Shown here piece after piece: positions 1-64,000 of a stretch of 64,000 nucleotides of DNA. The notes under the pieces were generated by a model. The model did no database searches. It was not told where the DNA came from and worked only from the letters and a program-made list of their open reading frames with translations. Positions within the stretch are counted from its first letter, which is position 1; the number at the start of each line of letters is the position of its first letter. Source of the DNA: Mucilaginibacter pineti (GTDB lineage: Bacteria > Bacteroidota > Bacteroidia > Sphingobacteriales > Sphingobacteriaceae); the NCBI RefSeq assembly GCF_900101875.1, contig NZ_FNAI01000002.1, forward strand, positions 744,001 to 808,000, in the 5' to 3' direction. A program made the translations under genes and the position numbers.

Positions 1-61
1 GTTAACAGATAAGTATAGTTGCTTTACGCACAATTACTTTTACTTTAAGCAATCAATAATC

Positions 62-1687
62 ATGAAAAGGAAACTTAAGGTAGTATTAGTTTTAATAGCT
101 TTATCGTTAACTGGCATCATTGTATTTCAGGTTTACTGGAGTTTTAATGCCTTTAAGGTAAACAAGCAACAATTTGATAGCGATATTAACATCGTTATGC
201 AGCGGGCCCTGGATAGCTGTAAAAAAGACTATTTCGATTCGATAAGGGTAGTGATGGTAAAGCGCCTGTCGGCCAAAGGTTTTTTTATTAAAATAGATAC
301 CGCGCACGAGGCGGATACTGTACATAAGCAATTGAGTATTACGTTTGGTAGTAAATTAGGTTTTTTACCATTTCAAATGACCAGTAATGTGTATGACTTT
401 TACAGACAAAAGCTACCGCGTAACGCAACCAGGGCCGAAGTGCTTACCGAAGCATCGTTTTATGTGCCACAACTGATGGGTAACCTGGTGTCTATATTAG
501 GCTCAGATGATATATCGGCAAACATGAACGTGTTGGATGCCTTTTTAAAAGCCCATAGCAACGAGCCAAGCGACAGCGTAATGGCCCACAATAAAATAAT
601 TGAAAGCGGTATCTATGAAATGCCTCCAAATTATCGTCAGGCTGATAGCATTAAACTACATAAATACTATGCTGCCGAACTTCGTAAAATGCATCCGCAT
701 ACCAGGTTTGAGCTGGTGTTTTCAACTAAGCCGATACCCGCCAAGCCTGCCGATCCGCACCATGCAGATGAACTGCGCTATAGCGAAACTAACGAACAGC
801 CCTACGATTATCATAGCTTTGTGTTCGTTGACAATACTATTTTTGATCATTTATATGTACGGGCTATCTTCAGAAATCCGCAGTTTGGTATTTTAAACGA
901 GATGGTAAAAGTGCTGGTACTATCCGGGCTGCTTATTTTGTTCACCATATTTTGTTTTTACTACATCATCCGTACCATCGTTCACCAAAAAAGGCTGACT
1001 GAACTAAAGGACGATTTCATTAACAACATGACGCATGAACTTAAAACCCCCATAGCCACTATTACTGTTGCAATTGAGGGGCTACAAAAATACAACGCCC
1101 TTAACGATCCCGAAAAAACACAGCGCTATTTGCAAACATCGCGCAACGAACTTACCCGCCTTAATGACCTGGTGAGCAAAGTATTGAACATAGCCGCCTT
1201 TGATAATAAAGAGATCAGTTTGGTTAAAGAAGCTATAAAGATTGATGATCTGCTGAATGAGCTTATATCTGCAGAGAAATTAAAAACAGATAAGGAAATC
1301 AGCATCACCTATACCAATAAAAATAACATCGATGTTATTGATGCAGATAGACTGCATTTCAGGAACGTACTGGGTAATATTTTAGATAATGCCGTTAAAT
1401 ATTCAACAGAACCGGTAGTTATCACTATCGATCTGACAAAAAGCGGCGGCAACGCGGTATTTAGCATTAAGGATAATGGTATTGGTATTTCGCAGGCTCA
1501 TATTAAACATATATTTGGTAAGTTTTACAGAGTGCCCGCCGGTAATGTGCATAACGTAAAAGGTACCGGACTGGGCCTAAACTATGTTAAATATATTGTA
1601 GAGGCACATGGCGGCAATGTTACCGTAAAAAGTGAAGTGAATGCCGGCACCGAATTTACAGTAACCATACCTTTAACAAATGGATAA
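62..1687 (+). CDS. Membrane sensor histidine kinase
   Basis: This is a 541-residue two-component sensor kinase of the inner membrane. A first membrane segment lies at about residues 8-28, followed by a roughly 250-residue periplasmic region without a family I recognise, and a second membrane segment at about 281-308. The HisKA H-box reads MTHELKTP, with the phospho-accepting His325. The ATPase domain has an N-box (NILDNAVKYS, Asn443), a G1 box (DNGIGIS, Asp471) and a G2 box (GTGLGLNYV). The last 8 bases overlap the response regulator gene, so the two are translationally coupled. The signal sensed is unknown. The ATG at 62 directly precedes a positively charged N terminus and the first membrane helix. 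Confidence 0.95.
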   Translation: MKRKLKVVLVLIALSLTGIIVFQVYWSFNAFKVNKQQFDSDINIVMQRALDSCKKDYFDSIRVVMVKRLSAKGFFIKIDTAHEADTVHKQLSITFGSKLGFLPFQMTSNVYDFYRQKLPRNATRAEVLTEASFYVPQLMGNLVSILGSDDISANMNVLDAFLKAHSNEPSDSVMAHNKIIESGIYEMPPNYRQADSIKLHKYYAAELRKMHPHTRFELVFSTKPIPAKPADPHHADELRYSETNEQPYDYHSFVFVDNTIFDHLYVRAIFRNPQFGILNEMVKVLVLSGLLILFTIFCFYYIIRTIVHQKRLTELKDDFINNMTHELKTPIATITVAIEGLQKYNALNDPEKTQRYLQTSRNELTRLNDLVSKVLNIAAFDNKEISLVKEAIKIDDLLNELISAEKLKTDKEISITYTNKNNIDVIDADRLHFRNVLGNILDNAVKYSTEPVVITIDLTKSGGNAVFSIKDNGIGISQAHIKHIFGKFYRVPAGNVHNVKGTGLGLNYVKYIVEAHGGNVTVKSEVNAGTEFTVTIPLTNG

Positions 1688-2375
1688 AATACGCGTATTA
1701 CTGGCCGAAGACGAGCTTTCTCTTGCGCACATAGTGCGCGAAAGCCTGGAGGTAAGCAATTTTGAGGTGATACTTTGTGCCAATGGCGAGCAGGCCCTGC
1801 AAAAGTACAAAGCCAATAAGCCCCATATTTTAGCGCTTGATGTAATGATGCCCAAAATGGATGGCTTCGAGGTAGCCCGGCAGGTACGCTTAATAGATAA
1901 AATAACGCCCATTATTTTCCTTACTGCCCGTTCGCAGCCAAAGGATGTAGTTGCCGGGTTTGAGCATGGTGCCAATGATTACCTCAAAAAACCCTTCAGT
2001 GTTGAGGAATTGATTGTGCGGATGCGGGTATTGCTGAGTGATAACCGCCTGCTGGTGGCGCCAAAAGCAAAACCGGTAAATGAAAATTACCAGATAGGGA
2101 GCATCGTTTTCAATTCATCTAAAAACAATATACAACAAGGTATAAATATCACACAGCTAACAGCCCGCGAAAGCGATATCCTGAAAATGCTATGTGCAGA
2201 CCAGTATCAGGTTATTAACCGTAAGGCCCTGCTCCAAACCATCTGGGGCGATGACAGCTTTTTTAATGCCCGCAGTTTGGATGTGTTTATCACCAAGCTA
2301 CGCCGCCACCTCGCTATTGATCCCAACATCCAGATCATTAATATACGCGGGGTAGGGTATAAGCTGGTTTGGTGA
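1680..2375 (+). CDS. OmpR-family response regulator
   Basis: This 231-residue protein is the cognate DNA-binding regulator of the kinase that overlaps it by 8 bases. The receiver domain covers about residues 1-120, with acidic pocket residues near the N terminus (AEDE), phospho-acceptor Asp54 (LALDVMMPK), the conserved Thr in FLTAR and Lys in LKKPF. A winged-helix Trans_reg_C domain fills residues 130-231 and ends in the typical IRGVGYKL motif. It should be phosphorylated by the kinase and bind DNA as a dimer. Targets cannot be read from the window. Confidence 0.96.
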   Translation: MDKIRVLLAEDELSLAHIVRESLEVSNFEVILCANGEQALQKYKANKPHILALDVMMPKMDGFEVARQVRLIDKITPIIFLTARSQPKDVVAGFEHGANDYLKKPFSVEELIVRMRVLLSDNRLLVAPKAKPVNENYQIGSIVFNSSKNNIQQGINITQLTARESDILKMLCADQYQVINRKALLQTIWGDDSFFNARSLDVFITKLRRHLAIDPNIQIINIRGVGYKLVW

Positions 2376-2396
2376 ATGGGGAGCCCGCGACTGTTA

Positions 2397-2429
2397 AGAC
2401 TTACGAAGTTTTTAAAACTTCGTAAGTCT
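2397..2429. terminator. Perfect palindrome, probable terminator
   Basis: Two perfect 16-base arms (left arm begins AGACTTACGAAG) flank a single central base, 22 bases downstream of the response regulator stop. The hairpin could terminate the kinase/regulator transcript. Because the arms lack a classical GC-rich stem plus T tract, it may instead be a dispersed intergenic palindrome. Confidence 0.5.
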
Positions 2430-2438
2430 CTAAAGAGG

Positions 2439-2513
2439 TGTCATGCTGAGCCTGTCGAAGCATAGTGGGCAAAGGCCTCTGCGCGCGACCTTTCGACAAG
2501 CTCAAGGTGACAG
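2439..2513. repeat. Dispersed TGTCA-ended palindromic repeat, copy 1
   Basis: A 75-base imperfect inverted repeat starts TGTCATGCTGAGCCTGTCG and ends with the complementary CGACAAGCTCAAGGTGACAG. It is nearly the same, in reverse orientation, as the copy at 23459-23536, with about six differences by eye. It belongs to the family also seen at 23362, 32253, 35072, 43250 and 48191. All copies are intergenic. Confidence 0.8.
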
Positions 2514-2613
2514 CCCCTTTAACCTTTCGCCTTTTCCCTTTTACCTTCCCTGTCAATAATGATTCTAAATAAGATATATGGCTTGTAATAAACATTATTA
2601 GCGGTTCGTTTTG

Positions 2614-2621
2614 TATTTTTG
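2614..2621 (+). promoter_or_regulatory. Putative -7 box of the ccmE promoter
   Basis: TATTTTTG matches the Bacteroidota -7 consensus TAnnTTTG and lies 29 bases before the ccmE-like start codon. I see no clear -33 TTTG at the expected spacing, so the call rests on one box. Confidence 0.45.
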
Positions 2622-2650
2622 CAATTCTATTTATAATTTATAAACCGCAG

Positions 2651-3061
2651 ATGAAAAAAAGTTCAATTTTTGGTCTTGTAGTTATAGCCATTGCTATAGC
2701 GGTTATCATTAGTGTTTACTCTAATACAAGTACATACGGCTCTTTTAACGATGCTGAGAAAACCAGCAGCGAGCTGCATATTATTGGTCATCTTAATAAA
2801 TCAAAAGAGTTGGTTTATGATGCCACTAAGGATGCCAATTACTTTGCGTTTTACATGAAGGATAATAAAGGCGAGGAGCGCAAGGTTGTTTTTACCGGTA
2901 CAAAGCCCGAAGATTTTGAGCGGAGCGAGCAATTGGTGCTAACCGGCAATATGGTAGGCAGCGAATTTCATGCCTCCAAAATTTTGATGAAATGCCCGTC
3001 GAAATATACGCAGGACAAGTTAGAAGTTACAGAAGTTAAGGCTAAACAAGCCAGTTTATAG
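2651..3061 (+). CDS. ccmE: CcmE-like cytochrome c maturation haem chaperone (CxxxY type)
   Basis: This 136-residue membrane-anchored protein fits the haem chaperone CcmE, which carries haem to the CcmF ligase for cytochrome c maturation. An N-terminal membrane helix (residues about 5-24) is followed by an OB-fold-like domain with FTGTKPEDFERSEQLVLTG, matching the CcmE core. The covalent haem-binding His of the classical HxxxY motif is replaced: the sequence is KCPSKY, giving Cys115-x3-Tyr119. CxxxY CcmE proteins are known from archaea and some other bacteria (System I*). The CcmF-like gene follows 117 bases downstream, which supports the assignment. Confidence 0.85.
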   Translation: MKKSSIFGLVVIAIAIAVIISVYSNTSTYGSFNDAEKTSSELHIIGHLNKSKELVYDATKDANYFAFYMKDNKGEERKVVFTGTKPEDFERSEQLVLTGNMVGSEFHASKILMKCPSKYTQDKLEVTEVKAKQASL

Positions 3062-3077
3062 TTAGTATCAGGTAGTT

Positions 3078-3146
3078 AGTATCAAGTATCAAGATTTTTT
3101 TACTGGTTTTAAATGCCGCATTTAACAAGTCGTGATACTTGATACT
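3078..3146. repeat. Inverted repeat AGTATCAAGTATCA between ccmE and ccmF
   Basis: A 14-base sequence, AGTATCAAGTATCA at 3078-3091, recurs as its exact reverse complement at 3133-3146. The surrounding bases are full of further AGTATCA(A)/TTGATACT units. The hairpin spans most of the ccmE-ccmF spacer and could weaken read-through or stabilise mRNA ends. It has no T tract. Confidence 0.6.
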
Positions 3147-3178
3147 GACTACTTGATACTAATCACTCTAATCTAATT

Positions 3179-5641
3179 ATGGATACAGTTTTTAAAGGCG
3201 AACACCTTTTACCGGGGCATATTGGCCAGTTTTTTATCGTTCTTTCTTTTGGCGCAGCCCTTTTATCATTTATCAGCTACTATTTTGCCACTACCGATGA
3301 TGCTTTAAAACCCAACAGCAGCTGGCATAAACTGGGCCGTATAGGTTTTTACCTCAACTCATTATCTATTTTGGGTATGGGCACCTGCCTGTTTTATGTA
3401 ATATACAACCATTACTTCGAGTACCATTACGCCTGGGCCTATACCTCGCGCTCCTTACCTGTTTACTATATAGTATCTGGTTTCTGGAACGGACAGGAGG
3501 GCGGCTTTCTGCTGTGGACCTTTTGGCAGGCTGTATTAGGTAACGTGCTCATCTGGAGGGCTAAATCATGGGAACGCCCGGTAATGACGGTTGTAGCCTT
3601 TTCGCAAGTGGTGCTTGGTACAATGGTACTTGGTGTAGAGATATTTGGTATAAGAATAGGTAGTTCGCCATTTTTATTGCTCAGGAACGCGCTTGATTAC
3701 CCTATCTTCTCTAATGCTAATTATCTTTCTTTTATAAAAGACGGGCAGGGCATGAACCCCACCCTTCAAAACTATTGGATGGTGATTCACCCGCCAACTC
3801 TGTTCCTTGGTTTTGCATCTATGGTGGTTCCATTTGCCTACGCCGTAGCGGGGCTTTGGCAAAAGAGATATAAGGAGTGGGTAGCTCAGGCTATACCATA
3901 CGCCTTGTTTGCCTGTATGATATTGGGTACAGGTGTTATCATGGGTTCGTTTTGGGCTTATGAGTCGCTTAATTTTGGCGGTTTCTGGGCCTGGGATCCG
4001 GTAGAGAATGCTTCTATTTTCCCGTGGATCACGATGGTTGCTGCCGTACACGTACTTATTGTTTATAAAAACACAGGCCACTCTTACTTTACAGCCACAT
4101 TTTTAGTGCTGATAACTTTTGTGATGGTTTGGTATACCTCATTCCTATCGCGCAGCGGTATTTTGGGCGATACTTCGGTACACTCCTTTACCGATAATGG
4201 AATGTTTTGGCAATTGGTTCTTGGCGTTTTAATATTCCTGGTACTCTCTGTAGTGCTGTTAGTGAAAAGGTGGAAAGAACTGCCAATTACTAAAAAAGAT
4301 GAAGAAACCTACTCGCGCGAGTTTTGGATGTTTGTAGGCTCGGTATTTTTGGGCTTATCCTGCTTCCATTTATTGGTAGTAACATCGGTGCCCGTTTGGA
4401 ATGCCATGTTTGGCACCAAGATAGCGCCGCCATCAGATATTATTAAGCATTACAATGTAATCCAGTCGTCGTTTGCGTTTGTGGTTACCTTACTTACCGG
4501 CTTTACCCAGTTTTTAAAATACAAAAAAACAGATGTAACCCGCTTTTTCCTTACCACGGGTATCTACCTGCTTTTTGCTGCCTTAATAACCGCGCTTATT
4601 GTTTATGTAACCGGCATTTACAAAATGAACGTGGTATTTATATTGGTGATGTGGGGTTCGGCTTATTCGGTTATTGCCAATGGTAAGGTACTGGCCGATG
4701 CATTTAAGGGCAAGTTTAAACTTGCTGGTTCGGCAGTTGCGCATATCGGTTTTGGTTTCCTGATGATAGGGGCTTTGATAGCCGCGGGTACCAGCAAAGT
4801 GATTTCCATAAACAATACCGGCGAAGGTTTTTCACCGGAGTTTGCCAAAGAACAAAATCCACGTGAAAATATATTGGTATACCTGAATGAGCCTGTAAAA
4901 ATGGGCGACTATCTGGTAAGCTACATAGGCGATTCCATCTCCAGTCCAAATCACTATTTTAAGGTTGATTATAAAAAAATAGGTGCCGACGGTAAAGTAG
5001 AAAATGAGTTTGTGCTGAAACCAAAAGCATTGATCAGCCGCGGGCAAATGTCTGCATCGCCAGATACCAAACATTATTTATTTCACGATATGTATACGCA
5101 TATCACCATGTTTTATCCCGCGCCGCTTGCCGATGGCGAAGAGGCTAACAATGCCGGCGCGCATGACGAGGGTAACGACGATAAAAACTACGATGCCCCT
5201 GTAAGCCATGAGGTTGCACCGGGCGATACCATCAGATATCGTGATGGCTATATTTTGGTTAAAGGTCTTAATAAAGAAGCCAAGGTAGAGAACATTACCG
5301 TTACTGCCAGCGATGTAGTAATTGGCGCCAACCTTGAAATAGTATCGCATGGTAAAAAGTACGAGTCGGTACCTATTTACATGATACGCAATGGTAATGT
5401 GTTTGATTTTGCCCGCAAGGTTGATGATGCAGGTTTAAAACTGCGTTTCAGCAAGGTTCTTCCGGAGAAAAAGAAGGTAGAGATAATGGTATATCAGCAG
5501 CCCGAAAGCAAAAAGAAATTCATTGTAATGAAAGCCATTCAGTTTCCTTATATCAACTTCTTTTGGGCCGGTACAATCATTATGGTTATCGGGTTCTTCC
5601 TGTCGATACTTCGCCGGAAAAAGGAACTTAAAGCCGTTTAA
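3179..5641 (+). CDS. ccmF: CcmF-like cytochrome c haem lyase / biogenesis protein
   Basis: This 820-residue polytopic inner-membrane protein belongs to the haem-handling CcmF/CcsA family, which attaches haem to apocytochrome c on the periplasmic side. The tryptophan-rich WWD domain is visible at about residue 266 (GGFWAWDPVENAS), with a second conserved stretch near residue 105 (WNGQEGGFLLW). Many hydrophobic segments fill the N-terminal two thirds. A soluble periplasmic region at about 560-790 includes a Glu/Asp/His-rich loop (near 650-670), and a final membrane helix lies at about 795-812. With the upstream CcmE it should serve cytochromes such as the dihaem protein at 44941. No CcmABCD, G or H genes lie nearby. 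Confidence 0.92.
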   Translation: MDTVFKGEHLLPGHIGQFFIVLSFGAALLSFISYYFATTDDALKPNSSWHKLGRIGFYLNSLSILGMGTCLFYVIYNHYFEYHYAWAYTSRSLPVYYIVSGFWNGQEGGFLLWTFWQAVLGNVLIWRAKSWERPVMTVVAFSQVVLGTMVLGVEIFGIRIGSSPFLLLRNALDYPIFSNANYLSFIKDGQGMNPTLQNYWMVIHPPTLFLGFASMVVPFAYAVAGLWQKRYKEWVAQAIPYALFACMILGTGVIMGSFWAYESLNFGGFWAWDPVENASIFPWITMVAAVHVLIVYKNTGHSYFTATFLVLITFVMVWYTSFLSRSGILGDTSVHSFTDNGMFWQLVLGVLIFLVLSVVLLVKRWKELPITKKDEETYSREFWMFVGSVFLGLSCFHLLVVTSVPVWNAMFGTKIAPPSDIIKHYNVIQSSFAFVVTLLTGFTQFLKYKKTDVTRFFLTTGIYLLFAALITALIVYVTGIYKMNVVFILVMWGSAYSVIANGKVLADAFKGKFKLAGSAVAHIGFGFLMIGALIAAGTSKVISINNTGEGFSPEFAKEQNPRENILVYLNEPVKMGDYLVSYIGDSISSPNHYFKVDYKKIGADGKVENEFVLKPKALISRGQMSASPDTKHYLFHDMYTHITMFYPAPLADGEEANNAGAHDEGNDDKNYDAPVSHEVAPGDTIRYRDGYILVKGLNKEAKVENITVTASDVVIGANLEIVSHGKKYESVPIYMIRNGNVFDFARKVDDAGLKLRFSKVLPEKKKVEIMVYQQPESKKKFIVMKAIQFPYINFFWAGTIIMVIGFFLSILRRKKELKAV

Positions 5642-5649
5642 AATACGCT

Positions 5650-6372
5650 GTGGATAATCAATACCCAGCGCATCAAAGCAATGTTTTAAATGATGGTTTC
5701 GCCATTGTTAATGATGTTTATACCGATGCCGAATGTGAAGGCATCCTCGCTATAATAGCCGGGGCCGATCACTCGAACCCGGCTTTTCGCAAAACCGACG
5801 ATCTGTTTGCCATACGGCAGTTTTTAAAGGAATTACCGCAGGTAGTTCCTTTAGTTTTTAACAGCAATTTAAAAACGCTTATCAGTACGTTGTTTGGCAG
5901 CAGCTACTTTGCCGTAAAATCCATTTACTTTGATAAGCCCGAACTTAGTAACTGGTTTGTAGCCTGGCACCAGGATTTAACTATCGCCGTGGACAAAAAG
6001 GCCGAACAACCCGGCTACGGCCCCTGGACGATAAAGCAAAACAGTTTTGGCGTACAGCCACCGCTTGCCATCCTGCAAAACAACTTTACCATCCGCATAC
6101 ACCTCGACGATACCGACCAGAATAACGGTGCCCTCAAAGTGATCCCCGAATCGCACAAAAAAGACATCTATCGCCCCGATACCATCGACTGGAATACCGA
6201 AACAGAAGCCACCTGCAACGTAAAAGCCGGCGGCATTATGATTATGCGCCCTCTGCTCATGCACGCCTCAAACCGCACCGTTAACAACAAAAAACGCCGC
6301 GTTATCCATATTGAATTTAGCAAGGATGATTTACCTGATGGATTGGGTTGGGCGGAGAAATTGGGAGTGTAG
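5650..6372 (+). CDS. Phytanoyl-CoA dioxygenase (PhyH) family protein
   Basis: This 240-residue cytosolic protein resembles Fe(II)/2-oxoglutarate-dependent PhyH dioxygenases. The iron facial triad is visible as His107-x-Asp109 (AWHQDL) and His205 (LLMHASNRT), with Arg209 a candidate for 2-oxoglutarate binding. A GTG start, 8 bases after the ccmF stop, is preferred because the sequence continues straight into the fold. The close spacing suggests co-transcription with ccmF, but a shared function is not obvious. The substrate is unknown; members of this family hydroxylate lipids, amino acids or small metabolites. Confidence 0.87.
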   Translation: MDNQYPAHQSNVLNDGFAIVNDVYTDAECEGILAIIAGADHSNPAFRKTDDLFAIRQFLKELPQVVPLVFNSNLKTLISTLFGSSYFAVKSIYFDKPELSNWFVAWHQDLTIAVDKKAEQPGYGPWTIKQNSFGVQPPLAILQNNFTIRIHLDDTDQNNGALKVIPESHKKDIYRPDTIDWNTETEATCNVKAGGIMIMRPLLMHASNRTVNNKKRRVIHIEFSKDDLPDGLGWAEKLGV

Positions 6373-6382
6373 GGCGCAGATT

Positions 6383-6698
6383 ACTCACCCGACCATCGCT
6401 GCGCTTGGTCCCCCTCTCTTCGCCTTCGGCGGAAAGAGGGGGATGTTTAAAGTTTTATGTTAGAAAAAAAGAAAGAAAATATCTTCATGCCTTTGCGCTC
6501 GTTTGTAACGAGTGCTTAAAGTGTTTTTGCGTCTGCGACGCTTCTTCGCGATACAATCGCGTGACTGTGTTAAGCACTCGTTACAAACGAGCGCAAGTAC
6601 CGAGTTAAGAGGTATATATAGAGGTGAAAAAATGTCTTCACCCTCTTTCCAGCAAAGCTGAAGAGAGGGTAGGCCAGCGAAGCGTAGCCGGGGTGAGT
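6383..6698. repeat. Composite nested inverted-repeat element
   Basis: The 400-base gap 6373-6772 holds no convincing gene. Instead, a roughly 60-base segment at 6383-6442 (ACTCACCC ... AGAGGGGGA) recurs as an imperfect reverse complement at 6638-6698, enclosing the perfect 27-base inverted repeat listed separately. Both outer arms carry their own internal hairpin (CTCTCTTCGCC...GGCGGAAAGAGGG on the left). A third repeat-like piece, GATTGCTTCGTGCCTCGCAA, sits at about 6734-6753. There is no transposase, so this looks like a MITE-like or nested palindrome cluster. Confidence 0.7.
6493..6596. repeat. Perfect 27-bp inverted repeat with internal hairpins
   Basis: Arms at 6493-6519 and 6570-6596 are exact reverse complements, with a 50-base loop. 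Each arm is itself a small hairpin (CTCGTT-TGT-AACGAG). The loop contains two more: GCGTC-TGC-GACGC at 6529-6541 and CGCGAT-ACA-ATCGCG at 6547-6561. The sequence can therefore fold either as one long stem or as four short stem-loops. Confidence 0.85.
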
Positions 6699-6772
6699 CC
6701 ACAAATAGGCAGAGCCGATTGTAATAGCTTAGAGATTGCTTCGTGCCTCGCAATGACTTGATTTCATCAAAC

Positions 6773-7516
6773 TTATCGCTTAATACTATCCAATGGCGAT
6801 TTCCATTTGGATTCATCTGCTGCTCCATAGGAAATGCCCACACTTACAAAAAAATTACTGAGCATATCGTATTTTTGCCTGCACTCAACGCCTACGTTTA
6901 TCTTATATGATGGTGATTCAGAACGATGGCAGTTGAAGCAGATATCCAGGTGATCGATCACGTTGTCGTTTTTGTCAAGAAATATGATGGAATTACGCGG
7001 ATCGAAACAAGCGGCATGGCCAATGATCGTGTAGTTCTTCATACCCGTATATTCATAGTTAAAAAGGATATTGGTGAGGTTGTTGATCTGGGTAGGGTTC
7101 AACGTTTTTACGCCGAAAAGAGTTGAATAATCAATCCGGCGGTTGTTAATTATAAGTCCTTTATAAAAATTATCTTCCCTCGCGCTGCGTATCGGTTGAG
7201 GTTTACCGTCTAATACAATATCAGGATTAGGCTCACCGCCGCCAAAGTATGATACCGCTAATATTTTTGCGGCTACAGCAAACGGGTACATTTTTAAACG
7301 CTGCGCCGCAGTGTATTGATTGGTAAAGTGGCAGTTGTCAAAATAAGGTTTATAACCCTTTAAGGAGCTTCTGGGGTAAACAGTATCATCATGAACAGTC
7401 TTCTTTTTTGCTTTATGCAGTTTAATTGTATCTTGTACAAGTGCGTGATCCCTGGTGTTTGCATAGCAACCAAGCTTAATCATAAAAAACAGGCATGAAA
7501 AAAGGATAGCTTTCAT
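6773..7516 (-). CDS. Exported protein of unknown function
   Basis: I do not recognise this 247-residue protein. It starts with a basic residue and a hydrophobic stretch (MKAILFSCLFFMIKLGCYA), consistent with a signal peptide. The next 35 residues are rich in Lys, His and Thr. The remainder looks globular and contains four Cys and several His, including CFDPRNS and CFNCHRSE, where the CxxCH is preceded by CF. That CFNCH could bind haem or metal, but a single motif in an unknown family is weak evidence. The alpha/beta hydrolase gene upstream on the same strand ends 20 bases before it, so the two may be co-transcribed. Confidence 0.7.
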   Translation of the reverse strand: MKAILFSCLFFMIKLGCYANTRDHALVQDTIKLHKAKKKTVHDDTVYPRSSLKGYKPYFDNCHFTNQYTAAQRLKMYPFAVAAKILAVSYFGGGEPNPDIVLDGKPQPIRSAREDNFYKGLIINNRRIDYSTLFGVKTLNPTQINNLTNILFNYEYTGMKNYTIIGHAACFDPRNSIIFLDKNDNVIDHLDICFNCHRSESPSYKINVGVECRQKYDMLSNFFVSVGISYGAADESKWKSPLDSIKR

Positions 7517-7536
7517 GGCGATAATTTAGGAAGATT

Positions 7537-8460
7537 TTACCCTTCCTTCAAAAACGAAAGAATCTTAGCGTTTACCGTGTCGGGTTTTTCGAGGTAGGGG
7601 AGATGACCTGCGTCGGCTACCGGGAAAAAGTCGACTTTTAGTACGCTGCGGATAGAATCGCTAAAGCGGATGGGAACGGTTTTATCATCCTTACCCCATA
7701 TCAGCAAAACAGGTTTATTGGCGCTGTTCAGGCAGGCATTGCTTTGGCGGCCATTACTTTGATAATCATATAAGGTAGATACCAGCGCGTTGCGGAACCC
7801 TTTGTATTGCATTTGCGGTAAGTAGCGATCAACCCAACCGGCGTGTTGTTTAGGATATTTAAAATCATCAAGCTGTCCGTTTGCACGTGCGTTTGAGTTT
7901 ACGGCTTCGTTATAAAGGGTAAAACATTTAGGGGCTACGGGTTTTTCATTGCCATATCCGGGGTCAATAAGTATCACCTTGTTTATGAGGTTGGGATGGG
8001 TGCAGGTAAAGTTGGTAATTATTTCGCCACCGAAGGATATGCCGGCCAGGTTTACCTTACCCTGCAACTTTAGCCGGGTAATAAGCTCCAGTAACTGATT
8101 GTTATAAAGTTCTTTATCGTAAACAACCTCCGGCCTGTCTGAATAACCGCGACCGTAGGTGTCATATCTTAATACCTGGTAACCCTGTTTAACAAGGTAT
8201 TCATAAGTGCCATCCCATATATAATATGGCACGCTAAAGCCATGCACAAGTATCACCACCTCGCCATTTTTTGGACCACTAAGCTCATAATGGGTAACTC
8301 CCTGGCTTAATTTTATAAATTTGCCAGCTATGGTTGCCCTGTCGGCATCAGTTAATGTTTTTTTCTCTTTATTATTATATTTATAAAAACCATATAATAT
8401 TAATGAGGCTGCTCCAGCAAGAAATATTATAATTATTATGCTTACTTTGAGTATTTTCAT
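7537..8460 (-). CDS. Membrane-anchored alpha/beta hydrolase
   Basis: This 307-residue protein has an N-terminal membrane helix (residues about 5-25) followed by an alpha/beta hydrolase fold. Visible elements are the oxyanion-hole motif LVHGFS (about 71-76), the nucleophile elbow GISFGG with Ser142, an acid in GKDDKTVP and the catalytic His in AGHLPYLEKP near the C terminus. It should hydrolyse an ester, lactone or C-C bond, with the catalytic domain probably facing the periplasm. The substrate is not determinable. The exported unknown protein follows 20 bases downstream. Confidence 0.88.
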   Translation of the reverse strand: MKILKVSIIIIIFLAGAASLILYGFYKYNNKEKKTLTDADRATIAGKFIKLSQGVTHYELSGPKNGEVVILVHGFSVPYYIWDGTYEYLVKQGYQVLRYDTYGRGYSDRPEVVYDKELYNNQLLELITRLKLQGKVNLAGISFGGEIITNFTCTHPNLINKVILIDPGYGNEKPVAPKCFTLYNEAVNSNARANGQLDDFKYPKQHAGWVDRYLPQMQYKGFRNALVSTLYDYQSNGRQSNACLNSANKPVLLIWGKDDKTVPIRFSDSIRSVLKVDFFPVADAGHLPYLEKPDTVNAKILSFLKEG

Positions 8461-8541
8461 GGCGTATTAGATGATGCTTACTAAAATACAGAAATATGTA
8501 ATCGGTAGTTTGTGGTAAATCACTTTAATTGTAAAAATCTT

Positions 8542-9324
8542 ATGCACATAACAATAATAGGATCTGGCAATGTTGCAACCCACCTGGCGGCGGCATTTAA
8601 AAACGCCGGGCACCGCATAGTGCAGGTATATAGTCCTGATATACAGCACGCAAGCTTGCTGGCCTATCATGTTGGTGCCGAAGCGATAGATAACCTTGCC
8701 CATATCAACCCCGATACCGGCATGTTTATAATATCGGTAAAAGACGATGCCATAGCCCATGTAGCGAAAAACCTGGCTATATATCAAAAGTTAATAGTAC
8801 ATACATCTGGCGCTACCGGTTTAGATACGCTTTTGGCATATACCGGTAAAGCAGGGGTACTTTATCCGCTGCAAACATTCAGCAAAAGCCGCGAACTTGA
8901 TTTTTTCACCGTTCCGCTTTGTATTGAGGCTGCTGATGAAGTTATATATACTGATATACAGCAGCTTGCAGCAACCGTTAGCAACAATGTTTACAGCATT
9001 AACTCGGCCGGACGAAAAATATTGCATCTTGCCGCCGTGTTTGCCTGTAATTTTCCAAATTATTTGTATTCGGCTGCACAACAGCTACTTGCGGGGCATA
9101 ATATGGACTTTAATATGCTGCGTCCGCTTATCCTGGAAACGGCCCAAAAAGTACAGGAACACCTGCCTGCCGATGTGCAAACCGGCCCTGCCGTACGTAA
9201 CGATCAGCAAACGATGAACAATCACCTGCAAATGTTGAATGATACTCCTCAATTAAAGGAGCTATATGAGCTGTTAAGTCAGGGTATTATCAAAAACAAT
9301 GTTGATGGGCACGGGGCTAAGTAA
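8542..9324 (+). CDS. Rossmann-fold/DUF2520 oxidoreductase-like protein
   Basis: A Rossmann nucleotide-binding motif (IGSGNVATHLA) at the N terminus is followed by a helical DUF2520 domain, a layout related to pyrroline-5-carboxylate and F420-dependent reductases. I chose the ATG at 8542 (MHITIIGSGN) because the fold begins immediately; a GTG at 8512 would add ten non-conserved residues. The length is 260 residues. The reaction is unknown. The ferredoxin gene starts 19 bases downstream, in a run of housekeeping genes that continues to maf. Confidence 0.88.
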   Translation: MHITIIGSGNVATHLAAAFKNAGHRIVQVYSPDIQHASLLAYHVGAEAIDNLAHINPDTGMFIISVKDDAIAHVAKNLAIYQKLIVHTSGATGLDTLLAYTGKAGVLYPLQTFSKSRELDFFTVPLCIEAADEVIYTDIQQLAATVSNNVYSINSAGRKILHLAAVFACNFPNYLYSAAQQLLAGHNMDFNMLRPLILETAQKVQEHLPADVQTGPAVRNDQQTMNNHLQMLNDTPQLKELYELLSQGIIKNNVDGHGAK

Positions 9325-9330
9325 TTTTGT

Positions 9331-9338
9331 TACTTTTG
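9331..9338 (+). promoter_or_regulatory. Putative -7 box before the ferredoxin gene
   Basis: TACTTTTG matches TAnnTTTG and ends only 5 bases before the ATG at 9344. If active, it would give an almost leaderless ferredoxin mRNA. No -33 box is evident. Confidence 0.35.
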
Positions 9339-9343
9339 CTTAA

Positions 9344-9676
9344 ATGAATATTTTTAAATTAAAGATAAATTTTGAGGAAAAGGGGCACGAAACCATTGAG
9401 TTGCCTATAGCCGAGGGAGAATCTGTATTAGACGTTTGCCTGGAGAATGGCATTGAGTTACAGCATAATTGCGGCGGCGTTTGCGGATGCAGCACCTGCC
9501 ATGTTTACGTAAACAAAGGGATGGATAACATCCAGGAAATAGCTGATAAAGAAGAAGATTTTATTGACAGGGCGGTTAATCCGCGTATAAACTCGCGTTT
9601 GGGCTGCCAGTGTGTAGTTATAGACGGGGATATTGAAGTTACCCTGCCCGATCAAAATCAGTTCCTGGGCCATTAA
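9344..9676 (+). CDS. 2Fe-2S ferredoxin (adrenodoxin type)
   Basis: This 110-residue soluble electron carrier has the vertebrate/adrenodoxin-type cluster motif Cys43-x5-Cys49-x2-Cys52, with Cys88 the probable fourth ligand (LGCQC). The order ferredoxin then IscX, 104 bases apart, is typical of Isc-linked ferredoxins that supply electrons for Fe-S cluster assembly. Two extra Cys (47 and 90) are present beside the ligand set. No other isc genes are in the window. Confidence 0.94.
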   Translation: MNIFKLKINFEEKGHETIELPIAEGESVLDVCLENGIELQHNCGGVCGCSTCHVYVNKGMDNIQEIADKEEDFIDRAVNPRINSRLGCQCVVIDGDIEVTLPDQNQFLGH

Positions 9677-9780
9677 GCCGGTTTTACGCCCGGCGCTGCT
9701 GCGTTACGCGTAAAATTAGTGATGATATTAACCATACAATAAACGTACTGCGTAAAACATATTACGCGCAACCTGATAAA

Positions 9781-10023
9781 ATGAGCGACAATAAATTTGC
9801 CCTGCCAATTCACTGGAATGATTACGAAGATATTGCCATTGAGCTTTACGAGAAGTTTGGTGCCGATTTCGACGAATCAAAAATATACCGCATCCGCTTT
9901 ACCGAACTTTTGGAATGGGTGTTAACGCTGCCAAACTTTGCCGGTACCAAAGCCGAATCAAACGAAGGTCACTTGGAGCAGATCCAGTCGGCCTGGGTTT
10001 ATGAGTGGCGGGATAATCAATAG
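9781..10023 (+). CDS. iscX: Fe-S cluster assembly protein IscX
   Basis: This 80-residue acidic protein matches the small IscX family in length and in its motifs (IHWNDYEDIAIELYEKFG and the C-terminal WVYEWRD). IscX binds the cysteine desulfurase IscS and iron and tunes cluster synthesis. The ferredoxin gene just upstream fits an Isc-related unit, although iscS and iscU are absent from the window. Confidence 0.93.
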   Translation: MSDNKFALPIHWNDYEDIAIELYEKFGADFDESKIYRIRFTELLEWVLTLPNFAGTKAESNEGHLEQIQSAWVYEWRDNQ

Positions 10024-10125
10024 CCAGCAGTTTTCAGTTGGCGGTTTGCATGATTTGCAAAGCCGTTATAATTGAAGCCGGGCTTACTGTAAATTCAATA
10101 ATTCATTAATTCAACAACTACTCTG

Positions 10126-10647
10126 GTGGAATCGTTCCTGAATAAATTAAAAGATATTACCACGTTTATTTTTGATGTGGATGGCGTGCTTACCGATGGT
10201 TCTGTTTTTGTGACCGATAGCGGCGAGCAAAGCCGGGCCTTTAATATTAAGGATGGTTATGCCCTACAGCTGGCCGTTAAATGCGGTTATAATGTTTGCG
10301 CAATATCTGGCAGCAGATCAAAAAGTGCTATTTACAGGTTAAACAGTTTGGGGATTCAGGATGTATATATGGGTACACATACCAAATCGCAAAGGTTTAA
10401 GGTTTACCTGGAGGAGAAGGCCATTATTGCCACCAATGTGTTGTACATGGGCGATGATATTCCCGATCTGGAAGTGATGAAGCTGGCCGGCTTACCGGTT
10501 TGCCCTGCCGATGCCGTTGAAGAAATTAAGGCCGTAAGTGCCTACGTATCGCCCTATGGCGGTGGCAAAGGCTGCGCACGCGATATCATCGAAAAAGTAC
10601 TCAAAGTGCAGGATAAGTGGATGAGCGAGCAGGCGTATAGCTGGTAG
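10126..10647 (+). CDS. kdsC: KdsC-like 3-deoxy-D-manno-octulosonate-8-phosphate phosphatase
   Basis: This 173-residue HAD phosphatase without a cap domain matches KdsC, which removes the phosphate from KDO-8-P in lipopolysaccharide core synthesis. The catalytic motif I is FDVDGVLTDG with Asp17 and Asp19, and motif III/IV is MGDDIPDLEVM. The C-terminal GGKGCARDIIE stretch is typical of KdsC. A GTG start at 10126 gives the normal family length. It lies between iscX and maf on the same strand, with gaps over 100 bases, so co-transcription is uncertain. Confidence 0.9.
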   Translation: MESFLNKLKDITTFIFDVDGVLTDGSVFVTDSGEQSRAFNIKDGYALQLAVKCGYNVCAISGSRSKSAIYRLNSLGIQDVYMGTHTKSQRFKVYLEEKAIIATNVLYMGDDIPDLEVMKLAGLPVCPADAVEEIKAVSAYVSPYGGGKGCARDIIEKVLKVQDKWMSEQAYSW

Positions 10648-10768
10648 GTTTTTAAAGTCAAAAGTAAAAATTAAAAAGTCAAAAGGGTTTTGTGCTACCT
10701 TGAGATCTTTTATCCAATAGTCATTTGTCCTTAATCTAAAAATCCTTCGTCCTTTATCTAAAAGTCCC

Positions 10769-11335
10769 ATGAATATTCCCAAGATCATCCTCGCATCAAA
10801 ATCGCCACGCAGGCAGGAGTTGTTAAGGCTGATGGATCTGGATTTTGAAGTTGTGCTAAAGGAAGTTGATGAATCATATCCTGACGGACTTACCCCGCAG
10901 GAGGTTGCCGTTTACATTGCCCGCAAAAAGGCCGAAGCATTTGACCAGACTATCAATGATGAAGTAGTGCTCACTGCCGATACCATTGTTTGTATCGACG
11001 GGCTCATCCTCGGCAAACCCGAAACGCCCGCCCACGCCATTGAAATGCTGCAAATGCTGTCGGGCAAGGTACATTTGGTTGTTACGGGTGTTTGCCTGTT
11101 GCATAATGGTAAATACAATACATTTTTTGATGTATCCGAGGTGTTTTTTAGGCAGCTAAGCCTGGAGGAGATCACCAGTTACGTAACCGAGTATAGTCCG
11201 CTTGATAAGGCCGGCTCGTACGGTATTCAGGAGCGGATAGGCTTAATAGGTATTGTGCGCATAAATGGCTCATACACAAACGTTGTAGGGCTGCCCACCG
11301 AAAAATTATACGCGCAATTAATTAATTTAAAATAA
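10769..11335 (+). CDS. maf: Maf-like nucleoside triphosphate pyrophosphatase
   Basis: This 188-residue protein has the Maf signature ASKSPRRQELL at the N terminus, the ADTIVCIDG motif with a catalytic Asp, and YxIQER near the C terminus (GSYGIQERIG). Maf proteins hydrolyse non-canonical or excess NTPs such as dTTP, UTP or modified nucleotides. The length is normal. The preceding 121-base gap contains short direct repeats (AAAAGTCAAAAG-like) but no gene. Confidence 0.94.
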   Translation: MNIPKIILASKSPRRQELLRLMDLDFEVVLKEVDESYPDGLTPQEVAVYIARKKAEAFDQTINDEVVLTADTIVCIDGLILGKPETPAHAIEMLQMLSGKVHLVVTGVCLLHNGKYNTFFDVSEVFFRQLSLEEITSYVTEYSPLDKAGSYGIQERIGLIGIVRINGSYTNVVGLPTEKLYAQLINLK

Positions 11336-11403
11336 ATAATATTTAAATTAAACCTTTCGTTGTTTAGTAGTCTAACACTTAAATATAAGGGAGTTAAATC
11401 GTC

Positions 11404-12054
11404 ATGAAAAGAACTATTAACCTTGGGCTGGTAATTTTGCTGGTATCGGCCCTATCTGCTTGCAGCAGCTACAATTATTATACCGCAGCACGTAATAAAA
11501 CCGATCTTTCAGGATACCGTACTTTTGCCTGGTTACCTCCTAACCTGCAAAACGACCATGCCGGCGCAGTGCTTAAAAAAGAAGTGGCAGACGAGCGTGT
11601 TAAAGACGCCGCAATTACCGCGCTACAAACCAAAGGCCTTAAACTGCAGGAACGCGAGCCCGATTTGTTGGTGAGCTATTCAACAGTAACCGGTCGTGGT
11701 GTTAAAACAGAATTTTATCCTACCTACTACGGCGGCCTTTATGGTGGCTGGGGCGGCTGGGGTTGGGGCGGTGGCTACGGCGGCTGGGGTTACCGGTCGT
11801 TTTACGGCGGTGGCTATGGTGGCTGGGGTTTCCCTTACTACGGTGGCGGTACCTATGCCCGTGTACCCTATAAAGAAGGTACCCTTATCATTGATATAAT
11901 TGACCGTAACACCCGTAAACTGGTATGGCGCGGCTTTGGCGTAGGCGAATTGCATAACCCCAAACAAACTATCAAAGAACTTCCTAAAGTTGTTGCCGGC
12001 GTGTTAGAGCAGTTTCAACTAAACCAAACAAGTACTAATTCAAAGAAAGTATAA
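11404..12054 (+). CDS. DUF4136 lipoprotein with Gly/Trp/Tyr-rich insert
   Basis: This 216-residue protein has a lipobox (LSAC) after a short signal peptide, so it is probably lipidated at Cys20. The DUF4136 core (YRTFAWLPP ... DLLVSYSTVTGRG ... LIIDIIDRNTRKLVWRG) is split by a strikingly glycine-, tryptophan- and tyrosine-rich segment at about residues 109-155. DUF4136 proteins are envelope lipoproteins of unknown function, and such Gly-rich inserts are flexible and surface-exposed. A strong terminator follows 30 bases after the stop. Confidence 0.9.
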   Translation: MKRTINLGLVILLVSALSACSSYNYYTAARNKTDLSGYRTFAWLPPNLQNDHAGAVLKKEVADERVKDAAITALQTKGLKLQEREPDLLVSYSTVTGRGVKTEFYPTYYGGLYGGWGGWGWGGGYGGWGYRSFYGGGYGGWGFPYYGGGTYARVPYKEGTLIIDIIDRNTRKLVWRGFGVGELHNPKQTIKELPKVVAGVLEQFQLNQTSTNSKKV

Positions 12055-12082
12055 GCTATTTTATACTGATAGCATAAATAAG

Positions 12083-12118
12083 AAAATCCCTTTGGGCCTA
12101 AAGCTCAAAGGGATTTTT
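12083..12118. terminator. Bidirectional intrinsic terminator
   Basis: A 12-base perfect stem, AAAATCCCTTTG paired with CAAAGGGATTTT, is extended by three more pairs and flanked by A and T runs. It terminates the DUF4136 gene, and possibly also the minus-strand T9SS unit. Confidence 0.88.
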
Positions 12119-12217
12119 ATTTGGTAGTATACGGTTATGGCACTTGCAAGGCCAATGTTGTTAATAAATGATATAAGCAGCTTTATAGCTAATGTGTTAT
12201 AGCTTAAGCCTGTAATG

Positions 12218-12433
12218 TTAAGCCTGCAATGCTTTTTGCTTGCGTTGTAAATGAATAACAGCAGCAATAAGGGCAGCGGCTACAAGTACAATAACCCAGG
12301 TATCCAACGGGCAATTCGGATCATCCGGATCGCAGGGCAGAGGATCGCTACCACCCGGATCGGCCATAACTGTTACAATATTTAATAGAACAACGCTTAA
12401 AGTAGCAAATAAATAAAGACTGATTTTTTTCAT
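12218..12433 (-). CDS. Small exported protein with P-L-D/TM/basic tail (PID-CTERM-like)
   Basis: This 71-residue protein has an N-terminal signal peptide, a short acidic Pro/Cys linker (CDPDDPNCPLD), a hydrophobic helix (about residues 44-60) and a basic tail (HLQRKQK). That layout resembles C-terminal sorting domains such as PID-CTERM, in which a short Pro-hydrophobic-Asp motif precedes a membrane helix and basic cluster, but the protein is almost nothing except the signal. I start it at the ATG at 12433 (MKKISLYLF), not at upstream codons. It lies 27 bases downstream of the giant T9SS gene and is probably co-transcribed with it. Confidence 0.7.
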   Translation of the reverse strand: MKKISLYLFATLSVVLLNIVTVMADPGGSDPLPCDPDDPNCPLDTWVIVLVAAALIAAVIHLQRKQKALQA

Positions 12434-12460
12434 GTTAACCGTATATATCATCACCCACAC

Positions 12461-15400
12461 TTACAATTTCGAGAACTTTTTAGTAGCATAATAACTGCCA
12501 TCGGCATTGCTTACCTCAAGTACATATCCTCCACGTAAAAGGTTACTCACATCCTGGCTTATTGTGCCGCCGGCATTTGCCTTTGAGTTGCTTACTACAC
12601 GGCCATCCACATTATAAATTTTTATGGATAGCTTTCCTTGTGTTACGTTGTTAAGTCTTAGCTTAATGATATCAACAGAAGGGTTAGGATACAAATCAAA
12701 GTTAGCAATTAAATTATCATTTCCGGGAGGCTGATAGCCAATGATCACAATTTTAGATAACGCGCTTGGATCAAGCCCTACGGTTTGTACCAAACGATAT
12801 TGGTTTGTACCGTTTGCGGGTTTAATATCCGTCATGGTATAACTGCCAGATCCGTCGGATGCTAAAGAATCAATGGTGATGAAAGTTTTACCGCCGTCGG
12901 TGCTGCGCTGCAGGGCAAACATGGTGTAAGTACCCTCATGTTCGGTTTTCCAGTTAAGTACAACCGAACCTGTTTTTTTAGCGCCGTTAAAGCCAAGCAG
13001 GTTATATTGTACGCCGCTTTTATGTTTTACAAGTTCAAAACGGGTTGCGCCAAAGGTTTGCGCGTTGCCTCTTTGCAGGTTAAAGTTGTAGGTATCATTG
13101 GCCGATAGATCAAGCGAATCTTTCATGAAATGATCTACCAGGTATAAAACATAACGGCCGTCAATTGCCGATGCGCCGGTAAATTTCAACTTATACAAAC
13201 CGTCGGTTTTTCCCTCTACATATAAAGGAATACTTTTAATGGTATCAATGGCCCCCATGGTATTAATGATACATGGTCTGCTATCGGCGGTGTAACTTGC
13301 TAAAAACGTTGTTTGCGAAAGCCCGCTGCGGTAAATAGCATCTTCCTGATCATTAAATTTATTGTTACCGGCATTGCTTTTATCGCCAAACTGAATTACC
13401 GTTTCATTCATGTTATCAGAATCAAGCGATAAAGTTATGTGTACAATTGATGGTTCGGCAACAGCTGGTGCAACTGCGGCATCTGTAGTTATTGCTGCCA
13501 GGGTTGGTACATCCATAGCACCCTTGTTGGCCATTGCAAGCACCTGCGGTGTATGCGCTTTAAAGGTAGTTGGTAACCCATTGCCGCCGGTACTGCCGTT
13601 AACGTTTATATTGGTCACTTTAGCGGCTTCTGTAAACTGCAGGGTGGTGGTATTATTGGATTTTCCCTGGATCATAAAACCCTGCCCGGCCAGCACATAG
13701 CGGCCTACACCGTTGTTTAATAAACTTGCCGACGTGTATTGAGTAGCCGCACCTCGCGAATAAACACCAAATACCCCGCTGTTATTCAGCATATAAACGA
13801 AATTGTTATTTGGATTCGTAACAGTAATTTTATCGAGATCGATGGTTGAGGCGTAGGGATTACCTACCAGGTGTAGCCCATCGTTAGCTGATGCAGGCGT
13901 AGAAGTGTTATATTTAAATACAGCATCAGTTGCAGTGGGCGTTACATATACAATATGGCCGCTTACGGTTTGCACCGAGCTTTCTGCAGGGAAATTAACG
14001 GTAATGTTGCCTTGGTTAGGTACGCCTGTCCAGTTTAAGGTAGTATTTTCGGGTACTGCCGTAGTGGTGGTTTTATTAATGCCGTTAACCCCTGTTGGGC
14101 TTCTGTTACCCCTGAAAAAGAATAAAAAGCCGTTTCCAACGGGTAAAAGCTCATTTATGGTAGATATACCTTTATAATCGCTATTTGCAATTACCTGGTT
14201 TATTGGGTCTGTAGCTTTTTCGAAGTAATACAAAACCGACGGATTTCCGGATAATGACATATCAAATCCATTGGTTGGAGGGGTAACGCTATTATATGCC
14301 GTACCAGATGCACCATAGCCGGTAATAGGTGTGGTTTTTTGCAGGTCGGTAAACCCGTATGCTTGTTGTGAGTTGATAGTTGCTGTTTGGTGTACCGGAG
14401 AGGAAAGTAAACGGTAGCCCCTGCGTGCGATAAGCCCACCCGTCATATAGCGGTTTACATTTACGTTGCCGGTTATTGTGCCTGCCGTAAGCTTATCTAT
14501 AGAACCGGAGTAAGTAGCGTCGGAGAGAATAGTTAAATTTCCACCTGCTGCAAGGGTAGTGGATGCCGTTACCTGTAATAAGCCCGAACTTGATAAATTA
14601 AAAGTTCCGGCACTTAACGTCTTGGTACCGCCACCGGTAAATAAAACATTGTTAAAGGTAATAGGGTTTGCAACAGTAGTAAGTGTGGTGCCAAACACAC
14701 CTGTGTAACCAAATGTTACCAAACCACTACCTGAAGTTATAGTGCCGGCATTATTAGTAAACTGATACCCGTTAAAGGTAAGGGGGCCGCTTCCGAGTGT
14801 CATGGTTCCGCCTGCATTATTAAATTGTGGGCCGTTAACGGTTATGTTTGAGGCTCCTTGTAATAATGTGCCACCAGCACCTTGCATACTGCCAGTAATT
14901 GTTACAGTTGGAGCATAGGTACTGAAGTTGATAATGGGAGATGTTGATGTTCCGGATGTTGTAAGATCACCTGCAACCGTTAATGTTCCGCCTGCCGCAA
15001 GCCCAATGGTTTTTGTTCCCGAGCCCGAAAAGGTTAAGTTTTGGTACATAGCGGGGGCTGTAGTAATAGATGAATTATATACGGTTTGGCTTGCGCCGTT
15101 ATAATTAACAGTACTTATGCCGGTACCTGCCGAAACTACATTATAAAAATCGATGCTGGCGTAAGCGGCATTGGCGATATTTAAGGCGGTAGGGTTTGAC
15201 AAGTTCAAAGTGGCTGAGGTACTGCCGGATAGATCAATTGAAAAAGTATCAGTGGGAGAGCCAAATAAAGCCACGTTTTGATTAGTAGTAACTATTTGAC
15301 CATTAATATTCATGGTACCGCCAGCTAACGAAAAATACGGACTCGCATCTGCTACGCCAAAAATAAAAATACTAGCGCTTGTTGAATTTAAAATCAAATC

Positions 15401-16918
15401 GGAACCAAGTGTTAAATTTGCGACAGTTGAAATAACTTTTGTTACGAAATTGCCGCCGAAATTAGGAGTTGTATTGTCGCCAACTTGCAATGTGCCACAC
15501 GAGATGTTACCAGTACCTGCAAGTGTGGTTGTGGTAGCGCCACCAGCTCTATGGTTTTGAGTAATGCTCGTTCCAACTGTTAAAGATACACCTGTACCAG
15601 TCACCGTTAAGGTTGTAGCCGAGGATGTTTTGGCAACGCCAAATATTATTGAGTTACATAACCTGTTATCGGTTACTGTTGGATTTGATATAAATGATGT
15701 GGCAGATTGGCCGTTATTACTTCCAGAACCGGTTATTGTTGATGTAGAAACGCCGATTCTAACCGCGTCGTATTGTCCGGGAACTACAGTTGGTGTATTA
15801 CCGTTAACACGCCAGTTTTGAGTCACGTTCCATGTAGCACTCTGTTCACCTGTCCAATCGTAGGTTTGACTGCCATAAAAAGTTTGACTACAAGCGCCTC
15901 CTGATACTCCGTTTACATAGCTATTTGTAATAATACACCCGCTATGTGTTTTACATACATTGCTGTTTGGGTTTGGCGTGTCGTTGTAACAAATGTTAAA
16001 GGCTGTAGGTTTATGATCTTTAAAACTACTTACAAAGGTTACTACTACGTAGTAATTTTTAGCCGTGGAAATTTGATAGCCATTGGCAAAATCCAATACT
16101 ATTTTTGTTCCTTGGTTTTGCACAGTGATATTTGCGGCAGCTGCATTTGTGCTGGCATCAAAAAGTTGTATAGTGCTTATGTAGCCAGCTGTGAAATTTT
16201 CGCCACCTAAAGGAAAGCTCACATCCAAAATCAGCTCGTGCATATCCGTAGGGCCTGTTGCTGACAAGGTAAAGCCAAATAAATTATACGCAGTATTAGC
16301 AGAAACTGTAGTGCCTGTATAAATCCCTGTATTATAATTGGCTATCGTTAAAATAGGTGACTGAAGATTTAAAGCCTGCCCTACAACGGAAGACGCTGTT
16401 CCTGTTATTACACTGCCACTGTTGGTTAAATCTGCATAGGTAAGTTGCTCTGTGGAGGGAAGGTCATTTACTATTGCGTTAAAATTAGCTACGATAAAGT
16501 AGTTAACGCTGCCGCCATTAGCTGCTATGGCTTGCGTAAAACCTGAGATAACTAAAGTATTTGATGAGGCATTATTGGTTGTGCTTACGGTTACCTTGCC
16601 AACGGGTGCAGCGTAATTGGAATTAGTAATTGAATAAAGTGTTAATCCTGTAAAATATTGATCCAGCGGCTTGCCGCCTGGCGAACCACCAACTGCAAAC
16701 CTGAATGTTGTTATACTTGCTGCTGTAGTACCACTGTTGGTTACATTAAAGCCATACAATACAACCCCTGTAGTTCCATACGCGATATTGCCACTTGATA
16801 CACCATTTGTTGATGCATTGTTAAGGCCTGTAATTGTTAATGATACGGCCGCTTTTGCATAGTTTGATGCAATTAATAAGCACGCAATCAAACAAAATTT
16901 ATGTAGCAGTGTTTTCAA
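12461..16918 (-). CDS. Large T9SS-exported beta-rich surface protein
   Basis: This 1485-residue protein has a signal peptide (residues 1-23) and a type A T9SS sorting domain in its last ~75 residues (YPNPSVDIIKL ... GGYVLEVSNADGSYYATKKFSKL), so it should be carried across the outer membrane and anchored. The middle is Gly/Thr/Ser/Asn-rich with many short strands (for example GTGNISCGTLQVGDN), typical of filamentous beta-helix or adhesin-like proteins. No catalytic motif is obvious. The function may be adhesion or surface structure. A 27-base gap separates it from the small P-L-D/TM protein. Confidence 0.9.
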   Translation of the reverse strand: MKTLLHKFCLIACLLIASNYAKAAVSLTITGLNNASTNGVSSGNIAYGTTGVVLYGFNVTNSGTTAASITTFRFAVGGSPGGKPLDQYFTGLTLYSITNSNYAAPVGKVTVSTTNNASSNTLVISGFTQAIAANGGSVNYFIVANFNAIVNDLPSTEQLTYADLTNSGSVITGTASSVVGQALNLQSPILTIANYNTGIYTGTTVSANTAYNLFGFTLSATGPTDMHELILDVSFPLGGENFTAGYISTIQLFDASTNAAAANITVQNQGTKIVLDFANGYQISTAKNYYVVVTFVSSFKDHKPTAFNICYNDTPNPNSNVCKTHSGCIITNSYVNGVSGGACSQTFYGSQTYDWTGEQSATWNVTQNWRVNGNTPTVVPGQYDAVRIGVSTSTITGSGSNNGQSATSFISNPTVTDNRLCNSIIFGVAKTSSATTLTVTGTGVSLTVGTSITQNHRAGGATTTTLAGTGNISCGTLQVGDNTTPNFGGNFVTKVISTVANLTLGSDLILNSTSASIFIFGVADASPYFSLAGGTMNINGQIVTTNQNVALFGSPTDTFSIDLSGSTSATLNLSNPTALNIANAAYASIDFYNVVSAGTGISTVNYNGASQTVYNSSITTAPAMYQNLTFSGSGTKTIGLAAGGTLTVAGDLTTSGTSTSPIINFSTYAPTVTITGSMQGAGGTLLQGASNITVNGPQFNNAGGTMTLGSGPLTFNGYQFTNNAGTITSGSGLVTFGYTGVFGTTLTTVANPITFNNVLFTGGGTKTLSAGTFNLSSSGLLQVTASTTLAAGGNLTILSDATYSGSIDKLTAGTITGNVNVNRYMTGGLIARRGYRLLSSPVHQTATINSQQAYGFTDLQKTTPITGYGASGTAYNSVTPPTNGFDMSLSGNPSVLYYFEKATDPINQVIANSDYKGISTINELLPVGNGFLFFFRGNRSPTGVNGINKTTTTAVPENTTLNWTGVPNQGNITVNFPAESSVQTVSGHIVYVTPTATDAVFKYNTSTPASANDGLHLVGNPYASTIDLDKITVTNPNNNFVYMLNNSGVFGVYSRGAATQYTSASLLNNGVGRYVLAGQGFMIQGKSNNTTTLQFTEAAKVTNINVNGSTGGNGLPTTFKAHTPQVLAMANKGAMDVPTLAAITTDAAVAPAVAEPSIVHITLSLDSDNMNETVIQFGDKSNAGNNKFNDQEDAIYRSGLSQTTFLASYTADSRPCIINTMGAIDTIKSIPLYVEGKTDGLYKLKFTGASAIDGRYVLYLVDHFMKDSLDLSANDTYNFNLQRGNAQTFGATRFELVKHKSGVQYNLLGFNGAKKTGSVVLNWKTEHEGTYTMFALQRSTDGGKTFITIDSLASDGSGSYTMTDIKPANGTNQYRLVQTVGLDPSALSKIVIIGYQPPGNDNLIANFDLYPNPSVDIIKLRLNNVTQGKLSIKIYNVDGRVVSNSKANAGGTISQDVSNLLRGGYVLEVSNADGSYYATKKFSKL

Positions 16919-17439
16919 AATGAATAAGTTTAATAGGGGTTTACAATAATGGTGCTAATGAAATTTAAGCGCCTAAAAATACCCAAAATTCTAATAATCA
17001 CCGCATTTACGTAATAATCTGCTAAAAAGTTGGCCTTTAGATTGAAAATTTTGTAAATAAAGTATTCCTTAAAGTTGTATGATTGTTACCCAATTTGGGG
17101 AAATATTTCCTTATGTGAAAGTTTGTAAACTGTTTGAAATTAATAGGAAAAAAAAGCCGTAGGTAGTAGCCTGGTATTAACTATTAGGCACGGCCAAATC
17201 TTTATTTATTTAAACAAACTTTGGCTGAAATTTTTTGAAATAAAGTGTCGTTTTCGGCTCTTATTTTACAAATTTTGCCAAATCGGGATGTATGAAAATT
17301 GATTATGCATGATTTTCGGCAATCGGAAATTTAAAGAATGACTTTTTCGACGTTAAAAAAATGAAAATCCAGCTCCCCAAAAACAAGGTTTCAAACCAAA
17401 ATATTTCGGCACCGGATTTCAAAAATTGAGTTTCGGCGA
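16919..17439. other. Gene-free AT-rich upstream region of the T9SS gene
   Basis: I see no gene, RNA or known repeat in these 521 bases. The region precedes the T9SS gene on the minus strand and presumably carries its promoter, but I find no convincing TAnnTTTG box with a -33 partner. Short A/T runs and several TTTCGGC/TTTTCGGCA words recur around 17249-17436. Confidence 0.4.
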
Positions 17440-17518
17440 CTGACGACACCAGACGACGCACTGACGATTGCTGACGACACACTGACGGTTGCTGACGATG
17501 TACTGACGGCTACTGACG
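17440..17518. repeat. CTGACG array phased at the DNA helical repeat (4 x 21 bp)
   Basis: The hexamer CTGACG (one copy CAGACG) starts at 17440, 17450, 17461, 17471, 17482, 17492, 17503 and 17513. The steps are exactly 10, 11, 10, 11, 10, 11, 10, averaging 10.5 bp, so all copies face the same side of the helix and the array is four 21-bp units. It ends 9 bases from the stop of the minus-strand ATP-binding protein gene, downstream of it. Confidence 0.9.
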
Positions 17519-17526
17519 AAAGGTGA

Positions 17527-19029
17527 CTAAACCACTTTTCCCTTGTCAAGCTGTAATACTTTATCAACACTGTCTGGAATTTCGTGCTGGTAATGGGTTA
17601 CGTAAATAAGGGTAACGTTGCTTAGTTTGCAAAGGGTGTCAATCACGTTTTTAAAGTGCAGTTGCTGATGATCGTCCATCCCCTGGCAAGGTTCATCAAA
17701 GATTAATAGCGATGGGTTTTTTATTAAAGCCCTGGCCAACAGGCATAAACGTTGCGCACTGGCGGGTACATTTTTTAATAAGGTGCGGGAGTATTGGTCT
17801 ATCTCGAATGTTTTCATCCAGCGCAGTGCTATAGCCGCGCGGTCGGCATTGCTCGGTCTGAATAGTCCCAATGTATCGTAATAGCCTGATTCTATGACCT
17901 GTAGACAACTATTGTCTGTAGGGAAGTACTGGTGCAGCTCGGGCGATACAAATCCTATCTTCTTTTTTATGTCCCAGATGCTTTCGCCGGTACCCCTTTT
18001 CTTGTCAAACAGCACAATATCGTTGGCATAAGCCTGCGGATTATCGCCATTAATTAAACTCAGCAGGGTAGATTTTCCCGCACCATTTGGGCCAAGTAAT
18101 GCCCAGCGGTCGCCGGGTTTAACGTCCCAGTTTACATTGTCAAGAATTACTTTTTCGCCATACTGAATGTGTACATTATTCATCTTAACTATCTGATTAT
18201 AAATAGCTGGTGATTTGTTTGTGTTCAGTAAAGCACTAAGTTCGGCGTTATCAATATGGTCGGTAATGTCTTGTTTAAAGAGGCTTGGGTTAAAGCTGGC
18301 TTTTGTTGATTGTTCAATAATATTGCCCTTGTCCAACACCGCAATATTGGTTATTGCATCCGGAATTTCATGCACCGATGTAGCCATAATAATACTGATG
18401 CCCGAGGCTGTGATCTGCGCTATAATGCCGTTAAATTCCTGCCTGGTTTTTACATCGAGCCCGGTAAGCGGGTTATCCAATAGTAGTAAAACGGGATTTT
18501 TGAGCAGGGCGGCAGCCAGCATTAAGCGTTTGGTTTCGCCGTTGGATAGTTTTATTAACTGCTTGTTGCGCAGTTGGTTAAGGTTCAATAAATCAAGAGT
18601 TTTGGTCAGGGTCCAGGATATATCAGTGCGCGGTATAGCTTTAATTTCACTCAGGTAATTATCAACCGTCAAGGCATCTTCTGAATCGGACGAGTTGTAA
18701 CGCTGTTGATAATAAAAATCAGATGTATTGGATAGATTACGAAAATGGTGTTTCGGTTCAACCAAGGCAATCAGTTTATTGTTGATGCCGATGCTTTTAT
18801 TATCTGATATTGAGTTGTTTATGTTTTGTCCGAAGTTGTAGGTAAGGCTTCCGCCCGTAATATTAAAACGCCCGGCTATGGTTTGCAGCAGCGCGCTTTT
18901 GCCCGATCCGCTTTGGCCTATCAAGGCCCAGTTTTGTCCATTGTTGATGGTAAATGTGAGGTTTTTAAGCAGTGTATTGTTCAGGTACCTCACTGTGGCA
19001 TCATTTATTGAAAAAAGTATATCACTCAT
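17527..19029 (-). CDS. Two-domain ATP-binding cassette protein (ModF/PhrA-like)
   Basis: This 500-residue protein contains two ABC ATPase domains and no membrane segments. Domain 1 has Walker A GQSGSGKSAL, signature LSNGETKR and Walker B LLLLDNPLTGLD. Domain 2 has Walker A GPNGAGKSTL and Walker B LLIFDEPCQGMD, but its signature is degenerate (NVPASAQR in place of LSxGE). The arrangement resembles ModF/PhrA proteins, whose function is poorly known. I start at ATG 19029 (MSDILFSIN); a GTG at 19041 would add four residues. No permease lies nearby. Confidence 0.85.
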   Translation of the reverse strand: MSDILFSINDATVRYLNNTLLKNLTFTINNGQNWALIGQSGSGKSALLQTIAGRFNITGGSLTYNFGQNINNSISDNKSIGINNKLIALVEPKHHFRNLSNTSDFYYQQRYNSSDSEDALTVDNYLSEIKAIPRTDISWTLTKTLDLLNLNQLRNKQLIKLSNGETKRLMLAAALLKNPVLLLLDNPLTGLDVKTRQEFNGIIAQITASGISIIMATSVHEIPDAITNIAVLDKGNIIEQSTKASFNPSLFKQDITDHIDNAELSALLNTNKSPAIYNQIVKMNNVHIQYGEKVILDNVNWDVKPGDRWALLGPNGAGKSTLLSLINGDNPQAYANDIVLFDKKRGTGESIWDIKKKIGFVSPELHQYFPTDNSCLQVIESGYYDTLGLFRPSNADRAAIALRWMKTFEIDQYSRTLLKNVPASAQRLCLLARALIKNPSLLIFDEPCQGMDDHQQLHFKNVIDTLCKLSNVTLIYVTHYQHEIPDSVDKVLQLDKGKVV

Positions 19030-19283
19030 ATTTGTTAGCACAGGCGGTAAAATTAATGATCTCTGCCTTAACCTGCATAGTTATTTTCTCTTTCGTTCGA
19101 TATGCACTGTATAAAACGCTATACAATCTGCCTCCCCAAAAAAGCTCCATTTTGGTCAATCCGGCCCTAAAACAAGATAAAATTCTGTATAAAAGCCATT
19201 TTTTAAATAGGACTGATTATTGTATTTATTGGTTCGAAGGGAAAAATAACCCCCTTCCATACATCTACCATAAACACATAATT

Positions 19284-19451
19284 ATGAAAAACGCACATTT
19301 GTTATTAATCGCTCTGGCCATGTTTGCTCTTAGTGGCTGTTCCGTTATCGGAGGTATTTTTAAGGCAGGGGCCGTAGTTGGGGTAATTGCCGTTGTTGTA
19401 GTTATTTTAGTCATTATCTGGCTGATATCGTTGTTCCGCGGGAAACAATAA
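19284..19451 (+). CDS. Small hydrophobic lipoprotein
   Basis: This 55-residue protein has a lipobox-like ALSGCSV, with Cys19 the likely lipid site, followed by a long hydrophobic helix (about 31-49) and a short basic tail (FRGKQ). Only the ATG at 19284 gives a sensible signal peptide; the longer reading frame upstream is not credible. Similar tiny proteins are common in Bacteroidota envelopes and have no known function. A DUF2383 gene follows 93 bases downstream. Confidence 0.75.
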   Translation: MKNAHLLLIALAMFALSGCSVIGGIFKAGAVVGVIAVVVVILVIIWLISLFRGKQ

Positions 19452-19544
19452 GTTTTATATTGATTTACTATTTAGATAATTAATTATTTAAAAATTAAAC
19501 AATTTAATTATTGATAGGTTGTATTGATATAATCTAACTGAAAA

Positions 19545-20006
19545 ATGGAAAACACACAAGCAACAGCAGAAGTATTGAATGATCTGGTACAGATCAACAA
19601 TGACCGTATTGAAGGCTATACCCGCGCCTTGCATGATTTAAAAGATGGTGAAACTGATTTAAGGGCACTGTTTTTAAGTTTAATTGACGATAGTCGCCGC
19701 TATAAAGCGGAATTGGGTAAAGAGGTAGAAGTGTTAGGTAAAGACATTGAAACAAGTACTACCGTAAGCGGTAAAATTCACCGTGCCTGGTTGGATGTTA
19801 AGGCCGCATTTACCTCACACAATACTCATGATATTTTGGAGGAGTGCGAATTTGGAGAAGATGCAACCGTAAAGGCCTACAAAATGGCACTCGACGAAAA
19901 AAGCTTACCCGCCTTTTTACGCGAGCTGATTACCAATGAGCAAAACGAGATACTTGATGCACATGATGAGATCAAAGCATTACGCGACAGTGTTCATCAC
20001 GACTAA
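19545..20006 (+). CDS. DUF2383 (PA2169-type) ferritin-like helical protein
   Basis: This 153-residue protein is predicted to be a four-helix bundle of the DUF2383/PA2169 family, often linked to general stress responses. It is strongly helical throughout and acidic, with several Glu/His pairs that could bind metal, but there is no full ferritin diiron motif. Neighbours include a small lipoprotein and the ECF-sigma island, which suggests an envelope or stress context. A bidirectional terminator follows. Confidence 0.88.
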   Translation: MENTQATAEVLNDLVQINNDRIEGYTRALHDLKDGETDLRALFLSLIDDSRRYKAELGKEVEVLGKDIETSTTVSGKIHRAWLDVKAAFTSHNTHDILEECEFGEDATVKAYKMALDEKSLPAFLRELITNEQNEILDAHDEIKALRDSVHHD

Positions 20007-20023
20007 TCTATTCAAATAGAGCT

Positions 20024-20067
20024 ACATAAAAAAGGGAGCGGATACTTATCCACTCCCTTTTTTATGT
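20024..20067. terminator. Bidirectional intrinsic terminator
   Basis: The hairpin AAAAAAGGGAG-C-GGAT-ACTT-ATCC-A-CTCCCTTTTTT, flanked by ACAT and ATGT, sits between the convergent DUF2383 gene and the minus-strand gene at 20077. A and T runs on both sides let it serve both. Confidence 0.9.
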
Positions 20068-20076
20068 TCATTTTTA

Positions 20077-20523
20077 TTATTTATCTTCTGGATCCATCGT
20101 TATTGATTCAACCTGCCAGCTGGTTTTTTCAGACCAATCTCCCTTGATGTAATGCATCTTTATTATCCAATTTGATTTTATGGTTTTTCCGGATGTGGTT
20201 ATAAACTTAATAACCGATTGCAGCTGATAGCTATTGGTTGCCGTATCAATAACCGGTTTATAACTATTTTCGGGGAAATTAGCAGTAGTTGGCTGTTTAA
20301 GTTTGTCTTTTACAAATACTTTGGCTGTTTCAAAAGCTTCACGAGCGGTAGGCTTGCGGTTAAGGTGTACCGTGCTGTTTTTACTGATACCCAGTATAAC
20401 AACAATAAAGGCAATGGCAAATACAATAGCGTAAATTGTTGCCGTGCGGATGTGTGGGTGGCGGTGCCAGCCCAGTGTTTTTCGTTCTTCCTCGCTAAGG
20501 GCTTTCCAATCTGAGTGTTTCAT
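20077..20523 (-). CDS. Single-pass membrane protein, unknown function
   Basis: I do not recognise this 148-residue protein. It has a basic, His-rich cytoplasmic start (MKHSDWKALSEEERKTLGWHRH), one membrane helix at about residues 31-48 and a soluble extracytoplasmic domain of about 95 residues. The domain resembles a small alpha/beta, NTF2-like or cytochrome-assembly-like fold only in general pattern. ATG 20523 is preferred because it begins a recognisable N terminus; the upstream MCYTLH reading starts inside the spacer. It is monocistronic. Confidence 0.8.
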   Translation of the reverse strand: MKHSDWKALSEEERKTLGWHRHPHIRTATIYAIVFAIAFIVVILGISKNSTVHLNRKPTAREAFETAKVFVKDKLKQPTTANFPENSYKPVIDTATNSYQLQSVIKFITTSGKTIKSNWIIKMHYIKGDWSEKTSWQVESITMDPEDK

Positions 20524-20589
20524 GTGTAGTGTATAGCACATAAAACAATGAATAGTCGAATTGTTTTACCGGGTAAACTATATATAAAC

Positions 20590-20617
20590 AAAAAACGCTC
20601 CCGGAAACCGGCAGCGT
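20590..20617 (-). terminator. Intrinsic terminator of the first DSAK lipoprotein gene
   Basis: Read on the minus strand, AACGCTGCCGG-TTT-CCGGGAGCGTT is followed by a T run. It begins about 25 bases after the lipoprotein stop at 20643. Confidence 0.88.
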
Positions 20618-20642
20618 TCTTTGTTTTACTAAAAAAGTAAGA

Positions 20643-20861
20643 TTACATTTTTTTAGTAGTAGTGTCTTTTTTAGCTGAATCAACTTTAGCTGAATCTTTA
20701 GCAGCGTTCATTTTAGCAGCAGTATCCATTTTAGCTGAGTCCATTTTAGCTGAATCCATTTTTGCTGAATCTGCAGCAGCTGAAGAACCAGCACCTTTAC
20801 AAGCTGCAAATGAAGTAGCGATAGCTAAGGCAACTAAGCCTAATTTGAATGAATTTTTCAT
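20643..20861 (-). CDS. DSAK-repeat lipoprotein 1
   Basis: This 72-residue protein has a signal peptide and lipobox (SFAAC), giving a predicted lipid-anchored tail made almost only of Asp-Ala-Ser-Lys units (DSAKM repeated, then AAKDSAKVDSAKK). The ATG at 20861 (MKNSFKLG) is chosen; upstream codons fall in the promoter motif. It is a close paralogue of the gene at 21038. Its promoter region carries copy B of GGGTTAC-N15-GTATTAA. No enzyme function is plausible; a structural or sensor role in the envelope is inferred. Confidence 0.8.
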   Translation of the reverse strand: MKNSFKLGLVALAIATSFAACKGAGSSAAADSAKMDSAKMDSAKMDTAAKMNAAKDSAKVDSAKKDTTTKKM

Positions 20862-20898
20862 GTTTAATTTTTTAATAAGTGATTTAATAGTTTTTATG

Positions 20899-20928
20899 TT
20901 AATACCCAAAACAAAAAAAGGTAACCCA
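20899..20928 (-). promoter_or_regulatory. ECF-type promoter motif, copy B (lipoprotein 1)
   Basis: On the minus strand, TGGGTTAC (20928-20921) is followed after exactly 15 bases by GTATTAA (20905-20899). The ATG lies 37 bases downstream. The motif has the same halves and spacing as copies A, C and D. Confidence 0.8.
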
Positions 20929-21037
20929 TAATTTTAAAAGAAAAATTACAGATTACCTTTTTAATTAAAAAAAACTAAAAAATCAATAAGAAGAAGCTTA
21001 AGATTATACTTAAGCTGTCTTTTTATTAGTTTTAAAA

Positions 21038-21256
21038 TTATTTCTTAGTTGAGTCTTTTTTTACTGAATCAACTTTAGCTGCGCCAACTTTTGCAGCTGA
21101 ATCAACTGTAGTAGCAGAATCAGTTTTAGCTGAATCAACTTTAGCTGAATCAATTTTAGATGAATCACCACCTTCAGATTTTTTAGCACCACCACAAGCT
21201 GAGATAGAAACAGCGATAACTAAAGCTAATAAACCGGTTTTGAATGCATTTTTCAT
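21038..21256 (-). CDS. DSAK-repeat lipoprotein 2
   Basis: This 72-residue paralogue of the neighbour at 20643 has the same length and layout: a short signal peptide, lipobox (ISAC), a Gly/Lys/Glu linker, then Asp-Ser-Ala-Lys units (KIDSAKVDSAKTDSA...KVDSVKKDSTKK). It lies 176 bases upstream of its paralogue on the same strand and has its own copy (A) of the bipartite promoter motif. Tandem duplication followed by divergence of the repeat tract is likely. Confidence 0.8.
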   Translation of the reverse strand: MKNAFKTGLLALVIAVSISACGGAKKSEGGDSSKIDSAKVDSAKTDSATTVDSAAKVGAAKVDSVKKDSTKK

Positions 21257-21300
21257 TTTAAGAGAGTTTTAAATGTTAATTTTTTGATCGTTTTCATAGC

Positions 21301-21330
21301 TTAATACCGTTTACTTAAAAAGGTAACCCA
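21301..21330 (-). promoter_or_regulatory. ECF-type promoter motif, copy A (lipoprotein 2)
   Basis: On the minus strand, TGGGTTAC (21330-21323), 15 bases, then GTATTAA (21307-21301). The ATG of the lipoprotein gene is 44 bases downstream, leaving a short 5' leader. Confidence 0.8.
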
Positions 21331-21442
21331 CTAAATTTTAAAAAAAATTAATTCCCATAGATTTTATAGTTTTTATAGCTATCCGGAATGTTTTGACGGC
21401 AGTTGTTTTTATTGCAGTTTTGCCGCTTATTATTTAAAAGCG

Positions 21443-21471
21443 GGGTTACCTTGTTAAATTTGGCGTATTAA
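21443..21471 (+). promoter_or_regulatory. ECF-type promoter motif, copy D (distal, sigma gene)
   Basis: GGGTTAC (21443-21449), 15 bases, GTATTAA (21465-21471), 129 bases upstream of the sigma factor start. The spacer also contains TAAATTTG (21455-21462), a match to the housekeeping -7 box, so two overlapping promoters are possible. Confidence 0.75.
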
Positions 21472-21568
21472 CGGTAGTGTTATAATTTGGTGTATATTGG
21501 GTTCAAACATCAAAACCTTAGCCGGTATTTGACAATTTATTTAAGGCGAATGTTTTTTTTAATAAAAA

Positions 21569-21598
21569 TGGGTTACATTTTCGCATAAACAGTATTAA
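21569..21598 (+). promoter_or_regulatory. ECF-type promoter motif, copy C (proximal, sigma gene)
   Basis: TGGGTTAC (21569-21576), 15 bases, GTATTAA (21592-21598), ending 2 bases before the GTG start. Transcription from this copy would begin at or just inside the start codon, giving a leaderless or truncated message unless translation starts downstream. Confidence 0.7.
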
Positions 21599-21600
21599 GA

Positions 21601-22170
21601 GTGAATAAAGAGTTAAAGGCTTCGGCACCAACAGATAGCGAGATAGTTCTTGGTATACTTAATAATTCGGAAATAGTACTGAAAAGGTTATATACCACCT
21701 ATTTTCCGATGATATTGCAGTTAATTATCAATAACAACGGAAATGAGGATGATGCCAAGGATATTTACCAGGAAGCGATAATTGTTCTTTATAACAAGAT
21801 CAAATCTGGCGAGTTTGAATTAAGCAGTAAGCTTAAGACTTACATTTATTCGGTTTGCCGCAGGCTTTGGCTTAAAAGGCTGAGCCAGATGAACAGGTAC
21901 GGAGGGGATATCAGAGATTTTGAAGACCACCTGCCCGTCGATGAGGAACTTGATACACATAATGACAGGGATATACAGTTTACTAAAATGGAAAGTGCGC
22001 TCCAGTTATTAGGCGAACCCTGCAAAACCATTATGGAAGATTTTTACATACATAACAGATCTATGCAGGATATCTGTGAACGTTTTGGTTATACCAATGC
22101 CGATAATGCCAAAACGCAAAAATATAAATGCCTGCAAAGGCTGAAAAAATTGTTTTTTCAGCAGAAATAA
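21601..22170 (+). CDS. ECF-type RNA polymerase sigma factor
   Basis: This 189-residue sigma-70 family protein has region 2 (NEDDAKDIYQEAIIVLYNKI) at about residues 52-71 and a region 4 helix-turn-helix at the C terminus (MQDICERFGYTNADNAKTQKYKCLQRLKKL). It lacks a long region 3 and fits extracytoplasmic-function sigma factors of Bacteroidota. Translation probably starts at the GTG at 21601, as the in-frame upstream codons are stopped. The protease-linked putative anti-sigma gene follows 11 bases downstream, an arrangement typical of sigma/anti-sigma pairs. Two copies of GGGTTAC-N15-GTATTAA lie upstream, which suggests autoregulation. Confidence 0.93.
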   Translation: MNKELKASAPTDSEIVLGILNNSEIVLKRLYTTYFPMILQLIINNNGNEDDAKDIYQEAIIVLYNKIKSGEFELSSKLKTYIYSVCRRLWLKRLSQMNRYGGDIRDFEDHLPVDEELDTHNDRDIQFTKMESALQLLGEPCKTIMEDFYIHNRSMQDICERFGYTNADNAKTQKYKCLQRLKKLFFQQK

Positions 22171-22181
22171 CGAGTAAAGCG

Positions 22182-23282
22182 ATGAGTGATAACCTGATTT
22201 TGGAATTAATTGAACAGTACCTTAACGGCGATATGATGCCAGAGGAACGTGTGCAATTTGAGTTGCTTCGTAAAAAAGATGCAAGTGTTGACAGTAAAGT
22301 GGTAGAGCATAAGTTGTTCATTGGTTTAATGAAGCAGTACGGTGAGCGCATAGAGCTTGAAAAACGCTTAAACGCCATTCATGACGAAATTGACGTACAC
22401 ACGCTTAAAGAGGAATTGATGATTCACCCTAACTGGATAGTTAGCATGTGGAGGCACCATCATTCAAAAATATCGGTTGCGGCTTCTATAGCCATATTCG
22501 CTATATTAAGCACATTGTTTTTTACAGGTAAGCTTAATAACCATGATTCGAGCCTTGTACAGTTACGCGATGAAGTAAGTCGCATCAAAACCAAAACAGA
22601 TAATCTGGATAAAAAAACAAATAGTTTTATAAATCAAGCCCATGTAAAGCCTAAAATTACCAATCCTGGTAGTTTCAGGGGAACTGGTTTTGCTTTATCG
22701 TCAAACGGTTATATTGCAACTAACTATCATGTAATAAATAACGCCGATTCCATTTATGTTCAAAATGCAAACGGTGAATCGTTCCATGCGAAGGTTGTTT
22801 ATACAGAGCCGCAATATGATCTGGCCATTTTGCAGATCAATGATGCATCCTTTAAAGATTTGGGTAATGTACCTTACAATTTTAAAAGATCATTCAGCGA
22901 TTTAGGCGAGGGGGTTTACACATTTGGCTATCCTGGCGGCGAAGAAGTTTACGGACCCGGTTCGTTAACAGCATCCACCGGTTATTCTGGCGATACTACC
23001 GAATACCAGGTTTCTATTCCGGTTAATCCTGGTAATAGCGGCGGCCCGCTGATTGATGATAAAGGGAATATTATTGGCGTAATAAGTGCCAAACAAACCC
23101 AGGTGGCAGGTGCTGCTTTCGCAAAAAAATCTGCCTATCTATTAAAAACTATTCAAAATATCCCATCAGATTCTTTGAGTAAATCATTAACCTTAAGTAC
23201 CAAAAACACACTGGCCGGTTTAAGCCGTCCGCAGCAGTTAAAAAAGCTGAAGAATTATGTGTTTATGGTTAAGGTTTATTAA
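22182..23282 (+). CDS. Membrane protein: anti-sigma-like N terminus fused to periplasmic trypsin-like protease
   Basis: This 366-residue protein begins with an acidic helical region (residues about 4-75, LILELIEQYLNGDMMPEERVQFE) that resembles the N terminus of Bacteroidota anti-sigma factors. Next come one membrane helix (about 96-116), a probable coiled coil (about 122-150) and an S1-type protease domain (about 163-330). The catalytic triad is visible: His183 (TNYHVINN), Asp213 (YDLAILQI) and Ser286 (PGNSGGP). It starts 11 bases after the sigma gene; the ATG at 22182 was chosen over an upstream one that overlaps it. I infer that it binds the sigma factor and responds to periplasmic stress. 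The family link of the N terminus is by pattern only. Confidence 0.87.
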   Translation: MSDNLILELIEQYLNGDMMPEERVQFELLRKKDASVDSKVVEHKLFIGLMKQYGERIELEKRLNAIHDEIDVHTLKEELMIHPNWIVSMWRHHHSKISVAASIAIFAILSTLFFTGKLNNHDSSLVQLRDEVSRIKTKTDNLDKKTNSFINQAHVKPKITNPGSFRGTGFALSSNGYIATNYHVINNADSIYVQNANGESFHAKVVYTEPQYDLAILQINDASFKDLGNVPYNFKRSFSDLGEGVYTFGYPGGEEVYGPGSLTASTGYSGDTTEYQVSIPVNPGNSGGPLIDDKGNIIGVISAKQTQVAGAAFAKKSAYLLKTIQNIPSDSLSKSLTLSTKNTLAGLSRPQQLKKLKNYVFMVKVY

Positions 23283-23315
23283 CCAAGCCAAACCAATAAA
23301 AATTAATAATTGAAA

Positions 23316-23345
23316 AGGAGATACCGTAAGGTGTCTCTTTTTTTG
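23316..23345 (+). terminator. Intrinsic terminator of the sigma/protease operon
   Basis: The stem GAGATACC pairs with GGTGTCTC (one G-T pair) around GTAA and is followed by a long T run, about 35 bases after the protease stop. Confidence 0.85.
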
Positions 23346-23361
23346 TTTGAATGGATTTGTT

Positions 23362-23440
23362 TTGTCTTGCTGAACGTAGTGAAGTATCTATTTTATATGA
23401 GCGTAGTCTGCAAATAGATCCTTCGTTCCTACCCATGACA
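23362..23440. repeat. Dispersed palindromic repeat, degenerate copy
   Basis: The segment runs from TTGTCTTGCTGAACGTAGTG to TTCGTTCCTACCCATGACA. It shares the ends and the AATAGATCCTTCGT core of the 32253/43250 family but pairs less well. Confidence 0.65.
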
Positions 23441-23458
23441 TATTATTAGGTAGGGAGC

Positions 23459-23536
23459 CTGTCACCCTGAGCTTGTCGAAGGGGCGCGCGTAGAGGCCTT
23501 TGCCCGCTATGCTTCGACAGGCTCAGCAGGACAGCC
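23459..23536. repeat. Dispersed palindromic repeat, copy matching 2439
   Basis: It begins CTGTCACCCTGAGCTTGTCG and ends CGACAGGCTCAGCAGGACAG. Read in reverse complement it is almost identical to 2439-2513 (about six differences in 73 bases). With the degenerate copy just upstream it fills most of the 331-base gap before nuoD, which holds no gene. Confidence 0.8.
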
Positions 23537-23613
23537 CTTTTCTGATAATTTCCCATGTCATTTCCCCCTTCAGAGACCGCCGGTTTTTAAAACTCAGGGT
23601 GACAATAGGAATA

Positions 23614-24816
23614 TTACCTATCCACCTCTCCTAAAACAAAGTCAATAGAACCTACGATAGCAATTAAATCGGCTATCAGTACCCCTTTGGAAATCTCGGG
23701 TAATACAGAAAGGTTATTGAAACTCGGTCCGCGTGATTTTACACGTACGGGAATTTCAGATTTACCATCGGCAACAAAATAAAAGCCCAACTCGCCTTTG
23801 GCGCCTTCGCAGCGTACATAGTAATCCTGAGCTTTGGGAATAGTTTTACGGGGCATTTTAGCCCGCGGATCGAAATCGGCGGTGCGTTTAAGCTCTTTTT
23901 GCAGGCGGTCAAGGCATTGTTCAACCATGCGGATGGATTGTTCTATTTCATCAACCCTAACCTTGTAGCGGTCCCAGCAATCGCCAACAGCACCCATGAG
24001 GCCGGTACCCACCGGAATTTCAAAATCAAGCTCGGGGTATGCCGAGTAGTTATCTATCCGGCGGAGGTCCCACTTAAGACCCGATGCCCGCAACATAGGG
24101 CCCGATACACCGTAATTTATGGCCACATCAAGCGGCAGTACGCCTACATTGGCCGTACGCGATATAAATACCTGGTTGTCGGTAAGGAGTTGATTAAGCT
24201 CCACCATTTTGAGTTTAAAGTACTCCACAAAATCGCGGCAGCGTTCTTCAAAGCCTACGGGCAGGTCATAAAACAAACCGCCAACCCATATATAGTTGTA
24301 CAGCATACGCGAGCCCGAAGCCCACTCCAGCATACCCATTATATGCTCACGATCTCTAAAACACCACAGGAAAGGGGTAAAGGCGCCAATATCAATACCA
24401 TAAGTACCAATGGCTATCAGATGCGAGGCTATGCGGTTAAGCTCACAAACCAGCACCCTGATGTATTCAACACGTTTGGGGATGTCCTTATCAATGCCCA
24501 TCATGCGTTCAACACCCATTACAAAGGCGTGGCTGTTGTTCATGGAGGCCAGGTAGTCCATCCTGTCGGTAAAGGGAATAGTTTGCTGATAGGTCAGCGA
24601 TTCTGCATGTTTTTCAAAACAGCGGTGCAGGTAACCAATATGGGGGATAACTTCTTTTACTATCTCGCCATCGGTAATTAATTCCAAACGTAAAACGCCG
24701 TGGGTTGACGGATGCTGGGGGCCCATATTGAGCACCATATCTTCAACACTGGCATCAGCAATTTTTTTATTGTAATTAAGTAGGGCTTCTTCGTATTTAG
24801 GATTAGTGATCACCAA
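23614..24816 (-). CDS. nuoD: NADH-quinone oxidoreductase subunit D
   Basis: This 400-residue protein is the 49-kDa-type subunit of complex I, part of the quinone-reducing module. The family motif [21 protein letters not shown] is present near the N terminus (residues about 31-51), with later conserved [14 protein letters not shown] and [18 protein letters not shown] at the C terminus. The length is normal. It lies downstream of nuoC but separated from it by the JmjC-like gene, while nuoA and nuoB are 18 kb away. Other nuo genes are not in the window. Confidence 0.97.
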
Positions 24817-24933
24817 TTTCGCTTTCAGTTTAATTTAATATCGCTTCCATCTTCATGAAAGCGAATACCAAAAATCAGCTTTTTTTTTCACTTATCAGAC
24901 TAATTTTCTGTAAAATTAAAGGAGCGCGCAGCC

Positions 24934-25782
24934 TTATTTAACGCCCGAGGTATCGTTCATTTTACTGAGTTGCGTGGCCAGCCAGGCGTAGCCATACATG
25001 GCAACCGCCTTTAACTTGCTGTCGCGCTTTTTAAATGTCCATACATCCTTCATAAATTCCTTGTGGTTTTTACCGTTAAGGGTATCAAACGCAACCGAAA
25101 TTGTAGGTGTAAGCGAATAAGCCGTATGCCAGGTACCAAAAGGAATAAACAAGGTTTCGCCGGGGCCAACTACAAAGTTTATGGGGGTAGCATCTTTAAA
25201 TTTGGGGTGCTTTTCGTAATCGGGTTCAAAAACATTAAGTTCTGAGCGCCACGGATCATCCAGACGGGGATAAAGCAGGTCGTCCTGTCCGCGTGGGAAA
25301 ACGGTGAACCGTTTTTGGCCATAAAGCTGGGTTATCCAGGCGTTAAGGTGATAATAGTCGATATGCATATACGGGAACTTGCCGCCCGGGCCACCAATAA
25401 ACAACTCGGTGGCACCGCCCCATTTGCCAACGCTGAACATTTTATTTTTAAGCCAGTTTGGAGATGCATAGTTCAGATCCAGTGGATCTAAAAGGGGCAT
25501 CAGTTCTGGAATGGTGGCCGGAATGTCAAATATAATGGGATAAACAGCCGGCTTTTCCTCGGTGCTTGCCTCTACCATGTCCATCGCCTGCTTCATGGTA
25601 ATAGTTTGCCCCCGAACATCGGTTTCCCTCTCGGGATAATTTTCCCTGAACCAATCCGGACTGAACAAGCCATTTGCCTTCCAAACTTTAGCTGCATTGG
25701 TAAAAACCAGCGGTATTCCCGGTTTATAATGCTCTTCTATAAATTCTTCGTAGGTAATGTTATCTCTTCTTATAATGTCCAT
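24934..25782 (-). CDS. JmjC/cupin-8-like Fe(II)-2-oxoglutarate oxygenase
   Basis: This 282-residue protein resembles cupin-8/JmjC-domain hydroxylases. The iron-ligand pattern is His-x-Asp in MHIDYYHLNAW and a distal His in GTWHTAYS, with a possible 2-oxoglutarate Lys in YGQKRF. I start at the ATG at 25782 (MDIIRRDN); the longer version begins with TTG. It is located between nuoC and nuoD with 160- and 117-base gaps on the same strand. A role in modifying a protein partner is plausible but unproven. Confidence 0.85.
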   Translation of the reverse strand: MDIIRRDNITYEEFIEEHYKPGIPLVFTNAAKVWKANGLFSPDWFRENYPERETDVRGQTITMKQAMDMVEASTEEKPAVYPIIFDIPATIPELMPLLDPLDLNYASPNWLKNKMFSVGKWGGATELFIGGPGGKFPYMHIDYYHLNAWITQLYGQKRFTVFPRGQDDLLYPRLDDPWRSELNVFEPDYEKHPKFKDATPINFVVGPGETLFIPFGTWHTAYSLTPTISVAFDTLNGKNHKEFMKDVWTFKKRDSKLKAVAMYGYAWLATQLSKMNDTSGVK

Positions 25783-25942
25783 GACGAGCAAATTAGGTTC
25801 ATACAATCTTAATAAAAAGATTTAATTATTTAGCTGTTAATTGCTGAATGCCGATTGTTTATTATCGGGCCTGTTGCATGGTTTTTTACGAGAAAAATAG
25901 GATGGAAGTTGTGCCGGAGTATAGCCAAAAAGCACCAAAAAC

Positions 25943-26440
25943 CTAATCTATCTTAATGCCTTTATAATATTCGGCAGCCTGGTAATCTTTTCTTAATGGA
26001 AACCCTTCCCAGTCATCGGGCAGCAGGATGCGGCGCAAATCGGGATGGCCTTCAAAATAAATACCCAGCAGATCGTAAGTTTCGCGTTCGTGCCAGTCGG
26101 CAGTGCGATAAACGCTGGTGATACTTTTAAACTCGGGCAGGTCGGCGCTTTCGCGGTCATGAGGTTTGCTTACTTTAAGCGTAAGCTGGGTTTTGTAGGG
26201 GATAGAGGCCAGGTGATAAACCACGCCATACCTGTTATCCTCATCATTATAATGCACACCACTCAGGCTCGAAAGAAAATCGAAATATGTTTTTGGATTG
26301 TTCCTTAGTTCCAGGCATACAGCCGCAATATCATCCGGGTTGATAAGTAGGGCGGGTTGCAGCCCGCCGGTTTCTTCGCCGGTAATTACGGCCTCACCAA
26401 ATTTTTCGGTAAGTAATAATTTGATATCGTTAAACATCAT
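25943..26440 (-). CDS. nuoC: NADH-quinone oxidoreductase subunit C
   Basis: This 165-residue protein is the 30-kDa-type subunit of complex I. It has the family signature ERETYDLLGIYFEGHPDLRR and, at the C terminus, LLPDDWEGFPLRKDY. The length is usual for a separate (non-fused) NuoC. Its ATG overlaps the stop of pdxH by 4 bases (ATGA), so it is translationally coupled to pdxH, an unusual partner. nuoD lies downstream after the JmjC-like gene. Confidence 0.97.
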   Translation of the reverse strand: MMFNDIKLLLTEKFGEAVITGEETGGLQPALLINPDDIAAVCLELRNNPKTYFDFLSSLSGVHYNDEDNRYGVVYHLASIPYKTQLTLKVSKPHDRESADLPEFKSITSVYRTADWHERETYDLLGIYFEGHPDLRRILLPDDWEGFPLRKDYQAAEYYKGIKID

Positions 26441-27084
26441 GGGGCTAAACGTACTTTTTTCCAGGTTTTTTTATCGGTTTTTTTAAACAGGATGCGATCA
26501 TGCAGGCGGCTTGGTCTTCCCTGCCAAAACTCCACAAGTTGCGGATTTAAAATATAACCGCCCCAGAATGATGGTTTTGGTACATCCTTACCTTCGTATT
26601 CAGCTTCCAGTTCGTTCCATTTTTTTTCCAGCTCGTCGCGTCCTTCAATTTCCTGGCTCTGCGGCGATACCACGGCGCCAATCTGACTGCCTTTAGGGCG
26701 CGAATGAAAATATCTTTCAGAATCGTGCTTGCTCAGCTTTTCAATGGTGCCTTCAATGCGTACCTGGCGTTCCAGTTCGCCCCAAAAAAAAGTAATGGCC
26801 CCTTGTGGGTTTTTGGTTATCTCTTTGCCCTTGCGGCTTAAATAGTTGGTGTAAAATATAAACCCGCCCTGGTTAAAGCCTTTAAGCAACACAATACGTG
26901 CCGATGGCTTACCACTTGGCGATGCGGTGGCCAGCGTCATGGCGTTTGGCTCGTGCAATTTTGCGGCTAAAGCTTCGTTAAACCATTGTTCAAACTGGCT
27001 TATAGGGTCGGCTTTGGTGGTATTTTCTAATAGGGTGGCGGCAGAATAATCCTGCCTTAAATTTTGTAATTCCTGCTGATTCAT
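26437..27084 (-). CDS. pdxH: Pyridoxamine 5'-phosphate oxidase
   Basis: This 215-residue FMN enzyme converts PNP and PMP to pyridoxal 5'-phosphate. Conserved pieces include MTLATASPSGKPSARIVLLKGF, FYTNYLSRKGKE, SRPKGSQIGAVVSPQS and the C-terminal WGGYILNPQLVEFWQGRPSRLHDR. The ATG at 27084 (MNQQELQNL) is preferred; a TTG 9 bases upstream would add MHE. It is the first gene of a run with nuoC (4-base overlap) and the JmjC-like gene. Confidence 0.96.
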   Translation of the reverse strand: MNQQELQNLRQDYSAATLLENTTKADPISQFEQWFNEALAAKLHEPNAMTLATASPSGKPSARIVLLKGFNQGGFIFYTNYLSRKGKEITKNPQGAITFFWGELERQVRIEGTIEKLSKHDSERYFHSRPKGSQIGAVVSPQSQEIEGRDELEKKWNELEAEYEGKDVPKPSFWGGYILNPQLVEFWQGRPSRLHDRILFKKTDKKTWKKVRLAP

Positions 27085-27149
27085 TTCATGCAAACTTACT
27101 AATTAATTATACCGTATATAATGATACAAATCATTTTCATAAATGAACA

Positions 27150-27157
27150 TATATTTG
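27150..27157 (+). promoter_or_regulatory. Putative -7 box of the yqgE promoter
   Basis: TATATTTG fits TAnnTTTG, 33 bases before the ATG at 27191, in the spacer between divergent pdxH and yqgE. No -33 box is clear. Confidence 0.4.
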
Positions 27158-27190
27158 CTATGCTTGTTGTGCTAATTAAAATAAACCTAT

Positions 27191-27754
27191 ATGCTTAGTC
27201 CTATATCGGCTGCCGCGGGGCATTTGTTAATTTCAGAACCCTTTATGATGGATCCGAACTTTAAAAGATCGGTTATCATCCTTACAGAATATTCTGCCGA
27301 TGGGGCTATGGGGTTTATTTTAAACCATCAGGGCGAATACCTACTGGGCGATGTACTGCCGGATGTTTCCTACTCTGAAATGCCCGTTTATGAAGGCGGA
27401 CCGGTTGCCAAAAACACTTTGCATTTTATACACCGTTGTCCCGAAAAAATTGAAGGCGGCATCGAAATAGCCAATGGCGTATTTTGGGGCGGCGATTTTG
27501 AGCAGGTAAAACAATTGGTGAGCAATTACCAACTGGATGATACCGAAATAAAGTTTTTTGCCGGATACTCTGGCTGGACACCCAAACAGCTCGACGATGA
27601 AATAATTGCCGACAGCTGGATAGTGGCCGATAATTTTAAAGCCGAAACCCTTTTTACCAACGACGAACAAAACCTCTGGAAAGAGGTGGTCATCAGCCTC
27701 GGCCAGCGCTACGCGCATATTGCCAATTTCCCCGAGAACCCGGCTTTGAATTGA
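27191..27754 (+). CDS. YqgE/AlgH family protein
   Basis: This 187-residue protein matches the YqgE/AlgH family (GHLLISEPFMMDPNFKRSVIILTEY at the N terminus, FAGYSGWTPKQLDDEI in the middle). The function of the family is unclear; members are cytosolic and often conserved next to unrelated genes. The length is normal. It is divergent from pdxH and convergent with purE. Confidence 0.92.
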   Translation: MLSPISAAAGHLLISEPFMMDPNFKRSVIILTEYSADGAMGFILNHQGEYLLGDVLPDVSYSEMPVYEGGPVAKNTLHFIHRCPEKIEGGIEIANGVFWGGDFEQVKQLVSNYQLDDTEIKFFAGYSGWTPKQLDDEIIADSWIVADNFKAETLFTNDEQNLWKEVVISLGQRYAHIANFPENPALN

Positions 27755-27838
27755 GTTTGCAGTTTGTGGTGGGCAGTTTGCAGTGAAAAACCTGCACTTG
27801 ATAATCTTACTGCCAACTGGCCACAATCAACTGCAAAC
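27755..27838. repeat. Imperfect inverted repeat between yqgE and purE
   Basis: GTTTGCAGTT at 27755 is matched by AACTGCAAAC ending at 27838, with further paired segments (GTGG/CCAC, CAGTT/AACTG) between. It occupies the spacer between two convergent genes and may act as a terminator, although it lacks a T tract. Confidence 0.55.
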
Positions 27839-27844
27839 CGGAAC

Positions 27845-28345
27845 TTACGATTCCATTTCAGCAGCTGATGATTCAACAGCTACTTTCAATCTTTCTTTAA
27901 AGTCGATAAGGTTTTGAACCAGGTACTCATCGGCGGTAGATAGGATTTGCGCCGCAAGTATCCCTGCATTTTTAGCGGCGTTTAATGCCACTGTGGCAAC
28001 CGGTATACCGTTTGGCATTTGTAATATCGATAGGATAGAATCCCAGCCATCAATAGAGTTACTTGATTTTACGGGTACGCCAATAACTGGCAAGTGTGTT
28101 AATGAAGCCACCATGCCTGGTAAATGCGCGGCGCCGCCGGCGCCGGCAATAATAACCTTTATGCCACGATCGGCAGCGGCACGGGCATAGCTGAACATCC
28201 TGTCGGGTGTGCGATGCGCAGAAACTACCGTGATCTCAAAATCAACACCTAATTCTTTTAAAACATCGGCTGCATCCTGCATAACATGCAAATCAGATTT
28301 ACTGCCCATGATGATGGCTACTTTTGGTTGGTTATTGGGGTTCAT
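27845..28345 (-). CDS. purE: 5-(carboxyamino)imidazole ribonucleotide mutase
   Basis: This 166-residue enzyme rearranges N5-CAIR to CAIR in de novo purine synthesis. Class I PurE motifs are present: IIMGSKSDLHVM, SAHRTPDRM with the catalytic His, and GAGGAAHLPGMVAS. The start codon overlaps the stop of the upstream membrane-protein gene by 4 bases, and purK lies one gene further upstream, so all three are likely co-transcribed. The C terminus is slightly longer than usual (ESSAAEMES). Confidence 0.96.
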   Translation of the reverse strand: MNPNNQPKVAIIMGSKSDLHVMQDAADVLKELGVDFEITVVSAHRTPDRMFSYARAAADRGIKVIIAGAGGAAHLPGMVASLTHLPVIGVPVKSSNSIDGWDSILSILQMPNGIPVATVALNAAKNAGILAAQILSTADEYLVQNLIDFKERLKVAVESSAAEMES

Positions 28346-28917
28346 AGTTGTTTTTTAAATTCGTTTAACAATTGTTGTTTTTGCGAAAAATCACAAATAG
28401 ACATGGTTTTTACTAACTCAATAAACTTTTGCTCGTCAAAGTTTTTAAGGTTCGCCAAGGGGATATTGTAATCTCCGAGTCCTAATTTTTTACTTAGTTT
28501 ATTTGATCTGTCCCCCAAGTTATTAATAGCTTCTCTGTCAAGATTTAAACAAATAAATTTCTGTTTAGAGGTTGGTATACCTTGGGGGCTTCTGTTTTGG
28601 TAAGCGATCAAAAAAGCATCTTTTATTGACTCCCATGTCACAAAGCCTTTGTTTTTCTTGTCATTAAAGATGCCATAGGTTTGCCTATTAAATATCCCTT
28701 GTTCATTTAATATCATTTCGGCTCTTCTATCCAATAAATTAAATACGCCCATCAACATTGCCAATCCAAAAAAGCATATGGAAAACCAACTAAACCAAAC
28801 AGACATTACATGATTTTTTTTCAGAAGATCAATTATGCTGAGCACTACAAATGGCGAAGATAATAGTAATAATCTTATGGCTTTCCACCAGGATTTATAA
28901 ATCTTTATTTCAGGCAT
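28342..28917 (-). CDS. STM3941-like membrane protein inserted between purK and purE
   Basis: This 191-residue protein has two membrane helices (about residues 14-32 and 40-60) and a cytosolic domain ending in LLNEFKKQL. The pattern resembles the STM3941 family of unknown function. It starts 30 bases after purK and overlaps purE by 4 bases, so its expression is tied to the purine genes, although no purine-related motif is visible. AT content is higher than in the neighbours, which fits later insertion. Confidence 0.8.
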   Translation of the reverse strand: MPEIKIYKSWWKAIRLLLLSSPFVVLSIIDLLKKNHVMSVWFSWFSICFFGLAMLMGVFNLLDRRAEMILNEQGIFNRQTYGIFNDKKNKGFVTWESIKDAFLIAYQNRSPQGIPTSKQKFICLNLDREAINNLGDRSNKLSKKLGLGDYNIPLANLKNFDEQKFIELVKTMSICDFSQKQQLLNEFKKQL

Positions 28918-28947
28918 AAAACCATCATCTATGAACCATGAACTTCC

Positions 28948-30087
28948 CTAACTCACTACCTTCAGCGTTTTTTGCACAAACCTTGCCTTTTCTATTGCTT
29001 TTTCTCTGTCGGCATCCACAATAGTTACGTGTCCCATTTTGCGGAACGGTTTTGTTAAAGCCTTGCCATACAGATGAACGTAAACACCGGGTACTTTCAG
29101 CACTTTCTCTATGCCTTTATAAATAGCCGGGCCTTCGTAACCTGCTTCGCCTAAAACGTTTACCATAATGGCATTGTTAAGACAGGCGGTATCGCCCAAA
29201 GGTTGATTAAATATGGCCCTTAAATGCTGCTCAAACTGCGATACCACATTACCCTCAATAGTTTGGTGGCCGCTATTGTGCGGGCGCGGGGCAAGCTCGT
29301 TAACCAATATCTTTCCGTGTTTGTCCAAAAACATTTCTACAGCCAGTATGCCTACAATTTTAAGGCTTTCGGCTATCTTTTTGGCTATTTGCTCGGCTTG
29401 TTCGTGTATTTCAAATGGGAGGGTAGATGGCGAGATCAAAAACTCCACCAAATTAGCCTGCGGATTAAATTCCATTTCTACCATCGGGAAGGTAGTAACT
29501 TCGCCGTTTTCGTTGCGGGCAACAATAACGCCCAATTCCTTTTCAAAATCTATCCATTGTTCAATGAGGCTGGGCTCTTTAAAGGCACCTTTCAGATAGC
29601 TTTCATCAATAACCTTGTAAACGCCTTTGCCATCGTAACCATCCCTGCGTAGTTTTTGTATGTAGGGGAAGGGGATATAACTTTGTTGTAGTTGCTGCGG
29701 CGATGAAATGATCTGAAAATCGGCAGTTGGGATATCGTTTTCTTTAAAGAATTGCTTTTGCAAACCCTTATCCTGTATGAGCCTTATAATGCGCGATTGG
29801 GGGTAAACCAGCACGCCTTCTTTTTCAAGTTGTTCAAGGGCATCAACGTTTACCTTCTCAATTTCGATGGTAAGGAGGTCTACATTTTTACCGAAGTTGT
29901 AAACAGTTTCATAATCGCCCAGTGAGCCTACAGTAAACTCATCGCAGAGTTTGCGGCATGGTGCCTCACGATCCGGGTCAAGAACTTTAACCGTAACATT
30001 GTAATTTATAGCTTGTTGTATCAGCATGCGACCTAACTGACCGCCGCCAAGGATACCCAATTTCAAATCTCCGTAAAATGCTTTCAT
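28948..30087 (-). CDS. purK: 5-(carboxyamino)imidazole ribonucleotide synthase
   Basis: This 379-residue ATP-grasp enzyme converts AIR, bicarbonate and ATP to N5-CAIR, the substrate of PurE. Visible motifs are the N-terminal LGILGGGQLGRML, the ATP-grasp lid YDGKGVY and the metal-binding NELAPRPHNSGHQTIE. The length is normal. It heads the purK / membrane protein / purE run, with an unrelated membrane protein gene 63 bases upstream. Confidence 0.97.
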   Translation of the reverse strand: MKAFYGDLKLGILGGGQLGRMLIQQAINYNVTVKVLDPDREAPCRKLCDEFTVGSLGDYETVYNFGKNVDLLTIEIEKVNVDALEQLEKEGVLVYPQSRIIRLIQDKGLQKQFFKENDIPTADFQIISSPQQLQQSYIPFPYIQKLRRDGYDGKGVYKVIDESYLKGAFKEPSLIEQWIDFEKELGVIVARNENGEVTTFPMVEMEFNPQANLVEFLISPSTLPFEIHEQAEQIAKKIAESLKIVGILAVEMFLDKHGKILVNELAPRPHNSGHQTIEGNVVSQFEQHLRAIFNQPLGDTACLNNAIMVNVLGEAGYEGPAIYKGIEKVLKVPGVYVHLYGKALTKPFRKMGHVTIVDADREKAIEKARFVQKTLKVVS

Positions 30088-30150
30088 GTTGATGTTGCAA
30101 GTTTACCTGAAATCTTTGAAAAAGCCATGAACTGCTTGCACAATGACCAA

Positions 30151-30534
30151 CTATGAGCGCTTTTTTACCAGCAAATAATAAAACACCGAGTGTACGATGA
30201 TAAATATTGCCCCAGTAAGCAGGTAAACAACTTTTTCTACAGGTTGCAGTGGCATATTAAAAGACGTTACCATGAACGCTATCGACCCGGCAAAATACAG
30301 CGGAACCCTGATCACCAGGTTATTCCAATACAATGGGTTTGCCAGAAACAATACAGGCAGTGTCATTACAAATATGATGATGTTTAAAAATGCTATCCCC
30401 TCAAAAATTTTAGGCAGCGCGGTATTGTAATCCAGTCCTTTTTGAGTAACTGCATAATAGACACTGTTTGCAGCTATAGATAGTATAAGCGAGAACAGGA
30501 ATGTTTTAAAAAGCTGTTTGGCGAGCGATTTCAT
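30151..30534 (-). CDS. Four-helix membrane protein, unknown function
   Basis: I do not recognise this 127-residue protein. It shows four predicted membrane helices (about residues 10-28, 44-66, 74-91 and 99-120) and almost no soluble part. It has a basic N terminus (MKSLAKQLFK) and basic tail (VKKRS), and no catalytic motif. It lies 63 bases upstream of purK on the same strand and could share its transcript. Confidence 0.7.
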   Translation of the reverse strand: MKSLAKQLFKTFLFSLILSIAANSVYYAVTQKGLDYNTALPKIFEGIAFLNIIIFVMTLPVLFLANPLYWNNLVIRVPLYFAGSIAFMVTSFNMPLQPVEKVVYLLTGAIFIIVHSVFYYLLVKKRS

Positions 30535-30661
30535 TGTGTGATTTTTAATGTAAATGTGAACATGTTTACCGTATGTTGGTTAATAATGCAAATAAATAAA
30601 TCAAATAGCGTAAAGCTTTAATATTAGTGTCACAATTGCAGCCATAAATGCTCTTCAGCAA

Positions 30662-30689
30662 TTGGTGCGCTATAAAAACTTTACCTTTG
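30662..30689 (+). promoter_or_regulatory. Putative promoter of the isocitrate dehydrogenase gene
   Basis: TTG (30662-30664), 17 bases, TACCTTTG (30682-30689) fits the Bacteroidota -33/-7 pattern. The ATG is 29 bases after the -7 box. Confidence 0.6.
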
Positions 30690-30717
30690 CGCCGTTTTTT
30701 ACATAATAATACACTAC

Positions 30718-32172
30718 ATGAAAACCAAAATAGCAGTTGCCAATGGCGATGGTATCGGCCCAGAAATAATGGCGGCGGTACTCCGTATTTTTGAAGCTAA
30801 TGATGTACAGCTTGAATATGAATTTGTAGAAATGGGTAAATCGTATTTTGATGCGGGCCACTCTACCGGCATGACAGCGCAGGCTAAAGAAACCATCGAA
30901 ACATTAGGCCTTCTGTTTAAAGGCCCTATGGAAACCCCAAAAGGCAAGGGTGTTAAAAGTATAAACGTTACCGCCCGCAAGGTGTGGAACACGTACGCCA
31001 ACCAGCGCGATTTTCGTACCTTGAATGGTGTTGAAACTGTTTTTTCAAAGGCAGGCATCCCTATTAACCTTACTATTATCCGCGAAAACATTGAAGATAC
31101 CTACGGCGGCATCGAGCATTTGCTTACTTATGATGTAGCGGTCGGCAGGCGTATTATCACCCGCCCGGGATCTGAACAGGTAATTCGTTATGCGTTTGAA
31201 ATGGCTCGTAGGAAAGGTTTGAAAAAACTGGCCTGCGGTCATAAAGCCAACATCATGAAGCTTACCGATGGTTTGTTTTTAGAGGTTTTTCAGGAAGTAG
31301 CCAAAGAATACCCGGATATTGAAGCATCGGATATTATTGTTGATGACCTGTGTATGAAGCTGGTAACCCGTCCGCAAACTTTTGAGGCTATTGTGTTAAC
31401 CAATCTGCAGGGCGATATCGTATCTGACCTGTGCGCAGGCTTAGTAGGCGGACTTGGCTTTGCACCATCGGCCAATATTGGCGATAATATTTCCATTTTT
31501 GAGGCTGTACACGGTACCGCCCCGGATATTGCGGGCAAAGGTATTGCCAATCCTACAGCATTATTGCTTTCGGGTATCTCCATGCTGCGTTTCCTCGGTT
31601 TCTCTAAAAATGCAGCTGATATTGAGAACGCGTTGCTGTATACCTTAGAGCAAGGCGTACACACCGGTGATTTCGGTGATAAAGCTATTCCATCATCAAA
31701 TACAAATGCCTTTACTGATGCTATTATTGCCAATTTGGGCAGGGTTCCCGTTGGTGGAAGCGTATACGCAAACCCCGATTTTGAGGCGCAGGCCATTCGT
31801 ATTCAGCCTTCAAAAAACAAGCTTACCGTTACCAAAAACATCAAGGAAGAAATGATTGGTGTGGATATTTTTGTGGAATCAAACGTACAGCCGAATGAGT
31901 TGGCTGCTATCGCAAAAAATAGTCTGACCGATAATTTCGACCTGGTAATGATCTCTAACCGTGGTACGCAGGTTTGGCCTACCGGCTCCATTTACACCGA
32001 ACTGGTGAACGAATACCGTGTACGTTTTGAAAAGAAAGCAGGCAGGGACATCAGCCAAAAAGAACTCCTGCACATTGCAGCCGATTTTTCCGAACGTGTA
32101 AAAGTTTGCTCTGTTGAGTTCCTGATGAACTTCGACGGAAAAATAGGATATACTTTGGCGCAGGGGCAATAA
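30718..32172 (+). CDS. icd: Isocitrate dehydrogenase (NADP-type, long form)
   Basis: This 484-residue protein belongs to the isocitrate/isopropylmalate dehydrogenase family, which oxidatively decarboxylates isocitrate in the citric acid cycle. The NGDGIGPEI start, the substrate loop TIIRENIEDTYGGIEH and the metal/substrate block FEAVHGTAPDIAGKGIANPTA are present. The about 130-residue C-terminal extension after the core is typical of the long Thermus/Rickettsia-type enzymes. Cofactor preference is inferred from family, not read from a motif. Confidence 0.92.
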   Translation: MKTKIAVANGDGIGPEIMAAVLRIFEANDVQLEYEFVEMGKSYFDAGHSTGMTAQAKETIETLGLLFKGPMETPKGKGVKSINVTARKVWNTYANQRDFRTLNGVETVFSKAGIPINLTIIRENIEDTYGGIEHLLTYDVAVGRRIITRPGSEQVIRYAFEMARRKGLKKLACGHKANIMKLTDGLFLEVFQEVAKEYPDIEASDIIVDDLCMKLVTRPQTFEAIVLTNLQGDIVSDLCAGLVGGLGFAPSANIGDNISIFEAVHGTAPDIAGKGIANPTALLLSGISMLRFLGFSKNAADIENALLYTLEQGVHTGDFGDKAIPSSNTNAFTDAIIANLGRVPVGGSVYANPDFEAQAIRIQPSKNKLTVTKNIKEEMIGVDIFVESNVQPNELAAIAKNSLTDNFDLVMISNRGTQVWPTGSIYTELVNEYRVRFEKKAGRDISQKELLHIAADFSERVKVCSVEFLMNFDGKIGYTLAQGQ

Positions 32173-32183
32173 GCCTAACCCAA

Positions 32184-32252
32184 CCCTCTCCAAAGGAGAG
32201 GGCTTTAAACAAGAAAGGTTGCCTTTATGGGCAGCCTTTCTTGTTTAAAGCC
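32184..32252. terminator. Double hairpin terminator after icd
   Basis: A small hairpin CCCTCTCC-AAA-GGAGAGGG (32184-32202) touches a long 23-base stem (32201-32223 with 32230-32252, one mismatch, loop TTTATG). The T9-poor sequence may act bidirectionally with the SDR gene on the other strand. Confidence 0.7.
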
Positions 32253-32333
32253 TGTCATTCTGAACGATAGTGAAGAATCTATTATACGTAATGTAAGTCC
32301 ACGAATAGATTCTTCGCTACGCTCAGAATGACA
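32253..32333. repeat. Dispersed TGTCA palindromic repeat
   Basis: Ends are TGTCATTCTGA and its complement TCAGAATGACA, with an inner AAGAATCTAT/ATAGATTCTT pair. Same family as the copies at 35072, 43250 and 48191. It directly abuts the icd terminator. Confidence 0.8.
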
Positions 32334-32345
32334 AAGGGTAACCTT

Positions 32346-33179
32346 TTATCTCGCCATTAACTTTTCACTTATAGCCCAAAGCCTGTCACGGCAATCGGCG
32401 TTTTGGGCTGTTGATGATGTTTTGGCTACCTTTTTCTTTTTAAAATAACTCCCATTATGCTTTTCAAGTCGTGCTGCGGTGGCCAGGAATATGGAGGTTT
32501 CGGCACCTTGCTCGGCGGTTATCATGAATGGTTGGGCCAGCCACATTATTATTTTTTCGATGCCTTTTAAACCCGTGCTAAAGCTGGTAGCAACCAAGCC
32601 GGGGTGTAATGAAAAGGCCAGTATCCCTTTATCACCATATTTTTGAGCAAGCGACTGGGCAAAATAAATGTTGAATAATTTATTCATGCCGTAAGCCTTA
32701 AACGGACTGTAGCCTTGTTCAAATTGCAAGTCATCAAATTTAGGTTTGCCCATCCGGTGCGCTTCGGAGCTTACGTTGATGATGCGCGCCTGCCCTTTAA
32801 GCAGGAGTGGCATAAGGCTTTCCGTAAGCAAAAAATGACCGAGGTGATTTGTGGTAAACGTCATTTCCAAACCGTTTTGCGTAGTTTGCCTTTCGGCGAA
32901 GATTCCCCCGGCGTTATTGATAAGTACCGTTATAGAAAAAAGCTTTGAGTTAAGTTCGGCAGCGGCATCACGCACGCTTTGCAGGTTGGTAAGGTCGCAT
33001 TTTACAATAAAAATTTCCTTATTGCCGGTTGTGGTAATGATGTGCTCTTTAAGCCGGTCGCCTTTAATGGTATTGCGCACCAATAAATAAAGCGCGTGCC
33101 CTTGTTTGGCTAATGCTAAAGCGGTTTCCTGTCCGATGCCTGATGTAGCACCTGTAATAATAGTGGTTTTTACTGCCAT
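32346..33179 (-). CDS. Short-chain dehydrogenase/reductase
   Basis: This 277-residue SDR has the cofactor motif TGATSGIGQETA, the NNAG motif (LINNAGGIF) and a catalytic Ser (INVSSEAHR) with Tyr-x3-Lys (YGMNK). The sequence resembles retinol-dehydrogenase-like SDRs. The C-terminal extension (KKKKVAKTSSTAQNADC...) is basic. The substrate is unknown. It is monocistronic on the minus strand. Confidence 0.9.
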   Translation of the reverse strand: MAVKTTIITGATSGIGQETALALAKQGHALYLLVRNTIKGDRLKEHIITTTGNKEIFIVKCDLTNLQSVRDAAAELNSKLFSITVLINNAGGIFAERQTTQNGLEMTFTTNHLGHFLLTESLMPLLLKGQARIINVSSEAHRMGKPKFDDLQFEQGYSPFKAYGMNKLFNIYFAQSLAQKYGDKGILAFSLHPGLVATSFSTGLKGIEKIIMWLAQPFMITAEQGAETSIFLATAARLEKHNGSYFKKKKVAKTSSTAQNADCRDRLWAISEKLMAR

Positions 33180-33277
33180 AGCCGCCGTTTTCCTTTGAAT
33201 GTAGGATTTGTGCGCCTAAGATAGGATTGTTTTATTAAACTTTGGGTTTAGCAGTTGAGGAGTAGTAAAGTGAGCTA

Positions 33278-33979
33278 TTACTGCTTTGCCGGTTGATTAT
33301 GAGCGTGTTGTACAGCATTAAAATAATCTATCAGCTTACCTATACTGCGTAAATTATATTTGTGCTCTTTTATTTTATCCACTACATCGGGTTCATCGCC
33401 CATTATCTCCACCATAATATCTTCAAAATTCTCATCGGTAATACGCTTCAGGTCTACGGCGTTTTCGCCGTAGTAAAACGTTGTTTTTGAGCTGCCGCCA
33501 CCGCCGCCATTCCCGCCGCCTAATGAAATACCTAAGCCGCCGCCAAGTCCGCCGCCGTAGCCGCCGCTGCCATAACCGGCAGATACCCCGGGTGAAAAGC
33601 GCACACCCTTACCGCCGCCGCCCTTACCGCCTTTAGCCATATAAAGCTTTAAAGGCGCATCCAAAACCACGTTAACAAAGTCGGTTTCTTCTTTGGTCCA
33701 TGTTTCGTTACGGGGTGGGTGGGCTACTACAAAGCTGTCTTTACCGGCCACAAATGAGGTGATGTCGCTGGCGCTTAATTTATACGGATTTGCTTTTTCG
33801 TCCTCTTTAAATTCAATAAAACCTTCATCTTTAATAGGGCCTTTGCCGCCCGGATAAACATTTATAAAACCGGTTGTGCGGTTACCTTTTACATCGGTAA
33901 AATTACCCGGTTGCCATTTTTGCGATTTTGCTGATACAAAACTCAGCATAAAAAATAAAATGATTAAAATTGAGCGCAT
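33278..33979 (-). CDS. Exported glycine-rich protein of unknown function
   Basis: I do not recognise this 233-residue protein. A signal peptide (MRSILIILFFMLSFVSAKS) is followed by a region that resembles a small beta domain (about residues 20-115), a very glycine-rich segment (about 118-160, GGKGGGGKGVRF ... GGGNGGGGGSSK) and a charged helical C terminus (about 172-233). Length and composition suggest a structural or surface protein. It is divergent from the threonine aldolase gene. Confidence 0.7.
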   Translation of the reverse strand: MRSILIILFFMLSFVSAKSQKWQPGNFTDVKGNRTTGFINVYPGGKGPIKDEGFIEFKEDEKANPYKLSASDITSFVAGKDSFVVAHPPRNETWTKEETDFVNVVLDAPLKLYMAKGGKGGGGKGVRFSPGVSAGYGSGGYGGGLGGGLGISLGGGNGGGGGSSKTTFYYGENAVDLKRITDENFEDIMVEIMGDEPDVVDKIKEHKYNLRSIGKLIDYFNAVQHAHNQPAKQ

Positions 33980-34021
33980 AAGTGATTAAAATACAAAGAA
34001 CGTAATTTTTATAAATTTAAT

Positions 34022-35035
34022 ATGACAACTGTTGATTTACGCAGCGATACCGTAACCAAACCAACACCCGCCATGCTGGAGGCCATGTGGAGCGCCAAAG
34101 TTGGCGATGATGTGTTTGGCGAGGATGAAACCATTAATCAGCTTGAACAAAAAACAGCCGCGATTTTTGGTATGGAAGCAGGTCTGTTTTGTCCGTCCGG
34201 CACCATGACCAATCAAATTGCCATTAAATGTTTTACCCAGCCGCTTGATGAACTTATTGCCGACCAAACCGCACACGTTTATCGTTACGAGGGCGGGGGC
34301 ATAGCCTTCAATTCGGGCGTATCAACACGGTTGCTGAACGGTTACCGGGGCATCATTACTGCCGAAATGATTGAGCCGGAGATAAATGCCGAAAATATCC
34401 ACTACCCGCATACCAGTTTGGTTGTGCTGGAAAATACTGTAAACAAAGGCGGCGGTAGCTGCTACACCCTAAACGACATTAAGCCTATTGCCCAACTATG
34501 CCAGGACAAAGGGCTGAAGCTGCACCTTGACGGTGCTCGGATATTTAATGCTCTTGCCCACACCGGTGATAAGGCTATTGACTATGGCACTTATTTCGAT
34601 GGTATTTCGGTTTGTTTATCAAAGGGATTGGGTGCACCTGTTGGTTCGGTTTTATTGGCGGATAAAGAAACTATTAAATATGCACGCCGTATTCGTAAAG
34701 TGCTGGGTGGTGGTATGCGGCAGGCCGGTTTCCTGGCGGCGGCGGGGATTTACGCGCTTGACCATCATGTAGGCCGCTTAAAGATAGACCATGCCCATGC
34801 CCGCATCCTCGGCGAAGAATTGGGTAAACTACCATGGGTAAGCAATGTACTTCCTACAGAAACTAATATTGTGCTTTTTGATACTGTTGAGCCTGCAAAC
34901 GCCGTACTTGCAAAGCTGGCCGAAAAAGGTATTAAAGCCCTTGACACCGGCAAACACCGCATCCGTTTTGTGCTGCATTTAGATGTGCATCCCGAGCAGG
35001 TGGAGTATGTGGTTGAGGTGTTGAAAGAGCTATAG
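34022..35035 (+). CDS. ltaE: Low-specificity L-threonine aldolase
   Basis: This 337-residue PLP enzyme cleaves L-threonine (and often allo-threonine) to glycine and acetaldehyde. The N terminus VDLRSDTVTKPTPAMLEAM is the family signature, GTMTNQIAIK and the PLP-binding segment SVCLSKGLGAPVGS with Lys201 are present, and the length is typical. The last codons and stop are part of a 21-base tandem duplication. Confidence 0.94.
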   Translation: MTTVDLRSDTVTKPTPAMLEAMWSAKVGDDVFGEDETINQLEQKTAAIFGMEAGLFCPSGTMTNQIAIKCFTQPLDELIADQTAHVYRYEGGGIAFNSGVSTRLLNGYRGIITAEMIEPEINAENIHYPHTSLVVLENTVNKGGGSCYTLNDIKPIAQLCQDKGLKLHLDGARIFNALAHTGDKAIDYGTYFDGISVCLSKGLGAPVGSVLLADKETIKYARRIRKVLGGGMRQAGFLAAAGIYALDHHVGRLKIDHAHARILGEELGKLPWVSNVLPTETNIVLFDTVEPANAVLAKLAEKGIKALDTGKHRIRFVLHLDVHPEQVEYVVEVLKEL

Positions 35036-35068
35036 TGTTAAATATAAGAGCTATAGTGTTAAATATAA
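35027..35068. repeat. 21-bp perfect tandem duplication at the aldolase stop
   Basis: GAGCTATAGTGTTAAATATA plus one A occurs twice in direct succession (35027-35047 and 35048-35068). The first copy contains the last two codons and stop of the threonine aldolase gene. Confidence 0.9.
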
Positions 35069-35071
35069 CAA

Positions 35072-35150
35072 TGTCATCCTGAGCGTAGCGAAGGATTTAT
35101 TCTTGAACTTTGCGGTGCGTATAACAAATCCTTCGTACCTCAGGATGACA
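35072..35150. repeat. Dispersed TGTCA palindromic repeat
   Basis: Outer ends TGTCATCCTGAG and CAGGATGACA pair, with AAGGATTTATT/AACAAATCCTT inside. Intergenic between two convergent genes. Confidence 0.8.
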
Positions 35151-35161
35151 AAGGTGTAATC

Positions 35162-36184
35162 CTACTTAGGCACCCTATCAGCAGATTGGCGTTCAACCAT
35201 CCAGCCGGGATATTCTTTGGGGAGGTCGCTTACTTCATCTATTTTTTGGAGGTCATCGGTGCTTAGTTCCACGTCGATAGATTTTAGGTTGTCATTAAGT
35301 TGATCGATGTTTTTAGCGCCTATGATCGTGCTGGTAATCCCCTTTTGCAGCCTCACCCAAGCCAGTGCTATCTGCGCAGCCGATACATTTTTCTGCTTGC
35401 CAATTTCGCTTATTACATCAACTATATCGTAGGCTTTATCCTTATTTATCGGTGGAAAATCAAACGTATCCCTGCGTGATCCTTCCGACTTTTGATTATC
35501 ACGGGTATACTTGCCCGAAATAAAACCACCTGCCAGCGGGCTCCAGGGCATAACGGCCAGGTTTTGGTCTTCGGCAACTGGTAACAGTTCGCGCTCAATA
35601 TCCCTGCCTGCTAAAGAGTAAAAATATTGCAGACCAACAAATTTATTCCAGCCATTTTTTTCGGCAATGCCTGCGGCTTTCATTACCATCCACGCAGGCC
35701 AGTTACAGCAGGCAAGGTAACGCACCTTGCCGCTCAATACAATATCATTTAACGAGCGCATGATCTCTTCTACCGGGGTTTTAAGATCAACACCGTGAAC
35801 ATATAGCACATCTATATGATCTAACTGCAAACGCTTTAAACTATCATCTACCGAATTGAAAATATGATAGCGGGACAAGCCTGTATTATTTGGCCCATCC
35901 GCCATGCGGCCGCGTACCTTGGTGGCAATGATCAGTTCCTCGCGGTTAAGGCCCAGGTCAATAATTGATTGGCCCAGCAACGTTTCCGATTCACCAAAAG
36001 AGTATACATTGGCGGTATCAATAAAGTTAATACCCGAGTCAACCACCGTTTTCATCAGTTCATTAACGCCATCCTGTTTTATTTGTCCTATGGCCTCCCA
36101 GTAACCCTTGCCGCCAAAGGTCATGGTGCCAAAGCAAATTTCGGAAACCAGCAAGCCGGTATTTCCTAAAAAATTGTATTTCAT
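35162..36184 (-). CDS. Aldo/keto reductase (1)
   Basis: This 340-residue NADPH-dependent reductase has the AKR barrel start (LGNTGLLVSEICFGTMTFGG), the catalytic Asp/Tyr/Lys/His set in FIDTANVYSFGESE, IIATKVRG and LYVHGVD, and the cofactor-binding IIGAKNIDQLNDN near the C terminus. The length fits the family. The substrate is not determinable. Another aldo/keto reductase at 52661 is only distantly similar. Confidence 0.93.
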   Translation of the reverse strand: MKYNFLGNTGLLVSEICFGTMTFGGKGYWEAIGQIKQDGVNELMKTVVDSGINFIDTANVYSFGESETLLGQSIIDLGLNREELIIATKVRGRMADGPNNTGLSRYHIFNSVDDSLKRLQLDHIDVLYVHGVDLKTPVEEIMRSLNDIVLSGKVRYLACCNWPAWMVMKAAGIAEKNGWNKFVGLQYFYSLAGRDIERELLPVAEDQNLAVMPWSPLAGGFISGKYTRDNQKSEGSRRDTFDFPPINKDKAYDIVDVISEIGKQKNVSAAQIALAWVRLQKGITSTIIGAKNIDQLNDNLKSIDVELSTDDLQKIDEVSDLPKEYPGWMVERQSADRVPK

Positions 36185-36337
36185 AAGTTTGATGTTGTTT
36201 AGGTGAAGTTAGGGATAAGTAGCGGCGGCTGTCAACTCGTTAAAGTCAGGTTTGGGTAAAAGTATGGTTACAATGTTTGTTAAGTTTTATTGCCTTTTAC
36301 AATTAAAACTTAATTAACCAGCCCTTGTTATTATGCC

Positions 36338-37423
36338 ATGAATCGCCTCCTGAAAAAACTCGAAAAAATTGGCCGTGACCCTAAGATCACTGCTAAAGCT
36401 GTTGGTTTGCGTTATGTGTCTGATTCATCGTCGGGGTATACGCGCAAAAAATCGGGTAAGGGATGGAGTTATTATGATGCCGATGGTGTGCTGGTAAAGG
36501 ATAAGGAATTGATAAGCAGGTTCAATGGCCTGGTGATTCCACCCGCTTATACCAATGTATGGATCTCGCCCTATGATAACGGGCACCTGCAATTTACCGG
36601 TACCGATGTTGCCGGGCGTAAGCAATACCGTTACCATGCACACTGGAACCAAATCCGCAACCAATCAAAATATCATCGCCTGCAAACATTTGCGGCATAC
36701 TTGCCCGCTATACGTGCGCAAGTCGATAAAGACCTCACCCGCCATAATCTCGACCATGAAAAAGTTGTTGCCCTTGTGGTGAGGCTAATGGAGCTTACGA
36801 GTATTAGGGTAGGCAACGAATCGTACAAGAAACTTTACGGTTCCTTCGGTTTAACCACGTTGCAAAACAGACATATTAAAATAGAAGGCTCAAATATTAA
36901 GTTTGAATTTAAAGGCAAAAAGGGCGTATTTCATAAAGTGGCGCTGCAAAGCAGGCGGCTGGCCAAACTGGTGAAACAATGCCGCGATATCCCCGGGAAA
37001 GAACTTTTTCAATACTATAATGAGGCTGGCGAACGCTGCAGTATTGGCTCGGGCGATATCAATAATTACCTGAAAGAAATTACTGGTGAAGACTTTACTG
37101 CTAAAGACTTCCGTACTTGGAGCGGCAGTGTGAGCGCACTGTATGCTTTTAAGGAAGCTGGAGAATTTAACAGCGTTACAGAATGCCGCAAAAAGATAGT
37201 AAGCGTTTTAGATGAGGTTGCCGTTAACCTGGGTAATACCCGTACGGTTTGTAAAAAGTACTACGTGCATCCCTCGGTAATAAAAAGTTATGAGGAGGGT
37301 ACGATATTCAAATACATCAGCAAGCTGGATGAGGACAGCGATGTAAAAGCGGCTGAACTTAACATAGCAGAAAAGGCCCTGATAAAACTCCTTGAAACAG
37401 AAAAACTGGCCGAAGCCAGTTAG
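36338..37423 (+). CDS. DNA topoisomerase IB
   Basis: This 361-residue protein belongs to bacterial/poxvirus-type IB topoisomerases, which nick and reseal one DNA strand through a 3'-phosphotyrosine. The catalytic domain includes LTSIRVGNESYKKLYGSFGLTTL with the first catalytic Arg, KDFRTWSGS with another, and the probable nucleophile Tyr309 in KKYYVHPSVI. The length is normal. It stands alone between the aldo/keto reductase and the BlaI/M56 region. Confidence 0.93.
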   Translation: MNRLLKKLEKIGRDPKITAKAVGLRYVSDSSSGYTRKKSGKGWSYYDADGVLVKDKELISRFNGLVIPPAYTNVWISPYDNGHLQFTGTDVAGRKQYRYHAHWNQIRNQSKYHRLQTFAAYLPAIRAQVDKDLTRHNLDHEKVVALVVRLMELTSIRVGNESYKKLYGSFGLTTLQNRHIKIEGSNIKFEFKGKKGVFHKVALQSRRLAKLVKQCRDIPGKELFQYYNEAGERCSIGSGDINNYLKEITGEDFTAKDFRTWSGSVSALYAFKEAGEFNSVTECRKKIVSVLDEVAVNLGNTRTVCKKYYVHPSVIKSYEEGTIFKYISKLDEDSDVKAAELNIAEKALIKLLETEKLAEAS

Positions 37424-37455
37424 TTTGGTTGTATTAATTAATTAAGCACTGATCA

Positions 37456-37541
37456 CGTGAGTGGTTTGATTAAGTTCTTTACTATCTGGAATTTTGGATT
37501 AACAACAGAATTTAGTTTATCAGCCTAACCAACCACTCACG
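37456..37541. repeat. Inverted repeat between topoisomerase IB and M56 genes
   Basis: CGTGAGTGGTTTGATTA at 37456 is matched in reverse complement by TAACCAACCACTCACG ending at 37541, with two mismatches and a 50-base loop. It lies between convergent genes and may be a terminator or a small repeat. Confidence 0.6.
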
Positions 37542-37547
37542 CAATGT

Positions 37548-39335
37548 TTACTGTTTTTTGGTGATTATATAGATAGAACCGGATCCTTTCCTTTTGCCGA
37601 CTTTATTGGCTGTTGAATCTTTTTTCACAGAAACACTTTCTATCATATCCGGGTCTAAATTTTTAAACTCATCTCTGGTAGATGCTTTCCCGTTTATATA
37701 AACAGTCGGATCGGTTTGGAGGCTGTCGCGGGTTATGTAAATAAAATTTGACCCCTGGCCGTTAACTTTCGCAATTGGCGATCTTCTACCGTCAACAACT
37801 ATAGCCTGCAAATTAGATCTTTTAATTGTTGTTACTCCTGTTACCCTGCCCTTTAAACCCGAAATAGCAACTGCAGAATCTGTTTTGTAGAGATAGGTAG
37901 CAGATGTCGTTGTCATTGGCCTGCCTGTTACCACAATTTGATTTAATGAACCCTTTAAAGGATGTCCTTTTATGGTTCTGAGTTGAGCAAACGCCAAGGG
38001 CCTATTATCTAATTTCTCTTTAAGCACTTTGCCCTCCGGAGAATCTTTAGTTATGATAATTGCCGCCCTTACATTATCTGCTAATTTTTCGTGGATAAAT
38101 GGTTCCGCCTCATCACTATTCAAAATATACACATCAGATATATTGGTGGGTTTAATGTTTTTTGCGTCGTTCTTTTTACCATTAACATAAACTACTGTCG
38201 AATCTTTACTTACAAACATGAAAGGTATAGATAAAGCGTTGTCGGTAACAGTTACCTTGCTGATGGTATCAATTTTTAATTTAGCGGGAATGGACTTAGC
38301 AGCGGGCAGATCTTTCCCGGTTATAGTAATATTTTTAATTACCTTTCTTGGAACTATTCCAGCTTTCACCTCTGTTAAAATTTTAGTTACACCAACAGCT
38401 TTACTTACGTTATCTGAAATTATTGCAAGCGATTTATAAACCTTGCTCTTTTTAACAAAATCGGCTTTGGATACACTGAATATTAGCAGCATGCCAATAA
38501 CTGCGGGTACCAAAAAAGCGTACCGGGTGAGATTTAATTTTGAAGATCTTTTAGCATTCATCATGATGATACGTTTTTTTATGGTTGAGATATTGAAATG
38601 ATTAACTATGCTGGGTTGCGTATTACTAAAACTTACCGATACCAGGCTATATTGATAAGCTTTACTGTCCATGCCCTTATTCAGGATTTTTTGGTCGGTT
38701 ATAAATTCAATGTTTTCGCGGATTGCCTTTTTCATGAGCCAAATACCGGGGTTAAACCAATAGAAGATACTGCTGAACTCAGCCAGTAAAATATCTGCCG
38801 TATGCCAGTCATTTACGTGTACCTGCTCGTGCAGCAAAATTGCTTTCAGGTCGGCAGGTTCATGGTTGGCGGGATTTACAAAAATGCTTTGCCAAAAAGA
38901 GAACGGCGCGGCATCCTTATTCATCACTCTTACTTTGTGATTGTTGATAGTAGCCGGTTGCGAGCCCTTGTACAGCCTGAACAGCGAAAACAGCTGTACC
39001 GCAAACCTGATGGCTAATAATAAGGCGCCTACCCAGAAAACCATTTCGGCCCAGCGCCAGTAATCGGGCTGGCTCAGCGGTTTTACAAGGTTTTGAACCG
39101 GGACTGATTGCCAGTTGAACGCTACATGCTGCACCGGTTTGGCAAGTGCCTCGTGCCGCTGCACAAAGGCCGAAAAATCAATCAAGGGATAAATACTGGC
39201 AAAAACAATGGCAACCAGCAGGTAAACCCTGTTAAGCGTGTAAAAGGTTAGGGGTCTTAATATGAGGTAGTAGCCCGCGCAAAATAACAGCAGGGCAATA
39301 TTTACTTTAAGCAAAAAAACAAACAATGCTGGCAT
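37548..39335 (-). CDS. BlaR1-like M56 metallopeptidase with TonB-plug-like C terminus
   Basis: This 595-residue protein has three N-terminal membrane helices, a cytosolic zinc-protease loop with HEQVH (His169, Glu170, His173), a fourth helix at about 270-289 and a long C-terminal periplasmic part. The last ~90 residues carry a motif like TonB-receptor plugs (DPDMIESVSVKKDSTA ... GSIYIITKK). M56 proteins of the BlaR1/MecR1 type sense a signal and cleave the BlaI repressor. The BlaI gene lies 12 bases upstream, so the pair is an operon. There is no penicillin-binding sensor domain, so the signal is probably not a beta-lactam. Confidence 0.9.
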   Translation of the reverse strand: MPALFVFLLKVNIALLLFCAGYYLILRPLTFYTLNRVYLLVAIVFASIYPLIDFSAFVQRHEALAKPVQHVAFNWQSVPVQNLVKPLSQPDYWRWAEMVFWVGALLLAIRFAVQLFSLFRLYKGSQPATINNHKVRVMNKDAAPFSFWQSIFVNPANHEPADLKAILLHEQVHVNDWHTADILLAEFSSIFYWFNPGIWLMKKAIRENIEFITDQKILNKGMDSKAYQYSLVSVSFSNTQPSIVNHFNISTIKKRIIMMNAKRSSKLNLTRYAFLVPAVIGMLLIFSVSKADFVKKSKVYKSLAIISDNVSKAVGVTKILTEVKAGIVPRKVIKNITITGKDLPAAKSIPAKLKIDTISKVTVTDNALSIPFMFVSKDSTVVYVNGKKNDAKNIKPTNISDVYILNSDEAEPFIHEKLADNVRAAIIITKDSPEGKVLKEKLDNRPLAFAQLRTIKGHPLKGSLNQIVVTGRPMTTTSATYLYKTDSAVAISGLKGRVTGVTTIKRSNLQAIVVDGRRSPIAKVNGQGSNFIYITRDSLQTDPTVYINGKASTRDEFKNLDPDMIESVSVKKDSTANKVGKRKGSGSIYIITKKQ

Positions 39336-39347
39336 AATGGGTAAGGT

Positions 39348-39704
39348 TTATTGTTTTTCGATGAGTTTAATGATCTCCTGTAAATCGGTGGCGCTTATCT
39401 TTTTTTCGTTGGCAAAAAAAGTTACCAGGTCTTTATAGGAATTTTGAAAATAATCGCTTACAAAGCCGCTCATAAAGCGTTTTTTATATTCTTCTTCCTG
39501 TATAGCCGGAATGTAACGAAGCGAGTTGCCCATCTTTTCGCTCTTTAAAAAATCTTTACGTTCCAGGTTCTTTATCGTTGATGCCAGGGTAGTGTAGGGG
39601 GGCTTGGGTTCTTCCAGCTGATCTAAAAAATCCTTTATAAAACCCGAGCCGCATTGCCACACTGCCTGCATTGCTTCTTCTTCCTGTTTTGATAATTTTT
39701 CCAT
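39348..39704 (-). CDS. BlaI/MecI-type transcriptional repressor
   Basis: This 118-residue winged-helix protein has the BlaI/MecI pattern (LSKQEEEAMQAVWQCGSGFIKDFLDQLEEPKPPYTTLASTIKNLERKDF). It should bind as a dimer and be inactivated by the downstream M56 protease. Two perfect 15-base palindromes (TACGA-N5-TCGTA) lie just upstream of its start, which indicates autoregulation of the operon. The C-terminal helices are the dimerisation part with the likely cleavage site. Confidence 0.94.
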   Translation of the reverse strand: MEKLSKQEEEAMQAVWQCGSGFIKDFLDQLEEPKPPYTTLASTIKNLERKDFLKSEKMGNSLRYIPAIQEEEYKKRFMSGFVSDYFQNSYKDLVTFFANEKKISATDLQEIIKLIEKQ

Positions 39705-39710
39705 TGCGAT

Positions 39711-39758
39711 TACGATTGTTTCGTAAATCTACGAATAGTTCGTAATAAACCAAATTTA
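39711..39758 (-). promoter_or_regulatory. BlaI promoter with two TACGA-N5-TCGTA operators
   Basis: TACGATTGTTTCGTA at 39711-39725 and TACGAATAGTTCGTA at 39730-39744 are two perfect palindromes with 5-base centres, 19 bases apart centre to centre. On the minus strand the -7 box TAAATTTG (39758-39751) lies just upstream. Transcription should begin near 39745, so both operators cover the 5' leader of blaI. Confidence 0.8.
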
Positions 39759-39883
39759 TTTTAACTATTTTTTTAGGTGATGGGATTTTATAGGGTGTTT
39801 ACCCAGAAATTATATCGATGATTTTATCCTACACGCATGAAAATCAGATAATTCCTTAATCTGTTTAATCAAGGTTCAGGTAG

Positions 39884-40858
39884 CTAAATAGAAAACTGAT
39901 CTGTTTGAGAAGTGTAATAGAAGTATTTTTGGAGTACCAGCAGCGAGATCAGATCTTCCTGCGGTTTGTTTTTAAACTGCTTTGCAAACGCATTGGCATT
40001 GTGCACAATGGTTTGCGCCGCTTGCGGGTGACTGATATAATAATCCAGTTTTTCAGCCAGATCTGAGTAGTCATCGGCAATCAAAATATAATGATGATCG
40101 GGGATGAGCCGGCCTTCCATAAACCAGGTTTCGTATTTTGGCCTGGGCATTACCGCTATGGAATTTGATGACATGATCCATTTTAAATTGGTGGCTACGT
40201 CGTTCCCTTCCAGGCTCAGGATAAATTTGTAAGTCAGGTGGTCGCTTATCTTTATCTTGGGTTTTAGCCACTTGGTATTGCCGCCTGTTTTGTTCACCTG
40301 ACCCAGGTTGCATAGCGGGTTATCAAAATACATTTCCATAAACCGCATCCGGTGCGGCTGACTCATTACACCCCGGCCAATGAGCATATCTTTTTTATCC
40401 TCAAACTTTACCGGGTCATTAATGAATAAAAAGTGCCGCTTTTTATCCAGCTTTAGCAAAACAGCGTTGGCATTATCGCCCTCAATCGGTCTGCTTTTTT
40501 GCAGGGCAGGCGCATTGGCCACATGGGTTATATCGCCAAACAGGAAACTGGCCTTTAAGCTTTTTTTGAAATAGCGGATGTATTCAAAAGTATCAAAGTG
40601 ATAGGCCTTGGGCTTTTTAAATACGGGCAGATCCTTCAGCATAATAGCATCCTGCCCCAGGGGCGATTGCTTCTTTAGCTTATTGTAATAATTTACCCGG
40701 TCGGCAATGTACGTCTTGTCGTATTTTTTTAGGGCAGCGAGTTTAGTGTTTAACAGCGCCTCATGCAGAAACGTGGGAATCAGCTGCCGCAAAAAGTTTT
40801 TGGCATAGTAAGGCAGCTTGTTCCTTTTAATTTCTATTCCTGTTTTGCTAAACATCAT
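39884..40858 (-). CDS. GT90/CAP10-like glycosyltransferase
   Basis: This 324-residue protein resembles the GT90 (CAP10/LPS-type) glycosyltransferases. The conserved C-terminal half includes SLEGNDVATNLKWIMSSNSIAVMPRPKYETWFMEG, which matches the GT90 signature (GxDVATxLKW then E), and DITHV and KRHFLF earlier. It probably adds a sugar, often xylose or glucose, to a surface polysaccharide or lipopolysaccharide. It lies 54 bases downstream of the flavoprotein gene on the same strand. Confidence 0.85.
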   Translation of the reverse strand: MMFSKTGIEIKRNKLPYYAKNFLRQLIPTFLHEALLNTKLAALKKYDKTYIADRVNYYNKLKKQSPLGQDAIMLKDLPVFKKPKAYHFDTFEYIRYFKKSLKASFLFGDITHVANAPALQKSRPIEGDNANAVLLKLDKKRHFLFINDPVKFEDKKDMLIGRGVMSQPHRMRFMEMYFDNPLCNLGQVNKTGGNTKWLKPKIKISDHLTYKFILSLEGNDVATNLKWIMSSNSIAVMPRPKYETWFMEGRLIPDHHYILIADDYSDLAEKLDYYISHPQAAQTIVHNANAFAKQFKNKPQEDLISLLVLQKYFYYTSQTDQFSI

Positions 40859-40912
40859 TAATTGCGCCGCGGTTTATTGGCAAAAGTATTAATTGGATAC
40901 GATATAATGAGG

Positions 40913-42127
40913 TTATAAATTTTGCGCTATCACAAAACCACTTGCCCATGCCCATTGAAAATTATAACCACCCAGCCAGCCCGTAACATCAACACATTCG
41001 CCGCCAAAAAACAGGCCGGGGACTTTCTTAGCTTCAAGGGTTTTTGACGATAGCTCATTGGTAGATACGCCGCCCCGCATAACCTCGGCTTTGTCATAAC
41101 CTTTATCGCCTGCCGGTTTTACCTTAAATTCGTGAATTAGGGTGCTGATGTCCTCCATCTCGGTTTTGGTGAGGGATGCCAGGTTTTTCTCTACGGGCAG
41201 TTTATCGCTCAAAGCCTCGGCAAATTTGCGGGTGTAAAGGCCTGCCAGGTAAGCCAGCAGCATTTTTTTACCATTAGTTTCCTTTTCCTGCTGAATAAGG
41301 TCGGCAATGTTTTGGTTGGGTAGTAGGTCGATATAAATAGATTCGCCCGGTTTCCAGTAACTCGAAATTTGCAGTATCGCCGGACCGCTCAAACCCCAAT
41401 GGGTAAATAATATATTCTCTTCAAAGCTTATCCTGTCATTCCAAACGCGACAAAATATACTGTTACCGCTTAGTTGCTCGTACCAGGGCTGGTCTTTACC
41501 GGTAATGGTAAGCGGCACAAGGGCAGGGGCGGTGTCGGTAATTTTCATATCAAATTTACGTGCGGTACGCAAGCCGAAATCGGTAGCGCCCATCTTGGGG
41601 ATAGGCAGACCACCCGCCGCAATCACCACGCTTTGTGCGCTTACGTACTCCTGTTTGCCGTCTATTTCAAACCTAACGGTAAAGCCATCGTCAATTTTTT
41701 CTACTGTTTTTACTTCGGCATTACACCAAATTTCCTGGCCCAGATCGGCACATAAGTTGGTAAAAACCTCCACTACATCCTTTGCTTTATCGCTCACAGG
41801 GAATAATTGTCCCAGCGTTTTTTCTTTTCCTTCGATGCCGTAAGTTTCAAAAAAGCTGATGGTATCGTCAACCGTCCACTGCGAAAAGGCTGATTTACAG
41901 AAGTGTTGATTTTGCGAAATGAATTGCTGGTCGGTTGCATACAGGTTGGTATAATTGCATCTGCCGCCACCGCTTATCAGTATTTTGGCACCAACTTTAT
42001 CATTTTTTTCAAGGATTAGGGTACGCTTGCCTAAAAAGCCCGCTTGCACGGCACACATGAGTCCGCACGCTCCCCCGCCAATTATTATTGCATCAAAATC
42101 TGTTTGTTTTGTTAAATTTGTAGTCAT
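40913..42127 (-). CDS. HI0933/BaiN-type FAD-dependent oxidoreductase
   Basis: This 404-residue flavoprotein of the HI0933/BaiN family has the dinucleotide-binding motif IIIGGGACGLMCA at the N terminus, SGGGRCNYTN, VVIAAGGLPIPKMGATDFG and the C-terminal GLFFGGECVDVTGWLGGYNFQWAWASG. The function of the family is mostly unknown; some members reduce bile-acid or flavin substrates. I start at 42127 ([11 protein letters not shown]) because the upstream residues overlap nuoA. Its start codon and that of nuoA overlap head to head by 2 bases. Confidence 0.93.
   Translation of the reverse strand: MTTNLTKQTDFDAIIIGGGACGLMCAVQAGFLGKRTLILEKNDKVGAKILISGGGRCNYTNLYATDQQFISQNQHFCKSAFSQWTVDDTISFFETYGIEGKEKTLGQLFPVSDKAKDVVEVFTNLCADLGQEIWCNAEVKTVEKIDDGFTVRFEIDGKQEYVSAQSVVIAAGGLPIPKMGATDFGLRTARKFDMKITDTAPALVPLTITGKDQPWYEQLSGNSIFCRVWNDRISFEENILFTHWGLSGPAILQISSYWKPGESIYIDLLPNQNIADLIQQEKETNGKKMLLAYLAGLYTRKFAEALSDKLPVEKNLASLTKTEMEDISTLIHEFKVKPAGDKGYDKAEVMRGGVSTNELSSKTLEAKKVPGLFFGGECVDVTGWLGGYNFQWAWASGFVIAQNL
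42088..42120 (+). promoter_or_regulatory. Putative nuoA promoter inside the flavoprotein gene
   Basis: TTG (42088-42090), 22 bases, TAAATTTG (42113-42120) fits the -33/-7 spacing. Both boxes lie inside the first codons of the opposite-strand flavoprotein gene, and the nuoA ATG follows 5 bases after the -7 box. Confidence 0.5.
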
Positions 42128-42734
42128 GACCGAGGTTTCGCAAATATCAGAATTTGGAAAGATACTCATCTTTCTGCTCACCGGAATAATAATGGTGTGC
42201 GTGATATTTTTTTTCAACAGGCTGTTGGCCCCCAATAACCCCAATTACGAAAAGCTAACTTCCTATGAATGTGGCGAAGAACCTACGGGAAACGCCTGGC
42301 TGCCCTTTAATACCCGCTTTTACGTTATAGCACTCATTTTTTTACTGTTTGATGTAGAGATGGTATTTATTTTCCCTTGGGCAACGGTATTTGGCAATCA
42401 TGAACTATTGGCGCAGGATGCCCGTTGGGGTTGGTTGTCGCTTACAGAAATGTTTGTGTTTTTAGGCGTCCTCATATTAGGCCTTGTTTACGTGTGGCGT
42501 AAAGGCGATCTGGAATGGATAAAAGGCAAGCCAACCGTACCAACTACCGATGTAAATATCCCGGCATCGTTTTATGAGCAGTTAAACCTGGAGCAGGGTA
42601 AATTTGTAGTAAAGCCGTTTAACATAGGCAATGAGCCAATTGCCCAACCGGTTGCTGCAGAAGCTCCGGCCGAGGCAGCCCCCATCAGGAAACCCATGTT
42701 TAAACCCACCTTTAAAAAGCCAGCGAATGAGTAG
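42126..42734 (+). CDS. nuoA: NADH-quinone oxidoreductase subunit A with C-terminal extension
   Basis: This 202-residue membrane subunit of complex I has three helices (about residues 13-33, 71-91 and 103-124) and the family motif [13 protein letters not shown] near residue 48. It is longer than the usual ~120-150 residues because of a roughly 60-residue Ala/Pro-rich soluble C terminus ([18 protein letters not shown]). The ATG at 42126 is at the right position and its codon overlaps the divergent start of the flavoprotein gene. nuoB overlaps it by 8 bases. Confidence 0.96.
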
Positions 42735-43209
42735 TGATATAACCAGCGAAAGCGGCGGCGTAGTAGTAACAAAAATGAACGATCTGATGAACTGGGCTCG
42801 CCTGTCGTCTTTATGGCCCTTAAGTTTTGGAATTGCCTGCTGTGCTATTGAAATGATGGGTTCCATGGCATCTACTTATGATCTCGACCGTTTTGGGGTG
42901 TTCCCAAGGCCATCTGCCCGTCAGGCCGATGTTATTATTATAGCTGGCACCGTAACCTTTAAAATGGCCGAACGCATTAAACGCCTTTACGAGCAAATGC
43001 CCGAGCCTAAATACGTTATTTCTATGGGATCATGCTCCAACTGCGGCGGCCCATACTGGCAGCATGGCTACCACGTAGTAAAGGGGGTAGACAGGGTGAT
43101 TCCCGTTGATGTATACGTACAAGGCTGCCCCCCACGCCCAGAAGCACTGATAGGTGCGATTTTAGAACTGCAAAAGAAAATTGAAGGTGAGCATTTGATA
43201 AAGGGGTGA
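42727..43209 (+). CDS. nuoB: NADH-quinone oxidoreductase subunit B
   Basis: This 160-residue subunit carries the terminal Fe-S cluster N2 of complex I. Its four ligands are visible as Cys38-Cys39 (GIACCAIEM), Cys103 ([10 protein letters not shown]) and Cys134 ([10 protein letters not shown]). The ATG at 42727 overlaps the end of nuoA by 8 bases, so the two are translationally coupled; a longer reading frame upstream is not needed. The nuoC and nuoD genes lie 16-18 kb away, in the opposite direction. Confidence 0.97.
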
Positions 43210-43249
43210 GCTTTTTGCTTTTGCCTTTCACAACTGGAAAAATAAGATT

Positions 43250-43327
43250 TGTCATGCTGAGCGTAGTGAAGCATCTATATTGAACTATGCAATTCTACGA
43301 ATAGATCCTTCGTACCTCAGGATGACA
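43250..43327. repeat. Dispersed TGTCA palindromic repeat
   Basis: Ends TGTCATGCTGAG and CTCAGGATGACA pair with two mismatches, and AGCATCTAT pairs with ATAGATCCT inside. Same family as 32253 and 35072. It lies after nuoB. Confidence 0.8.
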
Positions 43328-43405
43328 AAGGGATAAATTTGCTTCACTTTACTCACTCCTCATCTTTCATAAAAATACTAAATTAGCCCCAATAACGCTA
43401 CATCT

Positions 43406-43936
43406 ATGCCAGTAAAAAATACCACTCCTCAAAAAAACAGTTTGCTGCTTAATGTACTTGGGCTGGGTTTGCTTACCGGCACGCTTGATGCCCTGGCGGC
43501 CCTCATCTGGAATTTGATACTCAACTATAAAAATCAAGCGGTTGATTATAAATTAGGGATGGAGATCATTTTCCGGTTTATTGCAAGCGGTGCTTTTGGC
43601 GGGCAGGCGGCATTTGCCGGTGGTAAAGAAATGATAATAGCCGGCGCGGTGTTTCATTACATCATCGCTTTTGTTTTTTCGGCCGTGTTTTACCTCGCTT
43701 ATCCTTTTTGTAATAAATACCTTAACAGCAAATATCTTGTGGCAGTGGCGTATGGATTAACAGCCTGGATAATCATGAACCTGATGGTGATCCCGGTAAG
43801 TAAAATTGGTTTCCACCCCATTAAGCTCCAGGTAATTTTGATTGGTATCCTCATACTCATCATTTGTATAGGCTTACCAATAGCACTCATTACCAACAAG
43901 CAATTAAAAACCGGCAGATTTTCGGGCCTCAAATAA
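43406..43936 (+). CDS. Four-helix membrane protein, unknown function
   Basis: I do not recognise this 176-residue protein. It has about four membrane helices (roughly residues 16-36, 68-90, 112-130 and 140-162), a short basic N terminus (MPVKNTTPQK) and a basic tail. The pattern resembles small DUF1440-like membrane proteins but no family motif is certain. It is monocistronic with its own bidirectional terminator downstream. Confidence 0.75.
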   Translation: MPVKNTTPQKNSLLLNVLGLGLLTGTLDALAALIWNLILNYKNQAVDYKLGMEIIFRFIASGAFGGQAAFAGGKEMIIAGAVFHYIIAFVFSAVFYLAYPFCNKYLNSKYLVAVAYGLTAWIIMNLMVIPVSKIGFHPIKLQVILIGILILIICIGLPIALITNKQLKTGRFSGLK

Positions 43937-43947
43937 ATTGCCTATAA

Positions 43948-43987
43948 AAAAGAAAGGCCCCGCATTTTAATGCAGCGCCTTTCTTTT
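43948..43987. terminator. Bidirectional intrinsic terminator
   Basis: The stem AAAAGAAAGGC pairs with GCCTTTCTTTT around an inner GCAT-TTTA-ATGC hairpin, with A and T runs on both sides, between the membrane-protein gene and the convergent fasciclin gene. Confidence 0.9.
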
Positions 43988-44016
43988 GGGATTTAAGATT
44001 TAAACAGATTTTCTTA

Positions 44017-44613
44017 TTACTGCGGCATCAACACGCCGTTAAGGCCATGAACAACCCCGTTGCTGGCCATGGTATCAAATGATATTACCTGTGCTGCGTT
44101 TCCTTTGGCATCTACTATCTGCAATTCACTTTTATCATTTACAGACAGGTTAAGCGTTTCGCCATCAACCGTTTTTAATGCTGCCTTGCCCTTACCAACG
44201 GTAAGCGCCTTTATAATGTCGGCCTTGGTGTATTTACCGGCTACCACATGATATTTTAAAAGCTTGGCCAGTTTGGCATGATCTTTCATTAAATCGTCCA
44301 TTGCAGGTTTTGGCACCTTGCTAAAGGCCACATCATTTGGTGCAAATATGGTGTATGGGCCTGGGCCTTTTAAGGTAGCATCCAGCTCGGCAGATTTTAC
44401 AGCCAAGGCAAGTGGTGCAAATGTTGTGCTTGAATTAAGCACGCCAACCAAATCACCAGATCCGCTCGGTGTTGTTGGCGTTGCGGCGGTACCGGTTGTA
44501 GTAGTTGTTTTGGTAGCGGTATCGCGTTTAGTAGTATCTGTTTGGGCTATCGCTTTGTTTGATAGAAACCCGATAGTTAATGTTGTTAGGGCAATTAAAA
44601 CTGACTTTTTCAT
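44017..44613 (-). CDS. Exported fasciclin-domain protein
   Basis: This about 198-residue protein has a signal peptide (MKKSVLIALTTLTIGFLSNKAIAQ), a Thr/Pro/Ser-rich linker and one fasciclin (FAS1) domain (about residues 55-198). FAS1 motifs are clear: TIFAPNDVAFSKVPK and HVVAGKYTKADIIKALTVGKG, ending in ASNGVVHGLNGVLMPQ. Such proteins act in adhesion or as redox/cell-surface components. Starts at 44640, 44619 or 44613 are all possible; the last is the simplest signal peptide. Upstream of it, 44614-44940 holds no gene that I can see. Confidence 0.93.
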   Translation of the reverse strand: MKKSVLIALTTLTIGFLSNKAIAQTDTTKRDTATKTTTTTGTAATPTTPSGSGDLVGVLNSSTTFAPLALAVKSAELDATLKGPGPYTIFAPNDVAFSKVPKPAMDDLMKDHAKLAKLLKYHVVAGKYTKADIIKALTVGKGKAALKTVDGETLNLSVNDKSELQIVDAKGNAAQVISFDTMASNGVVHGLNGVLMPQ

Positions 44614-44940
44614 GTTCATCTTTCTTTTGATCTTATTCATAAATAAATGTAAATAAGTAGTAGTCTAATCTTATAGTATTTCCTTAAAAGTTAATTAATT
44701 ACCTGTTTTGCTATGTTGTTATAACTAATAATTACAATTATGGTTTTTAAATAGTGAAAACAGGTAGTTAAACAATTAATAAACAGGAAGAAAGAAATGC
44801 CGAAAATCGTGTCGATGATGGTAATTTATCATGGAGATTATGCTTTTAGACAGGCCTATTGTATCCAAAAAATTACGCTATAAATTCCAAATTAACAGTT
44901 GGAACATTTAAAGTTAATACATATCTTAGATGACTTAAAT

Positions 44941-45456
44941 ATGACAATTATGTTTATTAACAAAAAAATATTAGTTACAGTTGGCCTGCTTTCGGTAGTA
45001 GTGTTTGGCGCCATGACCTCAATAACACCAAAACCTGCCGACGAAGGTTTTAAAAATCTGAAGGTATTACCCAAAAACATCACCGGCGATCAATTGCATG
45101 AGGTGATGGAGGAGTGGGAGCACTCGTTAGGCGTACACTGTAATTTTTGCCATGTTCGCGACGAAGCAGCCAAAAAAATGGATTGGGCAAGTGATGCAAA
45201 ACCAGAAAAAGAAGCAGCCCGCGATATGTTTAAAATGATGAACAAAATTAACCAGAAGTATTTTCATGCCAAAAAAGACTCATTGGGTATGATCATGCAT
45301 TCGGGGGTTAATTGCAATACCTGCCACCGTGGTACCGCTCATCCAGAAGTTGTTGTTCCTGAAGGAAAACGTCCGGGTGGTCCTGGTCAGGGCCCGGGCC
45401 CGGGTGCTGCACCTGGTCAGCCTGCTCCGGCTGGTGCGCCAGATAAAAAAGAGTAG
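44941..45456 (+). CDS. Dihaem c-type cytochrome with Gly/Pro tail
   Basis: This 171-residue protein starts with a signal/anchor helix (residues about 8-25) and has two haem-attachment motifs, CNFCH (Cys67, Cys70, His71) and CNTCH (Cys125, Cys128, His129). A helical region lies between them and there are several candidate distal Met/His ligands. The C terminus is a Gly/Pro/Ala-rich tail ending in PDKKE. It resembles the reaction-centre-type (PRC) cytochrome subunit family seen in non-phototrophic Bacteroidota. The haem would be attached by the CcmE/CcmF system at 2.6-5.6 kb. Confidence 0.88.
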   Translation: MTIMFINKKILVTVGLLSVVVFGAMTSITPKPADEGFKNLKVLPKNITGDQLHEVMEEWEHSLGVHCNFCHVRDEAAKKMDWASDAKPEKEAARDMFKMMNKINQKYFHAKKDSLGMIMHSGVNCNTCHRGTAHPEVVVPEGKRPGGPGQGPGPGAAPGQPAPAGAPDKKE

Positions 45457-45476
45457 TTTTAATAAAAGTAAAGTAT

Positions 45477-45512
45477 AAAAACGCTGCTAATTAAAAATTA
45501 GTGGCGTTTTTT
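45477..45512 (+). terminator. Intrinsic terminator of the cytochrome gene
   Basis: AAAAACGCTGCTAAT pairs with ATTAGTGGCGTTTTT around TAAAA (two G-T pairs), ending in a T run, about 20 bases after the stop. Confidence 0.88.
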
Positions 45513-45660
45513 CGTTATAGGTTAAAAAATTAAGTGAAAAAGGGGTGTTGGTAAGGGTGAAAATAGCTTTTTTATTAATTAATAACTTAATGTTCATGAT
45601 TAATTCATCAATTATGCCTACTTTTAATTGATTTAAGTCCCCTAATTAAATTTGCTTGCT

Positions 45661-45876
45661 ATGACAGCTGAAATTGAAGCCCCTTCCGGCATAAGAAGTA
45701 TAGATACAAGGAAAAGTGCAGCGAGAGCTGAATCTACCTGCCGTACTTGTAAAAATGATATGTCACGTGTAAAAAGAGGATATCTTGTAAAAACCTTTTT
45801 TTCTTGGTTACCTCTAAAAAGATACGCCTGCTACAACTGCCTCACCAAAACATATAAATGGAGCAGAACTAAATAA
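45661..45876 (+). CDS. Small basic CxxC...CxxC protein
   Basis: This 71-residue basic protein has two CxxC pairs, Cys27/Cys30 (CRTC) and Cys57/Cys60 (CYNC), a plausible zinc ribbon. No other motif is recognised. The ATG at 45661 gives a start closer to the real sequence than the TTG 9 bases upstream. It lies between the cytochrome and accC genes, on the same strand, with its own promoter not identified. Confidence 0.55.
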   Translation: MTAEIEAPSGIRSIDTRKSAARAESTCRTCKNDMSRVKRGYLVKTFFSWLPLKRYACYNCLTKTYKWSRTK

Positions 45877-45957
45877 TTTGCTGCTTATATCCGTTAATCG
45901 CGGTGTTTAATTGTTTTTCGTGGTGTAATATTTCCAAATCTTAATAGCTAAATCAGT

Positions 45958-45965
45958 TACATTTG
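45958..45965 (+). promoter_or_regulatory. Putative -7 box of the accC promoter
   Basis: TACATTTG fits TAnnTTTG, with the ATG 4 bases downstream at 45970. This would give a nearly leaderless transcript. No -33 box was found. Confidence 0.4.
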
Positions 45966-45969
45966 TTTT

Positions 45970-47451
45970 ATGCAAAAAATACTGGTAGCCAATCGCGGCG
46001 AAATAGCATTAAGGGTCATGCGCTCTGCGCGGGAAATGGGTATTAAAACCGTTGCGGTTTACTCCGATGCCGATCGTAATGCTTTGCACGTGCGTTATGC
46101 CGATGAGGCTGTACATATTGGTGCAGCGCCCTCAAATCAATCTTATCTCGTTGGCGAAAAAATTATAGCTGCCTGCCTTAAAACAGGCGCGCAGGGTATT
46201 CACCCGGGTTATGGTTTTTTAAGCGAAAATGCCGCCTTTGCAAGAATGGTTGCCGATGCCGGATTGATTCTTATTGGTCCATCGGCACAGGCTATGGAGG
46301 TGATGGGTAATAAGCTATCGGCCAAAGCCGCGGCCATGAAGTATAATATACCCATGGTTCCCGGTACCGAAGAAGCCATTACCGATATTGCAGAAGCTAA
46401 AAGACGTGCGGTAGAGGTTGGTTTTCCTATACTCATAAAAGCCGCTGCAGGCGGTGGTGGTAAGGGTATGCGTATAGTTGATGGCGAAGCTGATTTTGAA
46501 GAGCAAATGCAATTAGCCGTATCCGAAGCTACATCGGCCTTTGGTGATGGCTCTGTTTTTATTGAACGCTACGTATCATCGCCCCGCCACATCGAAATTC
46601 AGGTTCTGGGCGATACCCACGGCAATATAGTACACCTTTTTGAACGTGATTGCTCAGTACAGCGCCGCCATCAAAAGGTAATTGAAGAGGCACCCTCCAA
46701 GGTACTTACCCCGCAAATTCGTGAGCAAATGGGTAAATGTGCGGTGGATGTTGCGAGGTCTGTAAATTACACCGGTGCGGGTACAGTGGAGTTTATTATG
46801 GATGATAACCTCAATTTCTATTTTTTAGAGATGAATACCCGCCTGCAGGTAGAGCACCCGGTTACAGAACTGATCACCGGTATCGACCTGGTAAAAGAAC
46901 AGATCCGTATTGCACGCGGCGAAGCGATCAGCTTTAAACAGGAAGACCTGCAAATTCGCGGTCATGCTATAGAGTTAAGGGTTTATGCAGAAGACCCTGC
47001 TAATAATTTCCTGCCGGATATTGGTACACTCCAAACCTATATAACCCCAAAAGGTGCAGGCGTAAGAGTTGATGATGGTTTTGAGCAAGGCATGGAGATC
47101 CCCATTTATTACGACCCCATGATTGCCAAGCTGATAACCTATGGTAAAGACAGAACCGAGGCCATTGAACGCATGGTACGCGCTATTGACGAGTATAAAA
47201 TTACCGGTATTACCACCACCCTTGCTTTCGGCAGGTTTGTAATGGAGCACGAGGCCTTTACATCTGGCAATTTTGATACGCATTTTGTTAAAAAATATTT
47301 TACCCCCGACGTATTGCAAACCGGGAACGAGCAGGAGGCCGGTATCGCCGCCATATTAATGGAGCAACTGCTGGGCCAAAAAAATATCACGGCAACCTCA
47401 ATTGCTGCTACAGAAACAAGTAATTGGGTAAAAAACAGGAGCAGGTTATAG
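45970..47451 (+). CDS. accC: Acetyl-CoA carboxylase biotin carboxylase subunit
   Basis: This 493-residue ATP-grasp enzyme carboxylates biotin on the carrier AccB in fatty-acid synthesis. The N-terminal QKILVANRGEIALRVMRSA, the Gly-rich loop AAAGGGGKGMR, ERDCSVQRRHQK and the FLEMNTRLQVEHPVTE metal/biotin site are present. The length is typical, with a slightly extended C terminus. No accB or other biotin carrier gene is adjacent, so it stands alone. It could also serve another acyl-CoA carboxylase. The convergent HAD gene ends 4 bases downstream. Confidence 0.95.
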   Translation: MQKILVANRGEIALRVMRSAREMGIKTVAVYSDADRNALHVRYADEAVHIGAAPSNQSYLVGEKIIAACLKTGAQGIHPGYGFLSENAAFARMVADAGLILIGPSAQAMEVMGNKLSAKAAAMKYNIPMVPGTEEAITDIAEAKRRAVEVGFPILIKAAAGGGGKGMRIVDGEADFEEQMQLAVSEATSAFGDGSVFIERYVSSPRHIEIQVLGDTHGNIVHLFERDCSVQRRHQKVIEEAPSKVLTPQIREQMGKCAVDVARSVNYTGAGTVEFIMDDNLNFYFLEMNTRLQVEHPVTELITGIDLVKEQIRIARGEAISFKQEDLQIRGHAIELRVYAEDPANNFLPDIGTLQTYITPKGAGVRVDDGFEQGMEIPIYYDPMIAKLITYGKDRTEAIERMVRAIDEYKITGITTTLAFGRFVMEHEAFTSGNFDTHFVKKYFTPDVLQTGNEQEAGIAAILMEQLLGQKNITATSIAATETSNWVKNRSRL

Positions 47452-47454
47452 AAT

Positions 47455-48099
47455 CTATAATAGCTCAGTAAGCTCCTCAAAACTATCAATGGTGGCAACC
47501 ATACCATCGGGCACAACGCCAAAACCATAGCTGGCAAAAATAAACGGAACGCCGGCTTTACTTGCAGCGCTGTAATCACCCATGGTATCGCCTATGTAAA
47601 CCGGGTTTTTAAGCTGATGGTCGGCAACAATATCTTTTATATTATCGGCTTTCGGATTGCCTTTGGTACCGTAGCATTGGTGACCCAAAAAATAGCTGTG
47701 CATATTGTTTAGATCTAAAAATACTTCGATATAACCGCTTTGGCAGTTACTCACAATATATAGCTTGTATTTGGCTTGCAGGTATTTAAGTGTTTCTTCC
47801 AGTTTCGGATAAAGCTCACCACCTTTTTTATAAAGTATTTCCAGTTCGCTTATGGCACAAAGTGATTGTACTTCTTTCCGTTGAGCAGTATCAAGGTTGG
47901 GGAATAGCTTGTCGAAAATGGCATCATAGGTCATGCCGGTTATGGAACGTACACGTTCAACAGTCATTACCTCATCAATATAATCAACCTGGTTAAGGGC
48001 GGCCTGCCAGGCGAGGGCTACATTACCGGTACTATCCCAAAGAGTACCGTCGAGGTCAAAAATTATACTGTCGAATTTGTTTTTTAATGAGCTATCCAT
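47455..48099 (-). CDS. HAD-superfamily phosphatase (phosphoglycolate-like)
   Basis: This 214-residue enzyme has HAD motif I FDLDGTLWDS with the nucleophile Asp, an alpha-helical cap, motif II in YIVSNCQSG and motif IV in YIGDTMGDYSAA. The layout fits phosphoglycolate phosphatase-like or beta-phosphoglucomutase-like proteins. The substrate is unknown. It converges on accC with a 3-base gap between stops. Confidence 0.9.
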   Translation of the reverse strand: MDSSLKNKFDSIIFDLDGTLWDSTGNVALAWQAALNQVDYIDEVMTVERVRSITGMTYDAIFDKLFPNLDTAQRKEVQSLCAISELEILYKKGGELYPKLEETLKYLQAKYKLYIVSNCQSGYIEVFLDLNNMHSYFLGHQCYGTKGNPKADNIKDIVADHQLKNPVYIGDTMGDYSAASKAGVPFIFASYGFGVVPDGMVATIDSFEELTELL

Positions 48100-48190
48100 A
48101 GTGGCGGCAAAAGTAAGGGTTTATTTTTTTGCCGGGGATGTGAGACTGATTTATTTTATATTTGACTGTTATTCTGATCTTATATTAGAT

Positions 48191-48266
48191 TGTCATCCTG
48201 AGGAACGAAGGATCTAATCGTCGATAAGCAGAGCGCATAACAGATCCTTCGTTCCTCAGGATGACA
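48191..48266. repeat. Dispersed TGTCA palindromic repeat, perfect copy
   Basis: Two perfect 25-base arms (48191-48215 and 48242-48266) begin TGTCATCCTGAGGAACGAAG and enclose a 26-base loop. It is the best-paired member of the family and lies in the gap upstream of the ABC exporter. Confidence 0.88.
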
Positions 48267-48344
48267 GTTCGGAAATTGACGGAGGTAATTTGTCACCCCT
48301 CCCTCACAAATTGCCTGTTTTAAATAAAAAGCTCAATTATTGGT

Positions 48345-48371
48345 TAAATTTGATGATACCAATCAGGAAAG
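48345..48371 (+). promoter_or_regulatory. Putative -7 box and ribosome binding site of the exporter gene
   Basis: TAAATTTG (48345-48352) fits the -7 consensus and AGGAAAGA (48364-48371) is a good Shine-Dalgarno site 9 bases before TTG 48381. The latter supports the unusual TTG start, since no in-frame ATG exists for 40 codons. Confidence 0.5.
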
Positions 48372-48380
48372 AGATCTATA

Positions 48381-50219
48381 TTGAATACCAACCGCCCGCC
48401 AAAAAATACCATCAGCACTAAAATAACATTAAAGGAGCGCTTTGATGCGCTGCGTAACCTGCCCGCATTTTTCAAACTGGTATGGCAAACCAACCGCTGG
48501 ATGACGGTGGTAAGCGCCTTGCTGCGCATTGTGCGTTCGGCCATGCCGCTGGGTTTACTATATGTAGGTAAACTAATTATTGATAAGGTAGTTACCATAA
48601 GTCACGCGCCGGTTAAGGATCTGGAACCATTATGGCAACTAGTTGCAATTGAGTTTGCACTGGCCATATTTACAGATGCGCTAAGCCGTGCCATTACACT
48701 TATGGATAGCCTGCTTGGTGATCTGTTCAGCAACTATACATCGGTGAAAATAATGGCGCATGCCGCCACGCTTGATCTCGACCAGTTTGAGGATTCGGTA
48801 TTTTATGATAAGCTGGAAAGGGCAAGGCAGCAAACCATAGGGCGTACCATACTGCTGTCGCAGGTAATGAGTCAGGTGCAGGATTTGATTACAATGGGTT
48901 TCCTGGCTGTTGGGCTAATGGCTTTTAATCCCTGGCTTATTGTGCTGCTGCTGATAGCCATAATCCCGGCTTTTTTGGGCGAATCGTACTTTAATGATAA
49001 AAGTTATGCGCTTACCCGTGGCCAAACGCCCGAGCGTCGCGAGCTTGATTATATCCGTTACCTGGGTGCCAGCGATGAAACCGCCAAAGAAGTAAAGATC
49101 TTCGACCTGTCGGGCTTTATTATCGATCGCTTTAAGGTTTTATCAAATAAATTTTATGCAGATAATAAACGGCTGGCTGTAAAACGATCATTATGGGGAA
49201 CGTTTTTCGCTATGCTGGGCAGTATTGGCTATTACGCCGCATACGTGGTTATCATTGTGAGAACGGTTAATGGCAGCGTAACTATTGGCGAACTGGCTTT
49301 CCTTGCCGGTTCATTCAGGCAGTTGCGTACTTTACTGGAGGGGATACTGACGCGGTTTACCGCCGTATCACAAGGCGCCATTTATCTACGAGATTTTTTT
49401 GAGTTTTTTGAGATAGTACCTAAAATTAAACTGGCCGCCAACGCATTGCCATTCCCCAAGGTTATAAAAGAGGGCTTTACCTTTGAGGATGTTGGTTTCC
49501 GATACCTTAATTCCGAGCGGTGGGCTAATCGTCACCTGAGCTTTACCCTTTACCCCGGCGAAAAGCTGGCCTTGGTGGGAGAGAACGGTGCAGGCAAAAC
49601 TACGCTGGTAAAGCTACTCTCGCGCTTATATGACCCCACCGAAGGACGCATATTGCTTGATGGCGTAGATTTGCGGGAATACGACCTGGCAAGTTTGCGC
49701 ATGAATGTTGGTATTATATTTCAGGATTACCTGCGTTACCAGATGAGTTTTGCACAAAATATAGCCGTAGGGAAGATCAGCGAACAGGATAACAGGCCGT
49801 TGATTGAAAACTCGGCCAAACAAAGCCTGGCTGATGTGCTGGCTGCCAAACTTCCCGGTGCGTATGACCAGCAATTAGGTAAACGTTTTGCCGACGGTGT
49901 TGAACTATCGGGCGGCGAATGGCAAAAGGTGGCCCTTGCGCGTGCCTACATGCGCGATGCGCAACTGCTTATTCTTGACGAACCCACATCGGCATTAGAT
50001 GCCCGGGCAGAGTATAATGTGTTTGAGCGCTTTGCCGAACTTACAAAAGGCCGTTCGGCGGTATTGATCTCGCACCGTTTTAGTACCGTGCGCATGGCCG
50101 ATAGAATTTTGGTGCTTGAAAAAGGAGAGCTTATTGAAATAGGTAGCCACGAAGAGCTATTGCTGAAAGGCGGCCGTTACGCCGAGTTATTTGATTTGCA
50201 GGCAATGGGCTACCGGTAA
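48381..50219 (+). CDS. ABC exporter, fused permease and ATPase
   Basis: This 612-residue protein has a six-helix ABC exporter domain (residues about 30-330) and an ATPase domain. The ATPase has Walker A GENGAGKTTLV, signature LSGGEWQKVALARA, Walker B LLILDEPTSALD and an H-loop ISHRFSTV. It probably works as a homodimer exporting a lipid, drug or peptide. The TTG start is chosen from the Shine-Dalgarno site and the lack of alternatives. No partner gene is adjacent. Confidence 0.92.
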   Translation: MNTNRPPKNTISTKITLKERFDALRNLPAFFKLVWQTNRWMTVVSALLRIVRSAMPLGLLYVGKLIIDKVVTISHAPVKDLEPLWQLVAIEFALAIFTDALSRAITLMDSLLGDLFSNYTSVKIMAHAATLDLDQFEDSVFYDKLERARQQTIGRTILLSQVMSQVQDLITMGFLAVGLMAFNPWLIVLLLIAIIPAFLGESYFNDKSYALTRGQTPERRELDYIRYLGASDETAKEVKIFDLSGFIIDRFKVLSNKFYADNKRLAVKRSLWGTFFAMLGSIGYYAAYVVIIVRTVNGSVTIGELAFLAGSFRQLRTLLEGILTRFTAVSQGAIYLRDFFEFFEIVPKIKLAANALPFPKVIKEGFTFEDVGFRYLNSERWANRHLSFTLYPGEKLALVGENGAGKTTLVKLLSRLYDPTEGRILLDGVDLREYDLASLRMNVGIIFQDYLRYQMSFAQNIAVGKISEQDNRPLIENSAKQSLADVLAAKLPGAYDQQLGKRFADGVELSGGEWQKVALARAYMRDAQLLILDEPTSALDARAEYNVFERFAELTKGRSAVLISHRFSTVRMADRILVLEKGELIEIGSHEELLLKGGRYAELFDLQAMGYR

Positions 50220-50380
50220 ATACCGCCACGATTTCAGTACGTTATTTGCCCATGCAAAGCCTTAATTTTCTTTAACGATATTGCATATTTATAGGGTGCT
50301 TTCCTTTAAAAATGGAAAATAAAAGACGATTTTCCTAAAAACTGCGTAAAAATACGTATGCTTTTCAGTGGTATCCCTTA

Positions 50381-50410
50381 TTGCATTTATTATTTCATGG
50401 CTTATCTTTG
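50381..50410 (+). promoter_or_regulatory. Putative promoter of the 109-residue lipoprotein
   Basis: TTG (50381-50383), 19 bases, TATCTTTG (50403-50410), 46 bases before the ATG, matches the -33/-7 pattern at the usual spacing. Confidence 0.6.
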
Positions 50411-50455
50411 TTTAACATTTTACTTAAACCAAACCTTATATAATACCCCAAGCCT

Positions 50456-50785
50456 ATGAAACTTTTTTATCATTTTTTAATTTTCGTTTTTGTATCACTC
50501 GTTTTGCTGGCGTGTGCAAACGTTTTTAACTCAGATGGTAGAATGGATGATACCAATATTGAACCATCAACATCAGAAAACAGTAAGAATATTAAGCAAC
50601 CCAATGATTCTGTAGCCGAGGCTGGCAAGAGCAGTCGGGCCATGCTTACCAGTTTCAAATACAACAATCTTTTTGATAATAGCCAAGTAGCCGAAAAGGA
50701 TTGTAGCTGCAAAAAACATCGTAACCCTATAAATGATTTACAGATGGCCATCTTGCATTTTAATCAAAACCAACAACAGTTTTAA
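50456..50785 (+). CDS. Lipoprotein of unknown function
   Basis: This 109-residue protein has a lipobox (LLACAN) after a hydrophobic signal peptide, so it is probably lipid-anchored at Cys20. The mature part is polar and Ser/Asn/Asp-rich, with one CSCK motif near residue 82. I recognise no domain. It stands alone between the ABC exporter and a gene-poor stretch. Confidence 0.65.
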   Translation: MKLFYHFLIFVFVSLVLLACANVFNSDGRMDDTNIEPSTSENSKNIKQPNDSVAEAGKSSRAMLTSFKYNNLFDNSQVAEKDCSCKKHRNPINDLQMAILHFNQNQQQF

Positions 50786-50882
50786 TAAGATAGTTTTTAG
50801 TAGTTAGTTAATTTTTTAGTTAGGGAACAGTTGCAAGCAGTCGTTACAGAAATGTAACGGCTGTCTTGTTTTTTAATGGGTA

Positions 50883-51035
50883 TTATCTATAGGGAAAATG
50901 ACCGAAAGTAAACATTACGGTTAAAAAGGGAATAGTTAATAAAAAAAAGGCTTTCGCTAATTGCCTGTCGTCGGCATTGCCAATTATAAATACGTTATAC
51001 AGGTCTTTTTTTAGGTTGTTAAATGCATTTTTCAT
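50883..51035 (-). CDS. Possible 50-residue small membrane protein
   Basis: Read on the minus strand, ATG at 51035 opens a 50-codon frame ending at TAA 50885-50883. The peptide begins MKNAFNNLKKDLYNV, contains a hydrophobic stretch (AKAFFLLTIPFLTVMFTF) and ends GHFPYR. It lies in an otherwise gene-free 427-base gap. The composition is protein-like, but there is no homologue I can name and no clear promoter. Confidence 0.4.
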   Translation of the reverse strand: MKNAFNNLKKDLYNVFIIGNADDRQLAKAFFLLTIPFLTVMFTFGHFPYR

Positions 51036-51153
51036 ATCTCAAAAAATAGATGTTCATTAATTGTGTTTCTTGTAAATATGACCTTGAAAAAAGCGCATGG
51101 TTTAACCCAAACATAAAAAGTACATTAACAAAATAGTTATGATGAGCCTTAAA

Positions 51154-51190
51154 AAACAAATGCCCGCAGCAAACCTGCGGGCATTTGTTT
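51154..51190 (-). terminator. Intrinsic terminator of the DUF983 gene
   Basis: A perfect 16-base stem (AAACAAATGCCCGCAG with CTGCGGGCATTTGTTT) around CAAAC, with T-rich sequence beyond on the minus strand, 23 bases after the DUF983 stop. Confidence 0.9.
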
Positions 51191-51212
51191 TGAAGAAAGA
51201 TGCCTGATTTAA

Positions 51213-51614
51213 TTAATGATCCTTACTCATTTCCGGCACGTAATGCAGGCCAGGGGTAAGCCAATGCAGCAACAATACCCTTGAATATCTGAAGTTAAAA
51301 GGGGCAAGTAATACCACAACACCCAGTATAATGCCACAATAAACCCAGGGGTTATGGCTGCCGGTTAATACGCTTATGGCTACGGCAAGGGTAACCATTT
51401 CGGCAACGTTAAAGGCATAGCTAACAAACATGGCTACATAAAAATAACCGGGTTCGCGCTCAAAACTTAGATTACAGTGTGAGCAGGTTTTATTCATTTC
51501 CTGCCCGTGAAAACCATACATGCTATTGGCAAACATATCGCCGCGGCGGCAACGCGGGCATTTGGCATGTACTATGGCGGGCCAGGCAGCTAATTTATAA
51601 TTTGTATTTTCCAT
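51213..51614 (-). CDS. DUF983 membrane protein
   Basis: This 133-residue protein has a zinc-ribbon-like N terminus with CPRC and CSHC pairs (residues about 19-45) and two membrane helices (about 60-80 and 87-108). It matches the DUF983 family of unknown function, often found near cytochrome c oxidase genes. It lies 11 bases downstream of the AraC gene on the same strand and is probably co-transcribed. Confidence 0.9.
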   Translation of the reverse strand: MENTNYKLAAWPAIVHAKCPRCRRGDMFANSMYGFHGQEMNKTCSHCNLSFEREPGYFYVAMFVSYAFNVAEMVTLAVAISVLTGSHNPWVYCGIILGVVVLLAPFNFRYSRVLLLHWLTPGLHYVPEMSKDH

Positions 51615-51625
51615 GATCGTTTTGG

Positions 51626-52501
51626 TTAGGAGTTTAATATTTTTTTACGGAAATCTTCGGGGTTCATTCCTGCCGATTTTTTAAAGAATTTGGTAAAGTA
51701 GGAGTTATCGCTAAAGTTGAGTTTAAAGGCAATATCTGTAATGCTAAGTTTGGGGTTGGTAAGTAAACGTTTAGCCTCAAGTAAAGTGCGGTTGCGGATA
51801 ACTTCGCCGGCCGGCATCCCCAGCAGATCTTTACAAACCGCGTTAAGGTGATTGGGAGTGATGTATAACAAAGCCGCATAATCCTTGGGGAGTTTAATAT
51901 CGGCATAGTGCTGTTCAATCAACACCTGGAAGTTTTTAATAAGCGTTTGGTTATAAGATAATTTACCCACCTGCTGCGGCGTTGCATTCAACCCATTTAT
52001 ACCGATGAATAATTGCAGCATCAGCAGCCTCACCATATCGCTGCCTTGTGGGGCTGGTTGGGTAATTTCGGTAAGTATGGCTTCAAATAATTGTTTGGCT
52101 GTCGCGAAGCTTTCGTTTGGCAAATTCACAACGGCATCATTCAGATTGCCGCTAAAAAACGAGAACCCATCCAGGTAACCCGGCTGCAGTACAAATGATT
52201 GTATAAAATTTGCCGAAAAGTTGATGATATAGCCATCGGTAAACCCATCAAAATGCCAGGAGTGTACCTGCCCGGGAATCATAAAATAAATTTGACCGGG
52301 GTTTACATCAAAGCTTTCAAAATCTATGGTATGGGTACCGGCTCCATGCGTAAACAACACCAGGTGGTAAAAGGAGTGCCGGTGCGGAAAGAAAAGGTTT
52401 TTATGCGCTTCCAGATAGGGAGCAAACCGGCTCACCAATAAGTCGTCCTGCCTAACGTCAGACAGGGAACAGATATCGTATACTGGAATGCTTTGTATCA
52501 T
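51626..52501 (-). CDS. AraC-family regulator (cupin sensor)
   Basis: This 291-residue protein has an N-terminal cupin-like sensor (HRHSFYHLVLFTHGAGTHTIDFESF, PGQVHSWHF) and a C-terminal double helix-turn-helix (about residues 190-288) with the AraC signature SITDIAFKLNFSDNSYFTKFFKKSAGMNPEDFR. It should bind a small ligand and control transcription. The DUF983 gene follows 11 bases downstream; the divergent flank holds no clear target. Confidence 0.92.
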   Translation of the reverse strand: MIQSIPVYDICSLSDVRQDDLLVSRFAPYLEAHKNLFFPHRHSFYHLVLFTHGAGTHTIDFESFDVNPGQIYFMIPGQVHSWHFDGFTDGYIINFSANFIQSFVLQPGYLDGFSFFSGNLNDAVVNLPNESFATAKQLFEAILTEITQPAPQGSDMVRLLMLQLFIGINGLNATPQQVGKLSYNQTLIKNFQVLIEQHYADIKLPKDYAALLYITPNHLNAVCKDLLGMPAGEVIRNRTLLEAKRLLTNPKLSITDIAFKLNFSDNSYFTKFFKKSAGMNPEDFRKKILNS

Positions 52502-52660
52502 ACCACAAAACTACACACAATACCCCGCTTGTAATGGTACTATGTGTAGTTTGTATGGTACTATTTACTTATTTTTAATTTTTATGCTGATTATATTAAG
52601 CCAAATTTTGTGGCTGTCATGGTAAAAAATGCTTAGTTATTCATGAGTTTCTAAAGAACA

Positions 52661-53611
52661 TTAATAGGCGCTTGCGGTATTCAATGTTTCAATTGCATAG
52701 GCGCTTAGTGATAGTGTTGCCGCTTTTGTAAATTCGGCAAGTTGTTTGGTATTGGTGGCGCTAACAATGGGTGCCGTAATGCTTGGCCTTGCAATAAGCC
52801 AGGCAAGTGAAACTGCAGCTGGCGTGCTGTTATATTCTGCAGCTACGCTATCAAGGGCTTTTAAAATGGCCTTGCCTCTGTCATTAAGGTATTTTTTTAC
52901 CATTGGGCCACGACTACTGCCCGCAAGGTCGGCTTCGGAGCGGTATTTGCCGCTTAAAAAGCCACTTGCCAGCGAAAAGTAACTGATTACGCCCAGTTTT
53001 TGTTTACTTACAAAAGGCTCAAAGGTGGTTTCATATTTTTCCCTGTCGAACAAATTATACTCGGGCTGCAGCGTCTGGTAACTTGGAAAACCTTTTTCAC
53101 TGCTCACTTTTAATGACTCATGAATACGCTCTACAGAAAAATTTGATGCACCTATCGCCCTCACTTTGCCTTCTTTTATCAATTGGGCGTAAGCACTCAG
53201 GGTTTCTTCAACCGGGGTTTCAGCGTCGTCATAATGAGATTGATAGAGGTCAACATAATCGGTCTGTAACCGCTGCAGTGAATCTTCCGCGGCTTTAATG
53301 ATGTATTCTTTTTTCAGCCCTTTTTTATTGGCAGCCAGTTCGGCGCCAACTTTGGTGGCAATTAGTACCTTATCGCGTTTGCCGCTTTGTTTAAGCCATT
53401 TGCCAATCTCCGTTTCAGATTCGCCGCCTTTGTTGCCCGGCACCCATACAGAGTAGGCGTCGGCAGTATCAATGGCATTAAAACCGGCATCTAAAAATGC
53501 ATCCAATAAAAGTGCTGTATCGGCTCCTTTAACTGTCCATCCGAAAACGTTGCCGCCAAAAAACAGTGGCGCTGTTTTTAAGCCGGAAGTACCTAATTCA
53601 CGTTGTTCCAT
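52661..53611 (-). CDS. Aldo/keto reductase (2)
   Basis: This 316-residue NADPH-dependent reductase has FIAIDTADAYSVW-like catalytic residues (NAIDTADAYS), LIATKVGAE with the catalytic Lys, LYQSHYDD with His, and cofactor-binding SATNTKQLAEF near the C terminus. It is only remotely similar to the aldo/keto reductase at 35162. The substrate is unknown. It is monocistronic. Confidence 0.93.
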   Translation of the reverse strand: MEQRELGTSGLKTAPLFFGGNVFGWTVKGADTALLLDAFLDAGFNAIDTADAYSVWVPGNKGGESETEIGKWLKQSGKRDKVLIATKVGAELAANKKGLKKEYIIKAAEDSLQRLQTDYVDLYQSHYDDAETPVEETLSAYAQLIKEGKVRAIGASNFSVERIHESLKVSSEKGFPSYQTLQPEYNLFDREKYETTFEPFVSKQKLGVISYFSLASGFLSGKYRSEADLAGSSRGPMVKKYLNDRGKAILKALDSVAAEYNSTPAAVSLAWLIARPSITAPIVSATNTKQLAEFTKAATLSLSAYAIETLNTASAY

Positions 53612-53797
53612 ACTGTAAATAATTAAAACTATGTATAAATAAAAAGAGCCCAGGGCACTATTTGTTTGTCAGGATATTGAAATAATCGCCAATAAACTTA
53701 AAAAGGCCGGTAATGGTGTTATACGCATATTTTTAAGGTGCTATATGCACATTTTTATTTGCGTGGCGGCCCCACATTTGGTTAAAAATATATCACA

Positions 53798-54268
53798 ATG
53801 AAAAACAAATTTTTAGTGGCCTGCATAATATGTTTATTATCGGCCAGCAGCATGTACGCATATACAGGTCCTGGCGATAATGCCGCTTATAACTCAGTTA
53901 TCCGCGATTTTATAGAAAGCCACATGACCTCCAATTACAAAAAACTAAATAAGGTGCTTGATGAAAATTCAACCTATAAAATTCCGCACGGCCAGGAAGT
54001 GCTTGTCCAAAGCAAAGAGGAATTGGTTGGTCAGATGAAAAAAGATGGTGGTTTGGTGCAAAACTGCACGTCAAATTATGAGGTGCTTGCCAAAAGTGAT
54101 GCTATGGTAATTGCCCGTGTTGATTTTAGGTACGATACCAACATTCAGCACAATTACCTGATACTTGAAAAGGATAAAAACCTGGAGTGGAAAATTACCC
54201 AGGTTTGCAAAATATTTGATGACGTTGCTATCCCTCAAAGTAAAGAACTGGCAACCGCGAAGAACTAA
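53798..54268 (+). CDS. Exported NTF2-like protein
   Basis: This 156-residue protein has a signal peptide (MKNKFLVACIICLLSASSMYA) and an NTF2-like fold of the lumazine-binding/DUF4440 type (FIESHMTSNYKKLNKVLDENSTYKIPHG ... WKITQVCKIFDD). Such small pocket proteins bind ligands or act as scaffolds in the periplasm. No catalytic residues are obvious. Two terminators follow. Confidence 0.8.
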   Translation: MKNKFLVACIICLLSASSMYAYTGPGDNAAYNSVIRDFIESHMTSNYKKLNKVLDENSTYKIPHGQEVLVQSKEELVGQMKKDGGLVQNCTSNYEVLAKSDAMVIARVDFRYDTNIQHNYLILEKDKNLEWKITQVCKIFDDVAIPQSKELATAKN

Positions 54269-54306
54269 ATTTTTTGACTGATTAATAAAGAATGATGTGT
54301 GACAGT

Positions 54307-54336
54307 CCTTTCTGCCGGCTGGCAGAGGGATTTTTT
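54307..54336 (+). terminator. Intrinsic terminator after the NTF2-like gene
   Basis: CTTTCTGCC pairs with GGCAGAGGG around GGCT (two G-T pairs), followed by a T run, about 38 bases after the stop. Confidence 0.75.
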
Positions 54337-54364
54337 GCTAATACCCTTTACCGCTACTCTAATT

Positions 54365-54391
54365 AATCACCCTTTTAGGGTGATTTTTTTT
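54365..54391 (+). terminator. Second terminator-like hairpin before the sensor kinase
   Basis: AATCACCC pairs with GGGTGATT around TTTTA, followed by eight T. It may back up the previous terminator or act as an attenuator upstream of the kinase gene at 54456. Confidence 0.8.
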
Positions 54392-54455
54392 GTTTTAAAT
54401 AGCTTTATTTTGAATGTAAATTGCATTAGGCTGCAAAAAATTAATTTGATATTAA

Positions 54456-57410
54456 TTGACTAAGACTTTTTTATTTCGGGTTGTTGCATTGGTGTGCGTG
54501 GTATACTTGGGTTTTATAGGTGCACGGCCGGCTTATGCACAAAAATATACGTTTGCCCATTATGATATCGAGGACGGGCTTATCCAGTCGCAGGTAAACA
54601 GGTTTTCTATGGATGCCGATCACCGGTTGTGGATGGGCACGTTTGGCGGTGCCTGCCGTTTTGATGGTAAGGAATTTATCGGCTATTCGCGCCAAAACGG
54701 ACTACCCAATAACTTTGTAGGCGCCGTACTTAATGATAGGGAAGGCCGCAACTGGTTTGGTACGCTTGGCGGCCTGGCGATGCTGCAAAACGGAAAAATC
54801 ACCCTTTATAACCCCGATATTACCTTAAAGCGAAATGTAGTAACCAATATAGTGCAGGATGCAGCCGGCACTGTTTGGGTGGTAATTGGCGAAACATTAT
54901 TTAAGATCAATGGCCAAAAACTACAGCATGTGGTTATTGCCGATAATGCCATCGTTACTAATCTTACTTTAAACAGCGCCGGCAGGGTTTACGCTGCGGT
55001 TTTTAAACAAGGGATCTACTGCTTTAACGGCAGATCATGGAATGTTTGCATCCGCCTTAGCGGTAATTACCAGGAGTTGCCCATACGGCGCATGATGTTT
55101 GACAGAGTTGATAAACAGAAACTTTATCTGCTTACCTGGTTTGGTATGTTCACCGTTAAAGGCGATGTGGTAACGTCATTGCCCGAAGAGCAAGCCGCCC
55201 TCATAAAAGGGCAATTACTAAGCTTTGCGCAGGATGCCGATAATAATTTGTGGATAGGTACCGATAATGGCGCTTATTGTATTTGCAGCGATGGTGTTAC
55301 GCATTATAGCTCCCAAAACGGGCTAACCGATAATTCCATAGCCGATATTTACCTGGATGCCGATAATAACCTTTGGCTGGGTAGCCTTGGCAATGGAGTT
55401 TTCAGGTTTGAGGGTAACAAGTTTTTAACTTTTGATGGTTCGCAGGGATTGCACGATGCCAAAATTGTGATGGGCATAACCCTTGATTGGAATAACGACG
55501 TTTTACTTGGTGCCGAAGGCGGCGGCCTTATCCGTTACGACGGTAAAAAACTGTTCGACGTTAAAACGCCGGTATCGCCTAAATACTTCAAGGGTATCCA
55601 ATGCCTGTACACCGATAAAAATAAAACGGTTTGGATAGGCACCGCGCTAACCGGCCTTTGGCAGTATAACAGCAACGGCTTTAAGCAAATAAAAGGCAGT
55701 CCGTTTATTTCATTTAATGGTATTACCAGCGATAGTAAGGGCACACTTTGGATGGCAAGCTCCCAGGGTTGTTTTTATTACGAAAACGGCCTTTTGAAAC
55801 AATTGGAGGGGGTACCCACATTTACCACATCCATTGTAATAACCGGGCACGATTCCTTATTTGTGGGTACGCAAAACGGCATTGTGCTGGTAGTTAATAA
55901 AAAGGTGATGAATACCTACAACCAAAAATTCCTGAAAAATACCACCATCCTTTGTATGATCAATTACAAAGGGATGATGCTGGTAGGTACCGACGACAGG
56001 GGCCTTTTTAGCTGGGACCTTAATACCGGTGCTTTAAAAAACTATACCATAAATGATGGCCTTAAATCCAACTCCATATACAGCCTTGTGGCCGATGATC
56101 GCGAAAAACTATGGATAGGCACCGGTCGCGGCGTTAATCGCATGAGTTATAAGACCAGCGGTAAAAAGTTTGAAATCATAGACAACATCGGTACCAAGGA
56201 ACAGGTCATGGAATCGAATCAAAATGCTATTGTTTATAAAGACCATAAAGTTTGGGTAGGTACCACCAAGGCAGTAATGGTGTATAACACAAAGGTGCGG
56301 ATGCAGCCATCTCCGCCGCCGCATATCATTATTGAAACGGTAAAGCTAATGCCGCAGATAAATAACAATGCTGATACAAATATTACCTATTTGAATAATG
56401 GCGTACAGCTTAACCATACCCAAAATCACCTGTCCATTTCATTTTTGGGAGTGTATTTAAAAAATCCGGATGGGGTGTCATACCGTTATAAACTGGTTGG
56501 GCTTGATAGTACTTTTTGCGCACCTGTAAAAAATAATGTGGTCGATTATCCGTCGTTGCCGCCGGGGAAATATACCTTCCAGGTAAAGGCCATCAGTCCC
56601 GATGGTAAGGTATCGGTAAATACGGCCAGTTTCGGGTTTTGCATTTCGTCGCCATTTTATAAAACCTTTATTTTCCAGGCATCGGTAATTTTATTTTTTA
56701 TGCTGATAGGTTTTGGCGTGCAGCGCTTTTTGCATGCGCTTAAAATACAGCGGCAAAATGCCATTGAGGTTATGAAACAGGATGAAAAAATAAAGATCCG
56801 CCAGCAAACGGCCGAAGATTTTCATGACGACCTGGGCAATAAACTTACCCGCATTTCCATCCTGTCGGAAATTTTGAATGCCAAGATAGACAAGGATAAA
56901 GCAGATCAGCGCGGCCTTGTTGAGCAGATAAAACAAAACGCGGCTGCCCTATACAATGGCACCAAAGATATTTTGTGGGCGCTTGACCCCAAGAGCGATA
57001 ACCTGTATGAAACGCTGGTACATATTAAGGAGATAGGTATTGAGCTTTTTCAGGATATGCCGGTTAACTTTAAGTTTGAAGGTATCGACCAAAACCTGCG
57101 GCAGATAAAGTTACCCATGGAGTACAGCCGTAACATCACCATGATATTTAAAGAGCTGCTGAATAACTCTCTTAAACATGCCGAAGCCGCCGAAGTGATC
57201 ATCCAGTTAGTTTATACCGATAAAAATGAGATTAGCCTATATTTTACCGATAATGGCAAAGGTTTCGATGAGCAAAAACATGGTAGAGGGCATGGCATAA
57301 ATAATATAAAGGCCAGGGCAAAACGCATTAACGCCGGTTTGGTAATTTTTTCGGAAGAGGGTAAGGGAACCAACGTTGAGCTTAAGTTTAAAAAGAATGG
57401 ATTAGTTTAA
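54456..57410 (+). CDS. Two-component propeller sensor histidine kinase
   Basis: This 984-residue protein has a signal peptide (ends PAYAQ), a large periplasmic region of two-component regulator propeller repeats (for example NLWIGTDNGAY, NNLWLGSLGNGVF, LWIGTGRGVNRM) up to about residue 610, a Y_Y_Y-type domain (about 640-725) and one membrane helix (about 738-757). A cytosolic HisKA_3 domain carries His790 (EDFHDDLGNKLTRI) with a HATPase (FTDNGKGFDE, GHGINNIKARA). Such kinases usually sense polysaccharide or nutrient signals. The start is a TTG with no ATG nearby. The LuxR-type regulator follows 12 bases downstream. Confidence 0.94.
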   Translation: MTKTFLFRVVALVCVVYLGFIGARPAYAQKYTFAHYDIEDGLIQSQVNRFSMDADHRLWMGTFGGACRFDGKEFIGYSRQNGLPNNFVGAVLNDREGRNWFGTLGGLAMLQNGKITLYNPDITLKRNVVTNIVQDAAGTVWVVIGETLFKINGQKLQHVVIADNAIVTNLTLNSAGRVYAAVFKQGIYCFNGRSWNVCIRLSGNYQELPIRRMMFDRVDKQKLYLLTWFGMFTVKGDVVTSLPEEQAALIKGQLLSFAQDADNNLWIGTDNGAYCICSDGVTHYSSQNGLTDNSIADIYLDADNNLWLGSLGNGVFRFEGNKFLTFDGSQGLHDAKIVMGITLDWNNDVLLGAEGGGLIRYDGKKLFDVKTPVSPKYFKGIQCLYTDKNKTVWIGTALTGLWQYNSNGFKQIKGSPFISFNGITSDSKGTLWMASSQGCFYYENGLLKQLEGVPTFTTSIVITGHDSLFVGTQNGIVLVVNKKVMNTYNQKFLKNTTILCMINYKGMMLVGTDDRGLFSWDLNTGALKNYTINDGLKSNSIYSLVADDREKLWIGTGRGVNRMSYKTSGKKFEIIDNIGTKEQVMESNQNAIVYKDHKVWVGTTKAVMVYNTKVRMQPSPPPHIIIETVKLMPQINNNADTNITYLNNGVQLNHTQNHLSISFLGVYLKNPDGVSYRYKLVGLDSTFCAPVKNNVVDYPSLPPGKYTFQVKAISPDGKVSVNTASFGFCISSPFYKTFIFQASVILFFMLIGFGVQRFLHALKIQRQNAIEVMKQDEKIKIRQQTAEDFHDDLGNKLTRISILSEILNAKIDKDKADQRGLVEQIKQNAAALYNGTKDILWALDPKSDNLYETLVHIKEIGIELFQDMPVNFKFEGIDQNLRQIKLPMEYSRNITMIFKELLNNSLKHAEAAEVIIQLVYTDKNEISLYFTDNGKGFDEQKHGRGHGINNIKARAKRINAGLVIFSEEGKGTNVELKFKKNGLV

Positions 57411-57422
57411 TTTAACAGGAGT

Positions 57423-58049
57423 ATGAACCGTAATATAAGGATAACGATTATTGAAGACGATGAAACCATAAGAAATGGTTACGCATACCTTATAGATGCT
57501 ACCGAAGGGTACGATGTTGTAAGTACTTATGTTTCATTTGATGAGGCCGCCAAAAAAATAGCTGCAGACCATCCTGATGTTATTTTGCTGGATATTGAGC
57601 TGCCGGGTGTTAACGGTATTGACGCCATTCCCAAACTTAAAAAGTTGCTGCCGCAATGCTTTGTACTTATCTTAACCGTATACGAATCAGAAAAGCTTAT
57701 ATTTAACGCGCTGGCCAACGGTGCATCCGGCTATCTAACCAAAAATACGCCCTCGGCAAAAATTGTAGAATCTATTAAGGAGGTTAAAGAGGGCGGTGGA
57801 CCAATGAGCATCAATATTGCCAAGCTGGTTATAAAGTCGTTTCAAAAAAACCAGGAATCGCCGCTTTCCAAACGCGAAACGCAGATCCTGGAACTTATTG
57901 GCGAGGGAAAAAGCCGCAGCCAGATAGCCAGGGATCTTTTTATTGATCTTGAAACGGTACGCAGCCACATCAAAAACATCTACATAAAATTGGATGTAAA
58001 TTCCCGGGCTGATGCTATAAAAATGGCCAAGCAAAACAAACTTATCTGA
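57423..58049 (+). CDS. NarL/LuxR-type response regulator
   Basis: This 208-residue regulator has a receiver domain with phospho-acceptor Asp57 (VILLDIELPGVNG) and a C-terminal LuxR-type helix-turn-helix (about 143-195, LSKRETQILELIGEGKSRSQIARD). It lies 12 bases after the propeller kinase and is its cognate partner. Together they are a split version of the fused hybrid two-component systems common in Bacteroidota. Confidence 0.95.
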   Translation: MNRNIRITIIEDDETIRNGYAYLIDATEGYDVVSTYVSFDEAAKKIAADHPDVILLDIELPGVNGIDAIPKLKKLLPQCFVLILTVYESEKLIFNALANGASGYLTKNTPSAKIVESIKEVKEGGGPMSINIAKLVIKSFQKNQESPLSKRETQILELIGEGKSRSQIARDLFIDLETVRSHIKNIYIKLDVNSRADAIKMAKQNKLI

Positions 58050-58072
58050 TAAACTATCTAAAAGTGCAAGTT

Positions 58073-58208
58073 ATTCATTGCAGTTGACTTTAGTCAACGG
58101 TTATGATAATATTATTGCGGGCTTTAGCCCAATTGTCCAAGTAAAATTTAGGCTAAAGCCCTCTTTTTCCAGTCTATATTCCGTTGACTGAAGTCAACGG
58201 CAATGAAT
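58073..58208. repeat. Nested palindromic intergenic repeat
   Basis: Outer arms ATTCATTGC and GCAATGAAT enclose GTTGACTTTAGTCAAC, GGGCTTTAGCCC, GGCTAAAGCCC and CCGTTGACTGAAGTCAACGG, each a palindrome. The whole 136-base segment is an inverted repeat of shorter inverted repeats. It lies 24 bases after the response regulator stop. The rest of the 436-base gap holds a smaller hairpin (ATCCCCC-TATTT-GGGGGAT, 58322-58340) but no gene. Confidence 0.85.
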
Positions 58209-58361
58209 TGTAGGATACTTAAATTAGCTAAATCAAATTTATGTAACTTCTGATAAACGGCTCATTATTGGCTTATCTGTAATATCTTACAGGTAATATT
58301 TATTTTACTAATAATTAATAAATCCCCCTATTTGGGGGATACGCCCGCCTTGCCAACAACC

Positions 58362-58369
58362 TACCTTTG
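58362..58369 (+). promoter_or_regulatory. Putative -7 box upstream of the VOC gene
   Basis: TACCTTTG fits TAnnTTTG, about 117 bases before the ATG at 58486. No -33 box at the right distance. Confidence 0.4.
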
Positions 58370-58485
58370 AATTGTATAGCAGTTTTTGACTGACCGGCAG
58401 CTATATCCCCACGCTAAAACATCACGCCCTCATTTACATAAAGCGGGGCTGATCTTTTAAAACATTAGCATAATTTAAGCACACC

Positions 58486-58854
58486 ATGAAATTGAAATAT
58501 ATCCCTGTTTTTACAGATGATATGGACGCGTTAATAAGTTTTTACAGCGAGAAATTGGGATTTACAGTGGCCGGCAAGATGGCATTTATAGAAGGCTGGG
58601 AAGGAACAGTGCTGGAAGCCGATAATTTACCCGATGCTGCAATTGTAGTAACAGCGGGCAATACCACCAACAATAAAGCCTGTATTATACTAAGTACCGA
58701 TGATTGCCTGGCCGATTATCATTTATATAAATCAAAAGGGCTGTTTTTTTGCACCGCGCCCCGCTACCTGCCCGCAGGTATGCAGGCCGAGTTTTTAGAT
58801 CCGGCGGGCAACCTGTTTGTTTTACTGGAAGAAAGAAATTATAACGAATTATAG
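58486..58854 (+). CDS. VOC-family (glyoxalase/dioxygenase-like) protein
   Basis: This 122-residue protein has the paired beta-alpha-beta-beta-beta modules of the vicinal-oxygen-chelate superfamily (YIPVFTDDMDALISFYSEKLGFTV ... FLDPAGNLFVLLEE). Metal-ligand residues are not all obvious. Members act as glyoxalases, dioxygenases or resistance proteins. It lies 11 bases before the AraC gene and is probably co-transcribed. Confidence 0.88.
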   Translation: MKLKYIPVFTDDMDALISFYSEKLGFTVAGKMAFIEGWEGTVLEADNLPDAAIVVTAGNTTNNKACIILSTDDCLADYHLYKSKGLFFCTAPRYLPAGMQAEFLDPAGNLFVLLEERNYNEL

Positions 58855-58865
58855 ATCTTGAAACG

Positions 58866-59732
58866 ATGGACTATTCAAAAACCTTACGTAACAACAATAA
58901 AATATATAGCCGCACCGGCAGCCAGCGGCAAAGTCAGCAGCATGCGGCAGATTTTAGTATGCGTTTTGTTTTAAGCGGCAACGAGCGTTATGATATAGGT
59001 CACAGAAACCTGTCTATTTACCCCGATTCATTTTTGTTGCTCAATAGCGGCACCCAATACTCAAGCGATACAGATTCAAGCGAACCGGTTCAATCTTTCC
59101 ATATCAATTTCGACAGGCAGTTTTTGCAGGATTTCAGGGATTGTATTACCATGAAGGATAGTAAGCTGCTGGCCCGGCAAGGCACAGCTGCAAAGCCCGA
59201 CCAGGAATATAACGAAACCATTTACCCCTTTCGCGGCGATATAAGGTATAATGTGCATCACCTGAAACACCACCTTGATAATGGTATACAGGACGAGATG
59301 CTGATAAACGAATACCTGCACCATTGCCTTATTAACTATTACAGCATTTATAACGAAGAGGTTTTAACCAAGGTTGATAAGCTGGGCTTTTTAAACAAAG
59401 GTACCCGGCTTGAAATTTTACGCAGGCTTAATATGGCAAAGGAATACCTGTACAGCAACTTTAACCAAAACATAAGCCTGGATGACCTGGCCGACCATGC
59501 CTGCCTTTCGGTTAATCATTTACTGCGCACCTTTAAACAGGCATTTAACCAAACTCCGCACCAGTTTTTAATACAATTACGGCTGCAACGGGCACAACTG
59601 CTGTTAAAAAGTACAAAATACCCCATTAACGAGGTGGTTAACCTTATAGGCTTTGAATGCCCAAGCTCATTTATAAGGCTGTTTAAAACGCATTATAAAA
59701 TTACACCTTTAAAATACCGCCAAACAGCCTGA
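58866..59732 (+). CDS. AraC-family regulator (2)
   Basis: This 288-residue protein has a poorly conserved N-terminal cupin-like sensor (about residues 20-110) and a C-terminal AraC double helix-turn-helix (about 190-288; SLDDLADHACLSVNHLLRTFKQAFNQTPHQFL ... YPINEVVNLIGFECPSSFIRLFKTHY). It lies 11 bases downstream of the VOC gene and 414 bases upstream of susC. It may control the VOC gene, the SusC/SusD pair or both. The N-terminal sensor does not resemble the one at 51626. Confidence 0.9.
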   Translation: MDYSKTLRNNNKIYSRTGSQRQSQQHAADFSMRFVLSGNERYDIGHRNLSIYPDSFLLLNSGTQYSSDTDSSEPVQSFHINFDRQFLQDFRDCITMKDSKLLARQGTAAKPDQEYNETIYPFRGDIRYNVHHLKHHLDNGIQDEMLINEYLHHCLINYYSIYNEEVLTKVDKLGFLNKGTRLEILRRLNMAKEYLYSNFNQNISLDDLADHACLSVNHLLRTFKQAFNQTPHQFLIQLRLQRAQLLLKSTKYPINEVVNLIGFECPSSFIRLFKTHYKITPLKYRQTA

Positions 59733-60146
59733 TGCGGCAATCCCTGCCGTTGTTTTATCATCCTTTGGTCAACTAAAATTTGTGCCGAAGCTGGGATATG
59801 TCAAAGTCATTAAAATGGTGATTATCGCACATCCGGCGAAAATAGCATGTGTTAATATTGTGTTACATATAAAATATTGCCTGTAAAGGGTATTTATTTA
59901 ATTAACTATTAAAAACATGCACATGCCTATTACACCACCCACGTAGCCAATTGGCTCATTATTATCCGGGAGAAAACAAATACCTACAGATACAGCGTTG
60001 ACTGCCACCCCTTATCATTTTGGCGCGTATCATACTTAGTTACAAAGTACTACCTGTACTCCATATCCCCCGGTAAATCAGAACCAAATCAATTTCATGG
60101 CGCAGCTGCCATGATCATCTTTTCAAAACAATTTATACACAACACA
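59733..60146. other. Gene-free region upstream of the SusC gene
   Basis: I see no gene, RNA or repeat here. The region should carry the susC/susD promoter and any regulator sites, but no TAnnTTTG box with a matching -33 box stands out. A palindrome-like CATGGC-GCAGCT-GCCATG at 60097-60114 lies about 32 bases before the start. Confidence 0.35.
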
Positions 60147-63100
60147 ATGCAGAAAAAATTACTTATTCTTTTTCTCTTCGGGTTATTTGCCATTAGCAAC
60201 GTATTTGCCCAGGACAGGAAAATTACCGGTAAAGTAACTGGTGCGAATGACGGGCAAACGCTTCCTGGCGTTAGCGTGAGGATTAAGGGAAGTACCGGCG
60301 GTACTCAAACAGATATTAACGGGATCTACACCATCAATATTCCGGCTAATGCTACAACACTGATATTCTCCTATATCGGTTTTATAAATAGTGAGGTTGT
60401 TATCGGCAGCAAAACACAAATAGATGTGGCGCTGACTCAGGATGACAAACAACTTACAGAAGTGGTGGTTACCGGTTATCAAACCAAAGTGAAAACATCG
60501 GTATCGTCATCACTATCGGTAGTTAGCGGTAAAGAAATAGCCGATAAGCCGGTACCCAGCATAGATAACCTTTTACAAGGTAAAGCGGCAGGCGTACAGG
60601 TAACTACAGAAAATGGCCGCCCCGGCGCCAACGCTTATATCCGCATCCGCGGTACAGGGTCGGTAAATGCCGGTCAGCAGCCATTATTGGTGGTAGATGG
60701 TGTGCAGGTACCCGATGATGTGGCTCCGCAGTTTTACACTACCCTAAACGCGAATGATATAAAGAACATTACCGTTTTAAAAGATGCGGCATCGGTATCA
60801 TTATACGGTGCGCGTGGCTCAAATGGTGTGGTTTTAATAACCACAAAAAACGGTTCCGAATCTGAAAGCCGTGTTACTTACAGTTTTCAGTATGGTACCA
60901 ATAAAAAACTGGCCGATAACTTTACGCTGATGTCGCCTGCTCAAAAGTTAAAGTACGAGTACGATCTTGGTTATGAAAACCCCGATTTTACACTTTACCT
61001 GAGCAATAATGGCCTGGGTGATAAAACCCTGTTTGACATTACCAGCGCCCAAAGGCAAGCCGGCTGGAATGCGCTCATCAAACAATCACACAATTGGATG
61101 GATGATATTTTGCGCAGCGGCCGTATTATGCAGCACCAGGTAACCATTAGCGGGCACGAAAAGAAAACCAACTATTATGTTTCGTTCCAGAAATATGATC
61201 AGGCAGGTATCACCATCGGGTCAGATCTTAACCGTTATACCGGTAAGATCAATTTAAGTACCGAAGTAAAACCCTGGTTCAGTATCAGCAATAATTTAAG
61301 CCTTGGCCAAAGAAGCACAAATGAGCTGCGCGATATTTATAATGCGCAAAACCCCTTTGTTGCCATGTATAGCTATAACCCATATGAGCCTATTTTTAAC
61401 AAAGATGGTTCGTATAACATAACCAGCCAATCGTTAAACGTTATTGAGGCGCTTAAAAATAATCCCGAAAATCAGAAATATCTGGATGGTTACAATACCA
61501 CCACGCTTGATCTGCATCCTATAAAGGGATTAAACGTATCCAGCCAGTTTGGTATGACCTATAATGATTACAAGCGCGATTACTTTGTAAAACCCGGATC
61601 AATACTTGACGGCTACATTGCCGACCCAACCGCACCCGGCGAAAAAACAGACAATGGATCGACAGAGTTTAGTTACGATTGGGTAAACAAAGCGATATAT
61701 AAGTTTAGCGTTGGTGAAGATCATCACTTTAGCGCACTTGCTGTACAGGAGTTTCAAAAAGATCAGTTTAGCAGCTATAGCCTGAGTAAAAAGGGTTTTG
61801 CCTCCGGCGATCTGGGTACGCAGGATAATGGCGCGGCCAATGATGGTACCAATAGCACTTCAAAAGCTGTATGGACAATAGCATCGTTATTGGGCGAACT
61901 GGATTATAATTATAAGGAAAAGTATTACGTAACGGGCAGCTACCGCCGGGATGGTTCATCAAGGTTTGGGGCCGATAATAAATATGGTAATTTTTACTCG
62001 GCAAGTGCTTCGTGGCTGCTAAACCAGGAAGATTTTCTGAAAGGGATCAGCTGGATCAACGTATTGAAATTACGCGGATCAATAGGTAGCGCGGGTAACT
62101 TTAGTGGTATTGGTAACTACCAGTCGTTAGGCTTGTTCAGGTATGGTAAATATAATAACCAGCTTACGGCAGTGCCTTCGCAGGTACCCAATTCCGATCT
62201 GACCTGGGAAAAGAAGCTGAAGCGTGATATTGGTGTCGACTTTGAACTGTTTGACGGCAGAATCACCGGTGCTTTTGATTATTATAACGAAAATACCACC
62301 GCTTTACTGTTTAATGTTCCCCTATCGCAAACCACGGGCTTTACAAACGTAGTGCGGAATGTAGGCGCGATGACCAACAAGGGTATCGACATGGCTTTAA
62401 GCGTTGATGTAGTTAGGTATAAAGGCTTCAAATGGAATGTTTACGGTAACATCAACTACAACAAAAACAATGTTACCGAACTTTACAACGGCTCAACAGA
62501 AATTGACGATTTGAATGGCCTTGGCGTTGTAAAACCGGGTTATCCTATAAATACCTTTAAACTGGTAAGGTATGCAGGTGTAAATTCGGCTACAGGCGCA
62601 GCGCAGTACTATGATAAAACCGGCAAAATAACCGAGGAATATTCAAGTGATGATGCCGTAATACTTAAAGATAAAAGTCCTAATCCTAAATTCTTTGGTG
62701 GTTTTGGTACTAATTTAAGCTACAAGGGCATTGAGCTATCCGGCGATTTTACCTATACGCTGGGTAACTACGTGTTTAACTACAATAAAGAAACCTTAGT
62801 ATCATGGGGCGGTGGTGTTTACACAGCGCAGGCGACTGATGCGTTAAACTACTGGAAAAAACCAGGCGATAAAAACGTACTGCCTAAGCCCGATGCCAAC
62901 GCTACTACTTATGATACCGACCTGTATCTGCAAAAAGCATCATACATAAGGTTAAAGAACGTTACGCTGGCTTACACCATACCAAAAAATATAACCCAAA
63001 AAGTGCATGTACAGGGATTGAGGGTATTTATTACCGGCGAAAACCTGCTTACCATTAACCCCAATCATTTCTTTGGCGATCCTGAGGTGGGTATTGGCAG

Positions 63101-63197
63101 CGCAGAAAGTTTTGCCACCACTATACCAGGGCAGGCAACTTTATTTAGCTATCCAAACACACGCCAGCTTACATTTGGTGTCGACGTAACCTTTTAA
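60147..63197 (+). CDS. SusC/RagA-type TonB-dependent outer-membrane transporter
   Basis: This 1016-residue protein has a signal peptide (MQKKLLILFLFGLFAISNVFAQ), a carboxypeptidase-like domain (about residues 25-105, ITGKVTGANDGQTLPGVSVRIKG), a TonB plug (about 110-230, with DNLLQGKAAGVQV, the SusC-typical LKDAASVSLYGARGSNGVVLITTK) and a beta-barrel ending in LTFGVDVTF. It should import a glycan or peptide with the help of the SusD partner encoded 23 bases downstream. I start at the ATG at 60147, which begins a normal signal peptide; a longer frame from 60111 does not. No glycoside hydrolase is in the window, so the substrate is unknown. Confidence 0.96.
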   Translation: MQKKLLILFLFGLFAISNVFAQDRKITGKVTGANDGQTLPGVSVRIKGSTGGTQTDINGIYTINIPANATTLIFSYIGFINSEVVIGSKTQIDVALTQDDKQLTEVVVTGYQTKVKTSVSSSLSVVSGKEIADKPVPSIDNLLQGKAAGVQVTTENGRPGANAYIRIRGTGSVNAGQQPLLVVDGVQVPDDVAPQFYTTLNANDIKNITVLKDAASVSLYGARGSNGVVLITTKNGSESESRVTYSFQYGTNKKLADNFTLMSPAQKLKYEYDLGYENPDFTLYLSNNGLGDKTLFDITSAQRQAGWNALIKQSHNWMDDILRSGRIMQHQVTISGHEKKTNYYVSFQKYDQAGITIGSDLNRYTGKINLSTEVKPWFSISNNLSLGQRSTNELRDIYNAQNPFVAMYSYNPYEPIFNKDGSYNITSQSLNVIEALKNNPENQKYLDGYNTTTLDLHPIKGLNVSSQFGMTYNDYKRDYFVKPGSILDGYIADPTAPGEKTDNGSTEFSYDWVNKAIYKFSVGEDHHFSALAVQEFQKDQFSSYSLSKKGFASGDLGTQDNGAANDGTNSTSKAVWTIASLLGELDYNYKEKYYVTGSYRRDGSSRFGADNKYGNFYSASASWLLNQEDFLKGISWINVLKLRGSIGSAGNFSGIGNYQSLGLFRYGKYNNQLTAVPSQVPNSDLTWEKKLKRDIGVDFELFDGRITGAFDYYNENTTALLFNVPLSQTTGFTNVVRNVGAMTNKGIDMALSVDVVRYKGFKWNVYGNINYNKNNVTELYNGSTEIDDLNGLGVVKPGYPINTFKLVRYAGVNSATGAAQYYDKTGKITEEYSSDDAVILKDKSPNPKFFGGFGTNLSYKGIELSGDFTYTLGNYVFNYNKETLVSWGGGVYTAQATDALNYWKKPGDKNVLPKPDANATTYDTDLYLQKASYIRLKNVTLAYTIPKNITQKVHVQGLRVFITGENLLTINPNHFFGDPEVGIGSAESFATTIPGQATLFSYPNTRQLTFGVDVTF

Positions 63198-63220
63198 TAA
63201 CCATTAATACAGAAACAGAA

Positions 63221-64000
63221 ATGAAAAAGATATATATATACGCATCAATTGCATTGCTGGGTTTGGGTATAAGCAGTTGTAAAAAGGAGCTTACGCAAAA
63301 CCCTTATAACGCCGTAAACAGCGAAGACGCTTTTAAAACCCCCGATGATTTTAGCAATGCTTTAAGAGGAGCCTACGCGGCGTACCGCAGTACTACCAAT
63401 TTTGCGGTGTACTATGGCGGTCAGGATGGCGGCGCTATGGCCAGCACGCCAGATATTTTGGCCGATAACCTTATCCTTAACCAGCAGGGCCGTAAATCGC
63501 AGCAAACGTTTTTTGATTTCAAATACCAGCCCAACAATACCTGGGACTTGTGGGGAAATGCTTATGCCGTTATTCTGCGCGCTAATTTCATCCTCGCTAA
63601 CATTGATCATTTAGGTGCAGGCGACTTTAAAAACAACATACAGGGCGAAGCTTTGGCCGTTAGGGCATTGGCACATTTCGATTTGCTGAGAACCTATGCC
63701 AAATCATACACGTCGGCAACGGATGCTGATCTTGGGGTGCCTTACGTAACCTCTACAGATCCAAATGCATTACCTGCAAGAGATCCTGATAAAAAATGTT
63801 ATGATCTTGTTGTGGCCGATTTTGAAAAAGCAGCCACACTTATTGGTGCCGATAATGGCGTTGGCCGTATGGATAAAGCGGCTGTTGAGGGGCTGCTATC
63901 AAGAGTGTACTTGTACATGGGCCAATGGCAAAAAGTGGTTGATGCAGCTACATCGGCTATCAACACCGCGCCCGATGCTAATAAACTGGCAGATACGGTT
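63221..64000 (+). CDS. SusD/RagB-type outer-membrane lipoprotein (truncated by window end)
   Basis: The first 260 codons of a SusD-family protein lie at the window end. A lipobox (GISSC) after MKKIYIYASIALLGLG gives a lipid-anchored substrate-binding subunit, and the conserved SusD stretches (NALRGAYAAYRS, NTWDLWGNAYAVILRANFILANID, GEALAVRALAHFDLLRTYA) are present, with the LYMGQWQKVVDAA TPR-like segment. It pairs with the SusC protein encoded 23 bases upstream. The C-terminal half is outside the window. Confidence 0.95.
   Translation, partial: MKKIYIYASIALLGLGISSCKKELTQNPYNAVNSEDAFKTPDDFSNALRGAYAAYRSTTNFAVYYGGQDGGAMASTPDILADNLILNQQGRKSQQTFFDFKYQPNNTWDLWGNAYAVILRANFILANIDHLGAGDFKNNIQGEALAVRALAHFDLLRTYAKSYTSATDADLGVPYVTSTDPNALPARDPDKKCYDLVVADFEKAATLIGADNGVGRMDKAAVEGLLSRVYLYMGQWQKVVDAATSAINTAPDANKLADTV

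Follow-up and report, generated by a model that had tools for sequence, protein, structure and literature searches.

The question raised by this locus is whether four copies of one bipartite motif, GGGTTAC-N15-GTATTAA, are the promoters through which an ECF sigma factor controls its own gene and its neighbours. The window, a stretch of 64,000 nucleotides from Mucilaginibacter pineti, contains a sigma factor gene (21601-22170, plus strand; 189 aa, GTG start), followed on the same strand by the gene of a membrane anti-sigma-like protein (22182-23282; 366 aa), while two small DSAK-repeat lipoproteins of 72 aa each are encoded on the minus strand at 20643-20861 (lipoprotein 1) and 21038-21256 (lipoprotein 2). 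It is very probable, from the sequence comparisons described below, that the four sites are promoters of this sigma factor and that it forms an autoregulon with the membrane protein and the lipoproteins.

Scanning both strands of the window returned exactly four zero-mismatch matches to the motif, and the next best matches carry three mismatches. In all four copies the spacer is 15 bases long, and the spacer sequences are all unlike. This bears out the initial annotation, which had described four copies with a fixed spacer and differing spacer sequences, upstream of both lipoprotein genes on the minus strand and twice before the sigma gene on the plus strand; three of its four coordinate pairs were one base too long. 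Copy A (20899-20927, minus strand), with a -35 box GGGTTAC and a -10 box GTATTAA, is the predicted sigma-ECF promoter of lipoprotein 1, whose ATG lies 37 nt downstream. Copy B (21301-21329, minus strand) is likewise the predicted promoter of lipoprotein 2, with the ATG 44 nt downstream. On the plus strand, copy C (21443-21471) is the predicted distal tandem promoter of the sigma operon, leaving a leader of about 125 nt, and copy D (21570-21598) the predicted proximal one, the GTG start codon standing 2 nt past its -10 box. The GTG codon had previously been assigned to copy C and the sequence TAAATTTG to copy D; the two attributions have to be exchanged, as copy D abuts the GTG and TAAATTTG (21455-21462, plus strand), a possible housekeeping -7 box, sits inside copy C. 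It is the single match to TAnnTTTG on the plus strand between 21331 and 21650; the minus strand between 20601 and 21700 holds no match to this pattern. With a plus-strand frequency of 0.89 TAnnTTTG matches per kb in the window, a single match proves little. An origin of the copies as a tandem or dispersed repeat was also considered and rejected, since the spacers differ and, outside the boxes, only an upstream T-tract is shared, plus CTTTT at the lipoprotein copies. The T-tract is common to lipoprotein and sigma copies and at the lipoprotein copies lies about 10-15 nt upstream of GGGTTAC.

The sigma gene product scores above cutoff with Pfam Sigma70_r2 (31.7 bits; cutoff 24) and with the NCBIfam ECF model TIGR02937 (65.3 bits; cutoff 42.9), and its profile matches the structures of SigW and SigH. 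It thus combines region 2, an ECF-type length and an ECF family model above cutoff, as expected of ECF (group 4) sigma factors. The fixed-spacing boxes and their geometry at the sigma gene are conserved, which on sequence comparison predicts an autoregulated promoter. For this comparison, 155 distinct sigma sites were assembled, identical sequences having been removed and a site being retained when a start codon lay no more than 20 nt after the box. A start codon follows GTATTAA at 2-3 nt in 140 of the 155 (136 GTG, four TTG and no ATG), and in the remaining 15 the first start stands elsewhere within the 20 nt. Codons 2-15 of the sigma genes show coding periodicity, with a mean entropy of 0.78, 0.82 and 1.32 at codon positions 1, 2 and 3. 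Another start for the sigma gene was considered and rejected. Where the offset is 3, an earlier opening of the frame is precluded by the TAA of the -10 box, which is then an in-frame stop; in the window, the first in-frame ATG, GTG or TTG beyond the GTG occurs 110 nt past the box, at about codon 37. From the position of GTG or TTG 2-3 nt after the box, the sigma mRNA is predicted to be leaderless. Should the -10 core be GTAT, transcription starting about seven bases further on would begin with the G of GTG. Of the two options entertained in the initial annotation, leaderless translation or a revised start, the first is thus upheld as a prediction, with the GTG conserved over the family, and misannotation is not borne out by the sequence comparison. 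The first start stands at +2/+3 in just one (L242) of nine loci that belong to two outlying families; in the other eight it falls 7-24 nt beyond the box, or the site is missing altogether. The geometry being lost there, leaderlessness is predicted within the family only.

The alternative that survives best concerns this same promoter. With the usual ECF discriminator, transcription from copy D could start inside the GTG codon, which is only 2-3 nt past the box, in which case the transcript would not be translated as sigma factor and the protein would be made only from upstream promoters, either copy C or a housekeeping one. The TAAATTTG within the upstream copy of the window would fit this reading, as would the frequency of tandem copies: a second exact forward copy lies within 300 nt upstream in 38 of the 154 distinct sigma loci with enough upstream sequence. 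Its spacer and position vary: Pedobacter records often have an N16 copy at 67-71 nt, and the copy of the window is N15 at 127 nt. However, 116 of the 154 loci have no exact second copy within these 300 nt. In addition, the tight +2/+3 spacing is difficult to account for without some coupling between transcription start and start codon, and the in-frame stop in the box at offset 3 bars an earlier opening of the frame. Synthesis from upstream promoters alone is accordingly regarded as unlikely. Copy C does not appear to serve a separate product, the only frames between copies C and D being short (at most 33 aa) and none lipoprotein-like. The preferred reading is that, where both copies occur, the likely layout is a distal, leadered self-promoter together with a proximal, leaderless one.

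The lipoprotein genes provide a second view of the geometry. Across 96 loci collected independently of the motif (see below), 125 lipoprotein sites lie 19-56 nt before an ATG, with a median of 36 nt; five further exact minus-strand sites in these loci have no recognisable lipoprotein downstream. Both lipoproteins of the window give a weak, below-cutoff match to the NCBIfam PG1828 family lipoprotein model. A DUF2383 protein is encoded near the module at 19545-20006, with no exact motif copy ahead of it. The distances at the lipoprotein genes bear on a further reading, according to which a separate DNA-binding regulator would recognise the motif as its operator, and the two halves would not be the -35 and -10 boxes of this sigma factor. 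Binding of the boxes by the sigma factor is something we infer, and the bases directly after GGGTTAC differ between the two classes of sites, being CTTTT at the lipoprotein copies and nATTT at the sigma copies; both points favour this reading. An operator is nevertheless very unlikely: the motif is asymmetric and faces the gene, keeps a spacing of 15 or 16 and lies at promoter distance from 125 lipoprotein and 155 sigma genes. It also tracks the sigma gene across genomes.

At the genus level, the exact motif was found in 96 of 100 genomes, compared with 4 of 100 for a reversed control, and at the family level in 176 of 201 (control, 9 of 201). In the phylum sample it was present in 14 of 247 genomes (control, 6 of 247), and seven of these 14 belong to other families. 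When the presence of the sigma factor in family genomes was defined as a match at E <= 1e-15, the motif occurred in 175 of 187 sigma-positive genomes and in one of 14 sigma-negative ones (Fisher 7e-13, a value that treats genomes as independent though they are related). Of the 12 sigma-positive genomes lacking an exact N15 site, the two whose loci were retrieved (L120 and L124) both have perfect boxes with N16. The phylum sample gave a similar picture for the partner, that is, the membrane protein encoded downstream of the sigma gene: the full-length protein is present in 16 genomes of three families, seven more matching the profile in part, and the exact motif accompanies it in 13 of the 16, as opposed to one of the 231 others (Fisher 5e-18, with the same assumption of independence among related genomes). 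In one of these 13, G307, the exact motif is elsewhere in the genome and the site at the sigma gene has one mismatch. On these sequence comparisons, GGGTTAC-N15-GTATTAA is a predicted family-wide promoter, in a family whose members live in soil and water.

The 96 loci were gathered by the sigma or the partner protein alone, ignoring the motif, and comprise 80 named records and 16 phylum-sample loci; some are from the same strains as the genomes counted above. Among the best 80 of at least 584 matches, the closest named sigma factor is that of Mucilaginibacter sp. OK283 (94% identity; the closest relatives may be missing from this set), and the other named records belong to Pedobacter, Daejeonella, Solitalea and Sphingobacteriaceae. 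The best site near the sigma start was an exact N15 site in 88 of the 96 loci, an exact N16 site in four and a site with one mismatch in three; one locus (L245) had none. This collection also bears on whether it is the linked sigma factor that reads these promoters or a paralogue, another ECF factor encoded in the genome. ECF factors commonly recognise one another's promoters to some extent, and the genome of M. pineti itself encodes a second sigma factor that matches the query at E <= 1e-15. Reading by a paralogue is nevertheless highly improbable, since the motif accompanies the linked sigma factor and the partner protein in two other families as well, and 95 of the 96 motif-blind loci have, at this very sigma gene, an N15 or N16 site that departs from the boxes by no more than one base.

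Searching the complete genome and related genomes, as the initial annotation had advised, established that the motif is not random: the 7.2 Mb genome contains the same four exact N15 matches and no others, none being obtained with the reversed pattern, and the motif is kept family-wide. The expected number of exact copies, calculated from the base composition of the window, is 0.0008 per window and 0.085 in 7.2 Mb. Although all four copies cluster in a stretch of 700 bases, neither chance nor a recent duplication at this locus is more than a negligible possibility, the first being ruled out by the whole-genome counts and controls and both being at odds with the differing spacers and the conservation of the boxes over the family. 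A relaxed pattern is not commoner than its control in this genome (258 matches with up to two mismatches; 279 for the reversed control), a point against the autoregulon reading. The statement that there was no other instance stands for the window; outside it, two further sites occur in the genome, one with perfect boxes and an N16 spacer, the other with an N15 spacer and one mismatched base.

These two sites precede the genes of a lipoprotein and of a membrane protein. The N16 site (C29:108420-108449, minus strand; locus L254) is followed after 26 nt by the ATG of a lipoprotein of 292 aa, called DUF4349-like for a Pfam DUF4349 match on its first 130 residues (E 9e-5, below cutoff), and homologues in two other genomes have a perfect N16 site 17 and 77 nt before their ATG. 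The site with one mismatch (C18:171846-171874, minus strand; locus L266) is found at a small protein with three transmembrane helices. This protein is present in 13 of 61 genomes, in 12 of which, including M. pineti, a site with 0-2 mismatches lies just upstream; the exception is L283, whose best match stands at a distance of about 380 nt. Of 16 single-mismatch matches to a 13-base pattern in this genome, 11 are overlapped by an open frame of at least 50 codons. The site at C18:171846 is one of these 11, and its overlap is a frame artefact, the site being upheld by the homologues. Extending the pattern by CTTTT gave 21 matches with spacer 15 (control, 6) and 11 with spacer 16 (control, 16), the latter search having revealed the perfect-box site at L254. 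Of 61 genus genomes, 21 contain the exact N16 pattern, with 32 occurrences altogether (control, 6), several of which are the module's own lipoprotein sites. Genes found behind a site in at least two genomes encode DUF2459 and DUF4294 proteins and three membrane proteins without a family name, and the exact motif precedes the gene of a 96-aa AMPK1_CBM (glycogen-binding) protein in four genomes of a second family (L132, L133, L135 and L137). A number of exact sites have no clear downstream gene. In M. pineti, a site with two mismatches (C33:109022-109049, minus strand; locus L019) was also observed 78 nt before a different ECF sigma gene. Collectively, these comparisons support a predicted regulon that extends past the locus and also uses N16 sites.

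The partner is encoded on the strand of the sigma gene in all 70 loci considered for this purpose (the 30 best genus matches and 40 chosen family loci). The 19 partner genes listed all start with ATG, unlike the sigma genes with their GTG or TTG at +2/+3. The protein consists of an N-terminal helical domain (residues 1-79), a transmembrane helix (85-114), a coiled coil (123-151) and a DegS/HtrA-like trypsin domain (166-325), an order recovered in the AlphaFold model of the whole protein (mean pLDDT 79.8, pTM 0.54). The protease domain matches Trypsin_2 (E 2.7e-25) and has DegS as its best PDB match (E 4e-12). It carries the catalytic His-Asp-Ser of the HtrA/DegS proteases, the triad H183, D213 and S286 being invariant in 19 of 19 aligned partners. 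The C-terminal PDZ domain typical of that group was not found (no Pfam match at E <= 1), the model closing instead with a short helix and a strand, and the DegP and DegS models score far below their NCBIfam cutoffs. In class I anti-sigma factors (ASDI), a cytoplasmic helical domain that binds the sigma factor stands at the N-terminus, ahead of a transmembrane helix. As for the N-terminal domain of the partner, its predicted helices span residues 3-15, 20-32 and 34-69, and it was modelled alone with a pLDDT of 85.4. Among 15 chains compared, it aligned best with the anti-sigma domains of RsiW (Z 6.5), RslA (6.0) and MucA (5.7), the next value being 2.9; by the tool's own warning, a helical domain with a Z below about 13 may not be informative, and values of 5.7-6.5 can arise by chance. 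A Foldseek search with this domain gave no significant match (best E 1.9), and the partner has no Pfam match to an anti-sigma domain. We read the partner, by inference, as a putative anti-sigma factor with a built-in DegS-like protease.

Taken together, co-occurrence, orientation, spacing and gene distance support the original proposal that these are boxes of this sigma factor, and that the sigma factor, its protease-fused partner and the two lipoproteins belong to one putative regulon. In the mechanism proposed here, the ECF sigma factor would read a -35 box GGGTTAC and a -10 box GTATTAA separated by 15 bases, 16 being tolerated, with two sites driving the sigma/anti-sigma operon in tandem and one site serving each small lipoprotein gene. 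In the resting state, the sigma factor would be kept at the inner membrane by the partner's N-terminal helical domain. An envelope signal would then activate the partner's own periplasmic protease domain, which would cut the periplasmic stalk, either in cis or between neighbouring molecules, and so begin the release of the sigma factor. Once free, it would raise the expression of its own operon, of the small lipoproteins and of the membrane proteins. Transcription from the proximal promoter would start at the G of the GTG and yield a leaderless sigma mRNA, and the distal copy would yield a leadered one.

An ECF sigma/anti-sigma autoregulon is in itself of an already known kind. In Escherichia coli, the envelope stress pathway sigmaE/RseA/DegS comprises an ECF sigma factor, a membrane anti-sigma factor, the periplasmic protease DegS, an autoregulated operon and an envelope output. 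The present system resembles it in having an ECF sigma factor, a membrane anti-sigma-like partner, a DegS-like protease, a predicted autoregulated operon and envelope proteins as predicted output. It differs in that the anti-sigma-like domain and the protease are in one polypeptide, with no PDZ domain found, in that the sigma mRNA is predicted to be leaderless, and in its boxes, those of E. coli sigmaE being GGAACTT and GTCTAA. A bolder reading, for and against which the odds are at present even, is that of a one-protein version of sigmaE/RseA/DegS, present family-wide. In it, the anti-sigma factor would bring its own site-1 protease, and a self-promoter joined directly to the GTG would make the sigma mRNA leaderless as a conserved feature of the design; about one locus in four would add a second self-promoter, which supplies a leader. 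In the FecI/FecR-type systems of Bacteroidetes, an ECF sigma factor is also followed by a membrane anti-sigma factor. The gene order is the same here, with an anti-sigma-like protein in second place, but the partner has no FecR domain match and the sigma factor reaches 45.2 bits with TIGR02985, the cutoff being 126.4. The dual membrane-spanning anti-sigma systems Dma/Das (ECF21) of Bacteroides thetaiotaomicron are, according to the account in PMC13088901, reported only from Bacteroidota. As described there, they share with the present locus a sigma factor adjoining an anti-sigma factor that has an N-terminal binding domain, a transmembrane helix and a large extracytoplasmic part. Dma, however, ends in a C-terminal beta-barrel behind a disordered tether (PMC13088901), whereas the extracytoplasmic part of the partner is a DegS-like serine protease. 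Finally, the SM6 promoters of Flavobacterium psychrophilum are also a Bacteroidota ECF class with a GT-containing -10 box; as presented in PMC9723704, they have a CGT box and type IX secretion targets, and the string GTTAC is absent from its main text. Among the open-access titles and abstract openings listed, no account of this sigma factor, motif or protease-fused anti-sigma factor appeared, which is weak evidence of absence.

The new elements would be a sigma message predicted to lack a leader, the tandem layout of its promoters, the joining of an anti-sigma-like domain to a protease, and an exact promoter definition with its regulon. For ECF sigma factors of Bacteroidota, few promoter specificities have been established (PMC7366714 states this for B. 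thetaiotaomicron), and a class I anti-sigma domain is reported in the genomic neighbourhood of only 6% of Bacteroidetes ECFs (PMC7406223). Against this background, the locus offers a precise, predicted family-wide promoter definition and a target list for a Bacteroidota ECF sigma factor, along with an anti-sigma-like protein that apparently has its own DegS-like protease. It also offers a conserved, predicted leaderless sigma mRNA in a phylum in which about 4-6% of messages are reported to be leaderless or to have very short leaders, leaderless mRNAs being given as 5.5% in F. psychrophilum (PMC9723704) and 5' leaders under 10 nt as about 3.7% in B. thetaiotaomicron (PMC7366714). If the prediction is true, a leaderless sigma message could make synthesis of this sigma factor depend on both envelope damage and ribosome state.
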